A DNA stretch of 64,000 nt. It comes from Methanolobus sp. (GTDB lineage: Archaea; Halobacteriota; Methanosarcinia; Methanosarcinales; Methanosarcinaceae). The stretch is from contig NZ_JADQBZ010000007.1 of assembly GCF_016278365.1 (NCBI RefSeq), positions 124,001 through 188,000 of the forward strand. The letters are read 5' to 3'. The position numbers were made by a program, and so were the translations under genes. The notes under the pieces were generated by a model that did not search any database, was not told the origin of the DNA, and saw only the letters and a program-made list of their open reading frames with translations. Positions 1 through 64,000 of this stretch are shown here, in pieces (position 1 is the stretch's first letter; each line of letters begins with the position of its first letter).

Positions 1-73
1 AGCCCTGCTGTGAGAAATACCGCGCAGCCACGATCACAACTATCTTATCCATATCCTGTTTTTCCAGTTTCAT
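1..73 (-). CDS. Partial CDS cut by left edge, function unknown
   Basis: An open frame begins with ATG on the minus strand at 73 and runs off the left edge (24 codons: MKLEKQDMDKIVVIVAARYF...). It starts only 8 nt after the stop of the dihydropteroate synthase-like gene upstream, so the two are probably co-transcribed. Too little is visible to assign a family. It is absent from the ORF track because it is truncated. That it is a real gene is inferred from the tight spacing and unbroken frame. Confidence 0.5.
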   Translation of the reverse strand, partial: MKLEKQDMDKIVVIVAARYFSQQG

Positions 74-81
74 AGTAACAC

Positions 82-1560
82 CTAAAACTCATCATCCTGT
101 GAATAACTTCTATTAAATTTGAGGGCGATCTCCGCTTGTTTGAGCTCTCTTCCAAGATACCCCGCATGTTCAAGCCTTGATACAAGGCCCATGTCAATAA
201 GTGTATCCATCACCTCACCGGCGCTCTTCCCGGCAACTGAGACCTTCTCATGCTCGGCAAGGATCAAACCACCCTTACAATCTTCATGAGGGATGATACC
301 AATCCTGATACTGCCTGCAGGATCGAGCTTCCACATCCTGTGCGATTTGGCCCTGACGAAGACCTCAGGCAGAACGGCATCATTGCGCCTTCTTTTTTCC
401 TTTATTTCCATCAGGTCGATACCAAGATCCTTGGGGGAACTGGCCCTCTCACGCGCCAGCAACATCATAAGAGAAGCCTTACTGAGCTCACTGACAGAAC
501 CCTGTGCCTTATTACTGAACTCAGGCGTGAAGAGTATGCTTGCACCCACGTCAGCCCCTATGCCGCAAAGTGTTGCATTGGAGCCTGCCGAGTCTGCATC
601 AAGGAGTTCCGTCACGTTGCCAACCCCGAAAAAAACAGGGATATCAGGGAAACGCCTGTGGAATTCACTGTACCTGACAATAGAATCTGTGAAGCCGTGT
701 CCTATTGGATCAAGCACGGGATCAGCTATTATTTCCTCAATGCCTTCTGAGCGTGCTGCATTGATATTCCTTAGAAGACTTTCCAGTCCCTCATCAGGAT
801 CCGGGATAACTACCGCTGGCACACCGGCTTTGGCAACAAGGGAACCAACAACTCCAATATTGCTGCTGTCCAGACTGAGTATCAGATCTATACCCATCCC
901 AAGTGCCTGTGTGAAAAGATCAGGATCAAGCGTATCTATGCTGACAGGGACCTCTGTGACCGATCTGGCAACATTAATGGCGCGCTCAACATCACCGGGT
1001 GTCGCGTGGAGAGAGGCTCCAAGGTCAATGATATCAGCGCCTTTTGCGACAAATGACCTTATTCTTCTTGCAAGGGCGTTGCTCTCCATTCCGGTGGCAT
1101 CGACCACCTCTGCCATGACCTTCATGCGACTGTTCCCGCCCAGCTTCAGGCTACCCAGCATTAGAGATGGTTCTGATCCGTCTTCAAGCTCCCGGGCTTT
1201 TTTCAGGGCCATTTCCCGCCTGACATCGATAAGCAACTCACATGCAGGAACCTTATCTGAGAACTCTATTTTGTCGGCAAAGGGAAGCACATAATTCAGG
1301 TCATAGGCATGTTTGGGACCAAGACGGATCCTGCACCCGAGCTGGGCTGCTGCCTTTGAGAAATCTCCTGAACAGAGGCCAGGTATAAATATAATATCGT
1401 AATCGAACCGGGAAATATCCTTTTGAATAGCAGCCAGCAGCTTACCCGGAGTAATAAAAGCCGCTATCTTTGTATCAGCAATAGTAATATCCGCATTGTT
1501 ACCTACCGACTTCCTTACAGCCATCTCTGACAGATGACCAGTGGCAACCAGTATTTTCAT
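82..1560 (-). CDS. Dihydropteroate synthase-like protein (DUF6513 plus pterin-binding domain)
   Basis: The 492-aa protein starts MKILVATGHLSE. The first ~140 residues look like the archaeal N-terminal domain (DUF6513), followed by a TIM-barrel pterin-binding domain with GADIIDLGASLHATPGDVER and VSIDTLDPDLF, matching the dihydropteroate synthase strand motifs. This is the archaeal TIGR00284-type family (relatives of MJ0107). In methanogens such proteins are thought to be linked to tetrahydromethanopterin-type pterin metabolism; the exact reaction is not settled. Length is normal for the family. It precedes the truncated gene at the left edge and lies downstream of ftsZ on the same strand, 92 nt away. 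Confidence 0.85.
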   Translation of the reverse strand: MKILVATGHLSEMAVRKSVGNNADITIADTKIAAFITPGKLLAAIQKDISRFDYDIIFIPGLCSGDFSKAAAQLGCRIRLGPKHAYDLNYVLPFADKIEFSDKVPACELLIDVRREMALKKARELEDGSEPSLMLGSLKLGGNSRMKVMAEVVDATGMESNALARRIRSFVAKGADIIDLGASLHATPGDVERAINVARSVTEVPVSIDTLDPDLFTQALGMGIDLILSLDSSNIGVVGSLVAKAGVPAVVIPDPDEGLESLLRNINAARSEGIEEIIADPVLDPIGHGFTDSIVRYSEFHRRFPDIPVFFGVGNVTELLDADSAGSNATLCGIGADVGASILFTPEFSNKAQGSVSELSKASLMMLLARERASSPKDLGIDLMEIKEKRRRNDAVLPEVFVRAKSHRMWKLDPAGSIRIGIIPHEDCKGGLILAEHEKVSVAGKSAGEVMDTLIDMGLVSRLEHAGYLGRELKQAEIALKFNRSYSQDDEF

Positions 1561-1652
1561 GGCTCAAAATGGTAATGCTACCTGATAAGAATTTCTTTTC
1601 AAAAAAAGTTGCATGGCCGTACCGGTATGATACGGCTGCAAATACTCGATCA

Positions 1653-2837
1653 TTAATGGATGATATCGATTATCGATCCACCGGCATTCCTGGAACTGAC
1701 AGGCTCAATGACCGTACGTCTGGCCTTATTTATAGGAGTTGTTGCATGTCTGTAGGACCTGGGGGTTTCCGGAACCATGCTGGCTGCTCTTGATTCATAC
1801 TGCGGACCAAGTACCTGTGCGGACTGGACACCTGTCATGATAGCCATCACACGCACCTTGCCTTCATACTCATTGCTGATACGTGCACCCCATATGACGT
1901 TTGCACTGGGTGACAGCTCATAGGTGAGTGAGGCAGCGATCTCTTCAGCTTCTTTGAGGCTGAGGTCAGGACCACCTGTTATATGCACAAGGCTTCCCGT
2001 TGCACCTCTGTAATCAACGTCTAGGAGCGGGTGATTCAGTGCAGCGCGTACGACATCGTCACTCTTGTCCTGATTCTTGCTCTCTCCGACGAGCATGACT
2101 GCAACTCCGCCACAGCTCATGATAGCCCTGATATCTGCATAGTCAAGGTTGATAAGTGATGGCTTGGTGATTGTTTCGGTTATGCCCTTCACGGTCTCAG
2201 AGATCAGCTGGTCCATTACAGAGAAAGCCTGTTCTATGGGCAGGTTTGGGACATACTCCAGAAGTCTGTTGTTGTCAAGTACAATGACCGTATCTGCTGC
2301 GCGGCGGAACTCCTCAAGGCCTTCTTCTGCTTTGACTGCCCTTGCTCTCTCAACCCTGAAAGGGCTGGAGACCATGCCTACGACAATAGCTCCCTGCTCT
2401 TTAGCGATCTCAGCCACGACAGGAGCAACACCTGTACCTGTTCCTCCTCCCATGCCGGCTGTTATGAAAACAAGATCCGCGTTCTTGAAGACCTCTTCAA
2501 GGGTGCCGCGCGCAAGCTCTGCTGCCTTGGCACCAACTTCAGGGTAGCCTCCGGCACCAAGCCCGCGGGTCAGTGTCTTTCCCACGAGAATCTTCTTGTC
2601 GGCCCGGATAATATCAAGGTGCTGCTTATCAGTATTGATAGCAATTGTCTCGGCACCTTCGATACCGATATTATAGAGCCTGTTGATCGTATTGTTACCT
2701 GCACCACCGCAACCTACAATAAGGATTCTCGGCTGTCCGAACATGTCGAACTGATCATCCACTGCGATCGTCTGGCGGTACTCTTTTTCCTTTTCAGTGT
2801 GTTTTAATGCTTCCTGGACTATCGACTGCACATTCAT
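1653..2837 (-). CDS. ftsZ: Cell division protein FtsZ (archaeal FtsZ1 type)
   Basis: The 394-aa tubulin-like GTPase polymerises into the division ring. It has the nucleotide-binding segment [14 protein letters not shown] near residue 42, the tubulin signature [18 protein letters not shown] near residue 128, and the T7-loop region NLDYADI. A short N-terminal extension (~35 residues) precedes the GTPase core, as in archaeal FtsZ1. The C-terminal tail after ~residue 340 is basic and low-complexity, suited to partner binding. It is divergent from the site-2 protease gene, with a ~500-bp AT-rich spacer between them. Confidence 0.95.
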
Positions 2838-3333
2838 CCCCTCACGGATATGTTACATCTCGGTATAGTATGCGATTTCTAATATTGCTCGTTAATGCTC
2901 AAACAATTCATCAACGTTTATCAACGTTTCATAGTTCTGTGATTGCTATATTTCGTTCCTTGTTTTTATACTTATGCTTTTATGCAATAAAAATAAGTAT
3001 ACAAGTGAAGGTAAGCCCGAAGTATCCTGGATTTGAGAACACAAACTGCTCAGTATCTGTGACCACAGAACCACGATGCGAGATAACCATGAATCATTTG
3101 ATATTTAAAAATAGTTATATATAAGAGTATCTAAGCGTTCTGTTCACAGACATTCCTATACAAAAGCATGGATTTTCGCAGGTACATCTATATATACAGA
3201 TGCTACTATGTTATCTCACCTTTAGAAAAGGACCAACCGGAAGAAATTCCCTTATGTAGTAAACGCCTTACGATTAAGAATCCACAGACATTCCACAAAT
3301 GATCCATAATTCAAGTCTCAACGGAGAGTTTTT
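2838..3333. promoter_or_regulatory. Divergent AT-rich intergenic region between ftsZ and the site-2 protease gene
   Basis: The 496-bp spacer separates two divergently transcribed genes. A tandem direct repeat (atcaacgttt twice in a row) lies near 2910-2930. TATA-like elements gttatatataag (~3113-3124) and ctatatataca (~3186-3197) could drive the rightward gene with a UTR of about 110-190 nt. A 44-codon ORF (3168-3302) exists here without a convincing ribosome-binding site. No RNA gene was recognised. Confidence 0.4.
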
Positions 3334-5079
3334 TTGAACACTACCATCGCATTTACAGTTTTTTTGCTGTACTGGTTATTAGTTATAGCCCTTAAAAAGA
3401 AAGGAATACTGGAGAAGTATAATATCAGCACATACGGGCCAGTCCTCATGATAAGGACTACCCGCGGACTAAGTCTTCTTGACAAACTTGCCAAACCCAA
3501 AAAAGCCTGGAGGCTCTTTGCTGATATTGGCATCAGGCTGATGTTCATCGGTATGATAGCAATGTTCCTTATTGTCATACTATCCGATATTGCCCTTTTG
3601 AGCTCGATCGGGACCAATAGCGTCCCGGAGCCTGGTAAGTTCAATGAGGCAAGGAATATATTCCTGATACCCGGTGTCAATGAGTTCATACCGCTCACAT
3701 GGGGAATAATTGCACTCATAGTCACTCTGGTAGTCCATGAATTCTCACATGCCATATTATGCAGAGTGGAGAATATCCGTGTCAAATCCATGGGTATCCT
3801 GCTTGCACTCGTGCCTATCGGAGGATTTGCCGAACCTGACGAAAAGGAACTTTTCGGTAAGGAAGAAGAGGAAGAGGATAACAGGCCAGACCCCTACGGA
3901 GACCGCAGGCTTGGAATCAGGATCCATGATGATGAGCCGGTGAAAAAGAAGGTTGCATCCGAAAAAATGGCTACACGCACCCAGAGAAGCCGGATCCTGG
4001 CAGCCGGCGTGATGGCGAACTTTGTAGTAGCACTGATAGCATTTTCCCTGCTGTTTGGACCCGTGCTTGGCGCCATCTCACCTATTGGCAATACCATGAT
4101 AGTTGACGTGGAAGAGGACTCAGCTGCTTATACTGCCGGCCTGAGGCAAGGGATGGTCATTACACAACTTGATGAGACCAGCATAAGTGATGTAAATGAG
4201 ATGTTGCTTTATCTGGACTCAGCACAAGCCGGGTCCACTGTAATGGTCCATGCCGCAACCGACAGGGTTGTTTCTGTGTATGAGGCGCAGATTATAGACA
4301 TCGAACCTGACAACAGGGGTGTCCAGGTCCAGGGTGTCGTTGAAGGTTCACCTGCACAGGCTGCAGGATTTGAAGAAGGCATGTACATAAGGAGTATGGA
4401 TGGCCAGCCAATACTGACTGCCACAGATTTCATGTCCTTTATGGACACAACGACTTCCGGCCAGACCGTAGTGGTAGAGATCGTCAGCGTTGAGGACAAC
4501 ATGCAGGAAACTACCAGAGAATTTACAGTACAACTGGAATCTCATCCTGATGAGAATGTTGAGAAAGGATTCCTGGGAGTATACACCGGAGGGGCCGGAC
4601 ATGTAGAAACATCTCTTGGGTTCTCAGTAGGAGAGTTCCCGGCACGTGAATACCTGGGCCTCCTCAAGGACATACCAGGTATGCTGACAGGTCCCGTTGG
4701 GTGGATCATCCTTCTGGGGCTTCCGATAATAGGATTTGCAGGTGAAGGTTTCCCGGGATTTAGCGGCACACTGGCACAGTTCTATGAGCCTGTAGGATGG
4801 GCCGAACCTCTTGGTATCGGCCTGTTCTGGATAGCCAACGCCCTGCTATGGATAGGATGGCTCAATTTCTATGTCGGCCTGTTCAACTGCCTGCCGGCAG
4901 TTCCCCTTGATGGAGGACATGTTTTCAGGGACTACCTGCATGCAGCCCTCTATCGCATCACTAACAACGAACTTAAAGCTGAGCGCCTGTCAACAGCCAT
5001 CACAGCAACGTTTGCACTGCTAATACTCATGTCCTTCTTGCTCATGATATTCGGACCATACATGATACATGGGTTCTGA
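3334..5079 (+). CDS. Site-2 protease family membrane metalloprotease with PDZ domains
   Basis: The 581-aa polytopic protein resembles intramembrane zinc metalloproteases (S2P/RseP, M50) that cleave membrane-bound regulators. The zinc-binding HExxH appears as HEFSH at residues 135-139 in a hydrophobic helix, and the third-ligand motif LDGGH is at about 525-529 (NCLPAVPLDGGHVFRD). Two PDZ-like segments lie between them (about 255-320 and 330-400), each with a binding-loop-like GLRQGM/GFEEGM. An acidic loop (EEEEEDNRPD) follows the first active-site helix. The start is TTG at 3334, supported by GGAG just upstream. Substrates are unknown. Confidence 0.88.
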   Translation: MNTTIAFTVFLLYWLLVIALKKKGILEKYNISTYGPVLMIRTTRGLSLLDKLAKPKKAWRLFADIGIRLMFIGMIAMFLIVILSDIALLSSIGTNSVPEPGKFNEARNIFLIPGVNEFIPLTWGIIALIVTLVVHEFSHAILCRVENIRVKSMGILLALVPIGGFAEPDEKELFGKEEEEEDNRPDPYGDRRLGIRIHDDEPVKKKVASEKMATRTQRSRILAAGVMANFVVALIAFSLLFGPVLGAISPIGNTMIVDVEEDSAAYTAGLRQGMVITQLDETSISDVNEMLLYLDSAQAGSTVMVHAATDRVVSVYEAQIIDIEPDNRGVQVQGVVEGSPAQAAGFEEGMYIRSMDGQPILTATDFMSFMDTTTSGQTVVVEIVSVEDNMQETTREFTVQLESHPDENVEKGFLGVYTGGAGHVETSLGFSVGEFPAREYLGLLKDIPGMLTGPVGWIILLGLPIIGFAGEGFPGFSGTLAQFYEPVGWAEPLGIGLFWIANALLWIGWLNFYVGLFNCLPAVPLDGGHVFRDYLHAALYRITNNELKAERLSTAITATFALLILMSFLLMIFGPYMIHGF

Positions 5080-5145
5080 CAAGAGAGAACAAGTCTGGCA
5101 GTAACAAGAGCACAGTAATATAATTTAGTTTAAAGGATCGATATT

Positions 5146-6156
5146 ATGCAACGGAAACTCTGGCACAGGACAATCCTGAGGTCCTTTTTACTTACATTTG
5201 CTGTGGTCCTTGTCTATCTTTTAATTTTTATATATATAATGCAGTACGAGCAACAGTACGTTCATGCAAATCTCGTTGATGGCACTTACTGGGTAATGAC
5301 AACTATCACCACCGTAGGATACGGAGACATAGTGTTTACATCGTCTGCAGGAAAGTTCTTTTCTATAGTAGTGCAACTTTCAGGCATTCCTGTTGTTTTC
5401 GGACTGCTTTTCAACCTTCTGATATCGCCATTGCTCGAAAAGAACATACGTCCAAGTATGCCGGTAAAGATCTCAGGAAATCCCTCCGACCATATCATTA
5501 TTTGTGGCTATAACAGTCTTATAGAGACTCTTGTTGAAGAACTCAAGGAGAACAAGGTTTCCTATGTGCTCATTGAAGAGGAAGAGAACGTTGTGAAAGA
5601 TCTCCTGAAAAAAGATATCGAGGCTGTACAGGGAAATCTCTCCGATGAAGAAACCTTCAGGAACGTATATGTTGAAAAAGCGAGTTTTGTCATTGTAAAT
5701 CGTTCCGATGAAGTAAACGCAAATATCATCCTGACAGTACGGACCATCAGTGACGTTAACATTATTGTCATTGTCGAAGACAGAGCCAATAAGAAATATA
5801 TGAAATATGCCGGTGCGACGAGTGTAATCTCGCCAAAGGAACTCTTTGGAAGGTTCATTGCCAGGAAAGCTGCAGACCCCTTCCTGAGAAGACTTACGGG
5901 TACCACCGAGTTTTTTAATGGGGTCAGTATTGTGGAGCTTCCAATATACCCTAAAAGCCCGCTTCTGAACAAGACTATAAAAGAAGCAGCGATACGTAAC
6001 AGGACAGGAGCCAGTTTAGTGGGAATGTGGAAACGTGGTGTTCTCTCTTTTGACGTGAATCCTGATGATGTCATAAAAGACAACTCCGTACTCCTGGCTG
6101 TAGGCACCACCAGCCAGCTGTCTGAACTTAGAAATCTCACCCAACAGAGCCGGTGA
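5146..6156 (+). CDS. Potassium channel protein with RCK (TrkA-N) domain
   Basis: The 336-aa protein has two transmembrane helices flanking a pore loop with the K+ selectivity filter TVGYG at residues 56-60 (TTITTVGYGDI). A Rossmann-type RCK domain follows (HIIICGYNSLIETL, ~111-124), then a TrkA-C-like domain (~250-336, with ELPIYPKSPLLNKTIKEAA). This is the MthK-like design: a ligand-gated K+ channel in the cytoplasmic membrane. It is 4 nt upstream of a TrkA-like gene, so both are probably one transcription unit. Confidence 0.92.
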   Translation: MQRKLWHRTILRSFLLTFAVVLVYLLIFIYIMQYEQQYVHANLVDGTYWVMTTITTVGYGDIVFTSSAGKFFSIVVQLSGIPVVFGLLFNLLISPLLEKNIRPSMPVKISGNPSDHIIICGYNSLIETLVEELKENKVSYVLIEEEENVVKDLLKKDIEAVQGNLSDEETFRNVYVEKASFVIVNRSDEVNANIILTVRTISDVNIIVIVEDRANKKYMKYAGATSVISPKELFGRFIARKAADPFLRRLTGTTEFFNGVSIVELPIYPKSPLLNKTIKEAAIRNRTGASLVGMWKRGVLSFDVNPDDVIKDNSVLLAVGTTSQLSELRNLTQQSR

Positions 6157-6160
6157 TATC

Positions 6161-6847
6161 ATGATAGCAAAAGAAGACGGACACCTGATAATATTAGGAT
6201 GCGGAGATGTTGGAAAATATGTAGTTCAGACCCTTCAACAATCCGGCCTGAAGTTCATTGCTGTTGATTCAAATCCTAAGGCCTTTGATAATGCCAACTA
6301 TGAATATCTGGTTGGCAATGCCACCGATGAAGATGTGCTTAAGCAGGCTGGCATTGAGACAGCTTCAACGATTATTGTTGCCTTGAATGCCGATACAGAA
6401 GTAATATTTGCAACCCTTATGGCAAGAGGCCTGAACCCGAAGTCAACTATCCTTGCACGTGCGAATTCATATAGATCTATCGACAAAATATATAAAGCAG
6501 GAGCTGATTATGTCGCTGCCCTTTCTATTGTTGCAGGACAGATGCTTGCGAAAATGACTTCCCGCTGCCTTACAATGTCCTGTAAGAAAATGGACGAAGA
6601 TATTGCACTTTATGAAGGCATTGACATAGAAAAGCACACTGTCACCCATGAGTCCGATCTTATCGAGAGGACAGTAGCGGAAATCGGGTTAAGGGAAAGG
6701 TTTGGGTGCACACTTATAGGGATAGAAAGGGAAGGAAAAATAATAACGGAGATACTTCCTTCATCTCTTATATTAAAGAACGATGTCATTGCAGTAATTG
6801 GTACAAAACAGGAGATCGGCCTGTTCAAAGAGAAATATGTGAAGTGA
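6161..6847 (+). CDS. TrkA-family NAD-binding potassium regulatory protein
   Basis: The 228-aa cytoplasmic protein has an N-terminal RCK Rossmann fold (LIILGCGDVGKYVVQTL, residues ~9-25, with a GxGxxG-like turn) and a C-terminal TrkA-C segment (~145-228). There is no membrane domain, so it is a soluble regulatory subunit or a separately encoded gating-ring component. It follows the channel gene by 4 nt, which points to joint K+ homeostasis. Whether it partners that channel or a Trk/Ktr transporter elsewhere cannot be told from the window. Confidence 0.88.
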   Translation: MIAKEDGHLIILGCGDVGKYVVQTLQQSGLKFIAVDSNPKAFDNANYEYLVGNATDEDVLKQAGIETASTIIVALNADTEVIFATLMARGLNPKSTILARANSYRSIDKIYKAGADYVAALSIVAGQMLAKMTSRCLTMSCKKMDEDIALYEGIDIEKHTVTHESDLIERTVAEIGLRERFGCTLIGIEREGKIITEILPSSLILKNDVIAVIGTKQEIGLFKEKYVK

Positions 6848-6891
6848 ACGTAACCAGGGACACTGGCATATCTGCGATTAGAGGAAAACAG

Positions 6892-7641
6892 ATGGAAAAT
6901 ATACTATTAGTGATCATAGTGTTCATCACTTCCATCCTATTCTCTATGCTCGGGATTGGAGGAGCTGTTTTTTATGTCCCCTTCCTTTACGGAACAGGTA
7001 TGGAGCTCCTTAGCGCTATCACAACTGCCCTTTTACTCAATATTGTAACCTCCGGCTCCGCAGCCATGCTGTACCTGCGGAAAAAGATGGTGGACCTGCA
7101 AGTGGCAGTACCCTTGATACTGTTTGCTGCCATCGGGACACAAATAGGAGGATACATTGCAAGACTTACTCCTGTTAATGTACTGCTTCTCATTTTCAGT
7201 ATCCAGATGCTGTTCATTGGGACAGAGATGCTCTTTGCAAGATTTGAGAAGTTCTATCGTGGAAAAGAGATTTCCGGGAAAAAGAAAAAGATCCTGATAG
7301 TTATCGGAGGATTTGTAATAGGCATCCTTTCCGGTTTATTAGGCGTGGGTGGTGGGTCTTTTGTAGTCCCTATGCTCATAGTCCTGGGGTACGGTGTTAA
7401 ATTCGCTGCTGCAACCTCCGGGTTCGTGGTTGTCTTTGCGTCGCTCGCCGCGTTCCTTGCACATGTATGGACCTGGGAACCAGATGTCACACTGGTAATA
7501 TACATAATTGTAGCCTCTTTCCTTGGTGCACAGATAGGTTCAAGACTGATGTACAGCAGAATAAAAGCGGAGACACTTAGGAAAATATTAGGAGTCATGC
7601 TGCTGGTCATGGCAGCGAGAATACTGTCAGGGCTCTTTTAA
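6892..7641 (+). CDS. TauE/SafE (DUF81) family membrane transporter
   Basis: The protein is ~249 aa when started at ATG 6892, which follows AGAGGAAAA. The longer ORF from 6706 mostly overlaps the trkA-like gene in another frame and is not credible as coding. The sequence has a two-fold repeat with glycine-rich motifs SMLGIGGAVFYVPFL near the N-terminus and SGLLGVGGGSFVVPML in the second half, typical of TauE/SafE anion exporters. About eight transmembrane helices are visible. The substrate (sulfite, sulfonate or other organic anion) cannot be deduced. Confidence 0.85.
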   Translation: MENILLVIIVFITSILFSMLGIGGAVFYVPFLYGTGMELLSAITTALLLNIVTSGSAAMLYLRKKMVDLQVAVPLILFAAIGTQIGGYIARLTPVNVLLLIFSIQMLFIGTEMLFARFEKFYRGKEISGKKKKILIVIGGFVIGILSGLLGVGGGSFVVPMLIVLGYGVKFAAATSGFVVVFASLAAFLAHVWTWEPDVTLVIYIIVASFLGAQIGSRLMYSRIKAETLRKILGVMLLVMAARILSGLF

Positions 7642-7698
7642 TAGGAACCTATTGATAGAAACCTTTAATACCGTCTGTATCAATCAATACATCCCTGT

Positions 7699-7796
7699 GG
7701 GCTCGTAGGGTAGCCAGGATATCCTAATGGGCTTCGAAGAGGCTTTATTTGCCCCGAAGATACCCATTGACTCGCGTTCGAATCGCGGCGGGCCCG
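7699..7796 (+). tRNA. tRNA-Arg(UCG) with a 24-nt intron at 37/38
   Basis: The acceptor arms GGGCTCG and CGGGCCC pair over 7 bp with discriminator G. The D-arm holds AGCCAGGAT and the T-arm is TCGCG-TTCGAAT-CGCGG. The anticodon stem ATGGG/CCCAT closes only if 7738-7761 is removed, giving the loop CTTCGAA, anticodon TCG. The intron contains CGAAG, which pairs with CTTCG of the anticodon loop, and a GGC/GCC inner stem. This gives the bulge-helix-bulge shape cut by archaeal splicing endonuclease. No 3' CCA is encoded. A box-A-like CTTTAATA lies at 7663-7670. Confidence 0.88.
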
Positions 7797-7822
7797 CTTT
7801 CTTTTTCTTTTAGGAGTTCTAC

Positions 7823-9445
7823 TCACTCTTTCATCAAATCAATCTCGAAACCCACCACAGGCTGACCCAGACCGAAGTTCACGATGACCTGCGGGTAAAG
7901 CTCTCCCATGACGCCTACTTTCCTGCCATTTACAAGTATATCCGCTCTTCGGCCTTCCATGAAAGCCGGGTCTTCTGACTCTGAAACCTCGTAGGAGGTA
8001 ACTCTCTCCCTCATGAACGCATCCACAAGCTCCCTCACTTCTGTGAAATTAGCCTGGGCATGAATAGATACTGCAGCAAGGTGCAGACCGTTCTTGTTAT
8101 TTATAACAACATCTCCTGCTTCAAATACCCGTTGTGGAAGCTCTCTGTGCTGGTTCATGGAAAGTATCTCAAGGAGGTTGGGCAGGATAGTGGTCCTTAC
8201 CATTGTCTGTTCTTCACTTATGGGATGCAGCACACAGGTGACGTCACTTGTTCGTTCCCTGCACATCCAGTCGAAATTGATCTTCTCACTGGTTAGAGTG
8301 AAGGGCATCACCTGCGAATAACCTAGGCCTGTCATAATCTCTCGTACTGAAGAGCTGATATCTGATAGGGGGTGAGACTTGCCCACTGTGGCATTCATCG
8401 GGAATATAGCAGGAATGTTATTGAAACCGTAGCCAACTGCAATATCCTCTATGAGATCAGAATTATCAAGGATATCCGCACGGTAGCCAGGTATCATTAC
8501 TTCGATAATGTCCTTATGAAGCTCCTGAGCACCAAATCCCATCCTGTTCAACTGCCTGATAATCTCCTTCACAGGAAGGTCAAGCCCTACGAGAGCATCG
8601 ACTTCAGACTTTCGGAGTATCTTGACTCGGGGTGAGAGATCAAGGGGTATATGCTCAGTGCCGTCCGCCTTGATGACCTTCACATATTCAACCTGCCCGC
8701 CACGCTCTGCAAGTGCTGTTGTCACTATATTCAGTGCAGTATAGACCTCAGAGCCCAGGCCTGTGACATCTACAAGCAGATCAGTGGTGTTCTCATTTAC
8801 CATGGTAAGTGTGCCATTGATAATCGGAGGGAATGAAAGGACGTTGTCATTAGCGTCCAGTATTAGCGGATATTTATCCAGGCCGTCCAGTATACCTGCG
8901 AACTTCATACCCTTAGGATGCTTTTCAAGTATCTCTTTCATGGACATGGGTTCTGTGAAATCCAGCGGAACAAAGCTGAAGCCAGGATCTGCGGCGATAT
9001 ACCGGAAAGGAGCCTGCACTTTAGATAGGTCATGCACACCTATGGACACTTTTTTCCTGTCACGTCCAAGACCCCAGTGCAGGGATTCCTGCAGGTCCAT
9101 CAGGGATTTGATGGAAGTGGATGTGAACCTGAGACCCCTTACTACAGCACATCCGAATACCGGCCGGATGTTCTCAATCTGGGCGTCCATGCTTATCTCT
9201 ATCTGATAAGGTCTGACCTCGTAGTCACAAAAGCCGGTTCCAATATCAAGAAAACCACGCATCGCACGTGCCACACCCTCCACGCTATAGAGGTCCGGGC
9301 GATCAGGGAAGAATTCAATGTCGATGGACTCCTCTTCAATACGCTCTATATCGGCACCGATCATAGGCACACGCTTAATGATCGTGTCCTTATCGGTTCC
9401 TGTCAACTCTTCAAGATCGTTGTATGGTAGGGTTATTATTGGCAT
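7823..9445 (-). CDS. pheT: Phenylalanyl-tRNA synthetase beta subunit
   Basis: The 540-aa protein starts [16 protein letters not shown] and carries the archaeal/eukaryotic-type N-terminus with [26 protein letters not shown]3/4 tRNA-binding region (~90-260) follows, then a B5 DNA-binding-like fold (~270-345, [20 protein letters not shown]) and the degenerate catalytic core at the C-terminus. It pairs with PheS (not in the window) to charge tRNA-Phe and provides editing. No phenylalanine-rich leader peptide was found upstream. It converges with the tRNA-Arg gene. Confidence 0.95.
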
Positions 9446-9882
9446 GCAGGATATCCTCTCTGTCCCTTATCACTATTCTACCTGAACATATCAACCTTTA
9501 GATTTAATGTTTTTGATTTAAGGAGCGATAATGAGTGATAATGAGTGATAACTATAGTTAGATCAGTAGAAGAACACGAAAATAGTTATGATATCACCAT
9601 GTGCATAAAATCCGTGGAAAAATGTTCTTTTGTACATAGATGTATCAAAAAAGAATGCTCATTCGATGTTATTATAGTTTTCATGTACATCTTGGATTTA
9701 AAGTTGTTCATCATTATTAAAGGATAGTCAAAGGAAGGTCTTCAAAGCGTAGCTTTAAGTTTATGACCAGGTCTGCTTTGAGAGTTCTCCCAGACACAAT
9801 ACCTTTAATAACCATAGTAATTATATTAAAAATATAATATAACTCTGTATTTGTACAATTTAACTATTATTAGGTGACATTC
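9446..9882. promoter_or_regulatory. AT-rich divergent spacer with tandem decamer and promoter
   Basis: This spacer separates pheT from the secretion ATPase gene. It holds a perfect tandem decamer (gataatgagt twice, ~9528-9547) and an AT-rich promoter-like stretch ttatattaaaaatataatata (~9821-9841) upstream of the ATPase start. A 60-codon ORF at 9545-9727 has no ribosome-binding site and looks fortuitous. No RNA gene was recognised. Confidence 0.4.
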
Positions 9883-12060
9883 ATGGCTGATGCTCAAACT
9901 GGAAACATGAAAAACAAAGAGCTTGAAAAAGCCAAATCAGAAGATGAAGCATTAAGTGTTCTACCAATAAACAAAGCGTCATTAGATGACGGAAACTTAT
10001 TTGACACTGTTATTGATACAGACGAAGAAAATCAGGAAGATGGAGAAAGTGAAGACATCTTAGAAGCGTCAAACCTTCTTGATAAATTAGCACAAATGAA
10101 AATATCCGAACAGAAACTCGAGGAAGGATTCAACTCCCTCATTATGAAAGGTTCGGTTGCCTCAGAAGCTGGAAAAACCTTGGATGAAGCCGGAATTCTT
10201 GTTCCCAGGCCAGAGAACACGCCTATTGAAGAAAAAGCGGATATATCATCCAAAGATGATGACTTTAATATCCTTCTCCCGAGATCACCTGGTTTCGGAC
10301 CGGCTAAACGAAGTTTTCCCGATATAAAAGTAAAAGAAGAGATTGCTGCTGAAAAGGATGAAGAGGCAAAATTAAAAGTAAGAAGTATTCTTGAAGAAAA
10401 ATCAAGGGAAGAGAAAATAGTAACAGTTGAGGGAAACAGAGCAGAAATCGAGATAGAAGCAGTAGAAGAAACTATCAAAGAAGAAAGAGTGGGATTCATT
10501 GATAAAGTAAAGAGTCTCTTTAAAAAGATAGAAGTAGAGATAGAACCTTATGACCCGCAACTTCATGGCTTTATTTCCGAATTCAGAGGTGTCGAGGGGT
10601 ATGAGGAAATAGAACGTTATTGGGTTAACGAACCCTATACTTTTATTGTCATCCTCTACAACGAAGAAACAAACCATCATCTGTATTATGTAGTAGAGCC
10701 CGAGCTTACAGATTTTGAGGAAGTATTCCTGAAAGAGATAAGGGACAGACTGCGTGATGTACTCCTGGTCGAGGAAATAGATGAAGATACATGCGACAAG
10801 GAAGCTGTTCTCGACTCCAAGATCTGGTCTATTATTCAGGACTATACCCTTGAGATAACTTCTCCGATGCTTGCCAAGATCTCCTATTACATCAAAAGGG
10901 ACTTCATCCGTTTTGGAAAGATCGACGCACTTATGTGCGACAATTCCATAGAAGATGTATCAGGCAACGGCCATGACATACCGATTTTCCTTTACCATCG
11001 GACTTATCAGAACATTCCGACCAACATAGTATATCCTGAGGACGAGCTCAATTCTTTTATCATCCAGATGGCTCAGAGAAGCGGCAAGCATATCTCAGTG
11101 GCTGAACCAATAGTAGACGCCACCATGCCTGACGGGTCAAGGATCCAGATGACATTGGGAACCTGTGTCACAGCTCATGGAAGTACTTTCACCATACGTA
11201 AATTCAGTGAAACACCAATCACACCTGTAGATCTCATTAAGTGGGGGACCTTTTCTGCAGAAGCTATGGCCTACCTGTGGCTATGTATTGAAAATAACAA
11301 GAGCCTGATATATGCCGGAGGCACCGCTTCAGGTAAGACCTCTTCACTTAACGCAGTATCACTCTTCATTCCAGAGAAGGCAAAAGTCATTACACTTGAG
11401 GATACGAGAGAACTCAAACTACCTCATCCCAACTGGATACCCAGCATGACAAGAGACTCGTTCACTGCTGATGAAAGGGGAGCTGTGGACATGTATGATC
11501 TCCTCAAAGCTGCACTGCGTCAGCGTCCGGAATACCTGCTTGTAGGCGAGGTAAGGGGAAAGGAAGCATTGACGCTTTTCCAGGCAATGTCCACAGGGCA
11601 CACGACATTCTCCACAATGCATGCAGATTCGGTAGCATCTGCCATTCACAGGCTTGAGAATCCGCCGATCAGCGTACCGCGTTCCATGATCCAGGCACTG
11701 GATATCATGAGCATCCAGTCCCAGACATACACCAAAGGAAAACGTGTGAGGAGAAACATCAAACTTGTTGAGATAATAGACATCGACCCTAACACAAGGA
11801 ACATCAGGACCAACGACATCTTTGTATGGGATTCCGAAACAGATGTCTTTGTCAGGACCGGCGAATCAAAGGCGCTCTTTGACATCAAAATGCGCCGTGG
11901 CTGGGGACAGGGCAGGATAGAAGAAGAGCTGTACTACCGCCAGAAGGTACTGGAATACATGGTCAATAACACTATCACTGACTTTAACGAGATATCAGGG
12001 ATCATCAATGCTTACCAGTCAAGACCCGAAAGGGTCCTGAAAAAATTACAGATAGTGTAG
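9883..12060 (+). CDS. Type II/IV secretion system ATPase (archaeal GspE/TadA-FlaI-like)
   Basis: The cytoplasmic ATPase powers assembly of a type IV pilus-like or secretion apparatus. The Walker A motif is AGGTASGKTSS near residue 480, with TLEDTREL (Asp box region) and LVGEVRGKEALTLFQAMSTGHT (Walker B and His box) after it. About 220 residues of charged, acidic, low-complexity sequence precede the conserved N-domain (from about FIDKVKSLFKKIEVEIEPYDPQLHGF). I favour ATG 9883 because AGGTGA sits just before it; the track's GTG at 9874 lies inside that site. The membrane platform gene follows 16 nt downstream. Confidence 0.9.
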   Translation: MADAQTGNMKNKELEKAKSEDEALSVLPINKASLDDGNLFDTVIDTDEENQEDGESEDILEASNLLDKLAQMKISEQKLEEGFNSLIMKGSVASEAGKTLDEAGILVPRPENTPIEEKADISSKDDDFNILLPRSPGFGPAKRSFPDIKVKEEIAAEKDEEAKLKVRSILEEKSREEKIVTVEGNRAEIEIEAVEETIKEERVGFIDKVKSLFKKIEVEIEPYDPQLHGFISEFRGVEGYEEIERYWVNEPYTFIVILYNEETNHHLYYVVEPELTDFEEVFLKEIRDRLRDVLLVEEIDEDTCDKEAVLDSKIWSIIQDYTLEITSPMLAKISYYIKRDFIRFGKIDALMCDNSIEDVSGNGHDIPIFLYHRTYQNIPTNIVYPEDELNSFIIQMAQRSGKHISVAEPIVDATMPDGSRIQMTLGTCVTAHGSTFTIRKFSETPITPVDLIKWGTFSAEAMAYLWLCIENNKSLIYAGGTASGKTSSLNAVSLFIPEKAKVITLEDTRELKLPHPNWIPSMTRDSFTADERGAVDMYDLLKAALRQRPEYLLVGEVRGKEALTLFQAMSTGHTTFSTMHADSVASAIHRLENPPISVPRSMIQALDIMSIQSQTYTKGKRVRRNIKLVEIIDIDPNTRNIRTNDIFVWDSETDVFVRTGESKALFDIKMRRGWGQGRIEEELYYRQKVLEYMVNNTITDFNEISGIINAYQSRPERVLKKLQIV

Positions 12061-12076
12061 ATACGGAGGTGAAAAA

Positions 12077-14254
12077 TTGACTGAAAAGGAGAAACCTTCT
12101 GAAACTACCATGCTGCAGCCGGAAGAAACTGAGCCGGAAATTGTCGAGAGTGCCCTGGAGCTCCCGGAGGATAAAGATGGACCATCCAGGACCTCAAAAG
12201 ACAAGAAAAGAAAGATAAAATTAGATATTACTCCGTACATCACAAAAGCTGGTGTTTACTACAAAGTTCTTAAGAAGGTACCATTTGTCCTGCTTGGCAC
12301 AAAGATCAAAGCCCGAAAGCAAAATTACGTGAATCTGCAAAAGCAGCTCAATCAAGCCCGTATACCCGTATCTCATGAGATGTATATCTCAAATGCCATA
12401 TTCTATTCCATACTGGCAGGCATATTCGGAGCTTTTTTGGGACTTTCCCTTACATATATAATAATAGAGCTTGTAGGGCTTCCCGATAAACTGACAAAGC
12501 TTACTTTCAGTCCAGGCATGGCTTTCCTTCTGTCATATAAAGAGATATTCGTCGCTTTCTTCATTACTATTGTTTTTATTGTGGGTCTCGGGGGACTGGT
12601 GTATAACATATTCATGCTATACCCGGGATTCCAGGCAGGCGAACGCAAATCCAAGATCGATATGCAGCTGCCCTATGCTGTGACATTCATGTATGCACTC
12701 AGTAAAGGAGGCATGAATATCCTGGATGTTTTCCGGGCTCTTGCAAAGTCAGAGGACACATATGGAGAGGCCTCAAAGGAAATAGATGCCATTGTAAGAG
12801 ATATGGATTACTTCGGGCATGACCTCAGGACCGCGCTTACAAATGCTTCAGAAACAACACCTTCGGATAGGTTCCAGGACCTGATATACAATCTTCTTAC
12901 TGTAATAGACAGTGGGGGTAACATACCCAACTATTTCCGCGACAAGTCAGAGCAGTACCTGATAAGATCAGAAGTTGACCAGAAGGGTTTCCTTGATACG
13001 CTTGCACTACTTGCAGAGTCATACGTGACAGCTTTTGTGGCAGGCCCCCTTTTTATAATAATTATGGGAGTTATGATGGCGGTCATGGGTTCCGGGACAA
13101 GCACTATGGTATATGCGATCATCTATGCCGTATTGCCTGTAGGCTCCCTGATGTTTGTTGTCATGATAAGCATCATCACCCCTACTGAAATGGGGGAGCC
13201 GAAGCTTCTTAACACACGCATGATACTTGATCATGGAATACCAGAAGTACCAGGATATCTGCTGCCTGAATACGATGAGAACGGGGAACCGATGGGAGAG
13301 ACACTGGAGAAAATCCGGGAAAGAGGCTATTTCGAATCATTCATTAAATCGAAGAAATCACTTGCTATAAAGAATATTATAAAGAATCCGCTTGCATCGA
13401 TGTTCCGTAATCCGCTTGCAACAATGGCGGTCACAGTCCCGCTGGCACTTCTTTTGGTAGGCGTGCCTCTGATGATGAATATTCACAGACTGACGACGCC
13501 TGCGCTTCTGGTGGATTTCATCGACGATAAGCTCGTGTTCGCAATACTGCTGGTAATAATACCACTGTCCATCTTCTTTGAGATCAAGAGCATGAAGAAA
13601 AAGAAGCTGGAAAGCAATTTCCCGGATTTCCTGAAGAAACTGGCAAGTACTAACGAAACAGGCATGACGCTGAGGGATTCTATCAAGCTCATGGCTAAAT
13701 CAGAAACTGATGCTCTCAGCCGTGAAGTGAAGAAGATATGGCATGATATGCTATGGGGGATCGAGATCAACGATTCGCTCGTAAGATTTGCCAACAGGCT
13801 CAGGACGCAGGTTATCACACGTTCACTATCCCTCATAACAAAAGCAAATGAATCCAGCGGTGATGTGGGAGAGGTACTGATCGTAGCAGCAAGGGATGCT
13901 GCTTCCGAGCAGGGGATGAGAAGAGAGCGTACTATGAGCATGATGATATACATAGTTATCATCTACATTTCCTTCCTTGTGTTCGTGGGTGTCATCTATG
14001 TAATTTCAACAACGTTCCTCACGGAGATGGCGTCAGCCGGGGAACAGATGGCCGCATCCGGGGGCCAGGGAGGCTTTCTCGGTAATTTCGACCTGAACGC
14101 ATACACACAGCTTTTCAAACATGCGGCTATCATTCAAGGACTGAGTTCTGGCCTTATGGCAGGGGCCATGGGTGAAGGTAGTGTCATGGCAGGCCTGAAG
14201 CACTCCACGATCATGATCATAATCGGTTACGTTATATTCACTCTGTTCATCTGA
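12077..14254 (+). CDS. Type II secretion system F-family (TadC/FlaJ-like) membrane platform protein
   Basis: The 725-aa integral membrane protein carries two GspF/TadC-like halves. The first has MQLPYAVTFMYALSKGGMNILDVFRAL (~195-220) and the second NFPDFLKKLASTNETGMTLRDSIKLMAKSE (~510-540), each followed by paired transmembrane helices. The N-terminal ~70 residues are charged and cytoplasmic. The start is UUG at 12077, well supported by GGAGGTG upstream. With the ATPase it forms the minimal motor-platform pair of an archaeal type IV pilus-like system; no pilin or prepilin peptidase gene is adjacent. Confidence 0.9.
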   Translation: MTEKEKPSETTMLQPEETEPEIVESALELPEDKDGPSRTSKDKKRKIKLDITPYITKAGVYYKVLKKVPFVLLGTKIKARKQNYVNLQKQLNQARIPVSHEMYISNAIFYSILAGIFGAFLGLSLTYIIIELVGLPDKLTKLTFSPGMAFLLSYKEIFVAFFITIVFIVGLGGLVYNIFMLYPGFQAGERKSKIDMQLPYAVTFMYALSKGGMNILDVFRALAKSEDTYGEASKEIDAIVRDMDYFGHDLRTALTNASETTPSDRFQDLIYNLLTVIDSGGNIPNYFRDKSEQYLIRSEVDQKGFLDTLALLAESYVTAFVAGPLFIIIMGVMMAVMGSGTSTMVYAIIYAVLPVGSLMFVVMISIITPTEMGEPKLLNTRMILDHGIPEVPGYLLPEYDENGEPMGETLEKIRERGYFESFIKSKKSLAIKNIIKNPLASMFRNPLATMAVTVPLALLLVGVPLMMNIHRLTTPALLVDFIDDKLVFAILLVIIPLSIFFEIKSMKKKKLESNFPDFLKKLASTNETGMTLRDSIKLMAKSETDALSREVKKIWHDMLWGIEINDSLVRFANRLRTQVITRSLSLITKANESSGDVGEVLIVAARDAASEQGMRRERTMSMMIYIVIIYISFLVFVGVIYVISTTFLTEMASAGEQMAASGGQGGFLGNFDLNAYTQLFKHAAIIQGLSSGLMAGAMGEGSVMAGLKHSTIMIIIGYVIFTLFI

Positions 14255-14293
14255 CAGACATATTAATGTAGACAGATAGACGGATAGAGTATA

Positions 14294-14938
14294 ATGAGAA
14301 TCGCTGGGATCGATGAAGCTGGAAAGGGGCCTGTGATAGGTCCCATGTGCGTTGGCGGAGTGCTTATGGAGGAGTCCAGGATTAACGTCCTGAAGAACCT
14401 GGGTGTGGCTGACTCAAAGAAACTGACTCCAAAAAAAAGGGAAATGCTTGCCCTCCAGATAGAAAAATATGCTCTTCAAGTCTTTGTTCTTGAGATCAGA
14501 CCTCAGCAGATAGATGAGCTGCGCAAGCTGATGACCATGAACGAGATAATGGTGCTTGCCTTTTCCAGAGTCCTCGAAGAACTGCATCCGGATGTTGCTT
14601 TTGTAGATGCCGCCGATGTGAGCGAGGAACGATTTGGGAAAAGACTCCTGCTTGAATATGAGAAAAAGTACGCTGAGAAAGCTGGCTGCATGTCAGTTAT
14701 ATCAAAGCATCAGGCTGATTGCATATACCCGATCGTTTCTGCTGCTTCCATTGTCGCAAAGGTACGCAGGGACAGCCTGATAGAAGAGCTCAAAAAAGAG
14801 ATAGGAGTGGACTTTGGCAGCGGTTATCCTTCAGACCCTAAGACTAAGAAGTTCCTGCAGGACTGGTTCCAGGAACATGGAGAATTGCCTGATATAGTAA
14901 GGCATTCCTGGAAAACGGCTGTGAATATCATGAAATGA
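14294..14938 (+). CDS. rnhB: Ribonuclease HII
   Basis: The 214-aa enzyme cleaves RNA in RNA-DNA hybrids, including single ribonucleotides and primers. It begins MRIAGIDEAGKGPVIGPM, with the first catalytic Asp and Glu in the DEAGKG motif. DSKKLTPKKRE, the FVDAADVS strand with a second Asp, and the Lys/His segment SKHQADCIYPIVSAASIVAKVRRD follow. The C-terminal GSGYPSDPKTKKFL is typical of archaeal RNase HII. Length is normal. It lies 39 nt after the platform gene, possibly as a read-through neighbour. Confidence 0.96.
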   Translation: MRIAGIDEAGKGPVIGPMCVGGVLMEESRINVLKNLGVADSKKLTPKKREMLALQIEKYALQVFVLEIRPQQIDELRKLMTMNEIMVLAFSRVLEELHPDVAFVDAADVSEERFGKRLLLEYEKKYAEKAGCMSVISKHQADCIYPIVSAASIVAKVRRDSLIEELKKEIGVDFGSGYPSDPKTKKFLQDWFQEHGELPDIVRHSWKTAVNIMK

Positions 14939-15019
14939 GAAGGTCTACTTTATCATGCCCGCTGTTGGAACCTAATTTGCGAACTTTAAAAAAGACTGAC
15001 TGTCAATAAGAACTAAAAA

Positions 15020-15047
15020 ATGTTGAAACGAAGTTTTAACTTCGTTT
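15020..15047 (-). terminator. Hairpin terminator overlapping the end of the surface protein gene
   Basis: AAACGAAG and CTTCGTTT pair perfectly (8 bp, 6-nt loop; arms 15026-15033 and 15040-15047). On the minus strand the stop codon of the 15036-17537 gene lies in the loop, and the hairpin is followed by CAACATTTTTTAG. It is suited to end that transcript and may also limit rightward read-through from rnhB. Confidence 0.65.
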
Positions 15048-17537
15048 CCTGTACAGAATATATGCACCTCCAAGCACTACCGAGATACTTCCCAGTATCA
15101 GAAGGATATTGCTTGAGATACTCTTGGTTGCTGCTACAGTTCCCGCTTCCTCATCGGCGATCAGGTCTGCACCGGTATCATCCACCGATCTCAGTGATGT
15201 GTCAATAACATCGTTATCAGATGTTCCAGAACTGATAGCAAACGGCGAGAAACCCGGAGTATGGCTTTCGAAGTACATGTACCTGTCATCTTCCCCGGCA
15301 ACAGTTGTCGGGACTGCATCCCACGAATCATCCGCATACCTGAAGAGTTTTACCAAATCAACATTGATCTCATTTTCTTCCAGCCAGGATTTCTCAACTC
15401 TGAAGCCAATCATCAGGTTCTCGACATTTTCCGGAGACACAAAGCCAACACTGCCAACCCATATGTTCATTTGCTGGTAAACTTTGCCGGGCGCATCGGT
15501 CTTTGCGAATGAGGACCTGCCCTTTAGCACTTCAACTATGGCCTGTATCTTTCCTGAGTTCTTCAAAGCATCGAACTGGATGGATGTGATGGCATTGCCC
15601 TCTTTTTCAAACTCATAATTTATGCGCGAGTCTACGTTAACGAAGATACCCTGAACTTCCTTTACCTGGATGTTCTCGTACTTCTCGCCGGTAGTGCCAC
15701 CGCCGCCACCACTGCTCCCGCCGCTTCTGACGGTAGAGGTAGAGGCTTGGGAGGGCTTCGGGCCAATCCAGAACTTGGTAGTGAACATCTGCAAGTTACC
15801 TGTATTGTCCTCAACATACAACGAAGCAGAATGCGCGCCATGGGCCAGTCCCGTGGCATTGTAAGAGGCGTATGAATCAGTGATACTTGCATTAGGACTG
15901 TCTGTGACCTCTATACCGTCAAACATGAGAACTATGGAGCTTCCGTTAATACCTGTCCGCACATCAGAGTAGTTGAAGCGGATATCCACAGATGTTGTAC
16001 CTTCTGCAAAAGCATGGTCATTAGAAGGTGTGACTCCAACCACAACAGGAGCGGTGCGGTCCACATTTATAACATGGTCAGATTCCATCGAAATGCTGTT
16101 CTTTGCAGTATCTGTTGCAACTGCTCTGAGAGTATAGTCCCCTTCCGCAATCTTTGAAAGATCGAGCTCCGCAATCCACGAACCATTTTCCAGGTGTCCA
16201 GTGGCCGTTTTCACAATCTTGGAGCCGGAAAGAAGTTCAACGCTGACAGCTGCTACATCTGCTGACGTGCCGGATTCGAAGACCTTAACTAACAGGTCAG
16301 AATTGGTGTACACGAGCTTACCATGATCAGATGTTCCTGAAACATTACTTATAACAACTACGGGAGCTGTGTTGTCAACGGCCACAGCCACTACTTCTGA
16401 TATCTCCTTACCAGAAGCATCCGTGCTGAGCAGATTCAAAGTATACATTCCACTTGGAAGGGGTTTTCCCTGCTGATCTGTTGCATTCCATTCAAATGTA
16501 TACATGCCCGAATCAAGATTCTCAGTGATGCTATTCTCAAGAACTGCAGCACCAGTGCTATCAGTTATTGAAAACTCAGCTGATACATAATCAATGCCAC
16601 TTATATTAACTTTTATGTCTACCGGATTGTTAACACTTATGGCTTTTACAGAACTTACTTGCAGGTATTCAGTGTTGCCTTCGACTATTACAGTCGTGCT
16701 TACTACGGGAGACCATGACATATGATCCTTTACTTTGAAGTCTATAGTATGGGTTCCCACTGACAGGTTTGAGCTGGAAAAGTTTGACTGGTTACTTAGC
16801 AGATTGTCAATGCTGGACCACCACTGATAACTAACGCTCTTCCCATCGGGGTCGATGCCTGTCCCACTGAATGTGATGTCCTCACCTGCTTTAGCAGGAT
16901 TGGGAGAGATAGAATCAATAGTAGCTACAGGAGGAGTATTTTTCAGGATGACCAGATTACCATAAACCCGGTCAGACCACTGACCTTCACTATCCACGGC
17001 CCTGAAGCTCATCGTATGATTGCCTACGGATAGACCACTCGTATATAAGGTCCTTCCTCTGCATTGTAAACCATCTAGGTCAGAGTACCATTCATGAGCT
17101 TGCTTTAATGGGATTGCAGTGTAATTGTAAACGTATATGCCAACTAGATCAACTTGCTCACGCTCAATTGCAGGATTCGGCCGGATAAAACTGATTGCAA
17201 CTACAGGACGTGTATCTGCCGAAATCAAATCAGTCCTTTTCAAGGAGTCCGATCCATTCGCATTGCTGACCGTCAGACTCACAGTGTAATTACCAGATGC
17301 CATATAGGTGTTTGCAGGATTCTGGAGATTGGATGTACTGCCATCACCAAAGTCCCACAACCATGATGTCGGCTCTCCGCTTGAGGTGTCAGTGAACCTG
17401 ACCTCAAGAGGAACTTTTCCGCTTACAGCATCCGAGTCAAAGGAAGCAACCGGAGCTGGAGTAATCTCAGAGGCATTCGCGATACCTATGCATAGAAATG
17501 ATACAATTACCACTAAAGCAACAAAGCTTATTTTCAT
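15036..17537 (-). CDS. Secreted PKD-domain and PGF-pre-PGF domain cell-surface protein
   Basis: The 833-aa exported protein has an N-terminal signal peptide (MKISFVALVVIVSFLCIGIANA). A PKD domain follows at ~35-105 (SWLWDFGDGSTSNLQNPANT), then more Ig-like repeats to ~590 and a Gly/Ser-rich linker (SGGSSGGGGGTTGE). The PGF-pre-PGF domain (~625-785) has VYQQMNIWVGSVGFVSPENVENLMIGFRV and ends ESHTPGFSPFAIS. A terminal helix with basic stop-transfer residues (YILYRKRS) anchors it. Role: likely adhesin or envelope protein. The gene at 53406 has the same C-terminal module. Confidence 0.85.
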   Translation of the reverse strand: MKISFVALVVIVSFLCIGIANASEITPAPVASFDSDAVSGKVPLEVRFTDTSSGEPTSWLWDFGDGSTSNLQNPANTYMASGNYTVSLTVSNANGSDSLKRTDLISADTRPVVAISFIRPNPAIEREQVDLVGIYVYNYTAIPLKQAHEWYSDLDGLQCRGRTLYTSGLSVGNHTMSFRAVDSEGQWSDRVYGNLVILKNTPPVATIDSISPNPAKAGEDITFSGTGIDPDGKSVSYQWWSSIDNLLSNQSNFSSSNLSVGTHTIDFKVKDHMSWSPVVSTTVIVEGNTEYLQVSSVKAISVNNPVDIKVNISGIDYVSAEFSITDSTGAAVLENSITENLDSGMYTFEWNATDQQGKPLPSGMYTLNLLSTDASGKEISEVVAVAVDNTAPVVVISNVSGTSDHGKLVYTNSDLLVKVFESGTSADVAAVSVELLSGSKIVKTATGHLENGSWIAELDLSKIAEGDYTLRAVATDTAKNSISMESDHVINVDRTAPVVVGVTPSNDHAFAEGTTSVDIRFNYSDVRTGINGSSIVLMFDGIEVTDSPNASITDSYASYNATGLAHGAHSASLYVEDNTGNLQMFTTKFWIGPKPSQASTSTVRSGGSSGGGGGTTGEKYENIQVKEVQGIFVNVDSRINYEFEKEGNAITSIQFDALKNSGKIQAIVEVLKGRSSFAKTDAPGKVYQQMNIWVGSVGFVSPENVENLMIGFRVEKSWLEENEINVDLVKLFRYADDSWDAVPTTVAGEDDRYMYFESHTPGFSPFAISSGTSDNDVIDTSLRSVDDTGADLIADEEAGTVAATKSISSNILLILGSISVVLGGAYILYRKRS

Positions 17538-17776
17538 TTAATACCACCACTCAAATGAAATAAGGACAAATGTTAGATAAAAATGTTAGGAAACATTGTT
17601 ACTTAAAATGAGTAAGTATTAATTAATGGATAAAAGTAAGTAAAAAGTTTAAATTTAATACTATGCATTTTTATTAAGATTCAAATCAAAGGCTCAAGAA
17701 GAACAAAGAAGTATGAGTAAAGGAATTACCTATCGATACTTCTTGTTATTCAAAGAATAGTCCAAAGTACAGCCAT

Positions 17777-18472
17777 TCAACGGTTAGAGATATACTCCAC
17801 CATCGACCTGAACACCTTCAATCCGTCAGAAGAGCCCAGCACTTCCTCGGATGCACGTTCGGGGTGTGGCATCATTCCAAGCACGTTCTTCCTTTGGCTT
17901 ACTATGCCCGCGATGTTCTCTCTGGAGCCGTTGGGATTTGCTTCGTCGGTGGCATTACCGTTTTTGTCCACATACCTGAATACTACCTGATCATTCCTCT
18001 CCAATGATGCGAGGGTCGGCTCGTCAGCATAATAGTTACCTTCCATGTGGGCTATAGGGATACTGAGAGTTTCTCCTTTCCTGAACATGGATGTGAAGGG
18101 CGTGTCGGTGGTCTCGACCCTCAGGTAGGTGGCCTCGCACCTGAATTTGGGGTAATTGTTGGTTGTGAGCGCACCGGAAAGCAGGCCGGACTCGGTAAGC
18201 ACCTGGAAACCGTTGCATATACCAATAACGGGTTTTCCTGCATCTGCCTGTTTCTTGACGGAATTCATTATCGGGGTTCGTGCGGCTATTGCGCCAGCCC
18301 GGAGGTAGTCACCATAGGAGAAGCCTCCCGGTATCACGATACCATCGAAACGGTCAAGGTTCTCTTCCTTGTACCACACTAACTCAGCATCGACACCCAG
18401 TACGTCCTTAAGGACATGTATAATATCAAGATCACAATTGCTTCCCCCAAACTGGACAACAGCAATGCTCAT
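17777..18472 (-). CDS. purQ: Phosphoribosylformylglycinamidine synthase, glutaminase subunit PurQ
   Basis: The 231-aa class I glutamine amidotransferase supplies ammonia for the FGAM step of purine synthesis. It starts [16 protein letters not shown]. The nucleophile is in [15 protein letters not shown] (~85-100) and the His/Glu pair in [15 protein letters not shown] near the C-terminus. It overlaps purS by 4 nt (ATGA) and is translationally coupled to it. PurL, the synthase subunit, is not in the window. Confidence 0.96.
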
Positions 18473-18720
18473 TCTATTTCCCTCAGGGATACGGAATAAT
18501 TATGGATGATCGGGTTAGCTATCAGTTTCTGGCACATCTCTTCTACATTTTCCCTTGCACTGTGTATGTCATCCGCTTTCAGGACAATGGTATATTTCTT
18601 TGCGGTCCTGACACTGTCGGCCTCATAACCAAGGTGCTCAAGAGCCCTTTTGACAGTCGTGCCTTCCGGATCGAGCATACCGGCCTTAAGTTCAATAATT
18701 ACTTCAGCTTGATACTGCAT
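18469..18720 (-). CDS. purS: Phosphoribosylformylglycinamidine synthase subunit PurS
   Basis: The 83-aa small subunit bridges PurL and PurQ. The sequence [39 protein letters not shown]... matches the PurS pattern: LDPxG, then GYEAxxVRxxKxY, and an alternating beta/alpha plan. It directly precedes and overlaps purQ, which confirms the call. Length is normal for the family. Confidence 0.95.
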
Positions 18721-18821
18721 CTTCTATCCTCAGCTCTCTTATTAAATGGATAATAGTGATATCAGGCTTTAATGCAGCACTTGATATTATAATCTTTGCT
18801 CCGGGAACATGGGCCTATACC

Positions 18822-19409
18822 TTATGCAAGTGACTGCTTTGCATGCAACAGGCGCTGTACGACAGTCACATGAGTGAGCACCACAATGACCACGATAGCC
18901 AGACCCAGCATTCCGGTAAGGGCTCCTGCCACAAGCACCAGCAACCTTTCCGGTCTTTCAGCTATCCCTACGTCCATTTCCTTTGCCCCCGCTGCCTCTG
19001 CCCGGGAGCGTGTATAACTTACAAGGTAGGAGCCGATAATTGCTATTACTGCCCATAGCCACATTGGAATGGAAAGGAAATCTACCTGAGTGATATTTCC
19101 TGATATCAGGCCATAGATAATGCCCGCAAATATCAGGGCATCAGCATACCTGTCACAAACGGAATCAAGCACTGCCCCAAAAGCAGTAGTAAGGCCATTA
19201 GCCCTTGCAACTGCCCCATCGAAAATATCAAAGAGCCCGCTCAGAAGGATAGTGAGAGCCCCCAGTATCAGAAAACCCCTGGCGAACTGGAGTGCAGCAA
19301 TAACACTAACAAGTAACCCGATAATAGTTAACGCGTTCGGTGATAGAGGTATATTTCTTGCCAGAGGCAGGAACCAGTTCCTGATATTGTCTTTTAGTGC
19401 TCCCAACAT
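18822..19409 (-). CDS. CDP-alcohol phosphatidyltransferase, probably archaetidylinositol phosphate synthase
   Basis: The 195-aa membrane enzyme has the CDP-alcohol transferase motif DxxDGxxARx8GxxxDxxxD, seen as FDIFDGAVARANGLTTAFGA followed by VLDSVCDRYADA (~60-95). Several transmembrane helices surround it. In archaea this family member typically joins CDP-archaeol with inositol-1-phosphate to give archaetidylinositol phosphate. The alcohol substrate is inferred from the family, not visible in the sequence. It lies ~100 nt downstream of purS-purQ's promoter region on the same strand. Confidence 0.78.
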   Translation of the reverse strand: MLGALKDNIRNWFLPLARNIPLSPNALTIIGLLVSVIAALQFARGFLILGALTILLSGLFDIFDGAVARANGLTTAFGAVLDSVCDRYADALIFAGIIYGLISGNITQVDFLSIPMWLWAVIAIIGSYLVSYTRSRAEAAGAKEMDVGIAERPERLLVLVAGALTGMLGLAIVVIVVLTHVTVVQRLLHAKQSLA

Positions 19410-19657
19410 AGTATGTCCATCCTGTTATCTCATATCCCAACTCATTTTGTTTTATTTGTATTTATCCATCTGCCTGTTTCTGTCTTTGTACAAAGGGAAT
19501 ACTCATCATAATTATGGTGATTATACAAAAGAAGGTAGATATCATTATATACTTGATTGTCAAACCACCAATTGTACTATAGAAAACAGGACCCATCTTT
19601 TCCTTAGTTATGGAGTCATGTCGGAAATAACCATAATCCGGGCAGAGGCAATAACAA

Positions 19658-20041
19658 ATGAAGACCGAACGCAAGATCATTGTATCAGAGAATGGAAAAC
19701 TCGTTCTGAAGAAAATCACTCTGGCATGCAGGGATACCAGTGGAAAGAATCTCTATCTCCTTGAATCAAACAAAAAAGGCGAAAAAAAGGAAAGTCTTTA
19801 CGAGCGTATCGAGAATAATTTCCTGAGAATCGGTTTGCTTAAAAAAGTAGATATGTCGACACTAAACAATGAAGAGATTAACCGGCTTATCTATAAGAAA
19901 CATGAAAAGGAGGATAGGTTCCTCAAAGCTGGCGAAAAGCGCGGCTTCAACTTTGATGTTGATATGGACCCGGAAGATATCCTGAAGTTCTATGTCTCCC
20001 TCACACCCGAAGAAAGGATCGAACTTAACTGCAAGCCTTGA
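19658..20041 (+). CDS. Conserved archaeal hypothetical protein (DUF5788-like)
   Basis: The 127-aa soluble, charged protein contains GEKRGFNFDVDMDPEDILKF and YVSLTPEERIELN near its C-terminus. This resembles the archaeal DUF5788 family as I remember it; that is unverified. There are no membrane segments, Cys clusters or catalytic motifs. It stands alone between a divergent phospholipid-synthesis gene and the asparagine synthase fusion, and is closed by a palindromic hairpin. Function unknown. Confidence 0.65.
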   Translation: MKTERKIIVSENGKLVLKKITLACRDTSGKNLYLLESNKKGEKKESLYERIENNFLRIGLLKKVDMSTLNNEEINRLIYKKHEKEDRFLKAGEKRGFNFDVDMDPEDILKFYVSLTPEERIELNCKP

Positions 20042-20063
20042 ACTTTAAAACAGGGGTTGACCG

Positions 20064-20079
20064 GGATTTGATCAAATCC
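20064..20079 (+). terminator. Palindromic hairpin after the DUF5788-like gene
   Basis: GGATTTGATCAAATCC is a perfect 16-bp palindrome 23 nt after the stop codon, followed by tagtttcatttatttg. It is probably a transcript end. A protein-binding palindrome is an alternative. Confidence 0.45.
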
Positions 20080-20256
20080 TAGTTTCATTTATTTGTATTG
20101 TCTCGGGTTCTAATCAAGGTTCGATTTTAAATCAATACTTCTATAAGCTGCGTTGGTCGATTAGACAGATGTTTCCTGCAAACTCATTTATACAAAACTT
20201 TTATTGATAATCATTGTGTATAGCCTCTCAAAAACATATTCTGTGAAGAACTGAAA

Positions 20257-22467
20257 ATGTGCGCAATTACAGGCTACTTTAACATTGATGACTCTATTGA
20301 ACTGACCTTGAAGTCTCTGGAGAGTATGAAGAACAGAGGACTTGACGGCGTCGGGCTTTGTGGACCCGCGTGGGCAGAATATAGCGGTGACATACACAGT
20401 TTGAACCTTCCTTCGGGCATACAGCAGAACGTGCTTGGTCATCGCCTGCATTCCATGGTCAGTTTTGTACGCCAGCCCATAGTCCATAATGGGAAAATGG
20501 TTGTCAACTGCGAAATATACAACTGGAAAGAACTCGGGGAAAAGTACGGCATTGAAGCTGTAAATGATGCGGACCTGCTCATAAAGTTAATAGAGCTGAA
20601 ACTGAAAGACGAAACAGATAGCTTAAATGATGAAAAGGCTGATGTGCCCGGGGAGATTTCAGAAACTGTTGTCCTTCAAAAACTGGATGAATTGCTGGCC
20701 GAAGTAGCAGGAGTATATGCCTTCGCTTACTGGCTTGGTGATAAGATCTACATAGCCAGGGATATTATGGGAATCAAGCCACTCTGGTATAGTGTAGCTA
20801 ACGGATTCGCTTTTGCTTCCGAGAAAAAGGCCCTCGTTGGTACAGGACGCATAGACATCAAGGAGCTTAACCCACGCGATATCTTTTGTTATGATATACA
20901 GAGCAACTCCACCATTCACTTAAACCGCAAATTCTTCTCTATCCAGCCGGAGCACACAAAACCGATTGAAGAGATCAAAAAAGATTTCCACAGCCTTTTG
21001 GAAAATGCCGTTTCCATACGCTTTCCTGATGAAAGGTTTGGCATATTATTCTCAGGTGGACTGGATTCTACCGTTATAGCATGCCTGTGCAAGATGCTGG
21101 GGAAAGAACCTGGAATTGATTTCACATGCTATACAGCCGGACTGGACGAGGTACAGCTTCCCCTTGATATTGAATACTCACTGAAGATGGCAGAAGAGCT
21201 TGGCCTTGACCTGAAGATTAAGAGGATTGGGCTTGAGCAAGTTGAGGAGTATCTTAAAACTGTCGTTCCGCTTGTTGAAGATACCAATGTTCCGAAGGTA
21301 GGCGTTGCCCTGACAATGTATGTAGCATGTGTGGCTGCCAGAGAGGACGGCATAAGGGCCATGTTCTCAGGCTCCGGCGCTGATGAACTGCTGGCCGGAT
21401 ATGACCGCCATAAACGTTCCACAGATATCAACAGGGACTGCTATGCTGATATACTGAAGATATACGAGAGGAATACCTACAGGGATGACGTGGTCTCGAT
21501 GAACAATAACATCGAGTTGCGTGTACCATATCTGGACAAACGCTTTGTTGATTATTGTCTTAAGATACCTGCCAGCTACAAGATGCATGAGGATCAGAAC
21601 AAGTGGATACTGCGTGAAATAGCCAGGGAGCTTGGTCTCCCGCAGGAGCTGGCCCTGAGAAAAAAACAGGCTGCACAGTATGGCAGCAGGTTTGACAAGG
21701 CAATCGGCAAGCTGGCAAAAAGAGCAGGGTTTAACACAAAGACCGCATACCTGAAACAATTCTATGACCAGCACAACCTTAAGCTGGGTGTGCTTTTCAG
21801 CTCAGGCAAGGACAGTAATTATGCAATGCATATCATGCAGGAGCAGAACTACTCCATAGAGTGCCTTATCACTATTAAGAGCCAGAATCCCGACTCATAT
21901 ATGTTCCACACCCCCAATATCAGCCTGGCCAACCTGCAGGCAGAGGCGATGGGTATCCCACTTATCGAAGAGACCACAAGAGGCGAAAAGGAAACAGAGC
22001 TTAAGGACATGAAGAACGCCATCCTCAGAGCAAAGACTGAGTTCGGGATAGAGGGAGTTGTCACGGGGGCTCTGTATTCGAATTATCAGCGCGAAAGAAT
22101 AGAGAAGGTGTGCGATGAGCTTGGCCTTAAGGTATTCTCACCTCTCTGGCATATCGATCAGGAAAAGGAGATGCACCAGTTACTGGCGATAGGGTTTGAG
22201 TTCATATTCAGCAGCGTCGCAGCCTACGGGCTTGACAAAACCTGGGTCGGACGCAGGATAGAAGAGAAGGACATCGAACGGCTTGTCAGGCTCAACGAGA
22301 AGATTGGTCTCAATGTCGCAGGTGAAGGAGGCGAGTTCGAGAGCTTCGTGCTCGACGGGCCTATGTACCATAAGAAGATAGAGATTCGGGAAATGGAAGT
22401 TTTAGAACTGGATGAGTACACTGCAAAAGTGGTCATCACCAATGCAGCGCTTGTCGATAAAGACTAA
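20257..22467 (+). CDS. Asparagine synthase fused to a Dph6-like (diphthine-ammonia ligase) ATP pyrophosphatase domain
   Basis: The 736-aa protein has three parts. An N-terminal Ntn glutaminase has catalytic Cys2 (MCAITGYF). An AsnB synthetase domain has the PP-loop LFSGGLDSTVIACL near residue 263 and LLAGYDRHKRS. A C-terminal second PP-loop ATPase (from ~508) has LGVLFSSGKDSNYAMHIM, GALYSNYQRERIEKVCDELGL and GEGGEFESFVLDGPMYHKKI, the hallmarks of Dph6, which amidates diphthine on EF-2. The fusion could channel glutamine-derived ammonia to diphthamide formation or to another amidation. In the first domain the usual RGPD is NRGLDGVG. Frame is continuous. Confidence 0.88.
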   Translation: MCAITGYFNIDDSIELTLKSLESMKNRGLDGVGLCGPAWAEYSGDIHSLNLPSGIQQNVLGHRLHSMVSFVRQPIVHNGKMVVNCEIYNWKELGEKYGIEAVNDADLLIKLIELKLKDETDSLNDEKADVPGEISETVVLQKLDELLAEVAGVYAFAYWLGDKIYIARDIMGIKPLWYSVANGFAFASEKKALVGTGRIDIKELNPRDIFCYDIQSNSTIHLNRKFFSIQPEHTKPIEEIKKDFHSLLENAVSIRFPDERFGILFSGGLDSTVIACLCKMLGKEPGIDFTCYTAGLDEVQLPLDIEYSLKMAEELGLDLKIKRIGLEQVEEYLKTVVPLVEDTNVPKVGVALTMYVACVAAREDGIRAMFSGSGADELLAGYDRHKRSTDINRDCYADILKIYERNTYRDDVVSMNNNIELRVPYLDKRFVDYCLKIPASYKMHEDQNKWILREIARELGLPQELALRKKQAAQYGSRFDKAIGKLAKRAGFNTKTAYLKQFYDQHNLKLGVLFSSGKDSNYAMHIMQEQNYSIECLITIKSQNPDSYMFHTPNISLANLQAEAMGIPLIEETTRGEKETELKDMKNAILRAKTEFGIEGVVTGALYSNYQRERIEKVCDELGLKVFSPLWHIDQEKEMHQLLAIGFEFIFSSVAAYGLDKTWVGRRIEEKDIERLVRLNEKIGLNVAGEGGEFESFVLDGPMYHKKIEIREMEVLELDEYTAKVVITNAALVDKD

Positions 22468-22555
22468 ATACTGCCACCAACTACGAAAATATAAATACTG
22501 TTCTCCTTATATTTGTTAATTAGAATTGCGATAGCAGTTATAAGGAGTGGAGTAT

Positions 22556-23785
22556 TTGGAACTTACAATGGTGATACCCAGTTACTGGAGCCGGGATAGT
22601 GCTACAGGCTGGAAAGAAGGGGATGCTGTTTACGACCATCCCATCCCGATAGACCAGGAGGGGACGCTTGGCAGGGCGATCAGAAGCATGAAAGTGCTTG
22701 ATGATAAGGATTTCAAACTAGTGGTACTGGCAGTGGCGACTTCTCCGGATATCGAGAGTGAGGTTGAGGATATTGTAACAACGATCGTTGAGCAGACAGC
22801 ACCTGATGCAGGAATAAAGGCTGCGGTGTTTGGAACCTCACACCTGAAAAACATCCATGAGATATTGGAGAAAGAGAGGAATGCCGCTTACCAGGACCTT
22901 CTGCGGCTTATGGGATATTCCAACGTTCGTAACATGTGCCTTTTTGTACCTCACATCATTGGGGCAGATGCTGCAGTGCTTATCGATGATGATGAAGTGT
23001 TCGAGGACCCTGATTTCATTGGTAAGGTCCGGGAGCATATCGGCCAGGATGTTAACGGCAGGAAGATATACGGACTTGCAGGCTATTATCTGCAGCCGGA
23101 TGGCAATTTCTATGTACCTGCTCCCGAAGATGGATGGGCCTACTACTGGGGCAAGCAGACACAGATGAACAAAGCCTTTAAAGCTGTGATCGCATCCCCG
23201 CCAAGAATAAAGGAAACACCATTTGTATTTGGCGGGAACATGACAATTCACAGGAACCTCTTTACAAAGATACCCTTTGATCCCCATGTCAGAAGGGGAG
23301 AGGATATTGATTATATCATGAACACCATGATGTTCGGTTTCAACTTCTTCCTCGATAATGAATTGCACATCAAGCACCTGCCGCCTGAAAAAAGTCATCC
23401 GCAGTGGATGCGTCTTAGGGAAGATATATACCGTTTTGTTTTTGAAAGAGAAAAACTGAGACACCAGAAGGACATAAAAGGCATGAGGCGCATCTCGGCC
23501 GAGGATTTTGGCGAATACCCCGGCATTTTCCTGAAAGAAGACCTTGACGAGAGAATAAAGAAAGCCAGCATGCTCCTCTCTGGAGAATACCGTCGCAATG
23601 GCGACCTTCAGGGAGGTATTGAAGCTTTGAAGAACATTGAAGTTGCTAAAGAAGAGGCAGTACCTTCATTTGATCCTTTCGAGCATCTTTTAGAACTTCA
23701 GAAGAGCTGGGAGCAGTTAATGAGCTATACGGGTCAGGATATGGTCAGGCAGGAGATGCAAGGAATTTTGGGGAAAAAAAGGTAG
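22556..23785 (+). CDS. Glycosyltransferase-like protein (GT-A fold, DDD motif)
   Basis: The ~409-aa cytoplasmic protein starts MELTMVIPSYWSRDSATGWK if translated from UUG 22556, which has AAGGAG 8 nt upstream; the track's GTG at 22547 overlaps that site. An acidic metal-binding motif sits in AVLIDDDEVFEDPDF and a probable acceptor-region segment is FVFGGNMTIHRNLFTKI...RRGEDIDY, as in inverting GT-A enzymes. The C-terminal ~100 residues are charged and helical. It resembles glycosyltransferases annotated in Methanosarcinales; donor and acceptor are unknown. It follows the AsnB-Dph6 gene by ~90 nt. Confidence 0.7.
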   Translation: MELTMVIPSYWSRDSATGWKEGDAVYDHPIPIDQEGTLGRAIRSMKVLDDKDFKLVVLAVATSPDIESEVEDIVTTIVEQTAPDAGIKAAVFGTSHLKNIHEILEKERNAAYQDLLRLMGYSNVRNMCLFVPHIIGADAAVLIDDDEVFEDPDFIGKVREHIGQDVNGRKIYGLAGYYLQPDGNFYVPAPEDGWAYYWGKQTQMNKAFKAVIASPPRIKETPFVFGGNMTIHRNLFTKIPFDPHVRRGEDIDYIMNTMMFGFNFFLDNELHIKHLPPEKSHPQWMRLREDIYRFVFEREKLRHQKDIKGMRRISAEDFGEYPGIFLKEDLDERIKKASMLLSGEYRRNGDLQGGIEALKNIEVAKEEAVPSFDPFEHLLELQKSWEQLMSYTGQDMVRQEMQGILGKKR

Positions 23786-23820
23786 GTTAGCCAGACTTGC
23801 CAACCTTCCTATGTTCCTGT

Positions 23821-25200
23821 TCATACCCGGAAAAATTCCACGTAGACAAAACCAAGTGTCATCAGCAGGAAAAACAACAGTCCAGCCCAGCTCAGGATCT
23901 TAAGGAATGTTCCCGGACGGTCCTTTGCCGGCACATTGCTGCCGTTCATCACTTTATAGTTTATGTAGGCCAGAACCGGCGAGGTGACAAAGCTGATGAT
24001 GGCAGCAAAGCTTAGCAGTTGCAGCAGGTTATTGACGAAAAATAGCACGATTATGCAGGAAGCGACCACCGACAATACAATTGTAAGCTGGAAGATTTGT
24101 TTAAAGCGCCTGGAAAAACTGTCGTTGAGCAACGTGCAGCTGGCAGCCAGTGAACGCGGATAACCATCAATACAGGTCATGGTAGTGCTAAACATCGTGG
24201 TAAAGGCGGCAGTCAGGATCAAAGGCTTTGACCATGAACCAATATTTGCTGAATACAAATTGACCAGCTGTTGACTGAAACCTATCCCACCGCTTGCAAG
24301 TTCCGCGCCAGACCCATACATAATGAGTTTGCCAAGCCCAACAAAAGCTACGGCCATGAGTACAGCCATTACATATCCCAGATAAAAATCAATCGAGGTT
24401 TCCCTGGTCGTTGCGAAGTGGCCGGTTTCTTCTTTCCGGCTGAACATCCACAGGCTTGACCATGCTGACAGGTCTATCGGTGCCGGCATCCATCCCAGTA
24501 ACATCACTAAGAACGGAAAAGCCATCCATGTCCAGGGACTTGGGCCAACAAAGTCTGGTGATGCAACAGGACCGTGAGAAAATGCCAGGCCCAGCGCTAC
24601 CAGTGTGCTCAGGCCAAGTACCACAACAGCAAGTTTTGCCATCTTATCAAGCATTTTATAATGCCCTACCAAAATAACTGCAGCACATATTAGCAGGATG
24701 CCAACAGTCAGAATGGGAATACTGCTGCCGTCAAATCCATAGCCTGCAAATAAAGTTCCACTGATCATGGCCACACTGGCTGTATTTATTATCCCCGTGA
24801 AGATATTGATACCGAGGAAGATATATACATAGGCGACACCCTGCCGTTTATACCCGGCCAGGAGACTTTCACCTGTAGCAGCTGTATAGCGCTGGCCATA
24901 TAAGAAGAACGGATATTTGAAGAGGTTAGCCAGCAGAATCAAACCAATTAAACTCCACCCGTATTGTGCCCCGGCCTGAGTCGACCAGACAAGATGCGAG
25001 CCGCCAATGGCAGCACAAGCTACCAGAATACCAGGACCTATTGCCTTGAACAGGTTGGTACGGCTGTCAGAACTTGCGAAAAGCTCTGAACTGATCTTTT
25101 TGAACATACTGGCATGACTACTGGGATACTCAGCAGTTACCGGCGTGATAGATCCAATAGCAGGTTGTGCATTGGTCATAGCTATGGGTTGCTTGGTCAT
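23821..25200 (-). CDS. Nramp-family (SLC11-like) transporter lacking canonical metal-binding motifs
   Basis: The 459-aa protein has ~11 transmembrane helices and the overall Nramp layout (AIGPGILVACAAIGGSHLVWSTQAGA in TM1). However, the TM1 DPGN metal-ligand motif appears as AAIGGS, and the TM6 MPH motif as MPAPIDLSAW. Canonical Mn/Fe transporters use those residues to bind metal. This protein therefore probably belongs to a divergent Nramp-related clade with another substrate (Mg2+, or a non-metal). A ~45-residue hydrophilic N-terminus precedes TM1. The neighbouring LrgAB pair is divergent. Confidence 0.8.
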   Translation of the reverse strand: MTKQPIAMTNAQPAIGSITPVTAEYPSSHASMFKKISSELFASSDSRTNLFKAIGPGILVACAAIGGSHLVWSTQAGAQYGWSLIGLILLANLFKYPFFLYGQRYTAATGESLLAGYKRQGVAYVYIFLGINIFTGIINTASVAMISGTLFAGYGFDGSSIPILTVGILLICAAVILVGHYKMLDKMAKLAVVVLGLSTLVALGLAFSHGPVASPDFVGPSPWTWMAFPFLVMLLGWMPAPIDLSAWSSLWMFSRKEETGHFATTRETSIDFYLGYVMAVLMAVAFVGLGKLIMYGSGAELASGGIGFSQQLVNLYSANIGSWSKPLILTAAFTTMFSTTMTCIDGYPRSLAASCTLLNDSFSRRFKQIFQLTIVLSVVASCIIVLFFVNNLLQLLSFAAIISFVTSPVLAYINYKVMNGSNVPAKDRPGTFLKILSWAGLLFFLLMTLGFVYVEFFRV

Positions 25201-25479
25201 GGTTACATCTCAGAATAAATATCAATAAATATCAGGTATCAATTTCAATCACGGGCGATATTAATCTAAAAATATAGATATTATTTGTATTATAAAACGC
25301 TTTCCCGGCAAGTGTTAGATGTAATTATCCGGACAATCCCCGAATTCTTCTGCCATGAAGCCGAAAACCTTAATGCTGCCGAGCAACAGTTGAAGTACTC
25401 ATCTAAGAGTACATGTTTGTATCTGCACGGGATGATCACTGACAATTTTTCAAAATGCACTGAGCTTGCTGACATATCC

Positions 25480-25839
25480 ATGATCAAATATCTTATTCAA
25501 TTCGGTATTATTTTCCTTGCCAGTTTTCTGGGCGAACTCCTCTATACATTCCTGGATATTCCCATACCTGGTAACATACTTGGAATGCTGCTGCTGCTTT
25601 TGTCCCTTCTGACCGGCCTGTTGAAGCTGTCCATGATAGAAGATGTGAGCAACTTCATGCTGAAGCACCTCCCCTTCTTTTTTATACCTGCAGCCGTAGG
25701 ATTGATAACCAGTTTCTCTTTATTGGAAGGAAAATGGACAGTTCTTGTGTTCATAGTCGTTATTTCGACCTTTATCGTGGCAGCGGTTACCGGCATAACG
25801 ACACAGGTGCTGATTAAAAGGAGGAAATCAGATGAATGA
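25480..25839 (+). CDS. CidA/LrgA-family membrane protein
   Basis: About 119 aa from ATG 25480, the usual size of the family. The track ORF begins 65 codons earlier with sequence that does not look like this family. Four transmembrane helices are seen, with LGELLYTFLDIPIPGNILGMLLLLLSLLTG typical of LrgA/CidA (the PIPG.ILGM signature). In bacteria LrgA acts with LrgB as a holin-like or pyruvate/small-acid transport pair. It overlaps the lrgB gene by 8 nt. No strong ribosome-binding site is seen. Confidence 0.85.
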   Translation: MIKYLIQFGIIFLASFLGELLYTFLDIPIPGNILGMLLLLLSLLTGLLKLSMIEDVSNFMLKHLPFFFIPAAVGLITSFSLLEGKWTVLVFIVVISTFIVAAVTGITTQVLIKRRKSDE

Positions 25840-26548
25840 GATAATCTCTTCTCTTGTTACTTTCCTGATAGCTTCCCCGGTGTTTGGCATAGGGATATCT
25901 CTGCTGACTTATTGTGCAGGCAGTCTGCTATACGAAAAGACAGGCTCTCCCTTGCTGAATCCACTGGTTCTGAGTATGCTGGTGATCATTGCCCTTCTTG
26001 TGAGCTTCGATATAAGTTTCGATGACTACAACCGGGGAGGGAGATTCATATCCTTCTTTCTGGGACCTGCCACTGTAATCCTGGCCGTGCCCTTATATAA
26101 TAAGATCAGCCTGCTCAAAGAGAATGCCCTGCCTATACTTGCAGGAATCGTAGCAGGTTCTGCTGCCGGCATTGTGAGCATAATTCTCATGTCCAGGATG
26201 CTCGGGCTGAGTGAGCTGGTGAGCACTTCCCTTATCCCCAAATCTGTCACAACACCTATAGGGATAGAAATCTCCAACCAGCTTGGTGGAATGTCATCAA
26301 TAACAGTGGCAGCCATTGTTTTAACAGGAATAACAGGTGCCCTGCTGGGACCCATGGTCTGCAGGCTTTTCAGGATCAGGAATAAGGTGGCGATAGGAGT
26401 TGCTATTGGCACCTCATCCCATGCTCTTGGTACCACCAAAGCCGTGGAGCTGGGAGAGACCGAAGGGGCGATGAGCGGACTTGCGATAGGCATCGCAGGA
26501 CTGGTGGCAGTGTTTCTGGCTCCGATACTGGCGAATTTACTGATGTGA
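25832..26548 (+). CDS. LrgB-family protein
   Basis: The 238-aa polytopic membrane protein overlaps its LrgA partner by 8 nt. Family hallmarks include SLIPKSVTTPIGIEISNQLGG, TGALLGPMVCR and IGTSSHALGTTKAVELGETEGAMSGLA. In bacteria LrgAB/CidAB pairs act in pyruvate uptake or murein hydrolase control. Archaea have no murein, so an organic-acid transport role is the more plausible inference. Confidence 0.9.
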   Translation: MNEIISSLVTFLIASPVFGIGISLLTYCAGSLLYEKTGSPLLNPLVLSMLVIIALLVSFDISFDDYNRGGRFISFFLGPATVILAVPLYNKISLLKENALPILAGIVAGSAAGIVSIILMSRMLGLSELVSTSLIPKSVTTPIGIEISNQLGGMSSITVAAIVLTGITGALLGPMVCRLFRIRNKVAIGVAIGTSSHALGTTKAVELGETEGAMSGLAIGIAGLVAVFLAPILANLLM

Positions 26549-26644
26549 GAAGAATTGATGCTTTTCATATCTGTTATTGGAATCTAACAGGAATGCTTAT
26601 TTCAGTAATAACCAAACTATGTCCTAATGAACAGGGGAGTTTTC

Positions 26645-26872
26645 ATGATCCATATACAGAAAAGATATCAGGATATTGCTGATGAAATAAAAGAAGAGGA
26701 TATTGACCTTGTAAAGATCAACCTGACGATCACAAGAAAAGTCTGCTGTGGCGGCAGGGATAAGAAAGACTACGACCTGGGCTGGGTCGAGCATCCTAAA
26801 GACATGAAACTGACTACTGTCAGGGAATACACAATTAAGGATCGGGTGCTTGAGGTATGGATAGAACCCTGA
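26645..26872 (+). CDS. Small conserved-looking hypothetical protein with a CCGG motif
   Basis: The 75-aa protein starts at ATG 26645, which has AGGGGAG 5 nt upstream; the track's start is 6 codons earlier and lies before that site. The sequence MIHIQKRYQDIADEIKEEDI...TRKVCCGGRDKKDYDLGWVE is soluble, with one vicinal Cys pair. A 3' segment of short beta-like stretches (KLTTVREYTIKDRVLEVWIEP) ends it. No family recognised. It sits alone between lrgB and a convergent small membrane protein gene. Confidence 0.65.
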   Translation: MIHIQKRYQDIADEIKEEDIDLVKINLTITRKVCCGGRDKKDYDLGWVEHPKDMKLTTVREYTIKDRVLEVWIEP

Positions 26873-26936
26873 TATAGTGAGTCACTGCCTGACAAAAAAA
26901 GAAAGATGTGATGATTGAAGTAGTTTCGTTAAAGGC

Positions 26937-27227
26937 TTATTCTACTTCGATCTCTAATCCGCCTATGAAACCAGCTACTATGTTGTAGATCAATGCGGTA
27001 AGTATGCCAACAACAAGGCCCATTATCCCATAGAATATTGGCAAAGCTACAATAGCTCCAATTCCTAAAGCCAAGCCTGCTATTCCAGAACCTTCCATCA
27101 TGGAGCCCATTCCTATAGATGTGATTGTCAGTATAGCTCCAAATATGAGCCCCATTATTCCGTAAACTGCACCAAAAATCTTTCCTAGTGAGAAAATCCC
27201 GATATTCGTAATGTACTTTGTTGTCAT
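26937..27227 (-). CDS. Small membrane protein of unknown function (paralogue of 30732-31022)
   Basis: The 96-aa protein has about three hydrophobic helices (GKIFGAVYGIMGLIFGAILTI, then LPIFYGIMGLVVGILTALIY) and ends GFIGGLEIEVE. An almost parallel protein lies 3.5 kb away at 30732-31022, also 96 aa, ending GVIGGLELEIE. The YNxxAGxxGGLExE ending recurs in small archaeal and bacterial membrane proteins, but no function is known. A good purine-rich site (AAGAGGTTTT) precedes the start. Confidence 0.7.
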   Translation of the reverse strand: MTTKYITNIGIFSLGKIFGAVYGIMGLIFGAILTITSIGMGSMMEGSGIAGLALGIGAIVALPIFYGIMGLVVGILTALIYNIVAGFIGGLEIEVE

Positions 27228-27428
27228 AACAAAACCTCTTAAAGAGTAAATAAAGTAGCATACATAATATATAAAAAGATATCCAAAGTAATTCCATTTT
27301 TAGACTGTTCATCACATTGAGAAAATGATGCATGATATTGACATGAGCAGAGGAATCAGGAACTCAAAGAGCCTATTCAACAAACAAGATGTTAAAATGT
27401 GGTTCTGTAGAATTCTTCAATCTAATGA

Positions 27429-27461
27429 CATACAACCTTGCAGACTTGCCAAGGTTGTATG
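27429..27461 (-). terminator. 12-bp perfect hairpin downstream of the DUF389 gene
   Basis: CATACAACCTTG and CAAGGTTGTATG pair perfectly over 12 bp with a 9-nt loop, 24 nt past the stop of the DUF389 gene on the minus strand. It most likely ends or stabilises that transcript; there is only a weak T-run after it. Confidence 0.55.
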
Positions 27462-27484
27462 CTATTAACTTATTTAATCTCTTT

Positions 27485-28504
27485 TTACCATTCCTGTGAT
27501 ATAGAAATTATAAATGCCATAAGCATGATAAGTATAATCCAGATAGCTAGTGCATAATTTGTTGTCTTTTTTGCGCCATCTATCTCAGACCACTTGCCAG
27601 GCCTTACGCCCTGTACTGAAAAGGTGATGACGCCCGCAAGGTTCACTGCAATCAGATTAACAAGGAACAGCAGAAGCGACTGAAAAGCTATTATCTGGTG
27701 GCCAGACCCCAGGAGAAGGCCAAATACAACTAGCGGAGGGAGAAGAGCAACGGCAACCATCACTCCTACAATAGCTGCCGAAACGCCAGTGGTGATAGAC
27801 AGCACCCCGGCACCTCCTGCGGCGAGTGCCAGTATCAAGTGACCGTATCCAACGTCAGTTCTGGTGGCTATCTCATTGATGGAAGGATCAACTGGGACAA
27901 GAGAACCCACGATCAGTGAGATGAGAAATGTTATACCTATACCAAAGCCGTTACTTTCCAGCGCCTTCACAGCAAGTTTCAAATCTCCGAGAGCTGCAGA
28001 CAATGAAAGAGCGATGTTTGGCCCGAGCATCGGTGCTATCACCATTGCTCCGATTATTATTGCGGTACTGTTATAAAGCACTCCTATCACTGCTACTATA
28101 GAAGATAGGATAACTAGTGCAATGTAGACCCTTGTGAGTTTCACGTTCTCGATTGCTTCCTCATAAAGTTCCTCACGAGTGACCTGTCCATACTTGGTGT
28201 TTTTTTCAACGTTAACCTCATTCTTCTCATAGTCCTCACTCTTACCATCGGCCTCTTCTGGATGAGGTATGGTGGCATCAATAGCATGGATAATAATCCT
28301 GAAGGAGGACTCTCCTGAAAAACGGTTGCTAAGTTTATCTATGATCTCTTCAATATCCTCTGAAATAGAAAGTATCCTAACAAGGATATTTCCACTCGAA
28401 AGTTGTATGTACCAAACACCAACATGGTTCATTCCCTCAAGTAACTGCTCAACTTCATGTTTTTGATCACCCGGAAGAATCACTTCTAGAAGTCGCGTGG
28501 TCAT
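27485..28504 (-). CDS. DUF389 (TIGR00341-type) membrane protein
   Basis: The 339-aa protein has a soluble N-terminal region (~1-95, MTTRLLEVILPGDQKHEVEQLL...) and then about seven hydrophobic helices. The DUF389 core is clear in LYNSTAIIIGAMVIAPMLGPNIALSLSAALGDL and GVSAAIVGVMVAVALLPPLVVFGLLLG. A charged cytoplasmic linker (EEADGKSEDYEKNEVNVEKN) precedes the first helix. The family is widespread in archaea and bacteria and its function is unknown. Confidence 0.88.
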   Translation of the reverse strand: MTTRLLEVILPGDQKHEVEQLLEGMNHVGVWYIQLSSGNILVRILSISEDIEEIIDKLSNRFSGESSFRIIIHAIDATIPHPEEADGKSEDYEKNEVNVEKNTKYGQVTREELYEEAIENVKLTRVYIALVILSSIVAVIGVLYNSTAIIIGAMVIAPMLGPNIALSLSAALGDLKLAVKALESNGFGIGITFLISLIVGSLVPVDPSINEIATRTDVGYGHLILALAAGGAGVLSITTGVSAAIVGVMVAVALLPPLVVFGLLLGSGHQIIAFQSLLLFLVNLIAVNLAGVITFSVQGVRPGKWSEIDGAKKTTNYALAIWIILIMLMAFIISISQEW

Positions 28505-28647
28505 GATAACCTGTCAGAGAGGATCAATGCAGTACTATTGAAGTTGCGGGAATTTATAGTTATCATGAAGGGAACATTCCATATGGTGATAGATGCTGCA
28601 ACTCAAAAAGCCAAAAATACTATCTATATCAGATGCATCTTACCTTT

Positions 28648-29673
28648 ATGGGTACGCAGATCGGAACCTTACTTACAAAAAACCCTATCACTTACGAAGA
28701 ACTGTCGGGTAAAGTGATTGCCATCGATGCATACAATACCATATACCAGTTCCTGAGTGCCATCAGGCGAAAGGATGGATCCTTACTTACGGATTCTTCC
28801 GGCAATCCAACTTCGCATCTTACCGGCCTCTTTTCAAGAACCAGCAAATTGAGGGACGCTAACATTAAGCCGATTTTCATTTTTGATGGAAAGCCACCGG
28901 AGATGAAGAAAGAAACACTGGAGAAACGCAGGGGGATTAAGGAAACAGCAGCTCTTAACTATGATATTGCCAGAGAGGAAGGCAACCTTGAGGACATGAA
29001 GAAATTCGCACAGGGAACTTCAAGAATTACTCCGCAGATACTTGACGAATCGAAAAAGCTCCTTGAACTCATGGGTATTCCCTGCTTGCAGGCGGAATCT
29101 GAAGCTGAGGCACAGGCGGCATTCATGACCTCCCGGGGAGATGCCGACCTCGTGGGTTCACAGGACTATGATGCGTTCCTTTTCGGAGCAGAGAGTGTCG
29201 TCCGCAATCTGGGAAGCACCGGGAAGAGAAAAATCCCCGGCAGGAATGCCTATGTTGCAAAGACACCGGAGCATATCTCCCTGGCAGGCTCCCTTGAGCA
29301 GCTGGAGATCACCCGTGAACAACTTATCGATATTGCCATTTGCATCGGCACGGATTTCAATGAGGGGATCCATCATGTCGGCGCAAAGACCGCTCTGAAA
29401 CTTATCCTTAAGCACAAGGATATAATCACGATGATCAAAGAAGAGAACAAGGATATACGCACATGCGCTTCAGTTGAAGAGATAAGGGAGTTCTTCCTGA
29501 ACCCTCCGGTAACAAGAGATTATACCCTGAAATGGAAAAAGCCAGAACCAGACGCATTATTTGATTTCCTTGTAAGGGAGCGTGACTTTTCCGAAAAGCA
29601 GGTTTTGAGTAATATCAAGATCTTAGAGGGCAGGGCGAGCGATAATTGCCAGTCTTGTTTAGGCGACTGGTAA
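28648..29673 (+). CDS. fen: Flap endonuclease 1 (FEN-1/XPG family)
   Basis: The structure-specific nuclease removes 5' flaps during Okazaki fragment maturation. The start is ATG 28648 (MGTQIGTLL, the family start; the track adds 5 codons). Metal ligands are visible in AIDAYNTIYQFL, IFIFDGKPPEMKK, AESEAEAQAAF, LVGSQDYDAFLFGA and CIGTDFNEGIHHVG. The PCNA-interacting motif expected at the C-terminus is shortened: the protein ends QSCLGDW instead of a full QxxLxxFF-like box. Confidence 0.95.
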   Translation: MGTQIGTLLTKNPITYEELSGKVIAIDAYNTIYQFLSAIRRKDGSLLTDSSGNPTSHLTGLFSRTSKLRDANIKPIFIFDGKPPEMKKETLEKRRGIKETAALNYDIAREEGNLEDMKKFAQGTSRITPQILDESKKLLELMGIPCLQAESEAEAQAAFMTSRGDADLVGSQDYDAFLFGAESVVRNLGSTGKRKIPGRNAYVAKTPEHISLAGSLEQLEITREQLIDIAICIGTDFNEGIHHVGAKTALKLILKHKDIITMIKEENKDIRTCASVEEIREFFLNPPVTRDYTLKWKKPEPDALFDFLVRERDFSEKQVLSNIKILEGRASDNCQSCLGDW

Positions 29674-29702
29674 ACAATTTATGATGAGGTACAGGAATAT
29701 TT

Positions 29703-30482
29703 TCAGGGCTGGAACAGGGAACCAAGAATCACAAGTATTGTGAGCATGGATGTCACGTTGGCCAGTATAGCTGCTTCAAGCCCCCTTTTCCAGTAAAGCC
29801 ATCCGAAAACGCTTCCTGCCATGACGTTCAGGATCATGATTCCGGAGGCAAATACCATATTGAGTTCTATTGACGATGATAGTGATGAAACATAGCCAAG
29901 ACCATAAAGGATACTTGCAAGCATTATGGATAACCAGATGCCGGTGGTTGTAGGAAGGCCTTCAGATGTCTTTTTTATCTTCCATGTGATCCACACTAAA
30001 AAGGTTACCAGGAAAAATCGCAGGATTAGCTCTTCCACTATGCCTACATAGAATGAATAGAGGAACCTCTGCCATAAGGGTGGTGACGACAGGAATATGG
30101 TCAAAGGTTCAGTGAACATGGAAAAAATACCCCTGTCCACTACAAAGATAGTAGTGCCCACCAATACGCCAAGCAATAAGGACAGTTTTACAGACGAACT
30201 GAATCCTGCAGGCAAACCCCTTGCCTCAAACAATGATTCAAGCACTGGTGCCTTTAAGCCAACTTTCCTTCCAAGGAAAAGACCTACAACGATGGAAATG
30301 ATCAAAAAAACGGTGCCCCGGGCAAATTGTGTTGCCAGGACCATTGGAAGGGAACTGCCAAACTGGGCAACCACATCCCCTGAGACTGATACTGCATATG
30401 GAAGGGATGCAAGCATCGAAAACTCTGCTACCATGAACAACACCCAGAAGACCCCCCAGTCAGTAATATTTTTCGTGTTCAT
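29703..30482 (-). CDS. CPBP-family intramembrane protease homologue (possibly degenerate)
   Basis: The membrane protein (~259 aa from ATG 30482; the track's TTG is 7 codons upstream) has about eight helices. It carries the first CPBP/Abi motif as IVEELILRF (EExxxR). The second motif, usually FxxxH in the next helix pair, reads ILYGLGYVSS and lacks the histidine. The terminal motif (usually NxxxH/D) is in AILANVTSML. This suggests a relative that may not be catalytic. It converges with the FEN-1 gene. Confidence 0.7.
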   Translation of the reverse strand: MNTKNITDWGVFWVLFMVAEFSMLASLPYAVSVSGDVVAQFGSSLPMVLATQFARGTVFLIISIVVGLFLGRKVGLKAPVLESLFEARGLPAGFSSSVKLSLLLGVLVGTTIFVVDRGIFSMFTEPLTIFLSSPPLWQRFLYSFYVGIVEELILRFFLVTFLVWITWKIKKTSEGLPTTTGIWLSIMLASILYGLGYVSSLSSSIELNMVFASGIMILNVMAGSVFGWLYWKRGLEAAILANVTSMLTILVILGSLFQP

Positions 30483-30731
30483 CCTTAATGTTCCTTTTTT
30501 CAAGCCAACTTAGCAGAGCTGTATGTATTTTGCTTTTTCATTTACTATAATCGACTATTGTATAAGCGTTCTTTTATTTGTAACTGTCCTATAGTTACTA
30601 GAAAACTAATAAAAAGAAACTATTCTGGACACGATGCTTGATGCCTGAATAGAAACCTTGAGAAAAGAAAAAAATACTGCTTAGCATAAAACAAAAATCA
30701 AATCCGTTTTTAGGTCAATTTCATTGACTGC

Positions 30732-31022
30732 TCATTCTATTTCGAGTTCCAGACCACCTATGACCCCGGTCACTGCATTGAATATCAATGCGGTGATCAC
30801 ACCACCAATAAAGCCAAGCACACCATAGAAAATAGGTAATGCAATGATTGCCCATACTCCAAATAACATTCCTCCGGCTCCCTGACTGTACATCATGGAG
30901 CCCACTGTCAGGGAAGTAAGAGTTATGATAACTCCAAATATCAGACCCATTACTGCATAGATCACTCCCGTGATCTTCCCAAGTGAAAGCACACCAATCT
31001 TTCTCACGAATTTCTTCACCAT
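30732..31022 (-). CDS. Small membrane protein of unknown function (paralogue of 26937-27227)
   Basis: The 96-aa protein starts MVKKFVRKIGVLSLGKITGV and ends GVIGGLELEIE. It aligns end to end with the product of 26937-27227, with the same helix pattern and the shared LPIFYG segment in its second half. The two genes share strand and length but are separated by DUF389, FEN-1 and CPBP genes. A purine-rich site (GGAGGGTTTATTTT) precedes the ATG. Function unknown. Confidence 0.7.
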   Translation of the reverse strand: MVKKFVRKIGVLSLGKITGVIYAVMGLIFGVIITLTSLTVGSMMYSQGAGGMLFGVWAIIALPIFYGVLGFIGGVITALIFNAVTGVIGGLELEIE

Positions 31023-31432
31023 AAAATAAACCCTCCATTAGTATATTCTTTAATAGTAGTTTAAAAATATATCTGGCAGGGAGGATTGCAGAGGAGCGGG
31101 GAATCAGGACGGTATAGCTGTCATTGGGTGCTTTAGGGGAGAGGGGGCGGTTTGATTACGGGTCGGTGAGAAAGGAGGGGATGAAAGAGAGGTTGAAGTA
31201 AGTAATTCTGTAGAATTCCCTCATTCACCATTGACAAACAAAGAACAACACAACCCCGCCCACCGGAGGCGGCACATTCCCTTGCTGCCGTACTGAAGAC
31301 TATTGAATTAATGCCAGTTGTCAAGTCGCAAAAGATGAGCAAAAGAAGATTATGCAATCTTGGTACTTACTACATTGTTCAATCCTTCAAAAGCACCCCT
31401 TGTCGAGATGAAAGTTTGGTCAGCTAAATCGT
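31023..31432. other. Gene-poor spacer with possible remnants
   Basis: The ~410-bp spacer before the toxin-antitoxin pair holds the promoter of the small membrane protein gene and a G-rich block (~31120-31190). Two minus-strand open stretches (31133-31357, and ~31355-31440 reading DLADQTFISTRGAFEGLNNV) lack start signals and may be remnants of lost genes. No RNA gene was recognised. Confidence 0.3.
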
Positions 31433-31771
31433 TTACCTGTCCTCCAGGATTCTCCGTGTTTCCAATTCTAAATCCGGGAGGTAGTTTTCGATTATGTCCC
31501 ATACTATATCCATGTCGATGCCAAAATATTCGTGTATCAGGATGTTTCTCAATCCCACTATCCTTTTCCATGGGATATGGGAATAATTATATCTGGTTTC
31601 AGGAGGGATTTTGCCTGCAGCTTCTCCAATGATCTCAAGATTGCGGACAACCGCATCAACCCGCATCTCGTCTTCCAGAAATTCCTCAAGAGTGATATTC
31701 TCCACATACCTTTGAATTTTCTCAATTGCTGCAAGCATATCTGCAAAGAAAACCAGTTGGTCTCTAGGCAT
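31433..31771 (-). CDS. HepT-like HEPN toxin (DUF86)
   Basis: The 112-aa helical protein belongs to the HEPN RNase toxins. The catalytic RX4HXY motif is visible as RNILIHEY near residue 78. Upstream context VDAVVRNLEIIGEAAGKIP is typical of DUF86/HepT. Its gene overlaps the nucleotidyltransferase gene by 8 nt, the standard MNT-HEPN order (antitoxin first). In characterised pairs the MntA partner AMPylates the Tyr of this motif to silence it. Confidence 0.9.
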   Translation of the reverse strand: MPRDQLVFFADMLAAIEKIQRYVENITLEEFLEDEMRVDAVVRNLEIIGEAAGKIPPETRYNYSHIPWKRIVGLRNILIHEYFGIDMDIVWDIIENYLPDLELETRRILEDR

Positions 31772-32048
31772 AAACAGCCTCTTTCAGGATATGCTCTCTT
31801 AGCCGTGGCTTTATGGCTGTCTCAATGACAAGGTCCACGTCTCTTCCAAAGAGTTCTTCAAGATAGAACTTAAGTTCCATATAATTACCAAAGGTCTTTT
31901 GGCCTTCTTTGAATTCCACAAGGATATCAACATCACTATCTCTGTGTTCCTCTCCTCTTGCAAAAGAACCGAAAACACCCACTTTTTTGACACCAAAACG
32001 CTCCATTATCACGTTCTCGTGTTCTCTTAACATCCCGAGGGCATCCAT
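31764..32048 (-). CDS. MntA-like minimal nucleotidyltransferase antitoxin
   Basis: The 94-aa protein has the polymerase-beta-type motif GSFARGEEHRDSDVDILVEF (GSx10DxD, residues ~27-46) and the third acidic strand in FGRDVDLVIE. It is the normal length of the MntA antitoxins. The overlap with the HEPN toxin gene indicates co-translation. It probably modifies HepT with AMP. The pair opens the accessory patch that continues to 35056. Confidence 0.9.
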   Translation of the reverse strand: MDALGMLREHENVIMERFGVKKVGVFGSFARGEEHRDSDVDILVEFKEGQKTFGNYMELKFYLEELFGRDVDLVIETAIKPRLREHILKEAVYA

Positions 32049-32078
32049 AATTATTACTCACCGACAAAGTTTAAATCG

Positions 32079-32195
32079 TTAACCCTGAACATGGCAGAAA
32101 CCGGTTGATTTTAATCTGCAGCCGGGATTCCGGTATAGTTCTGCTGCTTCCTTAAGATTAGCAATGGCCTCCGCAATATCCTTATCGATGTCTAT
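32079..32195 (-). pseudogene. Remnant of a HicB-like antitoxin gene (C-terminal part)
   Basis: The minus-strand frame reads DIDKDIAEAIANLKEAAELY, matching the typical HicB/UPF0150 segment (EEAIANLKEAIELY). The N-terminal part of a HicB protein is missing: beyond ~32195 the frame runs antisense to a methyltransferase fragment. No HicA partner is next to it. I read this as a truncated relic; family assignment is by eye. Confidence 0.4.
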
Positions 32196-32366
32196 CGCTT
32201 CTGGACACATTTCTTTGCGCCGGATGATCTGAAACCGATGCTTGAACCGGAAGGCTTTGAGGACATCGAATGTTTTGATGATGTGTTGCCGGAGATCGAT
32301 ATGTGGAACGGAAGGAATATGCTGTTCTGTAAGGAGAGGAAGGTTGTTGGGAGAATAGATGCTTGA
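32196..32366 (+). pseudogene. C-terminal fragment of a SAM-dependent methyltransferase gene
   Basis: The plus-strand frame reads RFWTHFFAPDDLKPMLEPEG, then an Asp/Glu-rich stretch and LPEIDMWNGRNMLFCKERK to a TGA at 32364-32366. This matches the end of class I methyltransferases common in methanogens (VLPxxDxWNGxNxxFx). The SAM-binding N-terminal half is absent, and antisense HicB-like sequence lies directly upstream. It is therefore a gene relic. It was not in the ORF track because it has no start codon. Confidence 0.5.
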
Positions 32367-32452
32367 GAGCATCTAGTTCCTTTATTATAGCTCTATAAAT
32401 TAAGATGGCATCAATCAAAAAGTTGATATTGTAATATCCAAATTATAAAATC

Positions 32453-35056
32453 ATGAATGAAAAAAAAGTGAGTTTCAAGAAAATCTCATCAAGTACATAT
32501 AAACCAACTAATCCAGAGGTATTATGGCGCGATTTAACTAAAAAAAATAGGAATCCTACAATTGAAAGTCTGTGGTCACATCAAGCTGATATTCTTAGGG
32601 ACTATATGGACAATATAGAAGCAAAGGATGTTGCACTTGAACTGCCAACAGGGAGTGGAAAAACTCTAGTTGGTCTTTTAATTGGAGAGTATCGAAGGGT
32701 TGTAAATAATGAAAGAATATTATATCTTTGTCCCACTAAGCAGCTAGTATTTCAAGTCTTAGAAAAAGCAACTGGATACAATATTAAAGCACATGCTTTT
32801 GTAGGGACTCAAAGAGAGTATAATGTAGAAAACTTTAATGATTTTTTAAGTGCTGATGCTATTGCAGTCTCTACATATAGTGCATTGTTTAACTATGGTA
32901 AATATTTTAGTGATGCTAATGTAATTATTTGTGACGATGCTCACGGAGCCGAAAGTTACATTTCTTCGATGTGGTCTTTAAATATAAGTTCTTTTCATGA
33001 TTTATACAATGAAATTATCAACCTTTTTCAAGATGTTTTGCCCAAAGCATTTGTCGACTCATTATATACCTCATCGACTACTCGAAAAAAAACTATCGAA
33101 AAAGTACATAATCATCATTTTTATGAAAGGGTTGACCGATTAGAAGAATTACTATCTACTAATCTTTCACGTGATCAGCCAAATTTATATTATCCCTATC
33201 TTTCTATTCAAGATAATTTAGCAGCATGCAACATGTACGTCTCACCGTCTGAAATTTTAATTAGACCTTGGATTCCACCTACCCTTTCCCATGATTCTTT
33301 TATTTCTGCTACTCAAAGAATCTATATGTCAGCTACCCTAGGAAAAGGTGGAGAATTAGAAAGAATAATAGGTATGCCTGAAATTAGAAAGTTGAGTGTT
33401 CCAGCAGGTTGGGATAAACAAGGTTCAGGGAGGCGATTTTTTGTATTGCCCGATAATAAATACAAAATGAATGAATACATTCATTTCATAGCCGACAATA
33501 TCAATAAACGTGATAGAACTCTAATTTTATGTCCTGATAATCAAACAGCTGACCTAATAAAATATTCCCTAGGAGAATGTGGAGTAAGTCACACATATTA
33601 TACCGCTGAGGATATAGAGGAATCATTGGATGCTTTTGTCGCAGATGATCATGCTATTCTTCTATTAACAAATAGATATGATGGAATCGATCTTGCTGAC
33701 GAAGCATGCAGGCAGTTGATTATAGCAGGGTTGCCCGCTGCTGCAAATTTACAAGAGCGATTTTTATTATCACGTTTAGGAATTATTTCCATTCTAAAAG
33801 ATCGCATTAGGACTCGTTTTACTCAAGCATCTGGAAGGTGTACTAGAGGAGCATCTGACTATTCAGTTGTGATTCCAATAACTCAAGATCTTTTTAAGTA
33901 TTGTCAGACTAAGGAAAACCGTGATGAAATGCATCCTGAACTCCATGCAGAATTAAAATTCGGACTGCAGCAAAGTAAAGAATATGAATTGGATGACCTT
34001 TCAGAATTAATTGATTTATTCATGGAACATGGGGAAGATTGGGAAAGTGCAGAAGAATCAATAAAAGAATTTAGAGATGATTTAGAAATTGTAGAAGATA
34101 ATAGAAGCATAGTTCTTAATTCTATTGTAAAGGATGAAGTATTATTCCAAAACAATTTATGGAACAAACATTATGATGATGCTTTTATTCAAGCTCGTAA
34201 GATAATAGATAGACTATCAGGAGATGATTTCTCTGATTATAGAGCTTTGTGGAGTTATTTTGCTGGAAATGCTGCATTACTACAATATCATAAGGCAAAT
34301 GACACTACCTACTTAGATTCATGCGATACATTTTATACCATGGCTAAGAAATCTGCAAGAACAATTAGCTGGTTTGCAAATTTGCGTTCCCCAAAGCGAT
34401 TGACTGATGATATTGATTTAGACGCACTATCGGGTTATGCAATAGAACATATTATTGCAAAAATAAATAAACTTGGTTTAGTTGGTCCTAAGTTCAATAC
34501 TAAAATGAAAAACATAAAAGATTTAATTTCAGCAGATTCAGCAAATGAATTTGAAATGGGTTTGACAAATCTAGGTGAGTTATTAGGTTTTGAAACGGAC
34601 CATCCTGGACAAACAGCTGATCCCGATAGCATCTGGATGTTAAATAATAATGTTCTAGTATTGTTTGAAGCTAAAAGTGATGAGAAAGAAGAGGGAGATA
34701 TTTTTGTCCGAACTTGTAGACAAGCCCGTGGTCATTACGAGTGGGCAAAACATAATATTTCAAATTATGATGAGTTTGAAATAAAAATATGTGTCGTTAT
34801 CTCTAAAAAACCCACTTTATCTAATGATGCAATTGCACAATCAAATGATTTGTACTATGTTAATATTGACGAAATACGCCATATATTTGAAACGGTTTCA
34901 GGGATTTTAAGTAGAATACGTTCGCAATCAAATAAAGTTAATGATGATAAAATAAGAATTAAATTGTATGAAGAATTAAAGGCCGCAGACTTAGACCCTG
35001 AATGCTTGATTGCTAAACTCAATAAAACACCACTTAAAAGTTTGAGTGAAACGTAA
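32453..35056 (+). CDS. SF2-type helicase fused to a C-terminal PD-(D/E)XK nuclease-like domain; candidate defence protein
   Basis: The 867-aa soluble protein has Walker A LELPTGSGKT (~60-70), a Walker B variant IICDDAHGAES (~160), motif III-like YMSATL (~292-297) and motif VI TQASGRCTRG (~462-471), all DEAD/DEAH-like. A helical middle region follows. The C-terminal ~150 residues hold GFETDHPGQTADPDSIWMLN and NNVLVLFEAKSDE, a plausible PD...EAK nuclease site. Codon use and base composition are markedly more AT-rich than in neighbouring genes, and it lies beside toxin-antitoxin genes and relics; both suggest transfer. Target is unknown. Confidence 0.75.
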   Translation: MNEKKVSFKKISSSTYKPTNPEVLWRDLTKKNRNPTIESLWSHQADILRDYMDNIEAKDVALELPTGSGKTLVGLLIGEYRRVVNNERILYLCPTKQLVFQVLEKATGYNIKAHAFVGTQREYNVENFNDFLSADAIAVSTYSALFNYGKYFSDANVIICDDAHGAESYISSMWSLNISSFHDLYNEIINLFQDVLPKAFVDSLYTSSTTRKKTIEKVHNHHFYERVDRLEELLSTNLSRDQPNLYYPYLSIQDNLAACNMYVSPSEILIRPWIPPTLSHDSFISATQRIYMSATLGKGGELERIIGMPEIRKLSVPAGWDKQGSGRRFFVLPDNKYKMNEYIHFIADNINKRDRTLILCPDNQTADLIKYSLGECGVSHTYYTAEDIEESLDAFVADDHAILLLTNRYDGIDLADEACRQLIIAGLPAAANLQERFLLSRLGIISILKDRIRTRFTQASGRCTRGASDYSVVIPITQDLFKYCQTKENRDEMHPELHAELKFGLQQSKEYELDDLSELIDLFMEHGEDWESAEESIKEFRDDLEIVEDNRSIVLNSIVKDEVLFQNNLWNKHYDDAFIQARKIIDRLSGDDFSDYRALWSYFAGNAALLQYHKANDTTYLDSCDTFYTMAKKSARTISWFANLRSPKRLTDDIDLDALSGYAIEHIIAKINKLGLVGPKFNTKMKNIKDLISADSANEFEMGLTNLGELLGFETDHPGQTADPDSIWMLNNNVLVLFEAKSDEKEEGDIFVRTCRQARGHYEWAKHNISNYDEFEIKICVVISKKPTLSNDAIAQSNDLYYVNIDEIRHIFETVSGILSRIRSQSNKVNDDKIRIKLYEELKAADLDPECLIAKLNKTPLKSLSET

Positions 35057-35069
35057 ATAACCCAAACCC

Positions 35070-35076
35070 TTAAATA
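35070..35076 (+). promoter_or_regulatory. TATA box for the leader peptide/ALS-like transcript
   Basis: TTAAATA in the context aacccttaaatacc is centred ~28 nt upstream of the leader ATG (35101). Archaeal start sites lie about 22-27 nt from the box centre, so transcription would begin at or within a few nt of the leader start codon. Confidence 0.55.
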
Positions 35077-35100
35077 CCACCTCTCCCGAACTCATACCTA

Positions 35101-35169
35101 ATGTCAAATCCTACCACAGCTCACACTGTATTCAACGTGTCCGTAGTAGTGGTAGTACTGTCAGCTTGA
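35101..35169 (+). CDS. Valine-rich leader peptide (22 aa), candidate attenuator ORF for the ALS-like gene
   Basis: ATG...TGA encodes MSNPTTAHTVFNVSVVVVVLSA. Seven of 22 residues are Val, five of them consecutive (GTA GTA GTG GTA GTA) and followed by a Leu codon. This is the pattern of ilv-type leader peptides in bacteria, and the next gene is an acetolactate synthase-like enzyme, the branched-chain amino acid entry enzyme. No Shine-Dalgarno sequence precedes it, but the TATA box position suggests a leaderless mRNA, on which archaea initiate well. The stop codon lies inside the 5' arm of the following terminator-like hairpin. It is too short for the ORF track. Confidence 0.72.
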   Translation: MSNPTTAHTVFNVSVVVVVLSA

Positions 35170-35210
35170 GCAAGAAAAAGAAACTTTTCAGGCTCAAGTG
35201 CGCTGTTTTT
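35162..35210 (+). terminator. Attenuator-like hairpin with T-run overlapping the leader stop codon
   Basis: CTTGAGC (35165-35171) pairs with GCTCAAG (35192-35198); CAG (35162-35164) can extend the stem with CTG (35203-35205) across a short bulge. TTTTT follows immediately (35206-35210). The 5' arm begins in the last two sense codons of the leader, so a ribosome slowed on the Val codons would cover it and block folding, whereas a fast ribosome that leaves would allow termination. That mechanism is inferred. Confidence 0.6.
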
Positions 35211-35268
35211 GGTTCTTTACTGATTAGTGTATCCTGTGCCGGGATCGTTTCTTTCACGGAGAATGAAA

Positions 35269-37074
35269 ATGGAAGAAATGAATGGAGCAGAAATTTTAGT
35301 TAAATGCCTGGAGGACCTCGGGGTCAGACACATCTTTGGTTATACGGGAGCGGCGATACTGCCGGTGTTCCATGCCCTTGAGAAGAGTGATATCGGGATA
35401 ATCATCAATTCCAATGAGCAGTCGGCGGCGTTCAGTGCAGCCGGTTATTCCCGGTCGAGCAGCGAGGTCGGTGTAGCCATAGTCACATCCGGACCTGCAA
35501 TTACCAACACGCTCACCAGCGTTGCGGATGCCTATGGTGATAGCATTCCCATGCTTGTAATTGCAGGGCAGGTCCCGGAGCATAAGATAGGCACCGACTC
35601 GTTCCAGCACATCAACGTCAAGGGCATTTTCGGGGAGGCTGCAAAGAAGGTCATACAGGTATCGAATGATGATGACCTTGAGTCGATCATCAAGGACGCA
35701 TACTACTTTGCCAGGTCGGGAAAACCCGGGCCTGTTGTCATAGATGTTCCGCTGGACAAGCAGCAGAAGATGCATGAGTACCGGGACATGAACGTCATGA
35801 GGTTCGAGGAGAGTTATCATGACGACAGGCACCTGTGCGAGGAACAATGCGCAGAGTTCTTCCGGCTGCTGCTCAACTCCAAAAAGCCACTGCTCTACCT
35901 GGGCGGTGGCCTGAACTCGGAAGCAGGAAGCAAGGCCATCCGGGAGTTCAACGAACGCTTCAACATTCCCTCGGTCAACACCCTCCTGGCAAAGGGCGTC
36001 GTTGACGAACGGAATGAACTCAACCTCGGGATGCTGGGCATGTTCGGCACACCGTATGCCAATATGCTCATCCAGGAGAACGACTTCTTCTTCGCCATCG
36101 GGGTCCGGTGGGATGACAGGGTCGCGGAGAAGGTCGGGTTCGCGATAGGCACCGACATAGCCTACATCGATATCAATCCCGAGAAGATGCACCAGATAAA
36201 GATCGAGCGCGGCCCGAAATTCACATTCATCGGTGATGCTGCTACAGCCATCCGGGACCTGCTCAATTATGCGAAAAGGTACAGCATCACCTTGGATATA
36301 CACGAGTGGCAGGAGCGTGCCAGATTCCTGAAGAGGTCCTGGCCCTTGGATTATAACAGAGAATCCAAGAAAATACAATCTGCCGAGGTCATGGCCCTGC
36401 TTGCAAACTATGTTGACGGCAACACAAAGATAACCACAGGTGTCGGTAACCACCAGATGCTTGCGGCCCAGTACCTGCCAATGCAGAAGGCCAAGTCCTT
36501 CATGACATCAGGCTCTTTCGGAACAATGGGTTTTTCCCTTCCCACAGCCATCGGTGTCTGCTATGCCAACCCGGATGCAAGGGTCATTGCAATAGATGGT
36601 GACGGCAGCCTGAAAATGAACATGGGGGAACTGCACACTATTGCGTCACTGGACCTGCCCGTCAGGATACTAATGCTGAACAACCAGAGTGATGGCATGG
36701 TCCAGAATCTGCAGGATGCAGCTTACGGGGGAGCCAGGACAGGAACACAGAGACCGAAAGATGTTTGCTTCGCCGATATCGCAAGGTCCTTTGGCTTCAG
36801 TTACACAGCAAGAGTAAAGGACAGAAGTGATCTGAAAGAGAGTATCGAAACCTTCCTGAGTTCAGAAGGACCCTGTTTCCTGGAAGTCTGCACTGACAGC
36901 GAGGAGGTCCTTTACCCTAAGGTTCCTGCCGGAGGAGCTTATAAGGACATGATCCTTGGGCCTTACATAAAACAGGTATCTTCCACTTCGGCTTGTGATC
37001 GGTCAGATCTGTCCGAAAGACCTGATTTGTTAAAAGCAGATGGTATCTCTGTTAATATATCAAACATTGAGTAG
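35269..37074 (+). CDS. Acetolactate synthase-like thiamine pyrophosphate enzyme
   Basis: The ~601-aa protein starts at ATG 35269 (MEEMNGAEILVKCLEDLG), with GGAG 7 nt before; the track's GTG at 35227 adds 14 unlikely residues. The three-domain TPP-enzyme plan is clear: PYR domain with the catalytic Glu in IINSNEQSAAFSAAGYSR, a central domain, and PP domain with the Mg/TPP motif AIDGDGSLKMNMGELHTIA...LNNQSDGMVQN. Best match is the large subunit of acetolactate synthase or a close relative. No small regulatory subunit gene is adjacent. The valine-rich leader supports a branched-chain role. Confidence 0.85.
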   Translation: MEEMNGAEILVKCLEDLGVRHIFGYTGAAILPVFHALEKSDIGIIINSNEQSAAFSAAGYSRSSSEVGVAIVTSGPAITNTLTSVADAYGDSIPMLVIAGQVPEHKIGTDSFQHINVKGIFGEAAKKVIQVSNDDDLESIIKDAYYFARSGKPGPVVIDVPLDKQQKMHEYRDMNVMRFEESYHDDRHLCEEQCAEFFRLLLNSKKPLLYLGGGLNSEAGSKAIREFNERFNIPSVNTLLAKGVVDERNELNLGMLGMFGTPYANMLIQENDFFFAIGVRWDDRVAEKVGFAIGTDIAYIDINPEKMHQIKIERGPKFTFIGDAATAIRDLLNYAKRYSITLDIHEWQERARFLKRSWPLDYNRESKKIQSAEVMALLANYVDGNTKITTGVGNHQMLAAQYLPMQKAKSFMTSGSFGTMGFSLPTAIGVCYANPDARVIAIDGDGSLKMNMGELHTIASLDLPVRILMLNNQSDGMVQNLQDAAYGGARTGTQRPKDVCFADIARSFGFSYTARVKDRSDLKESIETFLSSEGPCFLEVCTDSEEVLYPKVPAGGAYKDMILGPYIKQVSSTSACDRSDLSERPDLLKADGISVNISNIE

Positions 37075-37077
37075 TCT

Positions 37078-37129
37078 CAGGAAACTGGCCCTGCAGACTA
37101 TATCTAAGTCTGTAGAGGCATGTTTCCTG
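37078..37129. terminator. Long hairpin between convergent genes
   Basis: CAGGAAAC (37078-37085) pairs with GTTTCCTG (37122-37129), enclosing a second stem CTGCAGACT/AGTCTGTAG. It lies 4 nt past the ALS-like stop codon and in the gap before the convergent CoA ligase gene ends, so it can serve both directions. Confidence 0.6.
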
Positions 37130-37187
37130 CTTGAACGACCACCTGTACAGTCAAGCAGGGACGGAACAACAATTCATTTTCAATTGT

Positions 37188-38474
37188 TCACATTTCCCTG
37201 TTATCGATGACTCTCCTGCTCTTCTTTTCACTGCGAGGCAGCGCTCCCATTGCCACACATTCCACTTCAACACTGACACCTATGAGATCCTGGAAGGCCT
37301 TGTCGAGTTTCTTTGCCTTTACCCTGCAGTTCTCGAGGTCATCCGCATGCTCGATCTCGACCCTGAAAAACATGGTGTCCCTGCCGGCATCCCTTTCAAG
37401 GATTATCTGGTACTCGCTACTCACACCTTCAACCCTGTGAATGACATCCTCTATCTGTCCGGGGTAGACATTCACACCTTTTATCTTGATGCGGTCATCG
37501 GTACGCCCCAGAAGGCGGTCTATGCGCGGGAAAGGACATCCGCATTTGCACGGCTCGGGCAATATGCGTGTGAGGTCCCTTGTCCTGTAGCGGATCAACG
37601 GGGCACCTTCTTTGGTCAGCGTGGTTATTACCAGCTCACCAAGGGTGCCATCGGGCAGGCTCTCCCCCGTGACCGGGTCAATTACCTCAAAGAGCAGGTG
37701 GTCGGACCAGTAATGAAGACCATCATGCAGCGAGCAATCCAGGGCAATACCCGGTCCGTATATCTCGGTCAGGCCGAAGATATCATAGGTATCAATCCCA
37801 AGTTCATCCTCGATGCGAGCCCGCATTTTGGGACTCCAGCGTTCGGAACCTATAATACCGACCTTCAGGTTTATTTTGTCCTTGAGGTCTCTTTTGCTGA
37901 TCTCCTCTGCAAGCAGGAGGGCATAGGAAGAGGTGCTTGCAAGTGCCGTGGACTTCAGATCAAGCATCATCTGCAACTGTTTTTCGGTATTTCCCGGACC
38001 CATGGGAACAGCCATGGCCCCCAGACGCTCCGCACCTGCCTGAAACCCGATGCCTGCAGTCCACAACCCGTATCCGGGTGTTATCTGTATCCGGTCCTGA
38101 TCTGTAAGTCCCGCCAGCCGATAGCAGCGCATCATCATATCCGCCCACACCTCCACATCATTCTTAGTGTAAGGGATAATGACCGGGCTGCCGGTGGTAC
38201 CCGAAGACGAATGTATCCTCACGATCTTCTCGTCCGGCACGGCCTGCAGACCCAGAGGATAGGCATCCCTCAGTTCTTCCTTTGTGGTAAGCGGGAGCTT
38301 TGTTATATCTTGCAGGGTGTTTATCTGGCCTATATCAATCCCTTCCCTCCGGAACTTCTCCTGATAAAAGGGACTCCCCTGCATAACTCTTTGAAGAAGA
38401 TCCTTTAACTTGACAGTTCTTTCCTCCACTGATATACCCAGGTCCCGGACATCAATTTCATGACAATTACACAT
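37188..38474 (-). CDS. Phenylacetate-CoA ligase family protein
   Basis: The 428-aa adenylate-forming enzyme has the AMP-binding motif IHSSSGTTGSPVIIPYT (~88-104), the GxTE motif as DIFGLTEIYGPG, and the C-terminal domain with YRTRDLTRI and IKGVNVYPGQIEDVI. It activates arylacetates such as phenylacetate or indoleacetate to CoA thioesters. The gene follows iorA-iorB in one operon (5-nt gap). In methanogens this set is thought to let aryl acids be reduced to aryl pyruvates for aromatic amino acid synthesis. Confidence 0.9.
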   Translation of the reverse strand: MCNCHEIDVRDLGISVEERTVKLKDLLQRVMQGSPFYQEKFRREGIDIGQINTLQDITKLPLTTKEELRDAYPLGLQAVPDEKIVRIHSSSGTTGSPVIIPYTKNDVEVWADMMMRCYRLAGLTDQDRIQITPGYGLWTAGIGFQAGAERLGAMAVPMGPGNTEKQLQMMLDLKSTALASTSSYALLLAEEISKRDLKDKINLKVGIIGSERWSPKMRARIEDELGIDTYDIFGLTEIYGPGIALDCSLHDGLHYWSDHLLFEVIDPVTGESLPDGTLGELVITTLTKEGAPLIRYRTRDLTRILPEPCKCGCPFPRIDRLLGRTDDRIKIKGVNVYPGQIEDVIHRVEGVSSEYQIILERDAGRDTMFFRVEIEHADDLENCRVKAKKLDKAFQDLIGVSVEVECVAMGALPRSEKKSRRVIDNREM

Positions 38475-38479
38475 TCATC

Positions 38480-39112
38480 TCACCTTGTCTCATTGGACGC
38501 TGCGGATTCCATACCCATTCCCTTTGTGTAAGAGATACTTTCAATGGCCATGTCAAACACGCTGCGATTAACGTCCCTGTATTTTTCCGGTATCATTTTC
38601 TCAAGCACATCCCACAGGTATTCCTGTGAGAACGGTAGCAGACCCGCACCTGCTGCAGCTGCTATCATGGCAACGTTCGCCGCCTTGTAGGTCCCTGCAT
38701 CCTTTGCAAGCCGGGTGAAATCGGCAGAGATGATATTCGGACAATTGTCATTAAGGAATCCGATGAGCCTGTCAGGGTTGTATTCCTCACTTCCTCTGCC
38801 CTGAGTAGATGGCAATATAGCGTGTCCGTTCACCACGACACTGCCGCCCTTGCGCAGATAACGAAGGTTTCTGGCGGCTTCTGCGGGTTCAAGTCCTATG
38901 ATGAGGTCGGCAGTTCCCTGCGGTATGAGCGAGCCGTACACATCATCCCCTATCCTCACATGGCTTGTAACGGAACCCTCCCTCTGGGCCATGCCTATTG
39001 TCTCAGCTGTAGCCACATGGAAACCTGCATCCATGGCCGCGGTGGCAAGCAGGCGGGAAGCCAACACAACACCCTGGCCACCCACGCCTGCAATAAGAAT
39101 ATCGAATTTCAT
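38480..39112 (-). CDS. iorB: Indolepyruvate ferredoxin oxidoreductase, beta subunit
   Basis: The ~210-aa protein starts at ATG 39112 (MKFDILIAGVGGQGVVLASR), overlapping the iorA stop as ATGA; the 52 residues added in the track are antisense to nothing useful and overlap iorA. The GVGGQGVV motif and IGLEPAEAARNLRYLRKGG are typical of the gamma-type domain of 2-oxoacid oxidoreductases. With IorA it interconverts aryl pyruvates and aryl-acetyl-CoA plus CO2 using ferredoxin. Confidence 0.93.
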   Translation of the reverse strand: MKFDILIAGVGGQGVVLASRLLATAAMDAGFHVATAETIGMAQREGSVTSHVRIGDDVYGSLIPQGTADLIIGLEPAEAARNLRYLRKGGSVVVNGHAILPSTQGRGSEEYNPDRLIGFLNDNCPNIISADFTRLAKDAGTYKAANVAMIAAAAGAGLLPFSQEYLWDVLEKMIPEKYRDVNRSVFDMAIESISYTKGMGMESAASNETR

Positions 39113-40998
39113 TGCAAGACCTCCTTCAGAATAATAGCTGCCGAGGGACATGTCTGGGCACACAGGCCACAGCCGCTGCATGTATCCTGAATCACAGGCA
39201 AGCCAGAAGTTATTGAGAATATGGCGGGACATCCCAGCTGTGAGATGCAAAGCTTGCAGCCTGTGCATTTATCTTCATCAACAATATACTGCCCTGCTCC
39301 CTTGCTTATAGCAATACATTTCTCTCTGAAAACAACAGCAGAGGGACCTTCGAATTGCATAGCTTCTGTGGCTGCATCTATGCATCCCTCAAGGCTATCT
39401 GCTCCTATTGTCCTGACCAGGCCGACACCACAGCTTTTGAGGACTTCTGCTATGTCGATTATCTTTGCAGGCGAGCCTACGGCCGTTATACCGATACCCG
39501 GATGAGGCTGATGACCTGTCATGGCAGTAGTGCGGTTGTCGAGAACCGCAATAGTGATGTCAGCATTGTTGTATACCGCACTGACGACTGCAGCTATTCC
39601 TGAGTGGAAGAAGGTCGAATCACCAATAAAGGCGACCTGCTTTGCTTTTCCATTGCTGCTGTACTCCTGTGTATGGGACAGGCCGGCGGCGATGCTGATA
39701 CCGGCACCCATGCAAAGGCAGGTGTCGACCATATTCAACGGCCTGGCATTCCCAAGTGTGTAACAGCCGATATCCCCGGAGAACACAGAGCCGATATCCT
39801 TCTGTGACCTCAGTTTGCCGGCAGCTTTCTTGAATGCATAGAACACTGTCCTGTGCATGCAACCTGCACACAGGGTGGGAGCCCTTATCGGGAGGGAAGG
39901 GACTTCTTTTAAGTTGATGGCAGGCAATGAATGGGAAAGGCCAGGAATATCCGTATTGCCTTTTTCCAGTGAGCTGTTGATGCCGTCAATGACAACATCG
40001 ACATCGTACTCCCCGCTTACCGGGAAGCAGCCGTTCTTCTTCCCATATATGTTAACATTGAGGTGATGTTTGCCAGCCAGTTGCAGGAACTGCTCTTCCA
40101 TATACGGGTCCAGCTCCTCGACAACTATCAGGTCAGTGATGCCCTTCAGGAACTCAAGAGCTGCCTTTTCAGGGAAAGGGTAAACAGTTGCTGTTTTGAA
40201 GACCGGGAACACGCCAGAAAGAGCTCTTATAGCCTCCATTGCATAGAGATAAGAGACACCCGAAGCAGCGATACCTATCCTGCTGCTTCCCTTTGATACT
40301 GAATTGAATGAGTTGTCCCCGAAGTATTCGGAGAAACGGTCCGATAATCTCAACTGAAGATCCTCCAGCAGAGGGTGCCTCTGGGCTGTCAGTTTAGGGA
40401 ATATGGCCCATCTGGTGTCTTTTACAAATCCTTCGATGTCTCTGGGAACCGGAAATATGTCCCCGATGACTACGTCCGCACATCCATGGGAAACGCGTGT
40501 GGTCGTCCTGAGTATCACGGGAGTTTCCATCTCATGCGATAATTCAAAAGCCAGCAGGGTCATATCATAGGCTTCCTGCGGCGTGGAAGGATCCAGGACG
40601 GGTATGTTTGCAAAATGGCCAAACACTCTTGTGTCCTGCTCTGTCTGGGAGGAGTGCGGACCCGGATCATCGGAAACGAGGATTACGAGCGAGCCTTTCA
40701 CTCCTATGTACGAGAGACTCATGAGAGGGTCAGAAGCTACGTTGAGACCGACCTGTTTCATTGTAACGATGGCATTAGCACCTGAGTATGCGGCTCCCAC
40801 GGCTGTTTCGAGCGCCACCTTCTCATTGGTCGCCCATTCAGCATAAATGCCGTATTCTTTTGCATGGGAGGCTATGGTCTCCATAACCTCGTTGGAAGGT
40901 GTGCCGGGGTACCCGCTGGCTATCTGTACACCGGCTTTCATCGCACCAAAAGCGATGGCTTCGTTACCCATTAATATACGTTTACTGGACAATGGCAT
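39109..40998 (-). CDS. iorA: Indolepyruvate ferredoxin oxidoreductase, alpha subunit
   Basis: The 629-aa TPP-dependent, oxygen-sensitive enzyme has an N-terminal pyrimidine-binding domain (GNEAIAFGAMKAGVQIASGYPGTPSNEVMETI) and a TPP motif GDIGCYTLG...IGDSTFFHSGIAA. Two 4Fe-4S motifs close it: CTGCKLCISQLGCP and CSGCGLCAQTCP. It is the first gene of iorA-iorB-CoA ligase, with IorB coupled by a 4-nt overlap. A TATA-like tttatattttatataatg lies upstream on the minus strand (~41100-41118). Confidence 0.95.
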   Translation of the reverse strand: MPLSSKRILMGNEAIAFGAMKAGVQIASGYPGTPSNEVMETIASHAKEYGIYAEWATNEKVALETAVGAAYSGANAIVTMKQVGLNVASDPLMSLSYIGVKGSLVILVSDDPGPHSSQTEQDTRVFGHFANIPVLDPSTPQEAYDMTLLAFELSHEMETPVILRTTTRVSHGCADVVIGDIFPVPRDIEGFVKDTRWAIFPKLTAQRHPLLEDLQLRLSDRFSEYFGDNSFNSVSKGSSRIGIAASGVSYLYAMEAIRALSGVFPVFKTATVYPFPEKAALEFLKGITDLIVVEELDPYMEEQFLQLAGKHHLNVNIYGKKNGCFPVSGEYDVDVVIDGINSSLEKGNTDIPGLSHSLPAINLKEVPSLPIRAPTLCAGCMHRTVFYAFKKAAGKLRSQKDIGSVFSGDIGCYTLGNARPLNMVDTCLCMGAGISIAAGLSHTQEYSSNGKAKQVAFIGDSTFFHSGIAAVVSAVYNNADITIAVLDNRTTAMTGHQPHPGIGITAVGSPAKIIDIAEVLKSCGVGLVRTIGADSLEGCIDAATEAMQFEGPSAVVFREKCIAISKGAGQYIVDEDKCTGCKLCISQLGCPAIFSITSGLPVIQDTCSGCGLCAQTCPSAAIILKEVLQ

Positions 40999-41287
40999 TC
41001 CTCTTGAATGGAGATGATATGAGAAAATGATATGAAAGATTCATATCCGGAACATGAAGCATTGCATGTATTTATACATTGATGCTAACGTATGAACTCA
41101 TTATATAAAATATAAATGTTTTGTCACTGCTCTTTTGTCTCTGGAAGACGGTAAAAAGCCCATCACTAAGAAAAAGAGATTGCAATCATATCTGATAACA
41201 GATGAGGAGATGATATCATCAAAATACTTTCACTCTTCCTGAATTAGATATTTATTGTTTCAAACCAAGCCTGAGTGAGGACTAGCA
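40999..41287. promoter_or_regulatory. Divergent promoter region between iorA and the SDR gene
   Basis: The ~290-bp AT-rich spacer contains a TATA-like stretch for iorA (attatataaaatataaatg, ~41100-41119, read on the minus strand) and a weaker tagatatttattg (~41246-41258) for the rightward SDR gene. Several short repeats of 'gatatga' (41017-41035) lie near the iorA start. No RNA or ORF of note. Confidence 0.35.
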
Positions 41288-42064
41288 ATGAGCCAGACTT
41301 TTAAAATAATAGAAAACGAATTTGAGGGGAAAGTTGCTATTGTAACTGGAACCGGAACCGGAATTGGTGAGTCTATTGCCGAGAGGCTTTACGCAGGAGG
41401 CGCTTCAGTTGCGCTTATTAGCCGTCATGTTAAGCCGCTTAATGAGATTTGTAAGAGAATTGATCCTTCGGGGAAGCGCACTTTTCCAATAGAAGTTGAT
41501 GTTCGCGATCCACAACACATCCAGATAGCAATACAATCGATCATCAGAAGATTCGGAAAGATTGATATTGCCGTTAACAACGCTGGAATAACAGGACCTG
41601 CAAACACTCATGTTCAAGATACTGATATAGAAATATGGCGAGATGTAATAGAAACCGATCTCAATGGCGTTTTCTATTGCATGAAATACGAAATACCAGC
41701 GATGCTTGAAAATAGGTCTGGCGCTATCGTTAACATGTCATCTGCCAATGGACTTGTTGGCCTGGCAGGCATGGCAGCTTATACAGCCGCAAAGCACGGT
41801 ATAATAGGGCTAACTCGGTCTGCAGCTCTGGAATTAGCAGAGTCCAATATTCGAGTATGTGCAGTTGCTCCTGGTTATGTTGCGACTCCCAGGATCATGG
41901 ATTCCGGAAAGGAAGCTACGGATTACATGGCAGCTGCGCATCCCATGAAACGCCTCGCTGCAAGAGAAGAAGTAGCCGACTTAGTAGCCTATTTACTGAG
42001 CGAGCGTGCCGCATTCATAACAGGCAGTGTTCATTGCATAGATGGAGGCTACACAGCCCAGTAG
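41288..42064 (+). CDS. Short-chain dehydrogenase/reductase
   Basis: The 258-aa classical SDR has the cofactor motif TGTGTGIGESIAERL (~20-34), the structural NNAGITGPANT and the active-site YTAAKHGIIGLTRSAALELA (YxxxK). GSVHCIDGGYTAQ ends the chain as in 3-oxoacyl-ACP reductase/glucose dehydrogenase types. The region after the TGxxxGIG motif has no clear Arg or Asp rule for NADP versus NAD. Its substrate is unknown; it converges on the formate dehydrogenase operon. Confidence 0.88.
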   Translation: MSQTFKIIENEFEGKVAIVTGTGTGIGESIAERLYAGGASVALISRHVKPLNEICKRIDPSGKRTFPIEVDVRDPQHIQIAIQSIIRRFGKIDIAVNNAGITGPANTHVQDTDIEIWRDVIETDLNGVFYCMKYEIPAMLENRSGAIVNMSSANGLVGLAGMAAYTAAKHGIIGLTRSAALELAESNIRVCAVAPGYVATPRIMDSGKEATDYMAAAHPMKRLAAREEVADLVAYLLSERAAFITGSVHCIDGGYTAQ

Positions 42065-42090
42065 TGGAAATGGACATAATACATCAGCGA

Positions 42091-44844
42091 TTATTTCAAT
42101 TCTGGCTGTTTGTATTTTCCCCTGCTTTTCCTTATACGTGCAGCCACCACTTTATATTCTGGACACATGGTATCATTGTCGCAAACATCAGATGTCAGAT
42201 AATTGACCATGCTTTCGGGGAAGTGGAAAGTGGTGCTTAATATTCCTTTTTTGACCGCAGTTGAGATACGGGCTCTGATATCTGTTTTCCCGCGTGGTGA
42301 TTCTACACAGGTCATGTCTCCGTTATTGAGTGAATGTTCTTTGGCATCATCGGGGTGTATCAGAAGCACATCTTCAGTGATAAGTTGTTCATTGGGCGTA
42401 CGACGGGTCATTGCCCCACTGTTGTAGTGTTCCAGACCGCGGTTGGTTGTAAGAATAAAGGGATAATCCTTGCTGTGTTGCTGCAGCTCCACAGATTCCT
42501 TATAGGTCTGTTTGTAAAATGCTCCCTTACCTCGTTTGAACGTTTCTGTGTGCAATATAGGAGTATCAATGCCACCATCATCCACAGGCCACTGCAATCC
42601 GGTCTTGCCCAGGTTTTCCCAGGTAATGCCTTTAAAGAAAGGAACAATTTGAACAATTTCATTTAAAATGCCCTGTGCCGAGTAATCGGGTTGCGGATAC
42701 CCCATGCGCTGCATGACCTCCGTGATTATCTGTCCGTCGGTTTTTGTGCCGGGTAAGGGTTCAATTACCCTGTTCACACGTTGCACACGGCGCTCTCCGT
42801 TGGTGAATGTACCTTCCTTCTCCAAAAACGAAACAGCAGGTAATATCACGGTGGCAAGCCTGGAAGTTTCGGTCATGAACAATTCCTGAACTACCAGAAG
42901 ATCCAGTTTGCTTAATGCTTTTACAACCATCCGGTTATTCGGATCCGTTTGCACTACATTCTCCCCAACTATCCACATAGCTTTCAGTTTATCCTGTAGC
43001 GCAGCTTCGTACATTTCCGGGATTTTATAACCAATATGCTGAGGTAATCTGGCACCGTAAAAGTTCTCATACAGGGCATGCACCTCATTGTTGGTCACAT
43101 CTAAATAACCGGCACCCTGATTTGGCTGACAGCCCATATCAGCTGCGCCCTGCACATTATTCTGTCCGCGCAATGGATTGACACCCACACCAGGACGGCC
43201 TATATTGCCGGTCATCATTGCCAAATTGGCAATCATCATAACCGTTGAAGTTCCCTGTGAATTTTCGGTTGCTCCCAGCCCATGGAACGACATTGCATTT
43301 TCCGCAGAAGCATAAGCAATTGCTGCTTCACGCACCTGATTGCGATCCACGCCTGTTATGCTCTCCAGTTCATCAATATTCTGCGAGAGGACATGTTGTT
43401 TAAAAACTTTAAATCCTTCGGTGCGTTGTTCTATAAACTGAACATCCACTAAATTCTCTTTGATGATATAATAAAAGAAAATATTCATCAAAGCTATATT
43501 GGTACCGGGTTTCAGTTGCAGGTGATGATGTGCATAACGGGCCAGTTCGGTCTTGCGGGGATCGATCACTATCAGTGTCGTATCCTTCATAGCGGCCTGT
43601 CTGATCTTTGCACCTGTAACCGGATGTGCATCGGTGGGATTGGCTCCGAACACCAATATGCAATCGGTGTATTTGATATCTTCAATTGAATTGGTGGCGG
43701 CACCGGTGCCAAAGGTGCGTTGCATCCCTAAGGCAGTGGGAGCGTGGCACACACGGGCACAATTATCAATATTGTTCGTGCCGACCACTGCACGCATGAA
43801 CTTTTGCATCAGGTAGTTCTCTTCGTTGGGACAACGCGCTGATGAAATACCAGCGATATGATCAGGGCCATTTTCTTTGATTATCCGGTTCAATTCAGAG
43901 ACAATAAGATCATAGGCTTCATCCCAGGTGGCTTCAACAAATGCACCATCCTTTTTGATCAATGGTGTTCTGATACGATCGGGATGATCATAAAATGAAA
44001 ATGCATATCGTCCTTTCAGACACAGATGACCGGGATTGACCTTGCTGTCCCACGGAGCCTCTATCGATCTTACTTTTCCATCTTTGACAGATACCTCTAA
44101 ATTACACCCTGCACCGCAATAAGTGCAAACGGTCCGGACCTTTTTATCTGCAACAATGGATTTGGATTCATATACATCCGATATCGCAGAAGTAGGACAT
44201 GCCTGCGCACAGGCTCCGCAACTTACGCAGGAGGATTCCATAAAAGATGTATCCATGCCTTTTACAATTCTGCTTTCAAATCCCCTACCGGCCATGCTTA
44301 GCACAAACATTCCCTGGACCTCGTCACAAGCTCTTACACAACGTGAGCAATTGATGCATTTAGACATATCCGAGGTCATGTAAGGATGGCTCAGGTCCCT
44401 GGTTCTGTTCAGATGATCCTTACCGGCCGGATATCGTACATCTCTCACACCCACACGTGCAGCTACTTCCTGCAGTTCGCAATTGTTGTTCACCTCACAG
44501 ATCAGACAATCCAGTGGGTGGTCGGTAAGCACTAATTCGATAATATTCTTACGTAATTTCAGAATGCGTTCTGATGAAGGATAGATGTGCATCCCTTCTG
44601 CAACCGGTGTATGACACGAAGCCACTACTTTAACGGGACCATCCTGCTCTAATGCAACATCCACACTGCACACTCTGCATGCACCAAAGGGTTTCAAATG
44701 GGGTGCATCACATAAGGTTGGGATCAGTTTATCGCCATGTGAACGTTTCACAAATTGCAATATACTTTCGCCTTCCAGAATGGCGTGTGGTTGATCATTG
44801 ATATATGCTAGTTTGTTCATGTGCGTCGAAAAAGGTTTATTCAA
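42091..44844 (-). CDS. Formate dehydrogenase alpha subunit, NAD-linked type with NuoG-like N-terminus
   Basis: The 917-aa molybdo/tungsto-enzyme oxidises formate to CO2. The N-terminal [2Fe-2S] Cys are 45, 56, 59 and 77; HxxxCxxC...C (109-122) and two ferredoxin clusters (C163-C173, C206-C216) follow. Then comes CTYCGAGC (240-247) and the bis-MGD domain. The metal ligand is Cys366 in NCARVCHAPT (the selenocysteine position of E. coli FdhF). TTG 44844 overlaps the upstream stop by 8 nt; ATG 44820 is an equal alternative. The NuoEF-like partner precedes it. This architecture is typical of bacterial NAD-dependent enzymes, not the F420-type of methanogens. Confidence 0.9.
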   Translation of the reverse strand: MNKPFSTHMNKLAYINDQPHAILEGESILQFVKRSHGDKLIPTLCDAPHLKPFGACRVCSVDVALEQDGPVKVVASCHTPVAEGMHIYPSSERILKLRKNIIELVLTDHPLDCLICEVNNNCELQEVAARVGVRDVRYPAGKDHLNRTRDLSHPYMTSDMSKCINCSRCVRACDEVQGMFVLSMAGRGFESRIVKGMDTSFMESSCVSCGACAQACPTSAISDVYESKSIVADKKVRTVCTYCGAGCNLEVSVKDGKVRSIEAPWDSKVNPGHLCLKGRYAFSFYDHPDRIRTPLIKKDGAFVEATWDEAYDLIVSELNRIIKENGPDHIAGISSARCPNEENYLMQKFMRAVVGTNNIDNCARVCHAPTALGMQRTFGTGAATNSIEDIKYTDCILVFGANPTDAHPVTGAKIRQAAMKDTTLIVIDPRKTELARYAHHHLQLKPGTNIALMNIFFYYIIKENLVDVQFIEQRTEGFKVFKQHVLSQNIDELESITGVDRNQVREAAIAYASAENAMSFHGLGATENSQGTSTVMMIANLAMMTGNIGRPGVGVNPLRGQNNVQGAADMGCQPNQGAGYLDVTNNEVHALYENFYGARLPQHIGYKIPEMYEAALQDKLKAMWIVGENVVQTDPNNRMVVKALSKLDLLVVQELFMTETSRLATVILPAVSFLEKEGTFTNGERRVQRVNRVIEPLPGTKTDGQIITEVMQRMGYPQPDYSAQGILNEIVQIVPFFKGITWENLGKTGLQWPVDDGGIDTPILHTETFKRGKGAFYKQTYKESVELQQHSKDYPFILTTNRGLEHYNSGAMTRRTPNEQLITEDVLLIHPDDAKEHSLNNGDMTCVESPRGKTDIRARISTAVKKGILSTTFHFPESMVNYLTSDVCDNDTMCPEYKVVAARIRKSRGKYKQPELK

Positions 44845-46486
44845 AATAATCTTCTAATTCCCTGTCAAAATACTGCAGCGCATTTTTAACAGGTAAGGGT
44901 AACCCGCTTCCAAGGGCGCAAAGGGAACCCTGTTGCATAGTGTCAAGTAGGTCGCTGAATAATTGCCGGTCTATTTTGTAATTGCTTTGGGTTGCTTTTT
45001 GCAGCAACTCAAAACCACGTGTGGAGCCTAATCTGCAGGGGAAGCATTTTCCACAGCTTTCATGAGCCGTGAATTTAAACAGGTGTTTTATGTATTCGAT
45101 CATCGGGAAGCTTTCGGGAATGCATACAATGGAAGCATGCCCCAGTAAAAAGCCATTTTCAGCAAAGGATTCAAATGAGATATGTAAGGAGTTGACCTTG
45201 GATACCGGAACCAGACCACCTAATGGCCCCCCAATGTGCAAAGCTTTTACATTGCTCTTGAAACCACCGCCTAATTGTTCAATTACAGTTTTAAGCGGGG
45301 TGCCCATTTCAACTTCATAAATACCAGGTCTTTTAAAGAAACTATCCAGCGAAACCAATTTGGTGCCTTTGGATCTTGAAGTGCCGATCTGATTAAAACA
45401 ATCACCGCCCTGCTCAAGAATAAATGGAACATTGGCAAATGTTTCAACACTGTTCACCAATGTAGGCATGTTGGACAGACCCTGTTGAGCCGGAAAAGGT
45501 GGCCGAACACGTACTTCTGGGCGTTGTCCTTCTATGGATGAAAGTAATGCCGTTTCTTCACCACAGATGTAAGCGCCTTGAGCTTTGATCAGTTTAAACA
45601 CAAACGAGAAACCCGAATTGAGAATATTAGTTCCCAGTAAATTCAAATCTTCCAGTTTTCGGATACTTTGCTCGATAATCATCTGTGATCCTGGATATTC
45701 TGCTCTGACATAGACTACACCAGTATTCGAGCCACTTACGTAGCCCGCTATCAGCATGCCTAATAAGACCCTGAAAGGCTGTTGTTCCAGCAAATGCCGA
45801 TCAGAGTAAGCTCCGGGGTCACCCTCGTCGGCATTGCAAACAATGAATTTATGTTTGCCTTCAGCTTCTTTAATAACTTCCAGTTTGATCCCCATCGGGA
45901 AACCGGCTCCACCACGCCCTGCTAATTGTGCTTTCTTGACCTCGTCCAGAACCTCATCAGGCATTAGCGTAAATAAGTGATGTAAACGATTGGCAAATGC
46001 TTCAGCGGTTAATGCGGGTTTCATTAAGATGGACTTTCCTAGTGCCTGAGCTATGTATGTCTCTTGTGTAATGACTTTTGATCTGATTACTGAAGCAATA
46101 TCATTAATATCCTTACCTGAATAGTTCTGTCCACTATAATGGAATGCATTATTCTCATGGCACCTGCCCAGACAGGTCATTTCACCAATCTGTTCTTCTT
46201 TCAGGTGTTTTTTCAATTCACTTTTTACCCGCGATTGTGTGCCGGCACATAAGCAAGCGCTTCCGTTGCATACATATGCTTTTTTGCCTTTGTTCTGAGG
46301 TTGAAGAAATTCATAAAATGAGAATGTACTATAGATGGCGGCTTCACCCATCAAATTGTCTTTGGCAATTTGTTGCATTTCCTGAATCTCAGGCGTGCCG
46401 CTTGCTTGCGCTAACAAACCTAGTTTTTCAAACAGGTTTTCATGTAAACCTTTGCGACCGGATAAACAACTTAAATTTTCTGACAT
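44837..46486 (-). CDS. Formate dehydrogenase beta subunit, NuoE-NuoF fusion (NADH/FMN module)
   Basis: The 549-aa protein has an N-terminal thioredoxin-like [2Fe-2S] NuoE part (~1-135; VCNGSACLCAGT and CLGRCHEN supply the Cys). The NuoF part follows, with GRGGAGFPMGIKLEVI (NAD), CNADEGDPGAYSDR (FMN), GAYICGEETALLSSIEG and the 4Fe-4S motif ESCGKCFPCRLGSTRG near the C-terminus. It would pass electrons from FdhA to NAD(P)+. Both fdh genes are translationally coupled, with base use leaner in GC than the neighbouring ior genes, fitting acquisition from bacteria. Confidence 0.9.
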   Translation of the reverse strand: MSENLSCLSGRKGLHENLFEKLGLLAQASGTPEIQEMQQIAKDNLMGEAAIYSTFSFYEFLQPQNKGKKAYVCNGSACLCAGTQSRVKSELKKHLKEEQIGEMTCLGRCHENNAFHYSGQNYSGKDINDIASVIRSKVITQETYIAQALGKSILMKPALTAEAFANRLHHLFTLMPDEVLDEVKKAQLAGRGGAGFPMGIKLEVIKEAEGKHKFIVCNADEGDPGAYSDRHLLEQQPFRVLLGMLIAGYVSGSNTGVVYVRAEYPGSQMIIEQSIRKLEDLNLLGTNILNSGFSFVFKLIKAQGAYICGEETALLSSIEGQRPEVRVRPPFPAQQGLSNMPTLVNSVETFANVPFILEQGGDCFNQIGTSRSKGTKLVSLDSFFKRPGIYEVEMGTPLKTVIEQLGGGFKSNVKALHIGGPLGGLVPVSKVNSLHISFESFAENGFLLGHASIVCIPESFPMIEYIKHLFKFTAHESCGKCFPCRLGSTRGFELLQKATQSNYKIDRQLFSDLLDTMQQGSLCALGSGLPLPVKNALQYFDRELEDYFE

Positions 46487-46640
46487 CAGATTTTTGGGTC
46501 CTTTTATTGTTGGTTTTCATGATCCAATCATTTCTTCTACAAAGTTTCAGGTTTGTAATAGCCCATTTCGAATAAGTACATCTAATTTTCCTTTTAGTTG
46601 GTGTTGTGCTGAAGAACCTTTCTTTTATATTCATAAATTA

Positions 46641-46856
46641 TTATTTATATTTTTCTATTAAAACTGCATTACTAAGTGAGACACGAATGTTGTATGCATC
46701 TCGTTTACATTCACCACCTCTAAGCCAGAAAGCATCAATAAAATAGTTGCTATCAACAATTCTATAAGATCTAGGACTGAAAATGAGTGCTTTACCCAAA
46801 ACTCCAATGGGATTTAATGTTTTAACATGGCCTATCAGAGATAAATAAAAACATTT
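46641..46856 (-). pseudogene. Start-less open frame upstream of the fdh operon, possible gene relic
   Basis: A 71-codon minus-strand frame with no start codon reads LIGHVKTLNPIGVLGKALIF and later DSNYFIDAFWLRGGECKRDA, ending at TAA (46641-46643). Its length and non-repetitive composition in this AT-rich spacer suggest the C-terminal end of a lost gene. I do not recognise the family, and chance is a real alternative. It was not in the ORF track. Confidence 0.3.
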
Positions 46857-46923
46857 TTAAACTTAAATGTGCTTTCATGTACATTTTAGTACATAATAAT
46901 TCATCACAATAGGAGAATATCAT

Positions 46924-46998
46924 TTGATATTGATAGATAGCCACAAAAACGAAGTCATTGTAAAACACGAAGGCATTGAGAAGGAGAGGGATTCATAA
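46924..46998 (+). CDS. Possible 24-aa ORF coupled to the symporter micro-ORF
   Basis: TTG at 46924 has AGGAG 8 nt upstream (46911-46915) and opens a 24-codon frame (MILIDSHKNEVIVKHEGIEKERDS). Its TAA overlaps the ATG of the next micro-ORF as TAATG. The peptide is hydrophilic. The ribosome-binding site plus stop/start overlap argue for translation; the peptide itself may serve only to deliver ribosomes. No homologue is known to me. Confidence 0.4.
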   Translation: MILIDSHKNEVIVKHEGIEKERDS

Positions 46999-47087
46999 TG
47001 CCTCTTCCATATATCTATCTTATAATTTCCATCATAATCATGTTGGGTATCACGTTCTATTTCATACTGAGGCGCGAACATGCTTAA
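46998..47087 (+). CDS. 29-aa single-span membrane micro-protein coupled to the SSS symporter
   Basis: ATG 46998 follows GGAGAGGG. The product MPLPYIYLIISIIIMLGITF...ILRREHA is one hydrophobic helix with a positive C-terminal end. Its last codons overlap the symporter ATG (47080) by 8 nt, so the two are translationally coupled. It parallels the ~40-aa proteins before the symporters at 59616, 61552 and 63513 in position, though not in sequence. Likely role: small accessory subunit of the transporter (inferred). Confidence 0.6.
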   Translation: MPLPYIYLIISIIIMLGITFYFILRREHA

Positions 47088-48510
47088 TCATATCCTCCTG
47101 GTATTATATGTGGCCGGAATCCTTTTGCTCTCCCTGAAACTCAGGCAGGGAACTTTTTCAGGATTTGTGGTATCGGACCGCAATGTGATACACCCCGCAG
47201 TTATAGGTATAGCCTATATGGCTGCCTATTTCAGCGCTGCCTCTTTTCTGGGTGGGGGAGGCTACGGGCTTATAGCCGGCCTCCCATGGGTCATCTGGGC
47301 AGTTTTCTTCCACGTTGCCTTTGCCTGCCTTGCATTCCTCATTGCACCCAAGATATGGACAGCATCCCAGAAGTACGATGCCAAAACAGTACCCCAGCTA
47401 CTGGAACGAAGATATAATTCCCAGAGAGGCAAGGTCCTGCTTGCAGGGATCATGCTGCTGATGTACACAGTATATCTGGTCGCTATCTTCAAGGGCTGTG
47501 CCAATCTTTTCCAGGGCCTCCTCGGAGTTACATATGTCCATGGCCTGCTGATAACTGTGGCAATAGTGGCTCTTTACTATGTAATAGGAGGACTGCCGGC
47601 CATCCTGTGGATCAGCTTTCTGCAGGGACTTATTATGCTGGTAGGTGCCGTGTTCCTTTACGGAGGACTTATCTCAAGCGGTGGCGGGATTGGCATCTGG
47701 GATATGATCCCAGAGAATATACTGAGCATGAGCGGAGCCTCAGTCCCGTGGCAAAAGACATTCGGGAATGCCTTTGCAATAAGTCTAGGCCTTCTGGCAC
47801 TGCCTGACCTGCTGATCATGCTGTTCTCTGCCAGGGATAAAAGAGTGGTGCGCTTCGCAGGTATCTATGGCCCTATATCCATTACCATCTACGCATTATG
47901 CATCTTCTCTCTGGGCGTGCTGGCCTATGGAGTGTTCAGCTCGGAACAACTGGCCCCCTTCATGGCGAACCCCGACGGGCTGGTACCGTTTCTGGCAACA
48001 TCATTGCTGCCACCAGGATTTGATAGCATCGTGCTGCTGGCTGCTATCTCTGCTGCCATGTCCACAATGAGCGCTATTGTGCTGGTAACGACAACCGCCC
48101 TTACTTCAGATATCCTGAAGTACGTGCGCCCTGCCACTTCTGATGATAAGGTGCTCCTTATGACAAGGATAGTTGGTGTAATCATTATTCTCGTGTCGGC
48201 ATTCTTCGCATTGGACGTACCCCAGATGATAGTGCCACTGGTTTCCGCAAGCATGGGAGTGATTGCCTGCTGCGTCTTTATCCCGCTCATTTTCGGACTT
48301 TACTGGGAGCGCGGTACTTCAACAGGGTTTACTGCAAGCCTTATGGCAAGCTTTGGCTCGATAGTGCTCTGGCAGCTCTTTGGTAATCCCCTCGTTCATC
48401 CCGTATTCGTCGGTCTGATATGTGGCACCCTGGCTTATCTGGGAGGAAGCCTGGCAAGTGCCCGCCCTATCCCGACCACAGTTGGCGATATTGATGTAAT
48501 AATTGATTGA
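47080..48510 (+). CDS. Sodium:solute symporter (SSS family)
   Basis: The 476-aa protein has ~13 transmembrane helices. The SSS hallmarks include AYMAAYFSAASFLGGGGYGLIAG in TM2-3, PQLLERRYNSQRGKV and the Na2-site helix LLAAISAAMSTMSAIVLVTTTAL. It would import an organic solute with Na+. The substrate is unknown; it is less like the 59-64 kb symporters than those are like each other. A clear hairpin/T-run terminator follows. Confidence 0.88.
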   Translation: MLNHILLVLYVAGILLLSLKLRQGTFSGFVVSDRNVIHPAVIGIAYMAAYFSAASFLGGGGYGLIAGLPWVIWAVFFHVAFACLAFLIAPKIWTASQKYDAKTVPQLLERRYNSQRGKVLLAGIMLLMYTVYLVAIFKGCANLFQGLLGVTYVHGLLITVAIVALYYVIGGLPAILWISFLQGLIMLVGAVFLYGGLISSGGGIGIWDMIPENILSMSGASVPWQKTFGNAFAISLGLLALPDLLIMLFSARDKRVVRFAGIYGPISITIYALCIFSLGVLAYGVFSSEQLAPFMANPDGLVPFLATSLLPPGFDSIVLLAAISAAMSTMSAIVLVTTTALTSDILKYVRPATSDDKVLLMTRIVGVIIILVSAFFALDVPQMIVPLVSASMGVIACCVFIPLIFGLYWERGTSTGFTASLMASFGSIVLWQLFGNPLVHPVFVGLICGTLAYLGGSLASARPIPTTVGDIDVIID

Positions 48511-48537
48511 TGAAGTGGGACACATCAGATTCTGAAC

Positions 48538-48570
48538 AGGTGCTGAAAACTGTTCATCAGCACCTTTTTT
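48538..48570 (+). terminator. Intrinsic-type terminator after the SSS symporter
   Basis: AGGTGCTGA and TCAGCACCT form a perfect 9-bp stem with a 10-nt loop, followed at once by TTTTTATT. It lies 27 nt after the symporter stop. Confidence 0.75.
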
Positions 48571-48677
48571 ATTAGGACTTTTTATCAAGTGCTTTTCTCC
48601 GTTAGATCCTTAACCAGGGTCAGTCCATGAAAACAGATTTAACTTATCAAAATGAATAAAAATAAAAGGTGTTCCTA

Positions 48678-49034
48678 TTGAAGAATGTGATAAACAAGAG
48701 TTTCGAGATACAGGATTACATGCTTGATGGCGCACTTGTCAACGGTTTCTGGATGACACTTGAAGACAGGGAGAATCTGACAGCAGAAATTATTTACACG
48801 CCTGTAGATGGAAAGTCCTTTGAGCCGGCTACCACAGAAAAGATGATAAGTGGAATTACCACAAAATGTGACAACTTCAGATCACTGCTCCCGGAGAATG
48901 TGAATTGTGAGGTCACCTTCAAGGATTTTAATGGCCTGACATATACTGCGAATGGAAACTTTCCTGACATTGAATCTAAAGAACTGGCTGAGATAAGGGC
49001 TGTTTACAGGTTTTATGTTGAATATTACATTTGA
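48678..49034 (+). CDS. Hypothetical protein, 118 aa
   Basis: A start at UUG 48678 (MKNVINKSFEIQDYMLDGAL) is preferred because AAGG lies 8 nt before it; the track's GTG at 48669 overlaps that site. The product is soluble and contains no membrane helix. It has alternating hydrophobic/charged stretches (AEIIYTPVDGKSF, CEVTFKDFNGLTYTANGNFP) that suggest a small beta-rich fold. It stands alone between a terminator and the convergent DUF523 gene. No family recognised. Confidence 0.6.
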   Translation: MKNVINKSFEIQDYMLDGALVNGFWMTLEDRENLTAEIIYTPVDGKSFEPATTEKMISGITTKCDNFRSLLPENVNCEVTFKDFNGLTYTANGNFPDIESKELAEIRAVYRFYVEYYI

Positions 49035-49111
49035 TCTTGACAGTGATCTTTTTAAGATTACTGATGCTACACTGTAGCACTTTATTCTTTTTGCCATGGC
49101 CGGACTATTTA

Positions 49112-50119
49112 CTAATCGACCCAGTAGTCTTTATCCCTCTTTTCGCCACAGGGCATCCGAAGGATTTCAGGATATGGATACAGTATAGTATTATTATTCA
49201 TATCCGTTCCACCATAAAGCACTACAGACAGTCGGAGAACTTCCGTCAGGGCATCCTCATCAACCCTATTCTCCCTGTAATTTACAAAGAGGTCTTCATA
49301 GTAATCCTTTTCGTGGGAGGACATCGATTCCTCGAAACAGGATAAGATGCTTCTTGCGGTATTAATCCTGGAATCGGCGTCTCCAGGCTTTTTCATGAGA
49401 CTTTTAAGCAATTTCTCATAGGAGTCAACGGCCTCTATAAACTGTTCATACCCACCATTGGTATCATTTGCAAGTATGTTCGCAAGTAGCTCGCACATCT
49501 TCCCATACGTAGCACTATCGTAGAACGAGAACAGGAACATATTCTTTTTGTTGAATTCCACAATCTCTTCCATGGAGCCTGAAGCTTTGACATGCCTGAA
49601 GTCCGCAAAAGTGTACAGCTGGGTGAGAAAGTGGTGCCTTATCCTGTAATTGCGCAGCCTGTCATCCTCTTCCATCGGAAAACCGGAGTACTTAGCCAGA
49701 ATCTTCTTTGCGAAGAATCCCGCACCTTTCTCAACTACGGGAGCCATTTCATTACCTGCGTAGACTTTTATGTTGCGTATCCCGATAGTAGGGGAGCCGG
49801 ATTTGAATATGAAGCCGTCCACATCGTCCATGGAAGCCAGGAACTGATCAGTGAAAGCATCCATCCTGTCAGTCAGGTCTTCTCCGGTGGCTGGCTGGAT
49901 CAATCTGTATTCATGCCCCTTTTTAACTATCCGAATGGGATCTCTCGGGACCCCCATACCAATATCACATTCCGGGCAGACCTTGAGGAAATCCACCAGC
50001 GGCATGAGATCCCTTATTATCTGTGACCGTACGAGTTGCCCGTTATACCTGACATTCTCAAATTCAAGACACTTACTTACAAGTACTATTGGACGCGGAA
50101 AATCTCTTTTCTCGATCAT
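49112..50119 (-). CDS. DUF523 and DUF1722 domain protein
   Basis: The 335-aa cytoplasmic protein joins DUF523 (~1-150; VSKCLEFENVRYNGQ, KVCPECDIGMGVPRDPIRIV and GFIFKSGSPTIGI) with DUF1722 (~195-310; FLTQLYTFADFRHVKASGSMEEIVEFNKKNMFLFSFY). Cys residues in SKC and CPEC are the conserved pair of DUF523. The two-domain fusion is common in bacteria and archaea; function is unknown. It is followed closely on the same strand by no other gene and lies 13 nt downstream of the peptidase gene. Confidence 0.9.
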   Translation of the reverse strand: MIEKRDFPRPIVLVSKCLEFENVRYNGQLVRSQIIRDLMPLVDFLKVCPECDIGMGVPRDPIRIVKKGHEYRLIQPATGEDLTDRMDAFTDQFLASMDDVDGFIFKSGSPTIGIRNIKVYAGNEMAPVVEKGAGFFAKKILAKYSGFPMEEDDRLRNYRIRHHFLTQLYTFADFRHVKASGSMEEIVEFNKKNMFLFSFYDSATYGKMCELLANILANDTNGGYEQFIEAVDSYEKLLKSLMKKPGDADSRINTARSILSCFEESMSSHEKDYYEDLFVNYRENRVDEDALTEVLRLSVVLYGGTDMNNNTILYPYPEILRMPCGEKRDKDYWVD

Positions 50120-50132
50120 ATGAAATTTACTC

Positions 50133-51632
50133 CTATCTCTTTGTATTGGCTTTTAGATCCTGCCCGAATGATGCAAGAAGAGCAAGCAGGAATTCCCATA
50201 CCTTGAGAACCGAGGGAATGTAGAGCCTTTCATCCGGAGAATGCGGATTTCTTATGGTTGGCCCGAAAGATATCATATCCATACCCGGGAATTTCGAGCC
50301 TATGACCGCGCATTCAAGTCCTGCGTGTATCACTTCAGTTCTCGGTTCCCCTGCAAATGTTTTGGAATAAATATCCTTGCAGCGCTTCATAAGGAATGAG
50401 GATAGATCAGGTTGCCACGGAGAATATCCACTGCTGTGTGTAATATCCGCTCCTGCTGATCCTGCAATTAGTGCCACTTTCTTAGTGATTTCCTGTAACT
50501 CGGTATTAACAGAACTGCGCTGGCTTGTGACTATCACAAACCTGTCACCTACCTTGGCATCTTCGGCTCTGCCTGCCTCGGTCCTGATAGTCGCCAGATT
50601 GCTTGATGTCTGTACAATCCCGGGCATGTTTTCCGACATCCTGACAACTCCATGTGGCAGCTTTTCTAGGAGGGATACGATTGTCAGCCCCTGATCCCGG
50701 GACACTGGCAGCAAGCTCTCATCTGCGACCTGCAAGAAGATATTTATCGACAGGGCAGGATCGTACTCACTATACTCACTCCTGGCTCCTTCTTCAGTCT
50801 GCCTGATTATTGACACGGCGCTCTCATATTGATCAGGAGGCATGCTCACCAGAGCTTCAGCATGACGAGAAATAGCGTTATGGGCAGAACCGCCATCGAT
50901 ACTCAGGAGAAGCAGGCTGGTGCTATCCACGAGACTGTTGAGGGCAGACACCAGAAGTTTGTTGGCGTTAGCTCTTTTTTCATGAATATCCACACCTGAG
51001 TGACCTCCGGCCAGGCCGCTCACCACCAGGCAGTAAACACGGTGATTCTCCGGAAGTGATGTACGCTCCAGCGGCATGCTTATGGTCGTGTTCATGCCGC
51101 CGGCACAGCCGGTTATGAATACGCCTTCTTCCTCTGAGTCAAGGTTAAGCAGTATCTTCCCGGAAATAAAATCCGGCGTGAGCTCATTTGCACCTGTCAG
51201 CCCTGTTTCCTCATCTACAGTAAAAAGCAGTTCAAGTGGGGGGTGGGGAATCTCCCTGTGACGTGCAAGCACAAGAACTATCGCAAGCGCTATACCGTTA
51301 TCAGCACCAAGCGTTGTGCCATCCGCTCTCACCCAGTCGCCTTCGATGATATGCCTTATGGGATCCTTACTGAAGTCATGTAGCGAGCCTTGCTTTTTCT
51401 CGCATACCATATCCATATGTCCCTGGATCACCACCAAGGGTGAGGTTTCATAGCCTTTTGAGGCAGGCACACTGATAATGACATTGTTCACGCTGTCGAA
51501 CTTGAAGCTGAGGCCTGCTTCCAGGGCCTGTTCCTTAAGCCAGTTGGCTATGTTTTCCTCATGCCTGGAACATCGCGGAATGGTGTTAATATCCTCAAAC
51601 ACTTCAAGTATTTCCTTTGTGACCGTGTCCAT
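50133..51632 (-). CDS. Aminoacyl-histidine dipeptidase / PepD-like M20 peptidase
   Basis: The 499-aa zinc peptidase starts MDTVTKEILEVFEDINTIPR. Zinc ligands and catalytic residues are seen in VIQGHMDMVCEK (HxD) and TLGADNGIALAIVLV, with ELLFTVDEETGLTGA (general base and ligand) and NLDSEEEGVFITG. The dimerisation domain includes GLAGGHSGVDIHEKRAN. It hydrolyses dipeptides in the cytoplasm. It is transcribed together with the DUF523 gene (13-nt gap) and divergent from the macro-domain gene. Confidence 0.92.
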   Translation of the reverse strand: MDTVTKEILEVFEDINTIPRCSRHEENIANWLKEQALEAGLSFKFDSVNNVIISVPASKGYETSPLVVIQGHMDMVCEKKQGSLHDFSKDPIRHIIEGDWVRADGTTLGADNGIALAIVLVLARHREIPHPPLELLFTVDEETGLTGANELTPDFISGKILLNLDSEEEGVFITGCAGGMNTTISMPLERTSLPENHRVYCLVVSGLAGGHSGVDIHEKRANANKLLVSALNSLVDSTSLLLLSIDGGSAHNAISRHAEALVSMPPDQYESAVSIIRQTEEGARSEYSEYDPALSINIFLQVADESLLPVSRDQGLTIVSLLEKLPHGVVRMSENMPGIVQTSSNLATIRTEAGRAEDAKVGDRFVIVTSQRSSVNTELQEITKKVALIAGSAGADITHSSGYSPWQPDLSSFLMKRCKDIYSKTFAGEPRTEVIHAGLECAVIGSKFPGMDMISFGPTIRNPHSPDERLYIPSVLKVWEFLLALLASFGQDLKANTKR

Positions 51633-51731
51633 GATTATTCTCTCGCTTACTTTTATTAGTACTTACCGTTAATAATGATCTATCCCTAAACCATGCCCTC
51701 TGAATAATAAAGAACAGGAGCTATCAGAAGA

Positions 51732-52265
51732 ATGTTCTGCAAAGACCAATGCATAATAAGTGTAATTATGGGCGACATAGTGGAACAGAAAGTTGATGCG
51801 ATAGTTAACGCAGCCAACAACTCGCTCCTGGGAGGAGGCGGGGTCGACGGGGCAATACACAGGGCTGCTGGCCTACAGCTCCTTGAGGAGTGCAGTATCT
51901 TGGGTGGCTGTCCCACAGGCGAGGCAAGGATAACCCAAGGTTACAGACTGCCTGCGAGGTGGGTGATACACACTGTAGGCCCTGTATGGGATGGAGGAAA
52001 TTCCGGAGAGGAAGTGATGCTGGAAAGTGCGTACAGGAACTCGCTTGAACTTGCTGTGGAGTACGAGCTGCAGAGTATCGCGTTTCCTGGAATCAGCATT
52101 GGAGCGTATGGTTTCCCGGTGGGAAAAGCTTCAGTCATCGCAGTTAGAACAATAAGTGAGTTTCTTGCAAGTAATGACACTCTCACAGACATCCGGCTTA
52201 TCTGTTTTAACGAAACAGCACTCTTAAGCTATTCAAAGGCATTAGATGAACTATTCCCGAGATGA
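51732..52265 (+). CDS. Macro-domain ADP-ribose-binding protein (O-acetyl-ADP-ribose deacetylase type)
   Basis: The 177-aa protein has the MacroD-type motif [20 protein letters not shown] followed by AIHRAAG (~20-50), [14 protein letters not shown] and [21 protein letters not shown]. These residues form the ADP-ribose pocket and the catalytic Asn/Asp of deacetylating and de-ADP-ribosylating macro proteins. It is a single domain of usual size. An ADP-ribosyltransferase partner is not in the window. Confidence 0.93.
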
Positions 52266-52356
52266 TCATTGGCAGATGCCTCCATCATTATGATGAGTAC
52301 TATCATATTACGGGGTATAGAAATAATTATATATCAGAATATTAGAAGAGATATTG

Positions 52357-52541
52357 AACATATCTCAAAAATAGAGGGTCCAGGAAGGATTCTTAAGAAT
52401 CAGAAGTGATATGGACATGGTGGTACGGGTTACCCGAACCCGTGGAAAACGGCAGACCCCGAAGAACAATTGCATTCATACCTAGTTGAGTATGAGCCTA
52501 ATACCTGGTGGTGGGGTTCTTCGGGGTTCACTCTCATTTTT
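52357..52541 (+). ncRNA. Candidate stand-alone structured RNA (no family recognised)
   Basis: A TATA box (ttatatatc, 52327-52335) precedes a ~185-nt stretch without ORF. Four nested pairings are exact. GATTC-TTAA-GAATC is at 52388-52401. ACGGGTT/AACCCGT is at 52425-52443. ACCCCGAAGAAC/GTTCTTCGGGGT (12 bp; 52456-52467 with 52516-52527) encloses TCATAC/GTATGA (52476-52495). A T-run (catttttc) follows the long stem. It is locally GC-rich in an AT-rich gap. Ends are approximate. It does not resemble 5S rRNA, SRP, RNase P or tRNA as far as I can tell. Confidence 0.5.
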
Positions 52542-52581
52542 CGGAGTAAGCATTTATCTTTAAGGGGCATCTCTAGCACTC

Positions 52582-53292
52582 ATGAAAGTCCTGATCATCA
52601 AGAACGCACAGCATGAAGGTCCGGGAATCCTTGAACACCTCCTGGAGAAGAATAGCATACAGTATGATATCATTGATCATGAACCCGGAATGATTTTTCC
52701 TGATCCAACCCAATATAATGCAGTCTTTGTTTTAGGGGGCTCGGACAGTGCTAACGATACAACCAGAAAAATGATTGACGAGCTGAGAATGATCAAGCTG
52801 GCAGTAGAAAGCAAAATACCATACCTTGGTATTTGCCTTGGGATGCAGGCTCTTGTAAAGGCATGCGGTGGAGATGTGCACAAGAACCCTATAAGAGAAA
52901 TTGGGACAAGAGGGCCGGATGGTAATTTATTCACAATGGACATCTGCCCGGGAAAAGGAAATGACCCCCTGTTCAGCGGGCTGACCGGCCCCCTGAAGAT
53001 ATTCCACCTTCACGGCGAAACCGTTAGTCTGCCTGAAAATATGGAATTGCTTGCAACGGGAAAGTTCTGCAGGCATCAAATAATAAAGGTCGGCAAGAAT
53101 GCTTACGGGATACAGGGACATTTTGAACTTACCCCGGAGATGCTCAATGAATGGATGTCAATAGACCCGGAACTTAAATGTGGGAACAGTGAACGAATTA
53201 CACGCGACTTTCTTTCCATCTATGAGGAATACAGGAGCGACGGGGAAAGACTGTTCACTAACTTCCTGATGGCTGCAGGGCTTACTGAGTAG
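52582..53292 (+). CDS. Class I glutamine amidotransferase, GMP-synthase-like
   Basis: The 236-aa protein has the nucleophile elbow LGICLGMQALVKACGG (~82-97) and the His/Glu pair in YGIQGHFELTPEMLNEW (~175-190). It matches the glutaminase domain of GMP synthase and related stand-alone amidotransferases. It is ~45 residues longer than archaeal GuaA glutaminase subunits, and no guaB/guaA synthetase gene is adjacent, so it may act in another amidation. A TATA-like catttatcttta lies ~35 nt upstream. Confidence 0.85.
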   Translation: MKVLIIKNAQHEGPGILEHLLEKNSIQYDIIDHEPGMIFPDPTQYNAVFVLGGSDSANDTTRKMIDELRMIKLAVESKIPYLGICLGMQALVKACGGDVHKNPIREIGTRGPDGNLFTMDICPGKGNDPLFSGLTGPLKIFHLHGETVSLPENMELLATGKFCRHQIIKVGKNAYGIQGHFELTPEMLNEWMSIDPELKCGNSERITRDFLSIYEEYRSDGERLFTNFLMAAGLTE

Positions 53293-53405
53293 ATGATATC
53301 ACTTTAACAAGCTTGTAATCCTTTGCAAGTAAATTGAGCGCAATTAAATAAATTTAATAAATATATTTATCTGTACATGCACCTTATATGCTTTAAGGTG
53401 TACTG

Positions 53406-54695
53406 ATGACAGGGATAAAGAAACATTCATACTTTGGGCAAATGCTGGCGCAGATATCTATTGTATTTATGCTTGCGCTATTATGTTTTGCTTTTATGAC
53501 TCCCGCCTGCGCACAGGCAACCGTGACCATCTATCCATCCAGCCAGGATGTGTATACAAACAATACTTTCAGTATTTATGTCGATATTGAGCCGAAAGAC
53601 TCTTTTCTAGGTGCACAACTCGACATAAGATTTGATAAGGACATCATTGTTGCAAACAAGGTGGAAGAAGGAAACCTCTTTGGCCGGGATAGTACCCCAT
53701 ATATATTCAACAGTGGAGCCATCGATAATTCTGCGGGTTCGGTCACTGGTTCATATGCCGTAACTTTAGGAGGGACATACATCACTGAGCCAGGTAATTT
53801 TATCCGGATCGACTGCACAACTCAAGGTAAAGAAGGATATAGTCCTCTTGAGCTCTCCAATGTCATACTGAGCAATTCTCTTGGTCAGCAAATCCCTGTT
53901 ACCGTGAGAAACGGAGGGATTTTTGTTCGCAATGAGAATGAACAGCCGGAAACAATTGAAGATGGGCCTCTTGGAGGAGATGGAGGAGGGAGCGGAGGTG
54001 GCTCCGGCACATCAGAGGATGCAGCAAATATCAGTCTGAAAGAAGTGAAAACGGTTAATGTCATGAGCAACACAAACGTTTCCTATCCGTTCAGTGAACA
54101 GGAAAATCCTGTTCAATATATTACTTATTATTCCCTCAAGAATGCGGGCCAGATAACAAGCAGTATAGAAGTACTGAAAAACGTCTCAGTGACTGCGACA
54201 AATGTTCCGCCTGGAACGGTTTACAAACACGTTAATATTTGGGTTGGAAAACATGGATATGCAACAGAAGAAAATATAGAGGGAGCGGTTATTGGTTTTA
54301 GAGTGTCAAAGGAATGGATGAAAATAAATGGTTTTGATTCCAGTTCCATCAGAATTTACAGGTTTAATAATGGAGAGTGGAGAGAACTTCAGACCAATAT
54401 TGCAGGCGATGATCAAGAATTCGTTTTCTTCAAGGCGGATACACCCGGCTTTTCTCCATTTGCGATTACAGCTTTTGCACTGGCTACAAGCAGCATGGAA
54501 AGCAATTACCATGTGTTCATGGATATGAAAACAGATACTTATGAGATAGCAGAAGGCCCCGATCTGGAAAATGAAGCATCTGTAACCGGACAAGATAGTG
54601 ATAATAAGCAGACGCTTGGTCAGAACTCAGCATTGTTCCTTCTAGTGGCCCTGATAAGTATTACCATAATAAATGTCTTCCTGAGAAAAGAATGA
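53406..54695 (+). CDS. Secreted cohesin-domain and PGF-pre-PGF domain protein
   Basis: The 429-aa exported protein has an N-terminal signal/anchor helix (~20-36), then a cohesin-like beta domain (~40-175; TVTIYPSSQDVYTNNTFSIYVDI and FLGAQLDIRFDKDIIVANKV). A Gly/Ser linker (GGDGGGSGGGSGTSED) and a PGF-pre-PGF domain follow (~205-355; VYKHVNIWVGKHGYATEENIEGAVIGFRV to DTPGFSPFAITA). A C-terminal helix (LFLLVALISITIINVFLRKE) anchors it. It shares the second half of its architecture with the protein at 15036-17537. Cohesins bind dockerins in other systems; no dockerin is visible here. Confidence 0.85.
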   Translation: MTGIKKHSYFGQMLAQISIVFMLALLCFAFMTPACAQATVTIYPSSQDVYTNNTFSIYVDIEPKDSFLGAQLDIRFDKDIIVANKVEEGNLFGRDSTPYIFNSGAIDNSAGSVTGSYAVTLGGTYITEPGNFIRIDCTTQGKEGYSPLELSNVILSNSLGQQIPVTVRNGGIFVRNENEQPETIEDGPLGGDGGGSGGGSGTSEDAANISLKEVKTVNVMSNTNVSYPFSEQENPVQYITYYSLKNAGQITSSIEVLKNVSVTATNVPPGTVYKHVNIWVGKHGYATEENIEGAVIGFRVSKEWMKINGFDSSSIRIYRFNNGEWRELQTNIAGDDQEFVFFKADTPGFSPFAITAFALATSSMESNYHVFMDMKTDTYEIAEGPDLENEASVTGQDSDNKQTLGQNSALFLLVALISITIINVFLRKE

Positions 54696-54735
54696 TCTTC
54701 TCCCAGGAATCATCTTCTTTTTAGCAAAACCCAGT

Positions 54736-56049
54736 TTAAGTTGTACTGTTAATTGTATTGTCAGCATTGCCAGGGATTGTTTCCGATGCTGGAAGGGTAT
54801 TATTTTCCGGACTGCTCGAATTGTTCAAATTGCTCAAATTGCTATTATTCGTGCTGAGGGAAGAGACCTTCAGGAGATCATCGAGTTCCCTCACTGTTTC
54901 GTCACTCACATCATTTCCAATTATCCAGGCAAAATTGAATACCTGTTGACTTGGATGTGTCGGATCTGGCTTGAGGACCTGCAGGTAAGAACGCAGGGTA
55001 TCCTGAAGTTCACCGTCAGGCCCTGTCAGGAGGAGAAAACCATGTTTCCCCATGTGGGACAGCACTCCGCTTGGCACTATGACCCTCCAGTCATCCGGGC
55101 TTGCCAGCAGCATATTATGCCCGGGTTCTGCATATCCCCATCCAACACTACGAGGCCTGTAACCCACAAGCCATGAGGTCCTGTGGCCGCTGTCTTTATA
55201 GCCTGCCCACCTTACTGCCATTTCCTGAGGTGTGTCCCCCGGAATACGCTGGACGTGACCGTACTGTGAAAGCTCTGCCATGACATCTTCATCAACAACT
55301 GATGACGGAGCAAACACATATATGTAAGGGTAGTAAGGCCAGCGTTTCTCAAGCATCCTGCGCGTTTCCTCAGGCACACCTTCAGGAGTAACAAAAGCAA
55401 ATCCATCCCCTTGGTGTGCATTCCAGTTCGCTGCAGGATATGCATACTCAAGTGCATCGGTCGAAGCGATAAAGACGATCTGCCGGTGATTGGATTCAAG
55501 GACTGCAATATATTCATCCAGTACCTCTGAAAGCTCGATCGGATTTGATGCAGAGATAACGCGAGGTTTCATTTTCAACTGTTTAACCTCTTCAGCCACG
55601 CTCTGGTCAATATCCCCTACAATATAGACCTGCACGTTATTATCCATCATCACTCCCTCAGGCCTGAGTCTTTCAAGCTCATCCCGGGTTTCTTCCGGGA
55701 TGGTTGTGCCATTCTCCGTGACAAAGAGCATAGGCGCATTGACCGGCATGTGCTGAAGCCGGGTCGTTGCAAGAGCCACTGCAGGGTCATCGTCCCTTAC
55801 AAGCACGACGGCGCCGGGCCTGTCCTTATCCTGGGCAGAAGCGTATATCGCCTGGGAATATGCCGTTGCGGTCAGCAGGTAGTTATCACCCGAAAGCCTG
55901 GCTGTGCTCCCTGTTAACTCAAGCAGGTCCTCATTCTGCAAGGTGCTTACATTAAGCGGCTCACCCTGAGGTTCCCACAGTGAGACATATACCAGAGTCA
56001 GTAATAGTGAGAGAATAGCTACTGTAAGTAAAGTGTAGACAGGCTTCAT
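54736..56049 (-). CDS. Membrane-anchored extracytoplasmic protein with cell-wall-binding-repeat-like folds
   Basis: The ~437-aa protein starts at ATG 56049 (MKPVYTLLTVAILSLLLTLVYV), which overlaps the upstream stop as TGATG. One N-terminal helix anchors a long outer domain with Rossmann-like repeats: AVVLVRDDDPAVALATTRLQHMP...MLFVTENGTTIPEETRDEL...VYIVGDIDQSVAEEVKQL. This cadence recalls cell-wall-binding repeat 2. GHVQRIPGDTPQEMAVRWA matches NVQRVPGDTPAQLGSYMS in the upstream gene's product. The tail is Asn/Ser-rich. Function unknown. Confidence 0.6.
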   Translation of the reverse strand: MKPVYTLLTVAILSLLLTLVYVSLWEPQGEPLNVSTLQNEDLLELTGSTARLSGDNYLLTATAYSQAIYASAQDKDRPGAVVLVRDDDPAVALATTRLQHMPVNAPMLFVTENGTTIPEETRDELERLRPEGVMMDNNVQVYIVGDIDQSVAEEVKQLKMKPRVISASNPIELSEVLDEYIAVLESNHRQIVFIASTDALEYAYPAANWNAHQGDGFAFVTPEGVPEETRRMLEKRWPYYPYIYVFAPSSVVDEDVMAELSQYGHVQRIPGDTPQEMAVRWAGYKDSGHRTSWLVGYRPRSVGWGYAEPGHNMLLASPDDWRVIVPSGVLSHMGKHGFLLLTGPDGELQDTLRSYLQVLKPDPTHPSQQVFNFAWIIGNDVSDETVRELDDLLKVSSLSTNNSNLSNLNNSSSPENNTLPASETIPGNADNTINSTT

Positions 56050-58088
56050 CACATATCTCCCTCCTTCCATCCAGCTTTCACCATGAAGTAATTAGGAACA
56101 AGGGCGACGAAAAAACCCACGCTTGCAGCAACCCACAGAGGTGTCACCCAGAGCCATATGTCTTCACCGGACATCCAGCCCCTCCACATCATGACATACC
56201 ATGCGGTCGTGAACATCCCGATTGAAGCAGCAATCATTGAAACAGCAACTACAGGAAACGCTTTGCGGACTCCTGCAAAGTAATTCATTTCCTTCATATC
56301 AGCCATCATAGGCCCCATGTAAAAGAGGGTCGAAAGAATGATAGCAGGAATTACCATTATGAGCCACATAATGGTGGTCATGGGAGAGCCTAACCAGAAT
56401 ACCGATGTAAACTCGAAACTTCTCAAAAGAGGCAGTCCAACGAACTGGAAAAAGTACATGGAGGCTATCATAAGTGGCATCCCGATTCCGATACTCATAA
56501 TTGTAGCTGATAAGGCTCTTGCCCATGGAGGGCGGGTGAACTTTATCATCGGACCGGAAATTATCGGTCTTTCGTGATAGGACATCAGAAAAGCCAGAAT
56601 TCCAACGGGCCCGAGCACCAGGATAGCCATTGGCCAGTAAAGCCGCGGGTAGAAGGAGCTGTATGGCAGCCGCCTGGGCATTATGAACAGAGCCCATATT
56701 GCTCCGAAAAGTCCTATGAAGAACCAGGACCACCCAAGTAAGGCGAGTCCACTTGCACCTGCAACCTGGTCTTTGAACGAATGGACTTCGAGTCCAAGGT
56801 CAGCTCTTGCCTGCGCATTGTAACTCACGCTTTGAGGGCCTCCCACAACCCTGACATTCATGAAGGGACCGTCCGATGGAAAATTAAAGAAATCAGGAGA
56901 TAGTCTCCAGAAGTACTGGTCCACATAATCGTTCAGGTCTCCTGGAGCCGTATACAACAGAGGTCCGTAATTACCCTGGTATGCCATGGGTATGCCGGCA
57001 GCTGCAAACTCAGGTGTCTGCGGGTTTGCAAGTACGAAATTGTAGTACGCATCAAAGTGATAGGTCTCATCCATGCCCCACCCGAAGTTACCCCAGCGGC
57101 TTCTTGCCCAGAGAAGAGAGTGCTTGTAGATATTCTCATCTGCTACCCGGTTTACCTCGCCGTAAGCTTCCAGCTCTTCAAGGGAAGTGTCAGATAACAA
57201 ATATTCCGGGGCTGCTACCAGTATGAGTTTCTCATTCCCGGCGCTTCCATCGCCACTCCCAAGCGTATTTTGCAGGCTTTGAGGTATCGAGCCTTCTTCC
57301 ACAGGAACTACAGGCGCACCGAAGAAAGCTGCGGTGTAGGCTGCGGGCAGGGCATAGGCAGGCTCATCCGCCGAAACGATCACAATAACAGGGCCATCAC
57401 TGTAAAGCGACAGGGACTCCTCAACAAGCGAATCTATATCCACCGGGTTTTCTCCCATGCCATAGACCAATGTCTGGTTCCGTGCCGAGGCTATAGGTGC
57501 CATTACTGCAGCTGCCAGCGGGTCAGCAGGAGCCTCCAGTAACTGGGAGGGGAACATCCTGGACATGTAGCTACCAAGCTGAGCAGGTGTGTCTCCCGGC
57601 ACTCTCTGCACATTCTTAAGAGTATATCCTATGCGTGTGTCCTGGTCTGCCCCGTTTCCATAAGCAGCAGAAAGAACCCATATGTATCCAACGGCACTAA
57701 GGATCACTGCAGCTGCCAGGACCGCAATTCCCCAGCTAAGCCACTTATTTATGTTCTGTCCTTTATGCCTGCTTTTTTCACCTGAGCTCCCGGTCTTGGC
57801 GGTAAGGAAGACCTGATTTGCAGAAGCCAGAGAAGCTATCATTGCGCCAAGACTTGCGCCAAATATAATAAAAAAAATGGTAACACTACTGTAAGGTGAT
57901 GCGAAAAGCGGCTCAAGCCTTGGGATTGTGATCGCACCTTCTTCTGAAAGATATCCTGGCAGGCCGAAAACAAGCCCCCCAACAAAGGCTCCAATCAACG
58001 TAACCAAAAGAGACCTGGAAGTAAAGATCCTGCTCTTTCCAATAGTTTTGGAGTCATCCTTCTTGTTGTGACTATCCTCACTACCCAT
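56049..58088 (-). CDS. Large membrane protein with repeat-like outer domain and C-terminal helical bundle
   Basis: The 679-aa protein has two N-terminal helices, another helix near residue 120, an extracytoplasmic domain (~145-445) with VIVIVSADEPAYALPAAYTAAFFGAPVVPV and LILVAAPEYLL, then eight or so helices (~455-670). The outer domain parallels the downstream gene's protein (RVPGDTPAQL; GWGMDETYHFDAYYNFVLANP versus GWGYAEPGHNMLLASP). The C-terminal bundle contains GMFTTAWYVMMWRGWMSG. The pair overlap by 1 nt and probably form one complex. Family not recognised with confidence. Confidence 0.6.
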   Translation of the reverse strand: MGSEDSHNKKDDSKTIGKSRIFTSRSLLVTLIGAFVGGLVFGLPGYLSEEGAITIPRLEPLFASPYSSVTIFFIIFGASLGAMIASLASANQVFLTAKTGSSGEKSRHKGQNINKWLSWGIAVLAAAVILSAVGYIWVLSAAYGNGADQDTRIGYTLKNVQRVPGDTPAQLGSYMSRMFPSQLLEAPADPLAAAVMAPIASARNQTLVYGMGENPVDIDSLVEESLSLYSDGPVIVIVSADEPAYALPAAYTAAFFGAPVVPVEEGSIPQSLQNTLGSGDGSAGNEKLILVAAPEYLLSDTSLEELEAYGEVNRVADENIYKHSLLWARSRWGNFGWGMDETYHFDAYYNFVLANPQTPEFAAAGIPMAYQGNYGPLLYTAPGDLNDYVDQYFWRLSPDFFNFPSDGPFMNVRVVGGPQSVSYNAQARADLGLEVHSFKDQVAGASGLALLGWSWFFIGLFGAIWALFIMPRRLPYSSFYPRLYWPMAILVLGPVGILAFLMSYHERPIISGPMIKFTRPPWARALSATIMSIGIGMPLMIASMYFFQFVGLPLLRSFEFTSVFWLGSPMTTIMWLIMVIPAIILSTLFYMGPMMADMKEMNYFAGVRKAFPVVAVSMIAASIGMFTTAWYVMMWRGWMSGEDIWLWVTPLWVAASVGFFVALVPNYFMVKAGWKEGDM

Positions 58089-58115
58089 CTATTATTCCCC
58101 CCATGGAACCAGGTT

Positions 58116-58134
58116 GCTGTTACCTTGTAACAGC
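58116..58134. promoter_or_regulatory. Inverted repeat upstream of the 56049-58088 gene
   Basis: GCTGTTAC-ctt-GTAACAGC is a perfect 8-bp dyad with a 3-nt centre, 28 bp upstream of the start codon on the minus strand. Its position suits a repressor operator or a 5'-UTR hairpin. The core GTTAC/GTAAC also appears in the dyad at 59330. Confidence 0.4.
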
Positions 58135-58351
58135 CAGCCTGTGAATAATAATCATTTAGGAATTAGATTTCCATCGTATAAATTGTTAAGTGCAGAGTGT
58201 TATGAATCTCTTTTTCGGAGCATTGTATTAAAAAAACAGGCATCTTGCTGATTATACTTACAGTACCGTTCCCGTCTTTAGGCTTTGCCTGGATAACCGT
58301 CCATATAATCAAAATACAAATAGTTTTATCCTTGTAAAAAAATCAGGTAGT

Positions 58352-59221
58352 ATGTCATTCAAACCAATAGGTAAAGTAGTGAATTTTGCTGATGAAGAGA
58401 CTATGGAACTGCTTGCACTATGGAGAGATGCTGTTAGTGAGGTCGAGCTAAATAAACATTCTCATGCATCATCATATGTGTTCGATGAATATTCACATTA
58501 TATTGTTGTCCATGACCCTCTTGATATGGAATTTCCAAAGAGCAGAGATGAGTGGAACAAGCGGTTCTGCAGGGAAACAGGGATTTCGGTTGTAAAACTT
58601 ATCAAACATGATGGTGACAGGCTTTACTTTAAAGGTCTGCTTGCTTTGAATAATTCATCAGTTTATGGCATTGTTCCCTACACGGCATTCGACCACCAGG
58701 AAGCTGCATACCCAAAGCTGGGAATGGAGAAACTCAAAAAAGAAGTTTTTGCTGAAGTAATACCGCTTGTAAAAGGAAAAGATATCCTGGATGTTGGTTG
58801 CGGGCTAGGGGCTGCGACGATGGAAATAGCACAGCACAGCAGGCCATCAAATGTTCTTGGAATCGACCTTCTGGAAGGGCTGATAAGACAATGCCGCATC
58901 AACGCTGAGATATATGGAATTGAAAATGCCACGTTTGAAGCTGCAAGCATATACGATCTGCCTTATGAGAATGAGAGATTCGATATGGTAACGTGCTTCT
59001 TCATGCTCCATCACCTTGATGATATTCCTAAAGCCCTGAGAGAGGTAAAAAGAGTGCTGACAGACGGAGGCAAAGTATTCGCAGCCGAACCGCTTGATCA
59101 TCACCATGGTGCTAAGAGAGAAGGAAGAGACTGGGTAAAACTTTTTGAGGATGCGGGTTTTTCGGCCATATCCAGGAACATAAGCAAAGCAGTGTTCATT
59201 CAGGCAACTGCTGAGAAGTAG
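58352..59221 (+). CDS. Class I SAM-dependent methyltransferase
   Basis: The 289-aa protein has the SAM-binding motif DILDVGCGLGAATMEIAQ (~146-163), the acidic loop GIDLLEGLIRQC and the post-motif FDMVTCFFMLHHLDDIPKALREVKRVLTDGG. A ~140-residue N-terminal domain (starting MSFKPIGKVVNFADEETMEL) precedes it and is unlike common methyltransferases. It ends with EAAxF-like short segments. Substrate unknown. It is isolated between divergent and downstream units. Confidence 0.85.
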   Translation: MSFKPIGKVVNFADEETMELLALWRDAVSEVELNKHSHASSYVFDEYSHYIVVHDPLDMEFPKSRDEWNKRFCRETGISVVKLIKHDGDRLYFKGLLALNNSSVYGIVPYTAFDHQEAAYPKLGMEKLKKEVFAEVIPLVKGKDILDVGCGLGAATMEIAQHSRPSNVLGIDLLEGLIRQCRINAEIYGIENATFEAASIYDLPYENERFDMVTCFFMLHHLDDIPKALREVKRVLTDGGKVFAAEPLDHHHGAKREGRDWVKLFEDAGFSAISRNISKAVFIQATAEK

Positions 59222-59329
59222 ATCCAATGGAGGAAGCAGGTGCATAAGCACCCGCTTTCGAGTCTGTGTGCAACTTCATTTTTTAAAGGTAAATTGCTAC
59301 TTTGGTTAGCAGCTCTATTGCACCCGGTT

Positions 59330-59353
59330 GTTACAAATACAACCCTTTGTAAC
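59330..59353. promoter_or_regulatory. Operator-like dyad upstream of the first symporter unit
   Basis: GTTACAAA-tacaaccc-TTTGTAAC is a perfect 8-bp inverted repeat ending 26 bp before a strong TATA box (tatataaag, 59380-59388). Such placement matches an activator or repressor site. No equivalent was seen before the second and third units. Confidence 0.5.
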
Positions 59354-59379
59354 ACAATTTCTACTATGTCCCCATCTGG

Positions 59380-59388
59380 TATATAAAG
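59380..59388 (+). promoter_or_regulatory. TATA box of the first symporter unit
   Basis: TATATAAAG lies ~110 nt upstream of the small membrane protein start (59491), giving a 5' UTR of roughly 80 nt. Units two and three have tttaaata-type boxes (~61353, ~63317) in similar sequence settings. Confidence 0.55.
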
Positions 59389-59490
59389 ATTGTGTGGCCG
59401 CTGATAATGTGAAAACGCAAGATAAGAAATGGAAAAGTTAAAGTATGTATTGTGCTAACAAGTAACATTCTAATTTTGAGGAGACAAAAA

Positions 59491-59616
59491 ATGTTAGGCA
59501 TAGACGACCCACAGATATGGATTGCATATTTGTTATGCTTCCTGAGTGCAATTGGATGTATTATCTACGGAATGATACACTGGAACGATGGCGGCGAAAA
59601 TGAGGAGGGCTGCTGA
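59491..59616 (+). CDS. Small symporter accessory membrane protein, unit 1 (41 aa)
   Basis: MLGIDDPQIWIAYLLCFLSAIGCIIY... is one hydrophobic helix flanked by an acidic N-terminus and an acidic tail (GGENEEGC). GAGGAG lies just upstream. Its TGA overlaps the symporter ATG as TGATG, so translation is coupled. Near-identical proteins precede units 2 and 3. I recall such proteins being annotated as symporter small accessory protein, but have not checked. It is below the ORF track's size cut-off. Confidence 0.82.
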   Translation: MLGIDDPQIWIAYLLCFLSAIGCIIYGMIHWNDGGENEEGC

Positions 59617-61241
59617 TGGCAGTCAGTACACCGATTCTCGGTATTGCAGTACTTATATACCTGATGGTAATCTTCTATCTGGGATGGCTGGGCTATAAAC
59701 AGACAAAAAGTACAGAAGATTTTATGGTAGCTGGTAGAAAGGTTAATCCCTTAGTACTGGCCGTATCATATGGAGCTACGTTTATCAGTACCTCAGCAAT
59801 AGTAGGGTTCGGAGGATATGCAGGAGCTTTCGGAATGGGTGTGCTCTGGCTTGTGTTCATGAATATCTTTGTGGGCATCTTCCTGGCTTTTGTCCTGTTT
59901 GGGAAAAGGACCAGACGCCTGGGTGTGAATCTGGGTGCGGTCACTTTTCCGGAGCTGATCGGAAGAAGGTTCCAGTCCCGTTTCATCCAGGGTTTCTCAG
60001 GCATCCTGATTACAGTATTCATGCCACTTTATGCAGGAAGTGTGCTCATAGGCGGGGCCCGGTTCATGGAAACTGCACTAAATATTGATTATAACAGTGC
60101 AGTCCTTATACTTGCCGTTATCGTCGCTGCCTACGTGATCACCGGAGGGCTCATTGCAGTTATGTATACTGACGCCCTGCAGGGAGCACTCATGTTTGTA
60201 GGCATGGGGATCTTGCTTGTCCTTACTTATATTAAACTGGGCGGTGTGGTGGAATCTCACCAGGCACTCACCAACATGGCCCATCTCGTACCTGCTAACC
60301 TGGCCGCAGTGGGACATACCGGATGGACGTCTATGCCCGTGTTCGGCTCACCTACCTGGTGGACGCTTGTTTCCACCATCATACTTGGAGTAGGTGTCGG
60401 TGTCCTTGCCCAGCCGCAACTTGCGGTCAGGTTTATGACAGTAAAGGACACCAGGTCGCTCAACAGAGCAGTGCTTTCAGGCGGACCTTTCATTCTCATG
60501 ATGGCAGGTGTGGCATATGTTGTAGGAGCTCTTTCCAATGTACATTTCCTGGCAACCAGAGGCGTGATATCACTTGATGCTGCCGGAGGAAACATTGACA
60601 AGATAATACCAGAGTACATCAGCAGCGCAATGCCGGATTACTTTGTCATCTTCTTCCTGCTCACATTGCTTGCGGCTGCCATGTCCACTCTAAGCTCCCA
60701 GTTCCATACAATGGGTACTGCAATAGGACACGACCTCTACCGTGAATTCCTTATGAAAGGTAAGATCGGCAAAACTGTCACCGTCACCAAACTCGGTATT
60801 GCAGTAACGATCGTGATGAGCGTGGTTCTTGCATATATTCTTCCTTTTAGTGTAATAGCAAGGGCAACTGCCATATTCTTCGGACTTTGCGCTGCAGCAT
60901 TCCTACCCATGTATACCGGGGCATTGTTCTGGAAACGCATGACAAAGGAAGGAGCCATAGCAAGTCTTCTTATAGGTACATTCACCAGCCTGTTCTGGCT
61001 TACATTCGTGCATGCAAAAGAGGCAAGTGCACTGGGTATAAGCAAGATGTTATTTGGAGTGGACACTATCCTGACAGGTACCTGGACTGTAGTTGATCCA
61101 ATCCTCATAGCTACTCCGCTGGCCTTCCTGACAGCAATAATTGTAAGCCTGATGACTGTTCCCAGTCCGCAGGAACATATTGACCTCTGCTTCAAGAATT
61201 CAGCCATAAACGAAATGCATAGCAACACTGTGGAACTTTAA
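59616..61241 (+). CDS. Sodium:solute symporter (SSS family), unit 1
   Basis: The 541-aa transporter has ~13-14 helices. It starts MAVSTPILGIAVLIYLMVIFYLGWLGYKQTKSTEDFMVAGRKVNP and carries SSS motifs YGATFISTSAIVGFGGYAGAFGMG, FPELIGRRFQSRFIQGFSG, GGLIAVMYTDALQGALMFVGM and LLAAAMSTLSSQFHTMGTAIGHDLYREF (Na+ site). It is the first of three tandem paralogues, with a close family resemblance to large SSS transporters of methanogens. The substrate is unknown; methylamine precursors, betaines or acetate-like solutes are possible. A hairpin terminator follows. Confidence 0.9.
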   Translation: MAVSTPILGIAVLIYLMVIFYLGWLGYKQTKSTEDFMVAGRKVNPLVLAVSYGATFISTSAIVGFGGYAGAFGMGVLWLVFMNIFVGIFLAFVLFGKRTRRLGVNLGAVTFPELIGRRFQSRFIQGFSGILITVFMPLYAGSVLIGGARFMETALNIDYNSAVLILAVIVAAYVITGGLIAVMYTDALQGALMFVGMGILLVLTYIKLGGVVESHQALTNMAHLVPANLAAVGHTGWTSMPVFGSPTWWTLVSTIILGVGVGVLAQPQLAVRFMTVKDTRSLNRAVLSGGPFILMMAGVAYVVGALSNVHFLATRGVISLDAAGGNIDKIIPEYISSAMPDYFVIFFLLTLLAAAMSTLSSQFHTMGTAIGHDLYREFLMKGKIGKTVTVTKLGIAVTIVMSVVLAYILPFSVIARATAIFFGLCAAAFLPMYTGALFWKRMTKEGAIASLLIGTFTSLFWLTFVHAKEASALGISKMLFGVDTILTGTWTVVDPILIATPLAFLTAIIVSLMTVPSPQEHIDLCFKNSAINEMHSNTVEL

Positions 61242-61266
61242 TACTTTAACCGGAATGAGTGAGTAT

Positions 61267-61286
61267 TCTGGCAGTCTACTGCCAGA
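61267..61286 (+). terminator. Hairpin terminator after symporter unit 1
   Basis: TCTGGCAG-tcta-CTGCCAGA is a perfect 8-bp stem 25 nt after the stop, followed by tgctcatcttttgtatttctcatttt. A related hairpin (CTTCTGGC...GCCAGAGG) follows unit 2. Confidence 0.65.
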
Positions 61287-61429
61287 TGCTCATCTTTTGT
61301 ATTTCTCATTTTAGCATATCTCATTTGGGATTCCTGTAGATTTCGGATAGATTTAAATATCGATGCCTGTTAATACATAACGCGGCGACTACTATTAGTT
61401 ATATTATCAAATGAAACACGGTGACGAAA

Positions 61430-61552
61430 ATGCTTGGAATTGACGATCCTCAAATATGGCTTGCTTATATGCTTTGCTTTTTAAATGCTTTAGGTTGCAT
61501 CATCTATGGTGCGCTGAAATGGAATGATGGCGGAGAAGAGGAGGATTGCTAA
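61430..61552 (+). CDS. Small symporter accessory membrane protein, unit 2 (40 aa)
   Basis: MLGIDDPQIWLAYMLCFLNALGCIIYGALKWNDGGEEEDC: one hydrophobic helix with acidic ends. It differs from unit 1 at about 10 positions and from unit 3 at about 5. Its TAA overlaps the symporter ATG as TAATG. A purine-poor leader precedes it (ggtgacgaaa). Confidence 0.82.
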   Translation: MLGIDDPQIWLAYMLCFLNALGCIIYGALKWNDGGEEEDC

Positions 61553-63153
61553 TGGCCGTCAGCACACCGGTACTCGGTATTGTCGTGCTCATCTACCTGA
61601 TGGTCATTTTCTATCTGGGATGGCTTGGCTACAAAAAAACCCAGCAGACTGAAGATTATATGGTTGCCGGTAGGAAAATGAACCCCTACATCCTGGCAGT
61701 CTCATATGGAGCCACTTTTATCAGCACATCTGCAATCGTCGGGTTTGGGGGAGCTGCCGGTGCACTTGGCATGGGTCTTCTATGGTTGTCTTTTATGACT
61801 ATCTTTGTAGGAGTGTTCATGGCTTTTGTGGTATTTGGAAAGAGGACCCGTCGTATAGGATTGAAACTAGGTGCAGTCACGTTTCCCGAACTCCTTGGGA
61901 GAAGATACCAGTCCCGTTTCATCCAGGGATTCTCCGGAATACTTATCGGTCTCTTCATGCCATTATATGCCGGAATAGTACTTATCGGAGGAGCAAGGTT
62001 TGTCGAAACCACCCTCAATATAAATTATGATGTCGCAGTCCTTATTCTTACAGTGATAGTTGCTGCCTACGTTATCACAGGAGGCATTATCGCAGTCATG
62101 TACACAGATGCATTGCAGGGTGCTCTCATGTTCCTTGGAATGGCACTTCTTCTTACCCTTACGTATGTCAAACTGGGCGGTGTAGTTGAAGCCCATCAGG
62201 CACTAACCAATATGGCTTACCTTGTACCCGAAAGCCTGCAGGCGGGAGGGCATCTTGGATGGACAGCCATGCCTGAGCTCGGGTCGCCCATCTGGTGGAA
62301 CCTTGTATCAACATTGATCCTGGGCGTGGGAATCGGAGTGCTTGCCCAGCCACAGCTTGCTGTCAGGTTCATGACAGTGAAAGACGACAAGGCCCTGAAC
62401 AGAGCAGTACTGGTCGGAGGACCCTTTATACTTATGATGACAGGTGTGGCCTTCACTGTAGGGGCACTCTCTAATGTATATTTCTTCGATAAGCTTGGCG
62501 TAATATCTGTGGTAGCCGCCGGGGGAAACACAGACCTTATAATACCTCAGTATATCAACAGCGCAATGCCCGATATTTTCGTTGTCCTGTTCATGCTGAC
62601 TCTGCTGGCTGCAGCAATGTCAACGTTGAGCGCCCAGTTCCATACAATGGGAACTGCGATAGGACATGACTTCTACCGCGAGTTCCTGAAAAAGGGAGAA
62701 CTTGGACAAACGATCAATATCACCAGAATGTCAATAGCAGTTACTATCCTTGTCAGCGTTGTACTCGCGTACATCCTGCCAATAAGTATTATAGCAACTG
62801 CTACAGCTGTTTTCTTTGGTCTTTGCGCGTCCTCCTTCCTGCCAATGTACACAGGCGCTCTCTTCTGGAAACGCATGACACGGAAAGGAGCGATAGCAAG
62901 CATGCTTGTAGGGGCTTTCACAAGCCTTTTCTGGCTTATATTCGTGCATGCAAAAGAGGCAAGTGCACTGGGTATAAGCAAGGCTCTCTTTGGTGTGGAC
63001 ACCATCCTGACAGGTACCTGGACGATTATTGACCCGATAATAGTCGCCACACCCTTGGCTTTCCTGACAGCGGTCATCGTAAGCCTGATGACAGAACCTG
63101 ATTCTCAGGAACATATTGACCGCTGTTTCATGACTTCAACAGTGAATAATTAA
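61552..63153 (+). CDS. Sodium:solute symporter (SSS family), unit 2
   Basis: The ~533-aa protein starts at ATG 61552 (MAVSTPVLGIVVLIYLMVIFYLGWLGYKKTQ); the track's TTG adds two codons and lies inside the small gene. Motifs match unit 1: YGATFISTSAIVGFGGAAGALGMG, FPELLGRRYQSRFIQGFSG and LLAAAMSTLSAQFHTMGTAIGHDFYREF. DNA near its 3' end shares a 43-nt identical block with unit 1 (attcgtgcatgcaaaagagg...). Same probable role as unit 1, possibly with different affinity or expression. Confidence 0.9.
   Translation: MAVSTPVLGIVVLIYLMVIFYLGWLGYKKTQQTEDYMVAGRKMNPYILAVSYGATFISTSAIVGFGGAAGALGMGLLWLSFMTIFVGVFMAFVVFGKRTRRIGLKLGAVTFPELLGRRYQSRFIQGFSGILIGLFMPLYAGIVLIGGARFVETTLNINYDVAVLILTVIVAAYVITGGIIAVMYTDALQGALMFLGMALLLTLTYVKLGGVVEAHQALTNMAYLVPESLQAGGHLGWTAMPELGSPIWWNLVSTLILGVGIGVLAQPQLAVRFMTVKDDKALNRAVLVGGPFILMMTGVAFTVGALSNVYFFDKLGVISVVAAGGNTDLIIPQYINSAMPDIFVVLFMLTLLAAAMSTLSAQFHTMGTAIGHDFYREFLKKGELGQTINITRMSIAVTILVSVVLAYILPISIIATATAVFFGLCASSFLPMYTGALFWKRMTRKGAIASMLVGAFTSLFWLIFVHAKEASALGISKALFGVDTILTGTWTIIDPIIVATPLAFLTAVIVSLMTEPDSQEHIDRCFMTSTVNN
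61855..62039 (+). repeat. 185-nt exact repeat shared by symporter units 2 and 3 (second copy 63816-64000)
   Basis: Bases 61855-62039 and 63816-64000 are identical by direct comparison, starting at ataggattgaaactaggtg and running to the window edge. The preceding ~300 nt of the same two genes differ at many positions, including silent sites. The sharp change in identity suggests gene conversion or recent recombination; the true end of the tract is outside the window. Confidence 0.9.
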
Positions 63154-63202
63154 AAATATAATTTATTTTTATATGCCACTTCTGATCTGAAATCATTGAA
63201 GC

Positions 63203-63226
63203 CTTCTGGCCGGAAACTGCCAGAGG
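63203..63226 (+). terminator. Hairpin terminator after symporter unit 2
   Basis: CTTCTGGC and GCCAGAGG form an 8-bp stem (with G-T pairs) around an 8-nt loop ~50 nt after the stop, followed by tgattttct. It is like the hairpin after unit 1, as expected for duplicated units. Confidence 0.5.
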
Positions 63227-63390
63227 TGATTTTCTAGCTAACCGACTTCATCATCTGTTTCTGCCAAGCGTTCCCGCAATAAAATTGAAAGGTGATTCCG
63301 GGATATTTTGGATAGGTTTAAATAGTGCTATGTGATAACATTTAACACGGTAACTATCATGATTTATTGTTAAATAGAAGGAGATGAAAA

Positions 63391-63513
63391 ATGCTTGGAA
63401 TTGACGATCCTCAAATATGGCTTGCTTATGTACTTTGTTTTTTAAGTGCCTTGGGTTGCATCATCTATGGTGCGCTGAAATGGAATGATGGCGAAGAAGA
63501 AGAGGGATGCTGA
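63391..63513 (+). CDS. Small symporter accessory membrane protein, unit 3 (40 aa)
   Basis: MLGIDDPQIWLAYVLCFLSALGCIIYGALKWNDGEEEEGC: one hydrophobic helix and acidic tail, near-identical to units 1 and 2. AAGGAGA is 8 nt before the start. TGA overlaps the symporter ATG as TGATG. Confidence 0.82.
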   Translation: MLGIDDPQIWLAYVLCFLSALGCIIYGALKWNDGEEEEGC

Positions 63514-64000
63514 TGGCTGTCAGTACACCAGTGCTCAGTATTGTCGTGCTCATCTACCTGATGATCATTTTCTATCTGGGATGGCTTGGCTACAAAAAAA
63601 CTCAACAGACAGAAGACTATATGGTGGGTGGCAGGAAGATGCATCCTTATGTCCTGGCCATATCATACGGTGCCACTTTTATCAGCACATCTGCTATTGT
63701 CGGGTTTGGCGGAGCTGCAGGAGCTCTTGGTATGGGATTGCTCTGGCTTGCGGTAATGAACATCATTGTAGGGATTTTCCTGGCTTTTGTGATATTTGGA
63801 AAAAAGACCCGTCGCATAGGATTGAAACTAGGTGCAGTCACGTTTCCCGAACTCCTTGGGAGAAGATACCAGTCCCGTTTCATCCAGGGATTCTCCGGAA
63901 TACTTATCGGTCTCTTCATGCCATTATATGCCGGAATAGTACTTATCGGAGGAGCAAGGTTTGTCGAAACCACCCTCAATATAAATTATGATGTCGCAGT
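63513..64000 (+). CDS. Sodium:solute symporter (SSS family), unit 3, truncated by window edge
   Basis: The frame starts MAVSTPVLSIVVLIYLMIIFYLGWLGYKKTQQTEDYMVGGRKMHP and continues to the end of the window, 162 complete codons. It carries YGATFISTSAIVGFGGAAGALGMG and FPELLGRRYQSRFIQGFSG. The track's 63485 ORF is in a different frame for its first part and is not the gene. The DNA becomes identical to unit 2 from 63816 onward. Confidence 0.88.
   Translation, partial: MAVSTPVLSIVVLIYLMIIFYLGWLGYKKTQQTEDYMVGGRKMHPYVLAISYGATFISTSAIVGFGGAAGALGMGLLWLAVMNIIVGIFLAFVIFGKKTRRIGLKLGAVTFPELLGRRYQSRFIQGFSGILIGLFMPLYAGIVLIGGARFVETTLNINYDVA

Follow-up and report, generated by a model that had tools for sequence, protein, structure and literature searches.

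A Valine-Codon Leader and Two Mutually Exclusive RNA Folds Upstream of an Archaeal Acetolactate Synthase Gene: a Candidate Ribosome-Mediated Attenuator

The leader ORF and the gene that follows it

In the window, by which we mean the whole 64,000-nucleotide stretch of Methanolobus sp. DNA analysed here, a short valine-rich open reading frame (ORF) stands between a TATA box and a gene of the acetolactate synthase (ALS) family:

35070 to 35076 (+): TATA box TTAAATA of the leader transcript; a TATA-like box is found in 40 of 40 tabulated loci
35101 to 35169 (+): leader ORF, MSNPTTAHTVFNVSVVVVVLSA followed by a stop, probably leaderless and in frame across orthologs
35143 to 35160 (+): candidate regulatory codons, GTA GTA GTG GTA GTA (five Val), then CTG (Leu)
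35258 to 35261 (+): Shine-Dalgarno-like GGAG of the ALS gene, recognized by sequence and nearly invariant in the alignment
35269 to 37074 (+): ALS-family catalytic subunit, a second acetolactate synthase and the putative regulated gene (TIGR00118, 1.5e-150)

The leader runs for 22 codons from an ATG at 35101-35103 to a TGA at 35167-35169, with its Val codons at 35143-35157 and its Leu codon at 35158-35160. The TATA box begins 31 nt 5' of this ATG, and the ALS gene starts with the ATG at 35269. An earlier note on this DNA had described the 22-codon Val-run ORF, a stop codon within a hairpin arm, a T5 tract, and a TATA box, and all of these are present as described. The Val-run pattern GTNGTNGTNGTNGT occurs once in the window against an expectation of 0.08, which, together with its recurrence 5' of ALS orthologs, argues that the ORF did not arise by chance.

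The neighborhood holds several other genes. An 867-aa DEAD/ResIII-type helicase (window 32453-35056, +) stops 44 nt 5' of the leader ATG, and the DNA immediately 5' of the leader is unlike the window's in the other species inspected. Two adjacent small genes at 31433-32048 (−) resemble a HepT/MntA-type toxin-antitoxin pair (HEPN plus minimal nucleotidyltransferase), and a cluster encoding a phenylacetate-CoA-ligase-like protein and the beta and alpha subunits of an indolepyruvate ferredoxin oxidoreductase (37188-40998, −) is convergent with the ALS gene.

By sequence, the downstream protein is clearly a catalytic subunit of the ALS superfamily: it carries the Pfam TPP domains, and its best PDB match is a plant ALS. 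Its TIGR00118 score of 502 bits falls below the equivalog cut-off of 538; the protein appears nearest to the anabolic ALS catalytic subunits, and its exact reaction is putative. The same genome contains a canonical ilvB, located after leuA and 38% identical to the leader-linked gene. In all 36 comparable orthologs of the leader-linked ALS, Leu replaces the Trp that the genome's own IlvB has in its GMVxxW motif. This Trp presumably favors 2-oxobutyrate, and Leu in its place would suit acetolactate, i.e., the Val/Leu branch. Such an enzyme would fit a leader that has Val and Leu codons, and across the orthologs the leaders contain almost no Ile codons.

Conservation and distribution of the leader

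ALS orthologs were gathered from 60 relatives, from named genomes, and from 394 genomes across the phylum; 40 loci, some of them near-duplicates, were tabulated, and further loci checked later also carry the leader. Within the phylum sample the gene is confined to the Methanosarcinaceae (32 of 394 genomes, 6 of 136 genera). Contigs labelled Woesearchaeota, Nanoarchaeota, and archaeon ADurb.Bin336 carry it too, as do a few bacteria. A Val-run leader lies 5' of the gene in all archaeal orthologs with readable upstream DNA, and leader-bearing ALS genes span at least five Methanosarcinaceae genera plus the Woesearchaeota-, Nanoarchaeota-, and deep-archaeon-labelled contigs. The bacterial homologues (L058-L061, 61 to 64% identity) had no Val leader upstream. 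The earlier note had allowed that relatives might lack the Val-run ORF, but the archaeal orthologs keep it.

The leader is tied to the gene in other respects as well. The start of the TATA-like box is 29 to 33 nt from the leader ATG in all 40 tabulated loci, and this constant spacing, together with the retention of the ORF, supports a probably leaderless Val(/Leu) ORF linked to ALS. Leader length is 22, 23, 24, 25, or 27 codons, with the frame unbroken in every ortholog, while the distance from leader stop to ALS is spread over the three frames (16/13/11). Among the 60 relatives the leader motif is present in 26, all of which carry the ALS gene, and in none without it; the sole ALS-bearing relative that escapes the motif search (G007) has a G-to-A change within the searched motif. 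A scan of the 394 phylum genomes for TATA-ATG-(GTR)4 returned the ALS leader and three chance-looking matches.

Four of the loci (L052, L053, L057, and L062) are ALS-plus-leader pairs in the Woesearchaeota-, Nanoarchaeota-, and ADurb.Bin336-labelled contigs. No other ALS matches were seen in the genomes of L052, L053, and L057 when these were looked for, which suggests that gene and leader moved together, as a single unit, into those lineages. The DPANN-labelled contigs could be misbinned. Misbinned or not, they represent separate gene lineages, since their ALS proteins are 69 to 74% identical to the window's and are thus at least as divergent as, or close to, the most distant Methanosarcinaceae protein found (73%).

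Similar arrangements elsewhere in these genomes are few. One relative (G022) has a second, decaying copy of leader and hairpin without ALS (L081:7700-7851, −), with a duplicated DUF4386-like gene as its neighbor; the copy has lost most of segment 5 (see below), its 3' arm reads GCTCATG, and it looks like the relic of a local duplication. In another (G021, L113:1500-1630), a TATA box stands at leaderless distance from an Ile-run ORF, MLNLIIIITITSCTN, before a gene for a secreted-protein-like product; found in one genome alone, this is probably chance. Searches of the 60 relatives for Trp-run and His-run TATA-ATG patterns gave stray matches only, and no comparable leader was seen by eye upstream of leuA, which precedes the canonical ilvB in the same genome.

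The peptide sequence itself is loosely held. Leaders vary from MSNPTTAHTVFNVSVVVVVLSA to MLNSTTNYTESNLPVSVVVVLVVVLFA, MSNKSADYFLNLLVVVVVVAVLVA, MNNITNLQSVLLLLVVVVLLVA, and MQITNRTMRAFLLALVMLVVLVA, and the most distant share only the Val/Leu end, where VVVL is nearly invariant across 38 loci. Val codons of the leaders are GTA or GTG in 258 of 276 cases (GTC or GTT in 18), versus 284 of 1321 in the ALS genes (GTC or GTT in 1037); Fisher's test gives p ~1e-118, which, the sequences being related, is not a true probability. At four of the five leader Val positions the third base is conserved at 0.95 to 1.00, the last Val codon ending in G or A; the conserved Val sites of ALS average 0.69. The frozen third bases and the GTA/GTG bias indicate that these codons are kept both as Val and as RNA. 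When synonymous codons were randomised, stability of the stem was mildly favored (mean z −1.2, mostly non-significant singly) and self-folding of the leader less so.

It is most improbable, given these patterns, that the ORF encodes a functional small protein to which the RNA structure is incidental. Frame conservation is what such a protein would show, and many small ORFs are translated in Methanosarcina mazei (PMC11456600). However, only the Val/Leu end persists in the most distant members, codons 2-9 vary equally at positions 1 to 3, unlike those of a selected protein, most Val codons have a fixed third base, and the motif is limited to ALS-bearing genomes among the 60 relatives, the one extra copy being a relic.

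Two RNA folds that share a segment

The RNA from the leader to the ALS start can be divided as follows, the numbers joined by a colon denoting paired segments:

35111 to 35117 (+): segment 1 (CUACCAC), pairing with the Val codons at 35149-35155; 95% of cells paired, weak covariation
35154 to 35158 (+): segment 2, the end of the Val run and base of the 3:4 stem, with its partner at 35200-35204; 93.7% paired
35164 to 35171 (+): segment 3, 5' arm of the core hairpin (GCUUGAGC), holding the leader stop TGA; 99.7% paired in 38 sequences
35177 to 35204 (+): segment 4, comprising the loop, the 3' arm (35192-35199), and GCGCU (35200-35204); its partner is 2+3 or 5
35206 to 35210 (+): T5 tract, right after the 3:4 stem and in the apical loop of 4:5
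35226 to 35254 (+): segment 5, proximal to the Shine-Dalgarno and complementary to segment 4; 25 pairs, 88.9% paired
35245 to 35256 (+): part of segment 5 that pairs instead with the ALS start region at 35270-35281 (5:6)

In the first fold, the core stem (35164-35171/35192-35199) is extended by 35154-35158/35200-35204 up to the T tract. The hairpin of the earlier note, with the stop codon in its 5' arm and the T tract behind it, is therefore conserved as part of a longer stem rooted in the Val codons. Pairing of 2+3:4 holds in 97.4% of cells, with two-sided changes in 4 pairs and 9 cells, values matched by 3 of 500 and 1 of 500 shuffles, respectively; the segment 2 helix has two-sided changes in three of its five pairs. 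The predicted fold of the free window RNA is more stable than those of dinucleotide shuffles (z about −2.2). In 35 of 40 loci a run of at least four T's follows the core stem at a distance of no more than 14 nt, and in most Methanosarcinaceae it lies exactly 7 nt past it. It is weak or absent in L010, L053, and L057, and both folds persist in members of this kind. Among the best conserved helices there was no upstream antiterminator partner for segment 3.

The second fold, 4:5, draws on the same segment 4 and is mutually exclusive with 3:4 over 35192-35204; in most loci it terminates a few nucleotides 5' of the Shine-Dalgarno. Scored on a MAFFT alignment that was not fitted to any structure, 4:5 has two-sided changes in 11 pairs and 22 cells, against shuffle means of 3.3 and 3.7, with 0 of 500 shuffles reaching it on every measure, statistics that relatedness among the sequences inflates. 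Slid and swapped controls keep that relatedness. When the partner was slid by 1 to 3 columns, at most 5 pairs and 7 cells changed on both sides, and in L010, L006, L064, L052, L053, and L057 the locus's own duplex was better than all between-group swaps. Independently of any alignment, the own 4:5 duplex ranges from −21.9 to −32.0 kcal/mol in 18 representatives except L062 (−13.6), and it beats dinucleotide shuffles in 18 of 18 (z −1.9 to −6.6). The sequences involved differ widely: the loop GAAAAAAUC pairs with GAUUUUUUC in L064 (Methanohalobium), AGGAAAA with UUUUCCU in L053, and GGCUCAAGUG with CAUUUGAGCC in L057. Comparison of the orthologous sequences establishes the ORF, its frame, its Val codons, and both RNA folds. 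The proposal that no antiterminator stem is needed, in a minimal two-state switch, is accordingly not supported, as an exclusive second pairing with compensatory changes occurs in all clades.

Folding predictions agree with a switch in most species. With segment 3 free, 3:4 is predicted at 0.96 or more in 15 of 18 representatives; with segment 3 covered, the prediction for 13 of the 18 is 4:5 at 0.9 or more. In the model L052 and L043 do not switch, and L053 and L057 favor 4:5 even when free. Where a ribosome would have to stand was estimated from a masking geometry in which its leading edge lies 15 nt from the first P-site base, a value assumed from bacterial toeprints. In this geometry, an A site on Val 15-18 covers only segment 2 and leaves the core hairpin intact, the last Val is a half-way position, and the Leu codon, the following codons, and the stop leave segment 3 fully open; 3:4 comes open in all species tested when the ribosome stands on the stop codon. 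The earlier idea that a ribosome stalled on the Val codons directly masks the arm thus holds in the model for the last Val, as for the Leu and stop positions, but not for earlier Val stalls, and in its simple form the masking model was rejected, since early stalls keep the core hairpin formed. Because only late positions open segment 3, we favor a stall on the last codons of the VVVL run.

The 5:6 pairing, which includes the ALS start codon, belongs to the minimum-energy fold of the free window RNA and pairs in 93% of cells, but its two-sided changes do not exceed chance. Covering arm 3 loosens it clearly in 17 of 38 sequences, the window's own not among them. A control pairing between the loop and the start region was at or below chance.

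A candidate attenuator, its alternatives, and its relatives

We consider it quite probable, on the comparative and folding evidence, that the locus is a ribosome-mediated attenuator of the archaeal ALS gene that senses charging of Val (and Leu) tRNA. The mRNA 5' end would lie at or beside the leader ATG, as the TATA spacing implies, so that the Val-run peptide would be translated from the 5' end. With Val- and Leu-tRNA charged, the ribosome would clear the leader and 3:4 would form; transcription could then stop at the adjacent T5, and segment 5 would be available for pairing with the ALS start codon. With Val or Leu scarce, the ribosome would halt at the end of the Val-Leu run, over segments 2 and 3, and segment 4 would pair with segment 5, allowing the ALS message to be read through and translated. 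We infer that starvation turns the gene on and that the output is at translation, termination, or both. A transcript end at T5 is plausible, but, without certainty, we rate a translational or mixed output above termination alone, because not every locus has the T tract and segment 5 comes after it.

The purely transcriptional alternative, in which 3:4 and T5 terminate, a stalled ribosome blocks 3:4 so that polymerase reads through, and 4:5 keeps segment 4 off segment 3 later or shields the T tract from aCPSF1/FttA, strikes us as rather unlikely. The T run at a fixed 7 nt in most Methanosarcinaceae, adjoining the extended stem, fits it well; archaeal U tracts do terminate and are bound by aCPSF1 (PMC8716108), and ilvBNC of C. 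glutamicum acts at transcription (PMC11857589). Yet segment 5, being 3' of the T tract, is transcribed after it, so 4:5, the pairing with the strongest covariation, would form after polymerase has passed and cannot serve classical antitermination. Likewise, L010, L053, and L057 have little or no T tract, a hairpin is not strictly required for archaeal termination, and aCPSF1 binds best to two U4 tracts (PMC8716108), of which only one is present here. The earlier note had seen the logic of bacterial ilv attenuators at this locus. Leader, hairpin, and T tract sustain the comparison, but a purely bacterial-style terminator is not the best-supported output, given that the T tract is absent in some members, that the folds persist, and that archaea do not require the hairpin.

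A switch at translation only, erm-like and without termination, in which 3:4 and 5:6 hide the ALS start and 4:5 frees it, has a substantial chance of being correct, if somewhat short of even. The end of 4:5 a few nucleotides from the Shine-Dalgarno in most loci would be expected of such a switch, as would the 5:6 pairing, which is widespread, contains the start codon, and is in the minimum-energy fold of the window RNA. The chance-level double changes in 5:6 speak against it, as does the fact that covering arm 3 opens the start region in some species only, and the T tract kept in 35 of 40 loci would be left unexplained. Because a stop-codon ribosome would also open 3:4, the opposite sign has to be weighed too: a ribosome pausing at the stop would turn ALS on and an early Val stall would turn it off. 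Such an arrangement would make sense for an acetolactate synthase with an overflow or catabolic role. It agrees with the masking model, where the stop position opens 3:4 in all species tested and early Val positions do not, and with the ALS being a second copy besides the canonical ilvB. Nevertheless, we regard it as improbable, the protein being nearest to anabolic ALS catalytic subunits and recycling at stop codons being usually fast. Moreover, leaders with many codons for the product amino acid follow, as a rule, a product-repressing logic, which also counts against this sign.

Returning to the attenuator with starvation as the activating signal, the closest known systems are the leaderless ilvBNC attenuator of C. 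glutamicum and the erm-type translational attenuators, which are not known to use a T tract in the switch. The E. coli ivbL leader of ilvBN is also rich in Val and Leu, controls a Val/Leu-responsive ALS, and, as generally described, has no Ile codons, much as in the archaeal leader; it differs in being bacterial, a classical trp-type transcription attenuator, and in having its own leader ribosome site. In C. glutamicum, as here, a Val-codon leader ORF (IlvL, MTIIRLVVVTARRLP) precedes an acetohydroxyacid synthase gene; the transcript begins a single nucleotide away from the leader's start codon, and Val-to-Ala changes abolish the valine response (PMC11857589). That system is bacterial and transcriptional, its transcript starts 292 bp before ilvB, and its antiterminator strand lies 5' of the terminator, whereas the second pairing of the archaeal leader uses a strand 3' of the T tract, beside the Shine-Dalgarno. 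The actinobacterial ilvB leaders resemble ours in that a Val-run ORF overlaps the hairpin and poly-U with no obvious upstream antiterminator; their Ile/Val/Leu codons overlap the terminator, codon substitutions in Streptomyces were without effect, and the mode is unclear (PMC1262725). They too are bacterial, and the archaeal locus has instead a covarying alternative pairing. In ErmCL, a leader ORF is followed by segments that re-pair on ribosome stalling, with output at a downstream start (PMC10219788), but its arrest is antibiotic-induced and bacterial, whereas the archaeal leader has a run of product codons. The archaeal leader shares with trp/ilv-type attenuators an end-product codon run in the leader ORF and a hairpin directly followed by a U tract, but not an antiterminator before the terminator, its exclusive alternative being segment 5, 3' of the T tract. 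With the erm type it shares mutually exclusive, covarying pairings, between which a ribosome would presumably select in vivo.

Leader-peptide attenuators have been described in Proteobacteria, Actinobacteria, and Firmicutes (PMC2965389). No archaeal case was found in the searchable open papers, in agreement with the earlier note's remark on novelty, although such absence is not proof; one tool paper says generically that uORFs act in archaea and gives no example (PMC10219788). The locus goes unmentioned in the main texts of published transcript studies on Methanolobus and M. mazei, and Rfam gave no match of the leader RNA to a riboswitch or other cis-regulatory family at gathering threshold (one chance-level match, E 3.4). 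This is likely to be the first amino-acid-sensing, ribosome-mediated attenuation in archaea, with a leaderless Val leader and a competitor fold reaching the Shine-Dalgarno, carried with ALS by deeply separated lineages and absent from the bacterial homologues.

Whether transcription and translation in archaea are coupled tightly enough for attenuation is a question that the literature has yet to settle (PMC8116511), and the locus would, if our reading is correct, offer a defined system for testing this, built on a bistable RNA with both folds visible in covariation. On that reading, archaea gauge amino acid supply by where a ribosome stands on a leader peptide, working with their own promoters and termination and with leaderless initiation.
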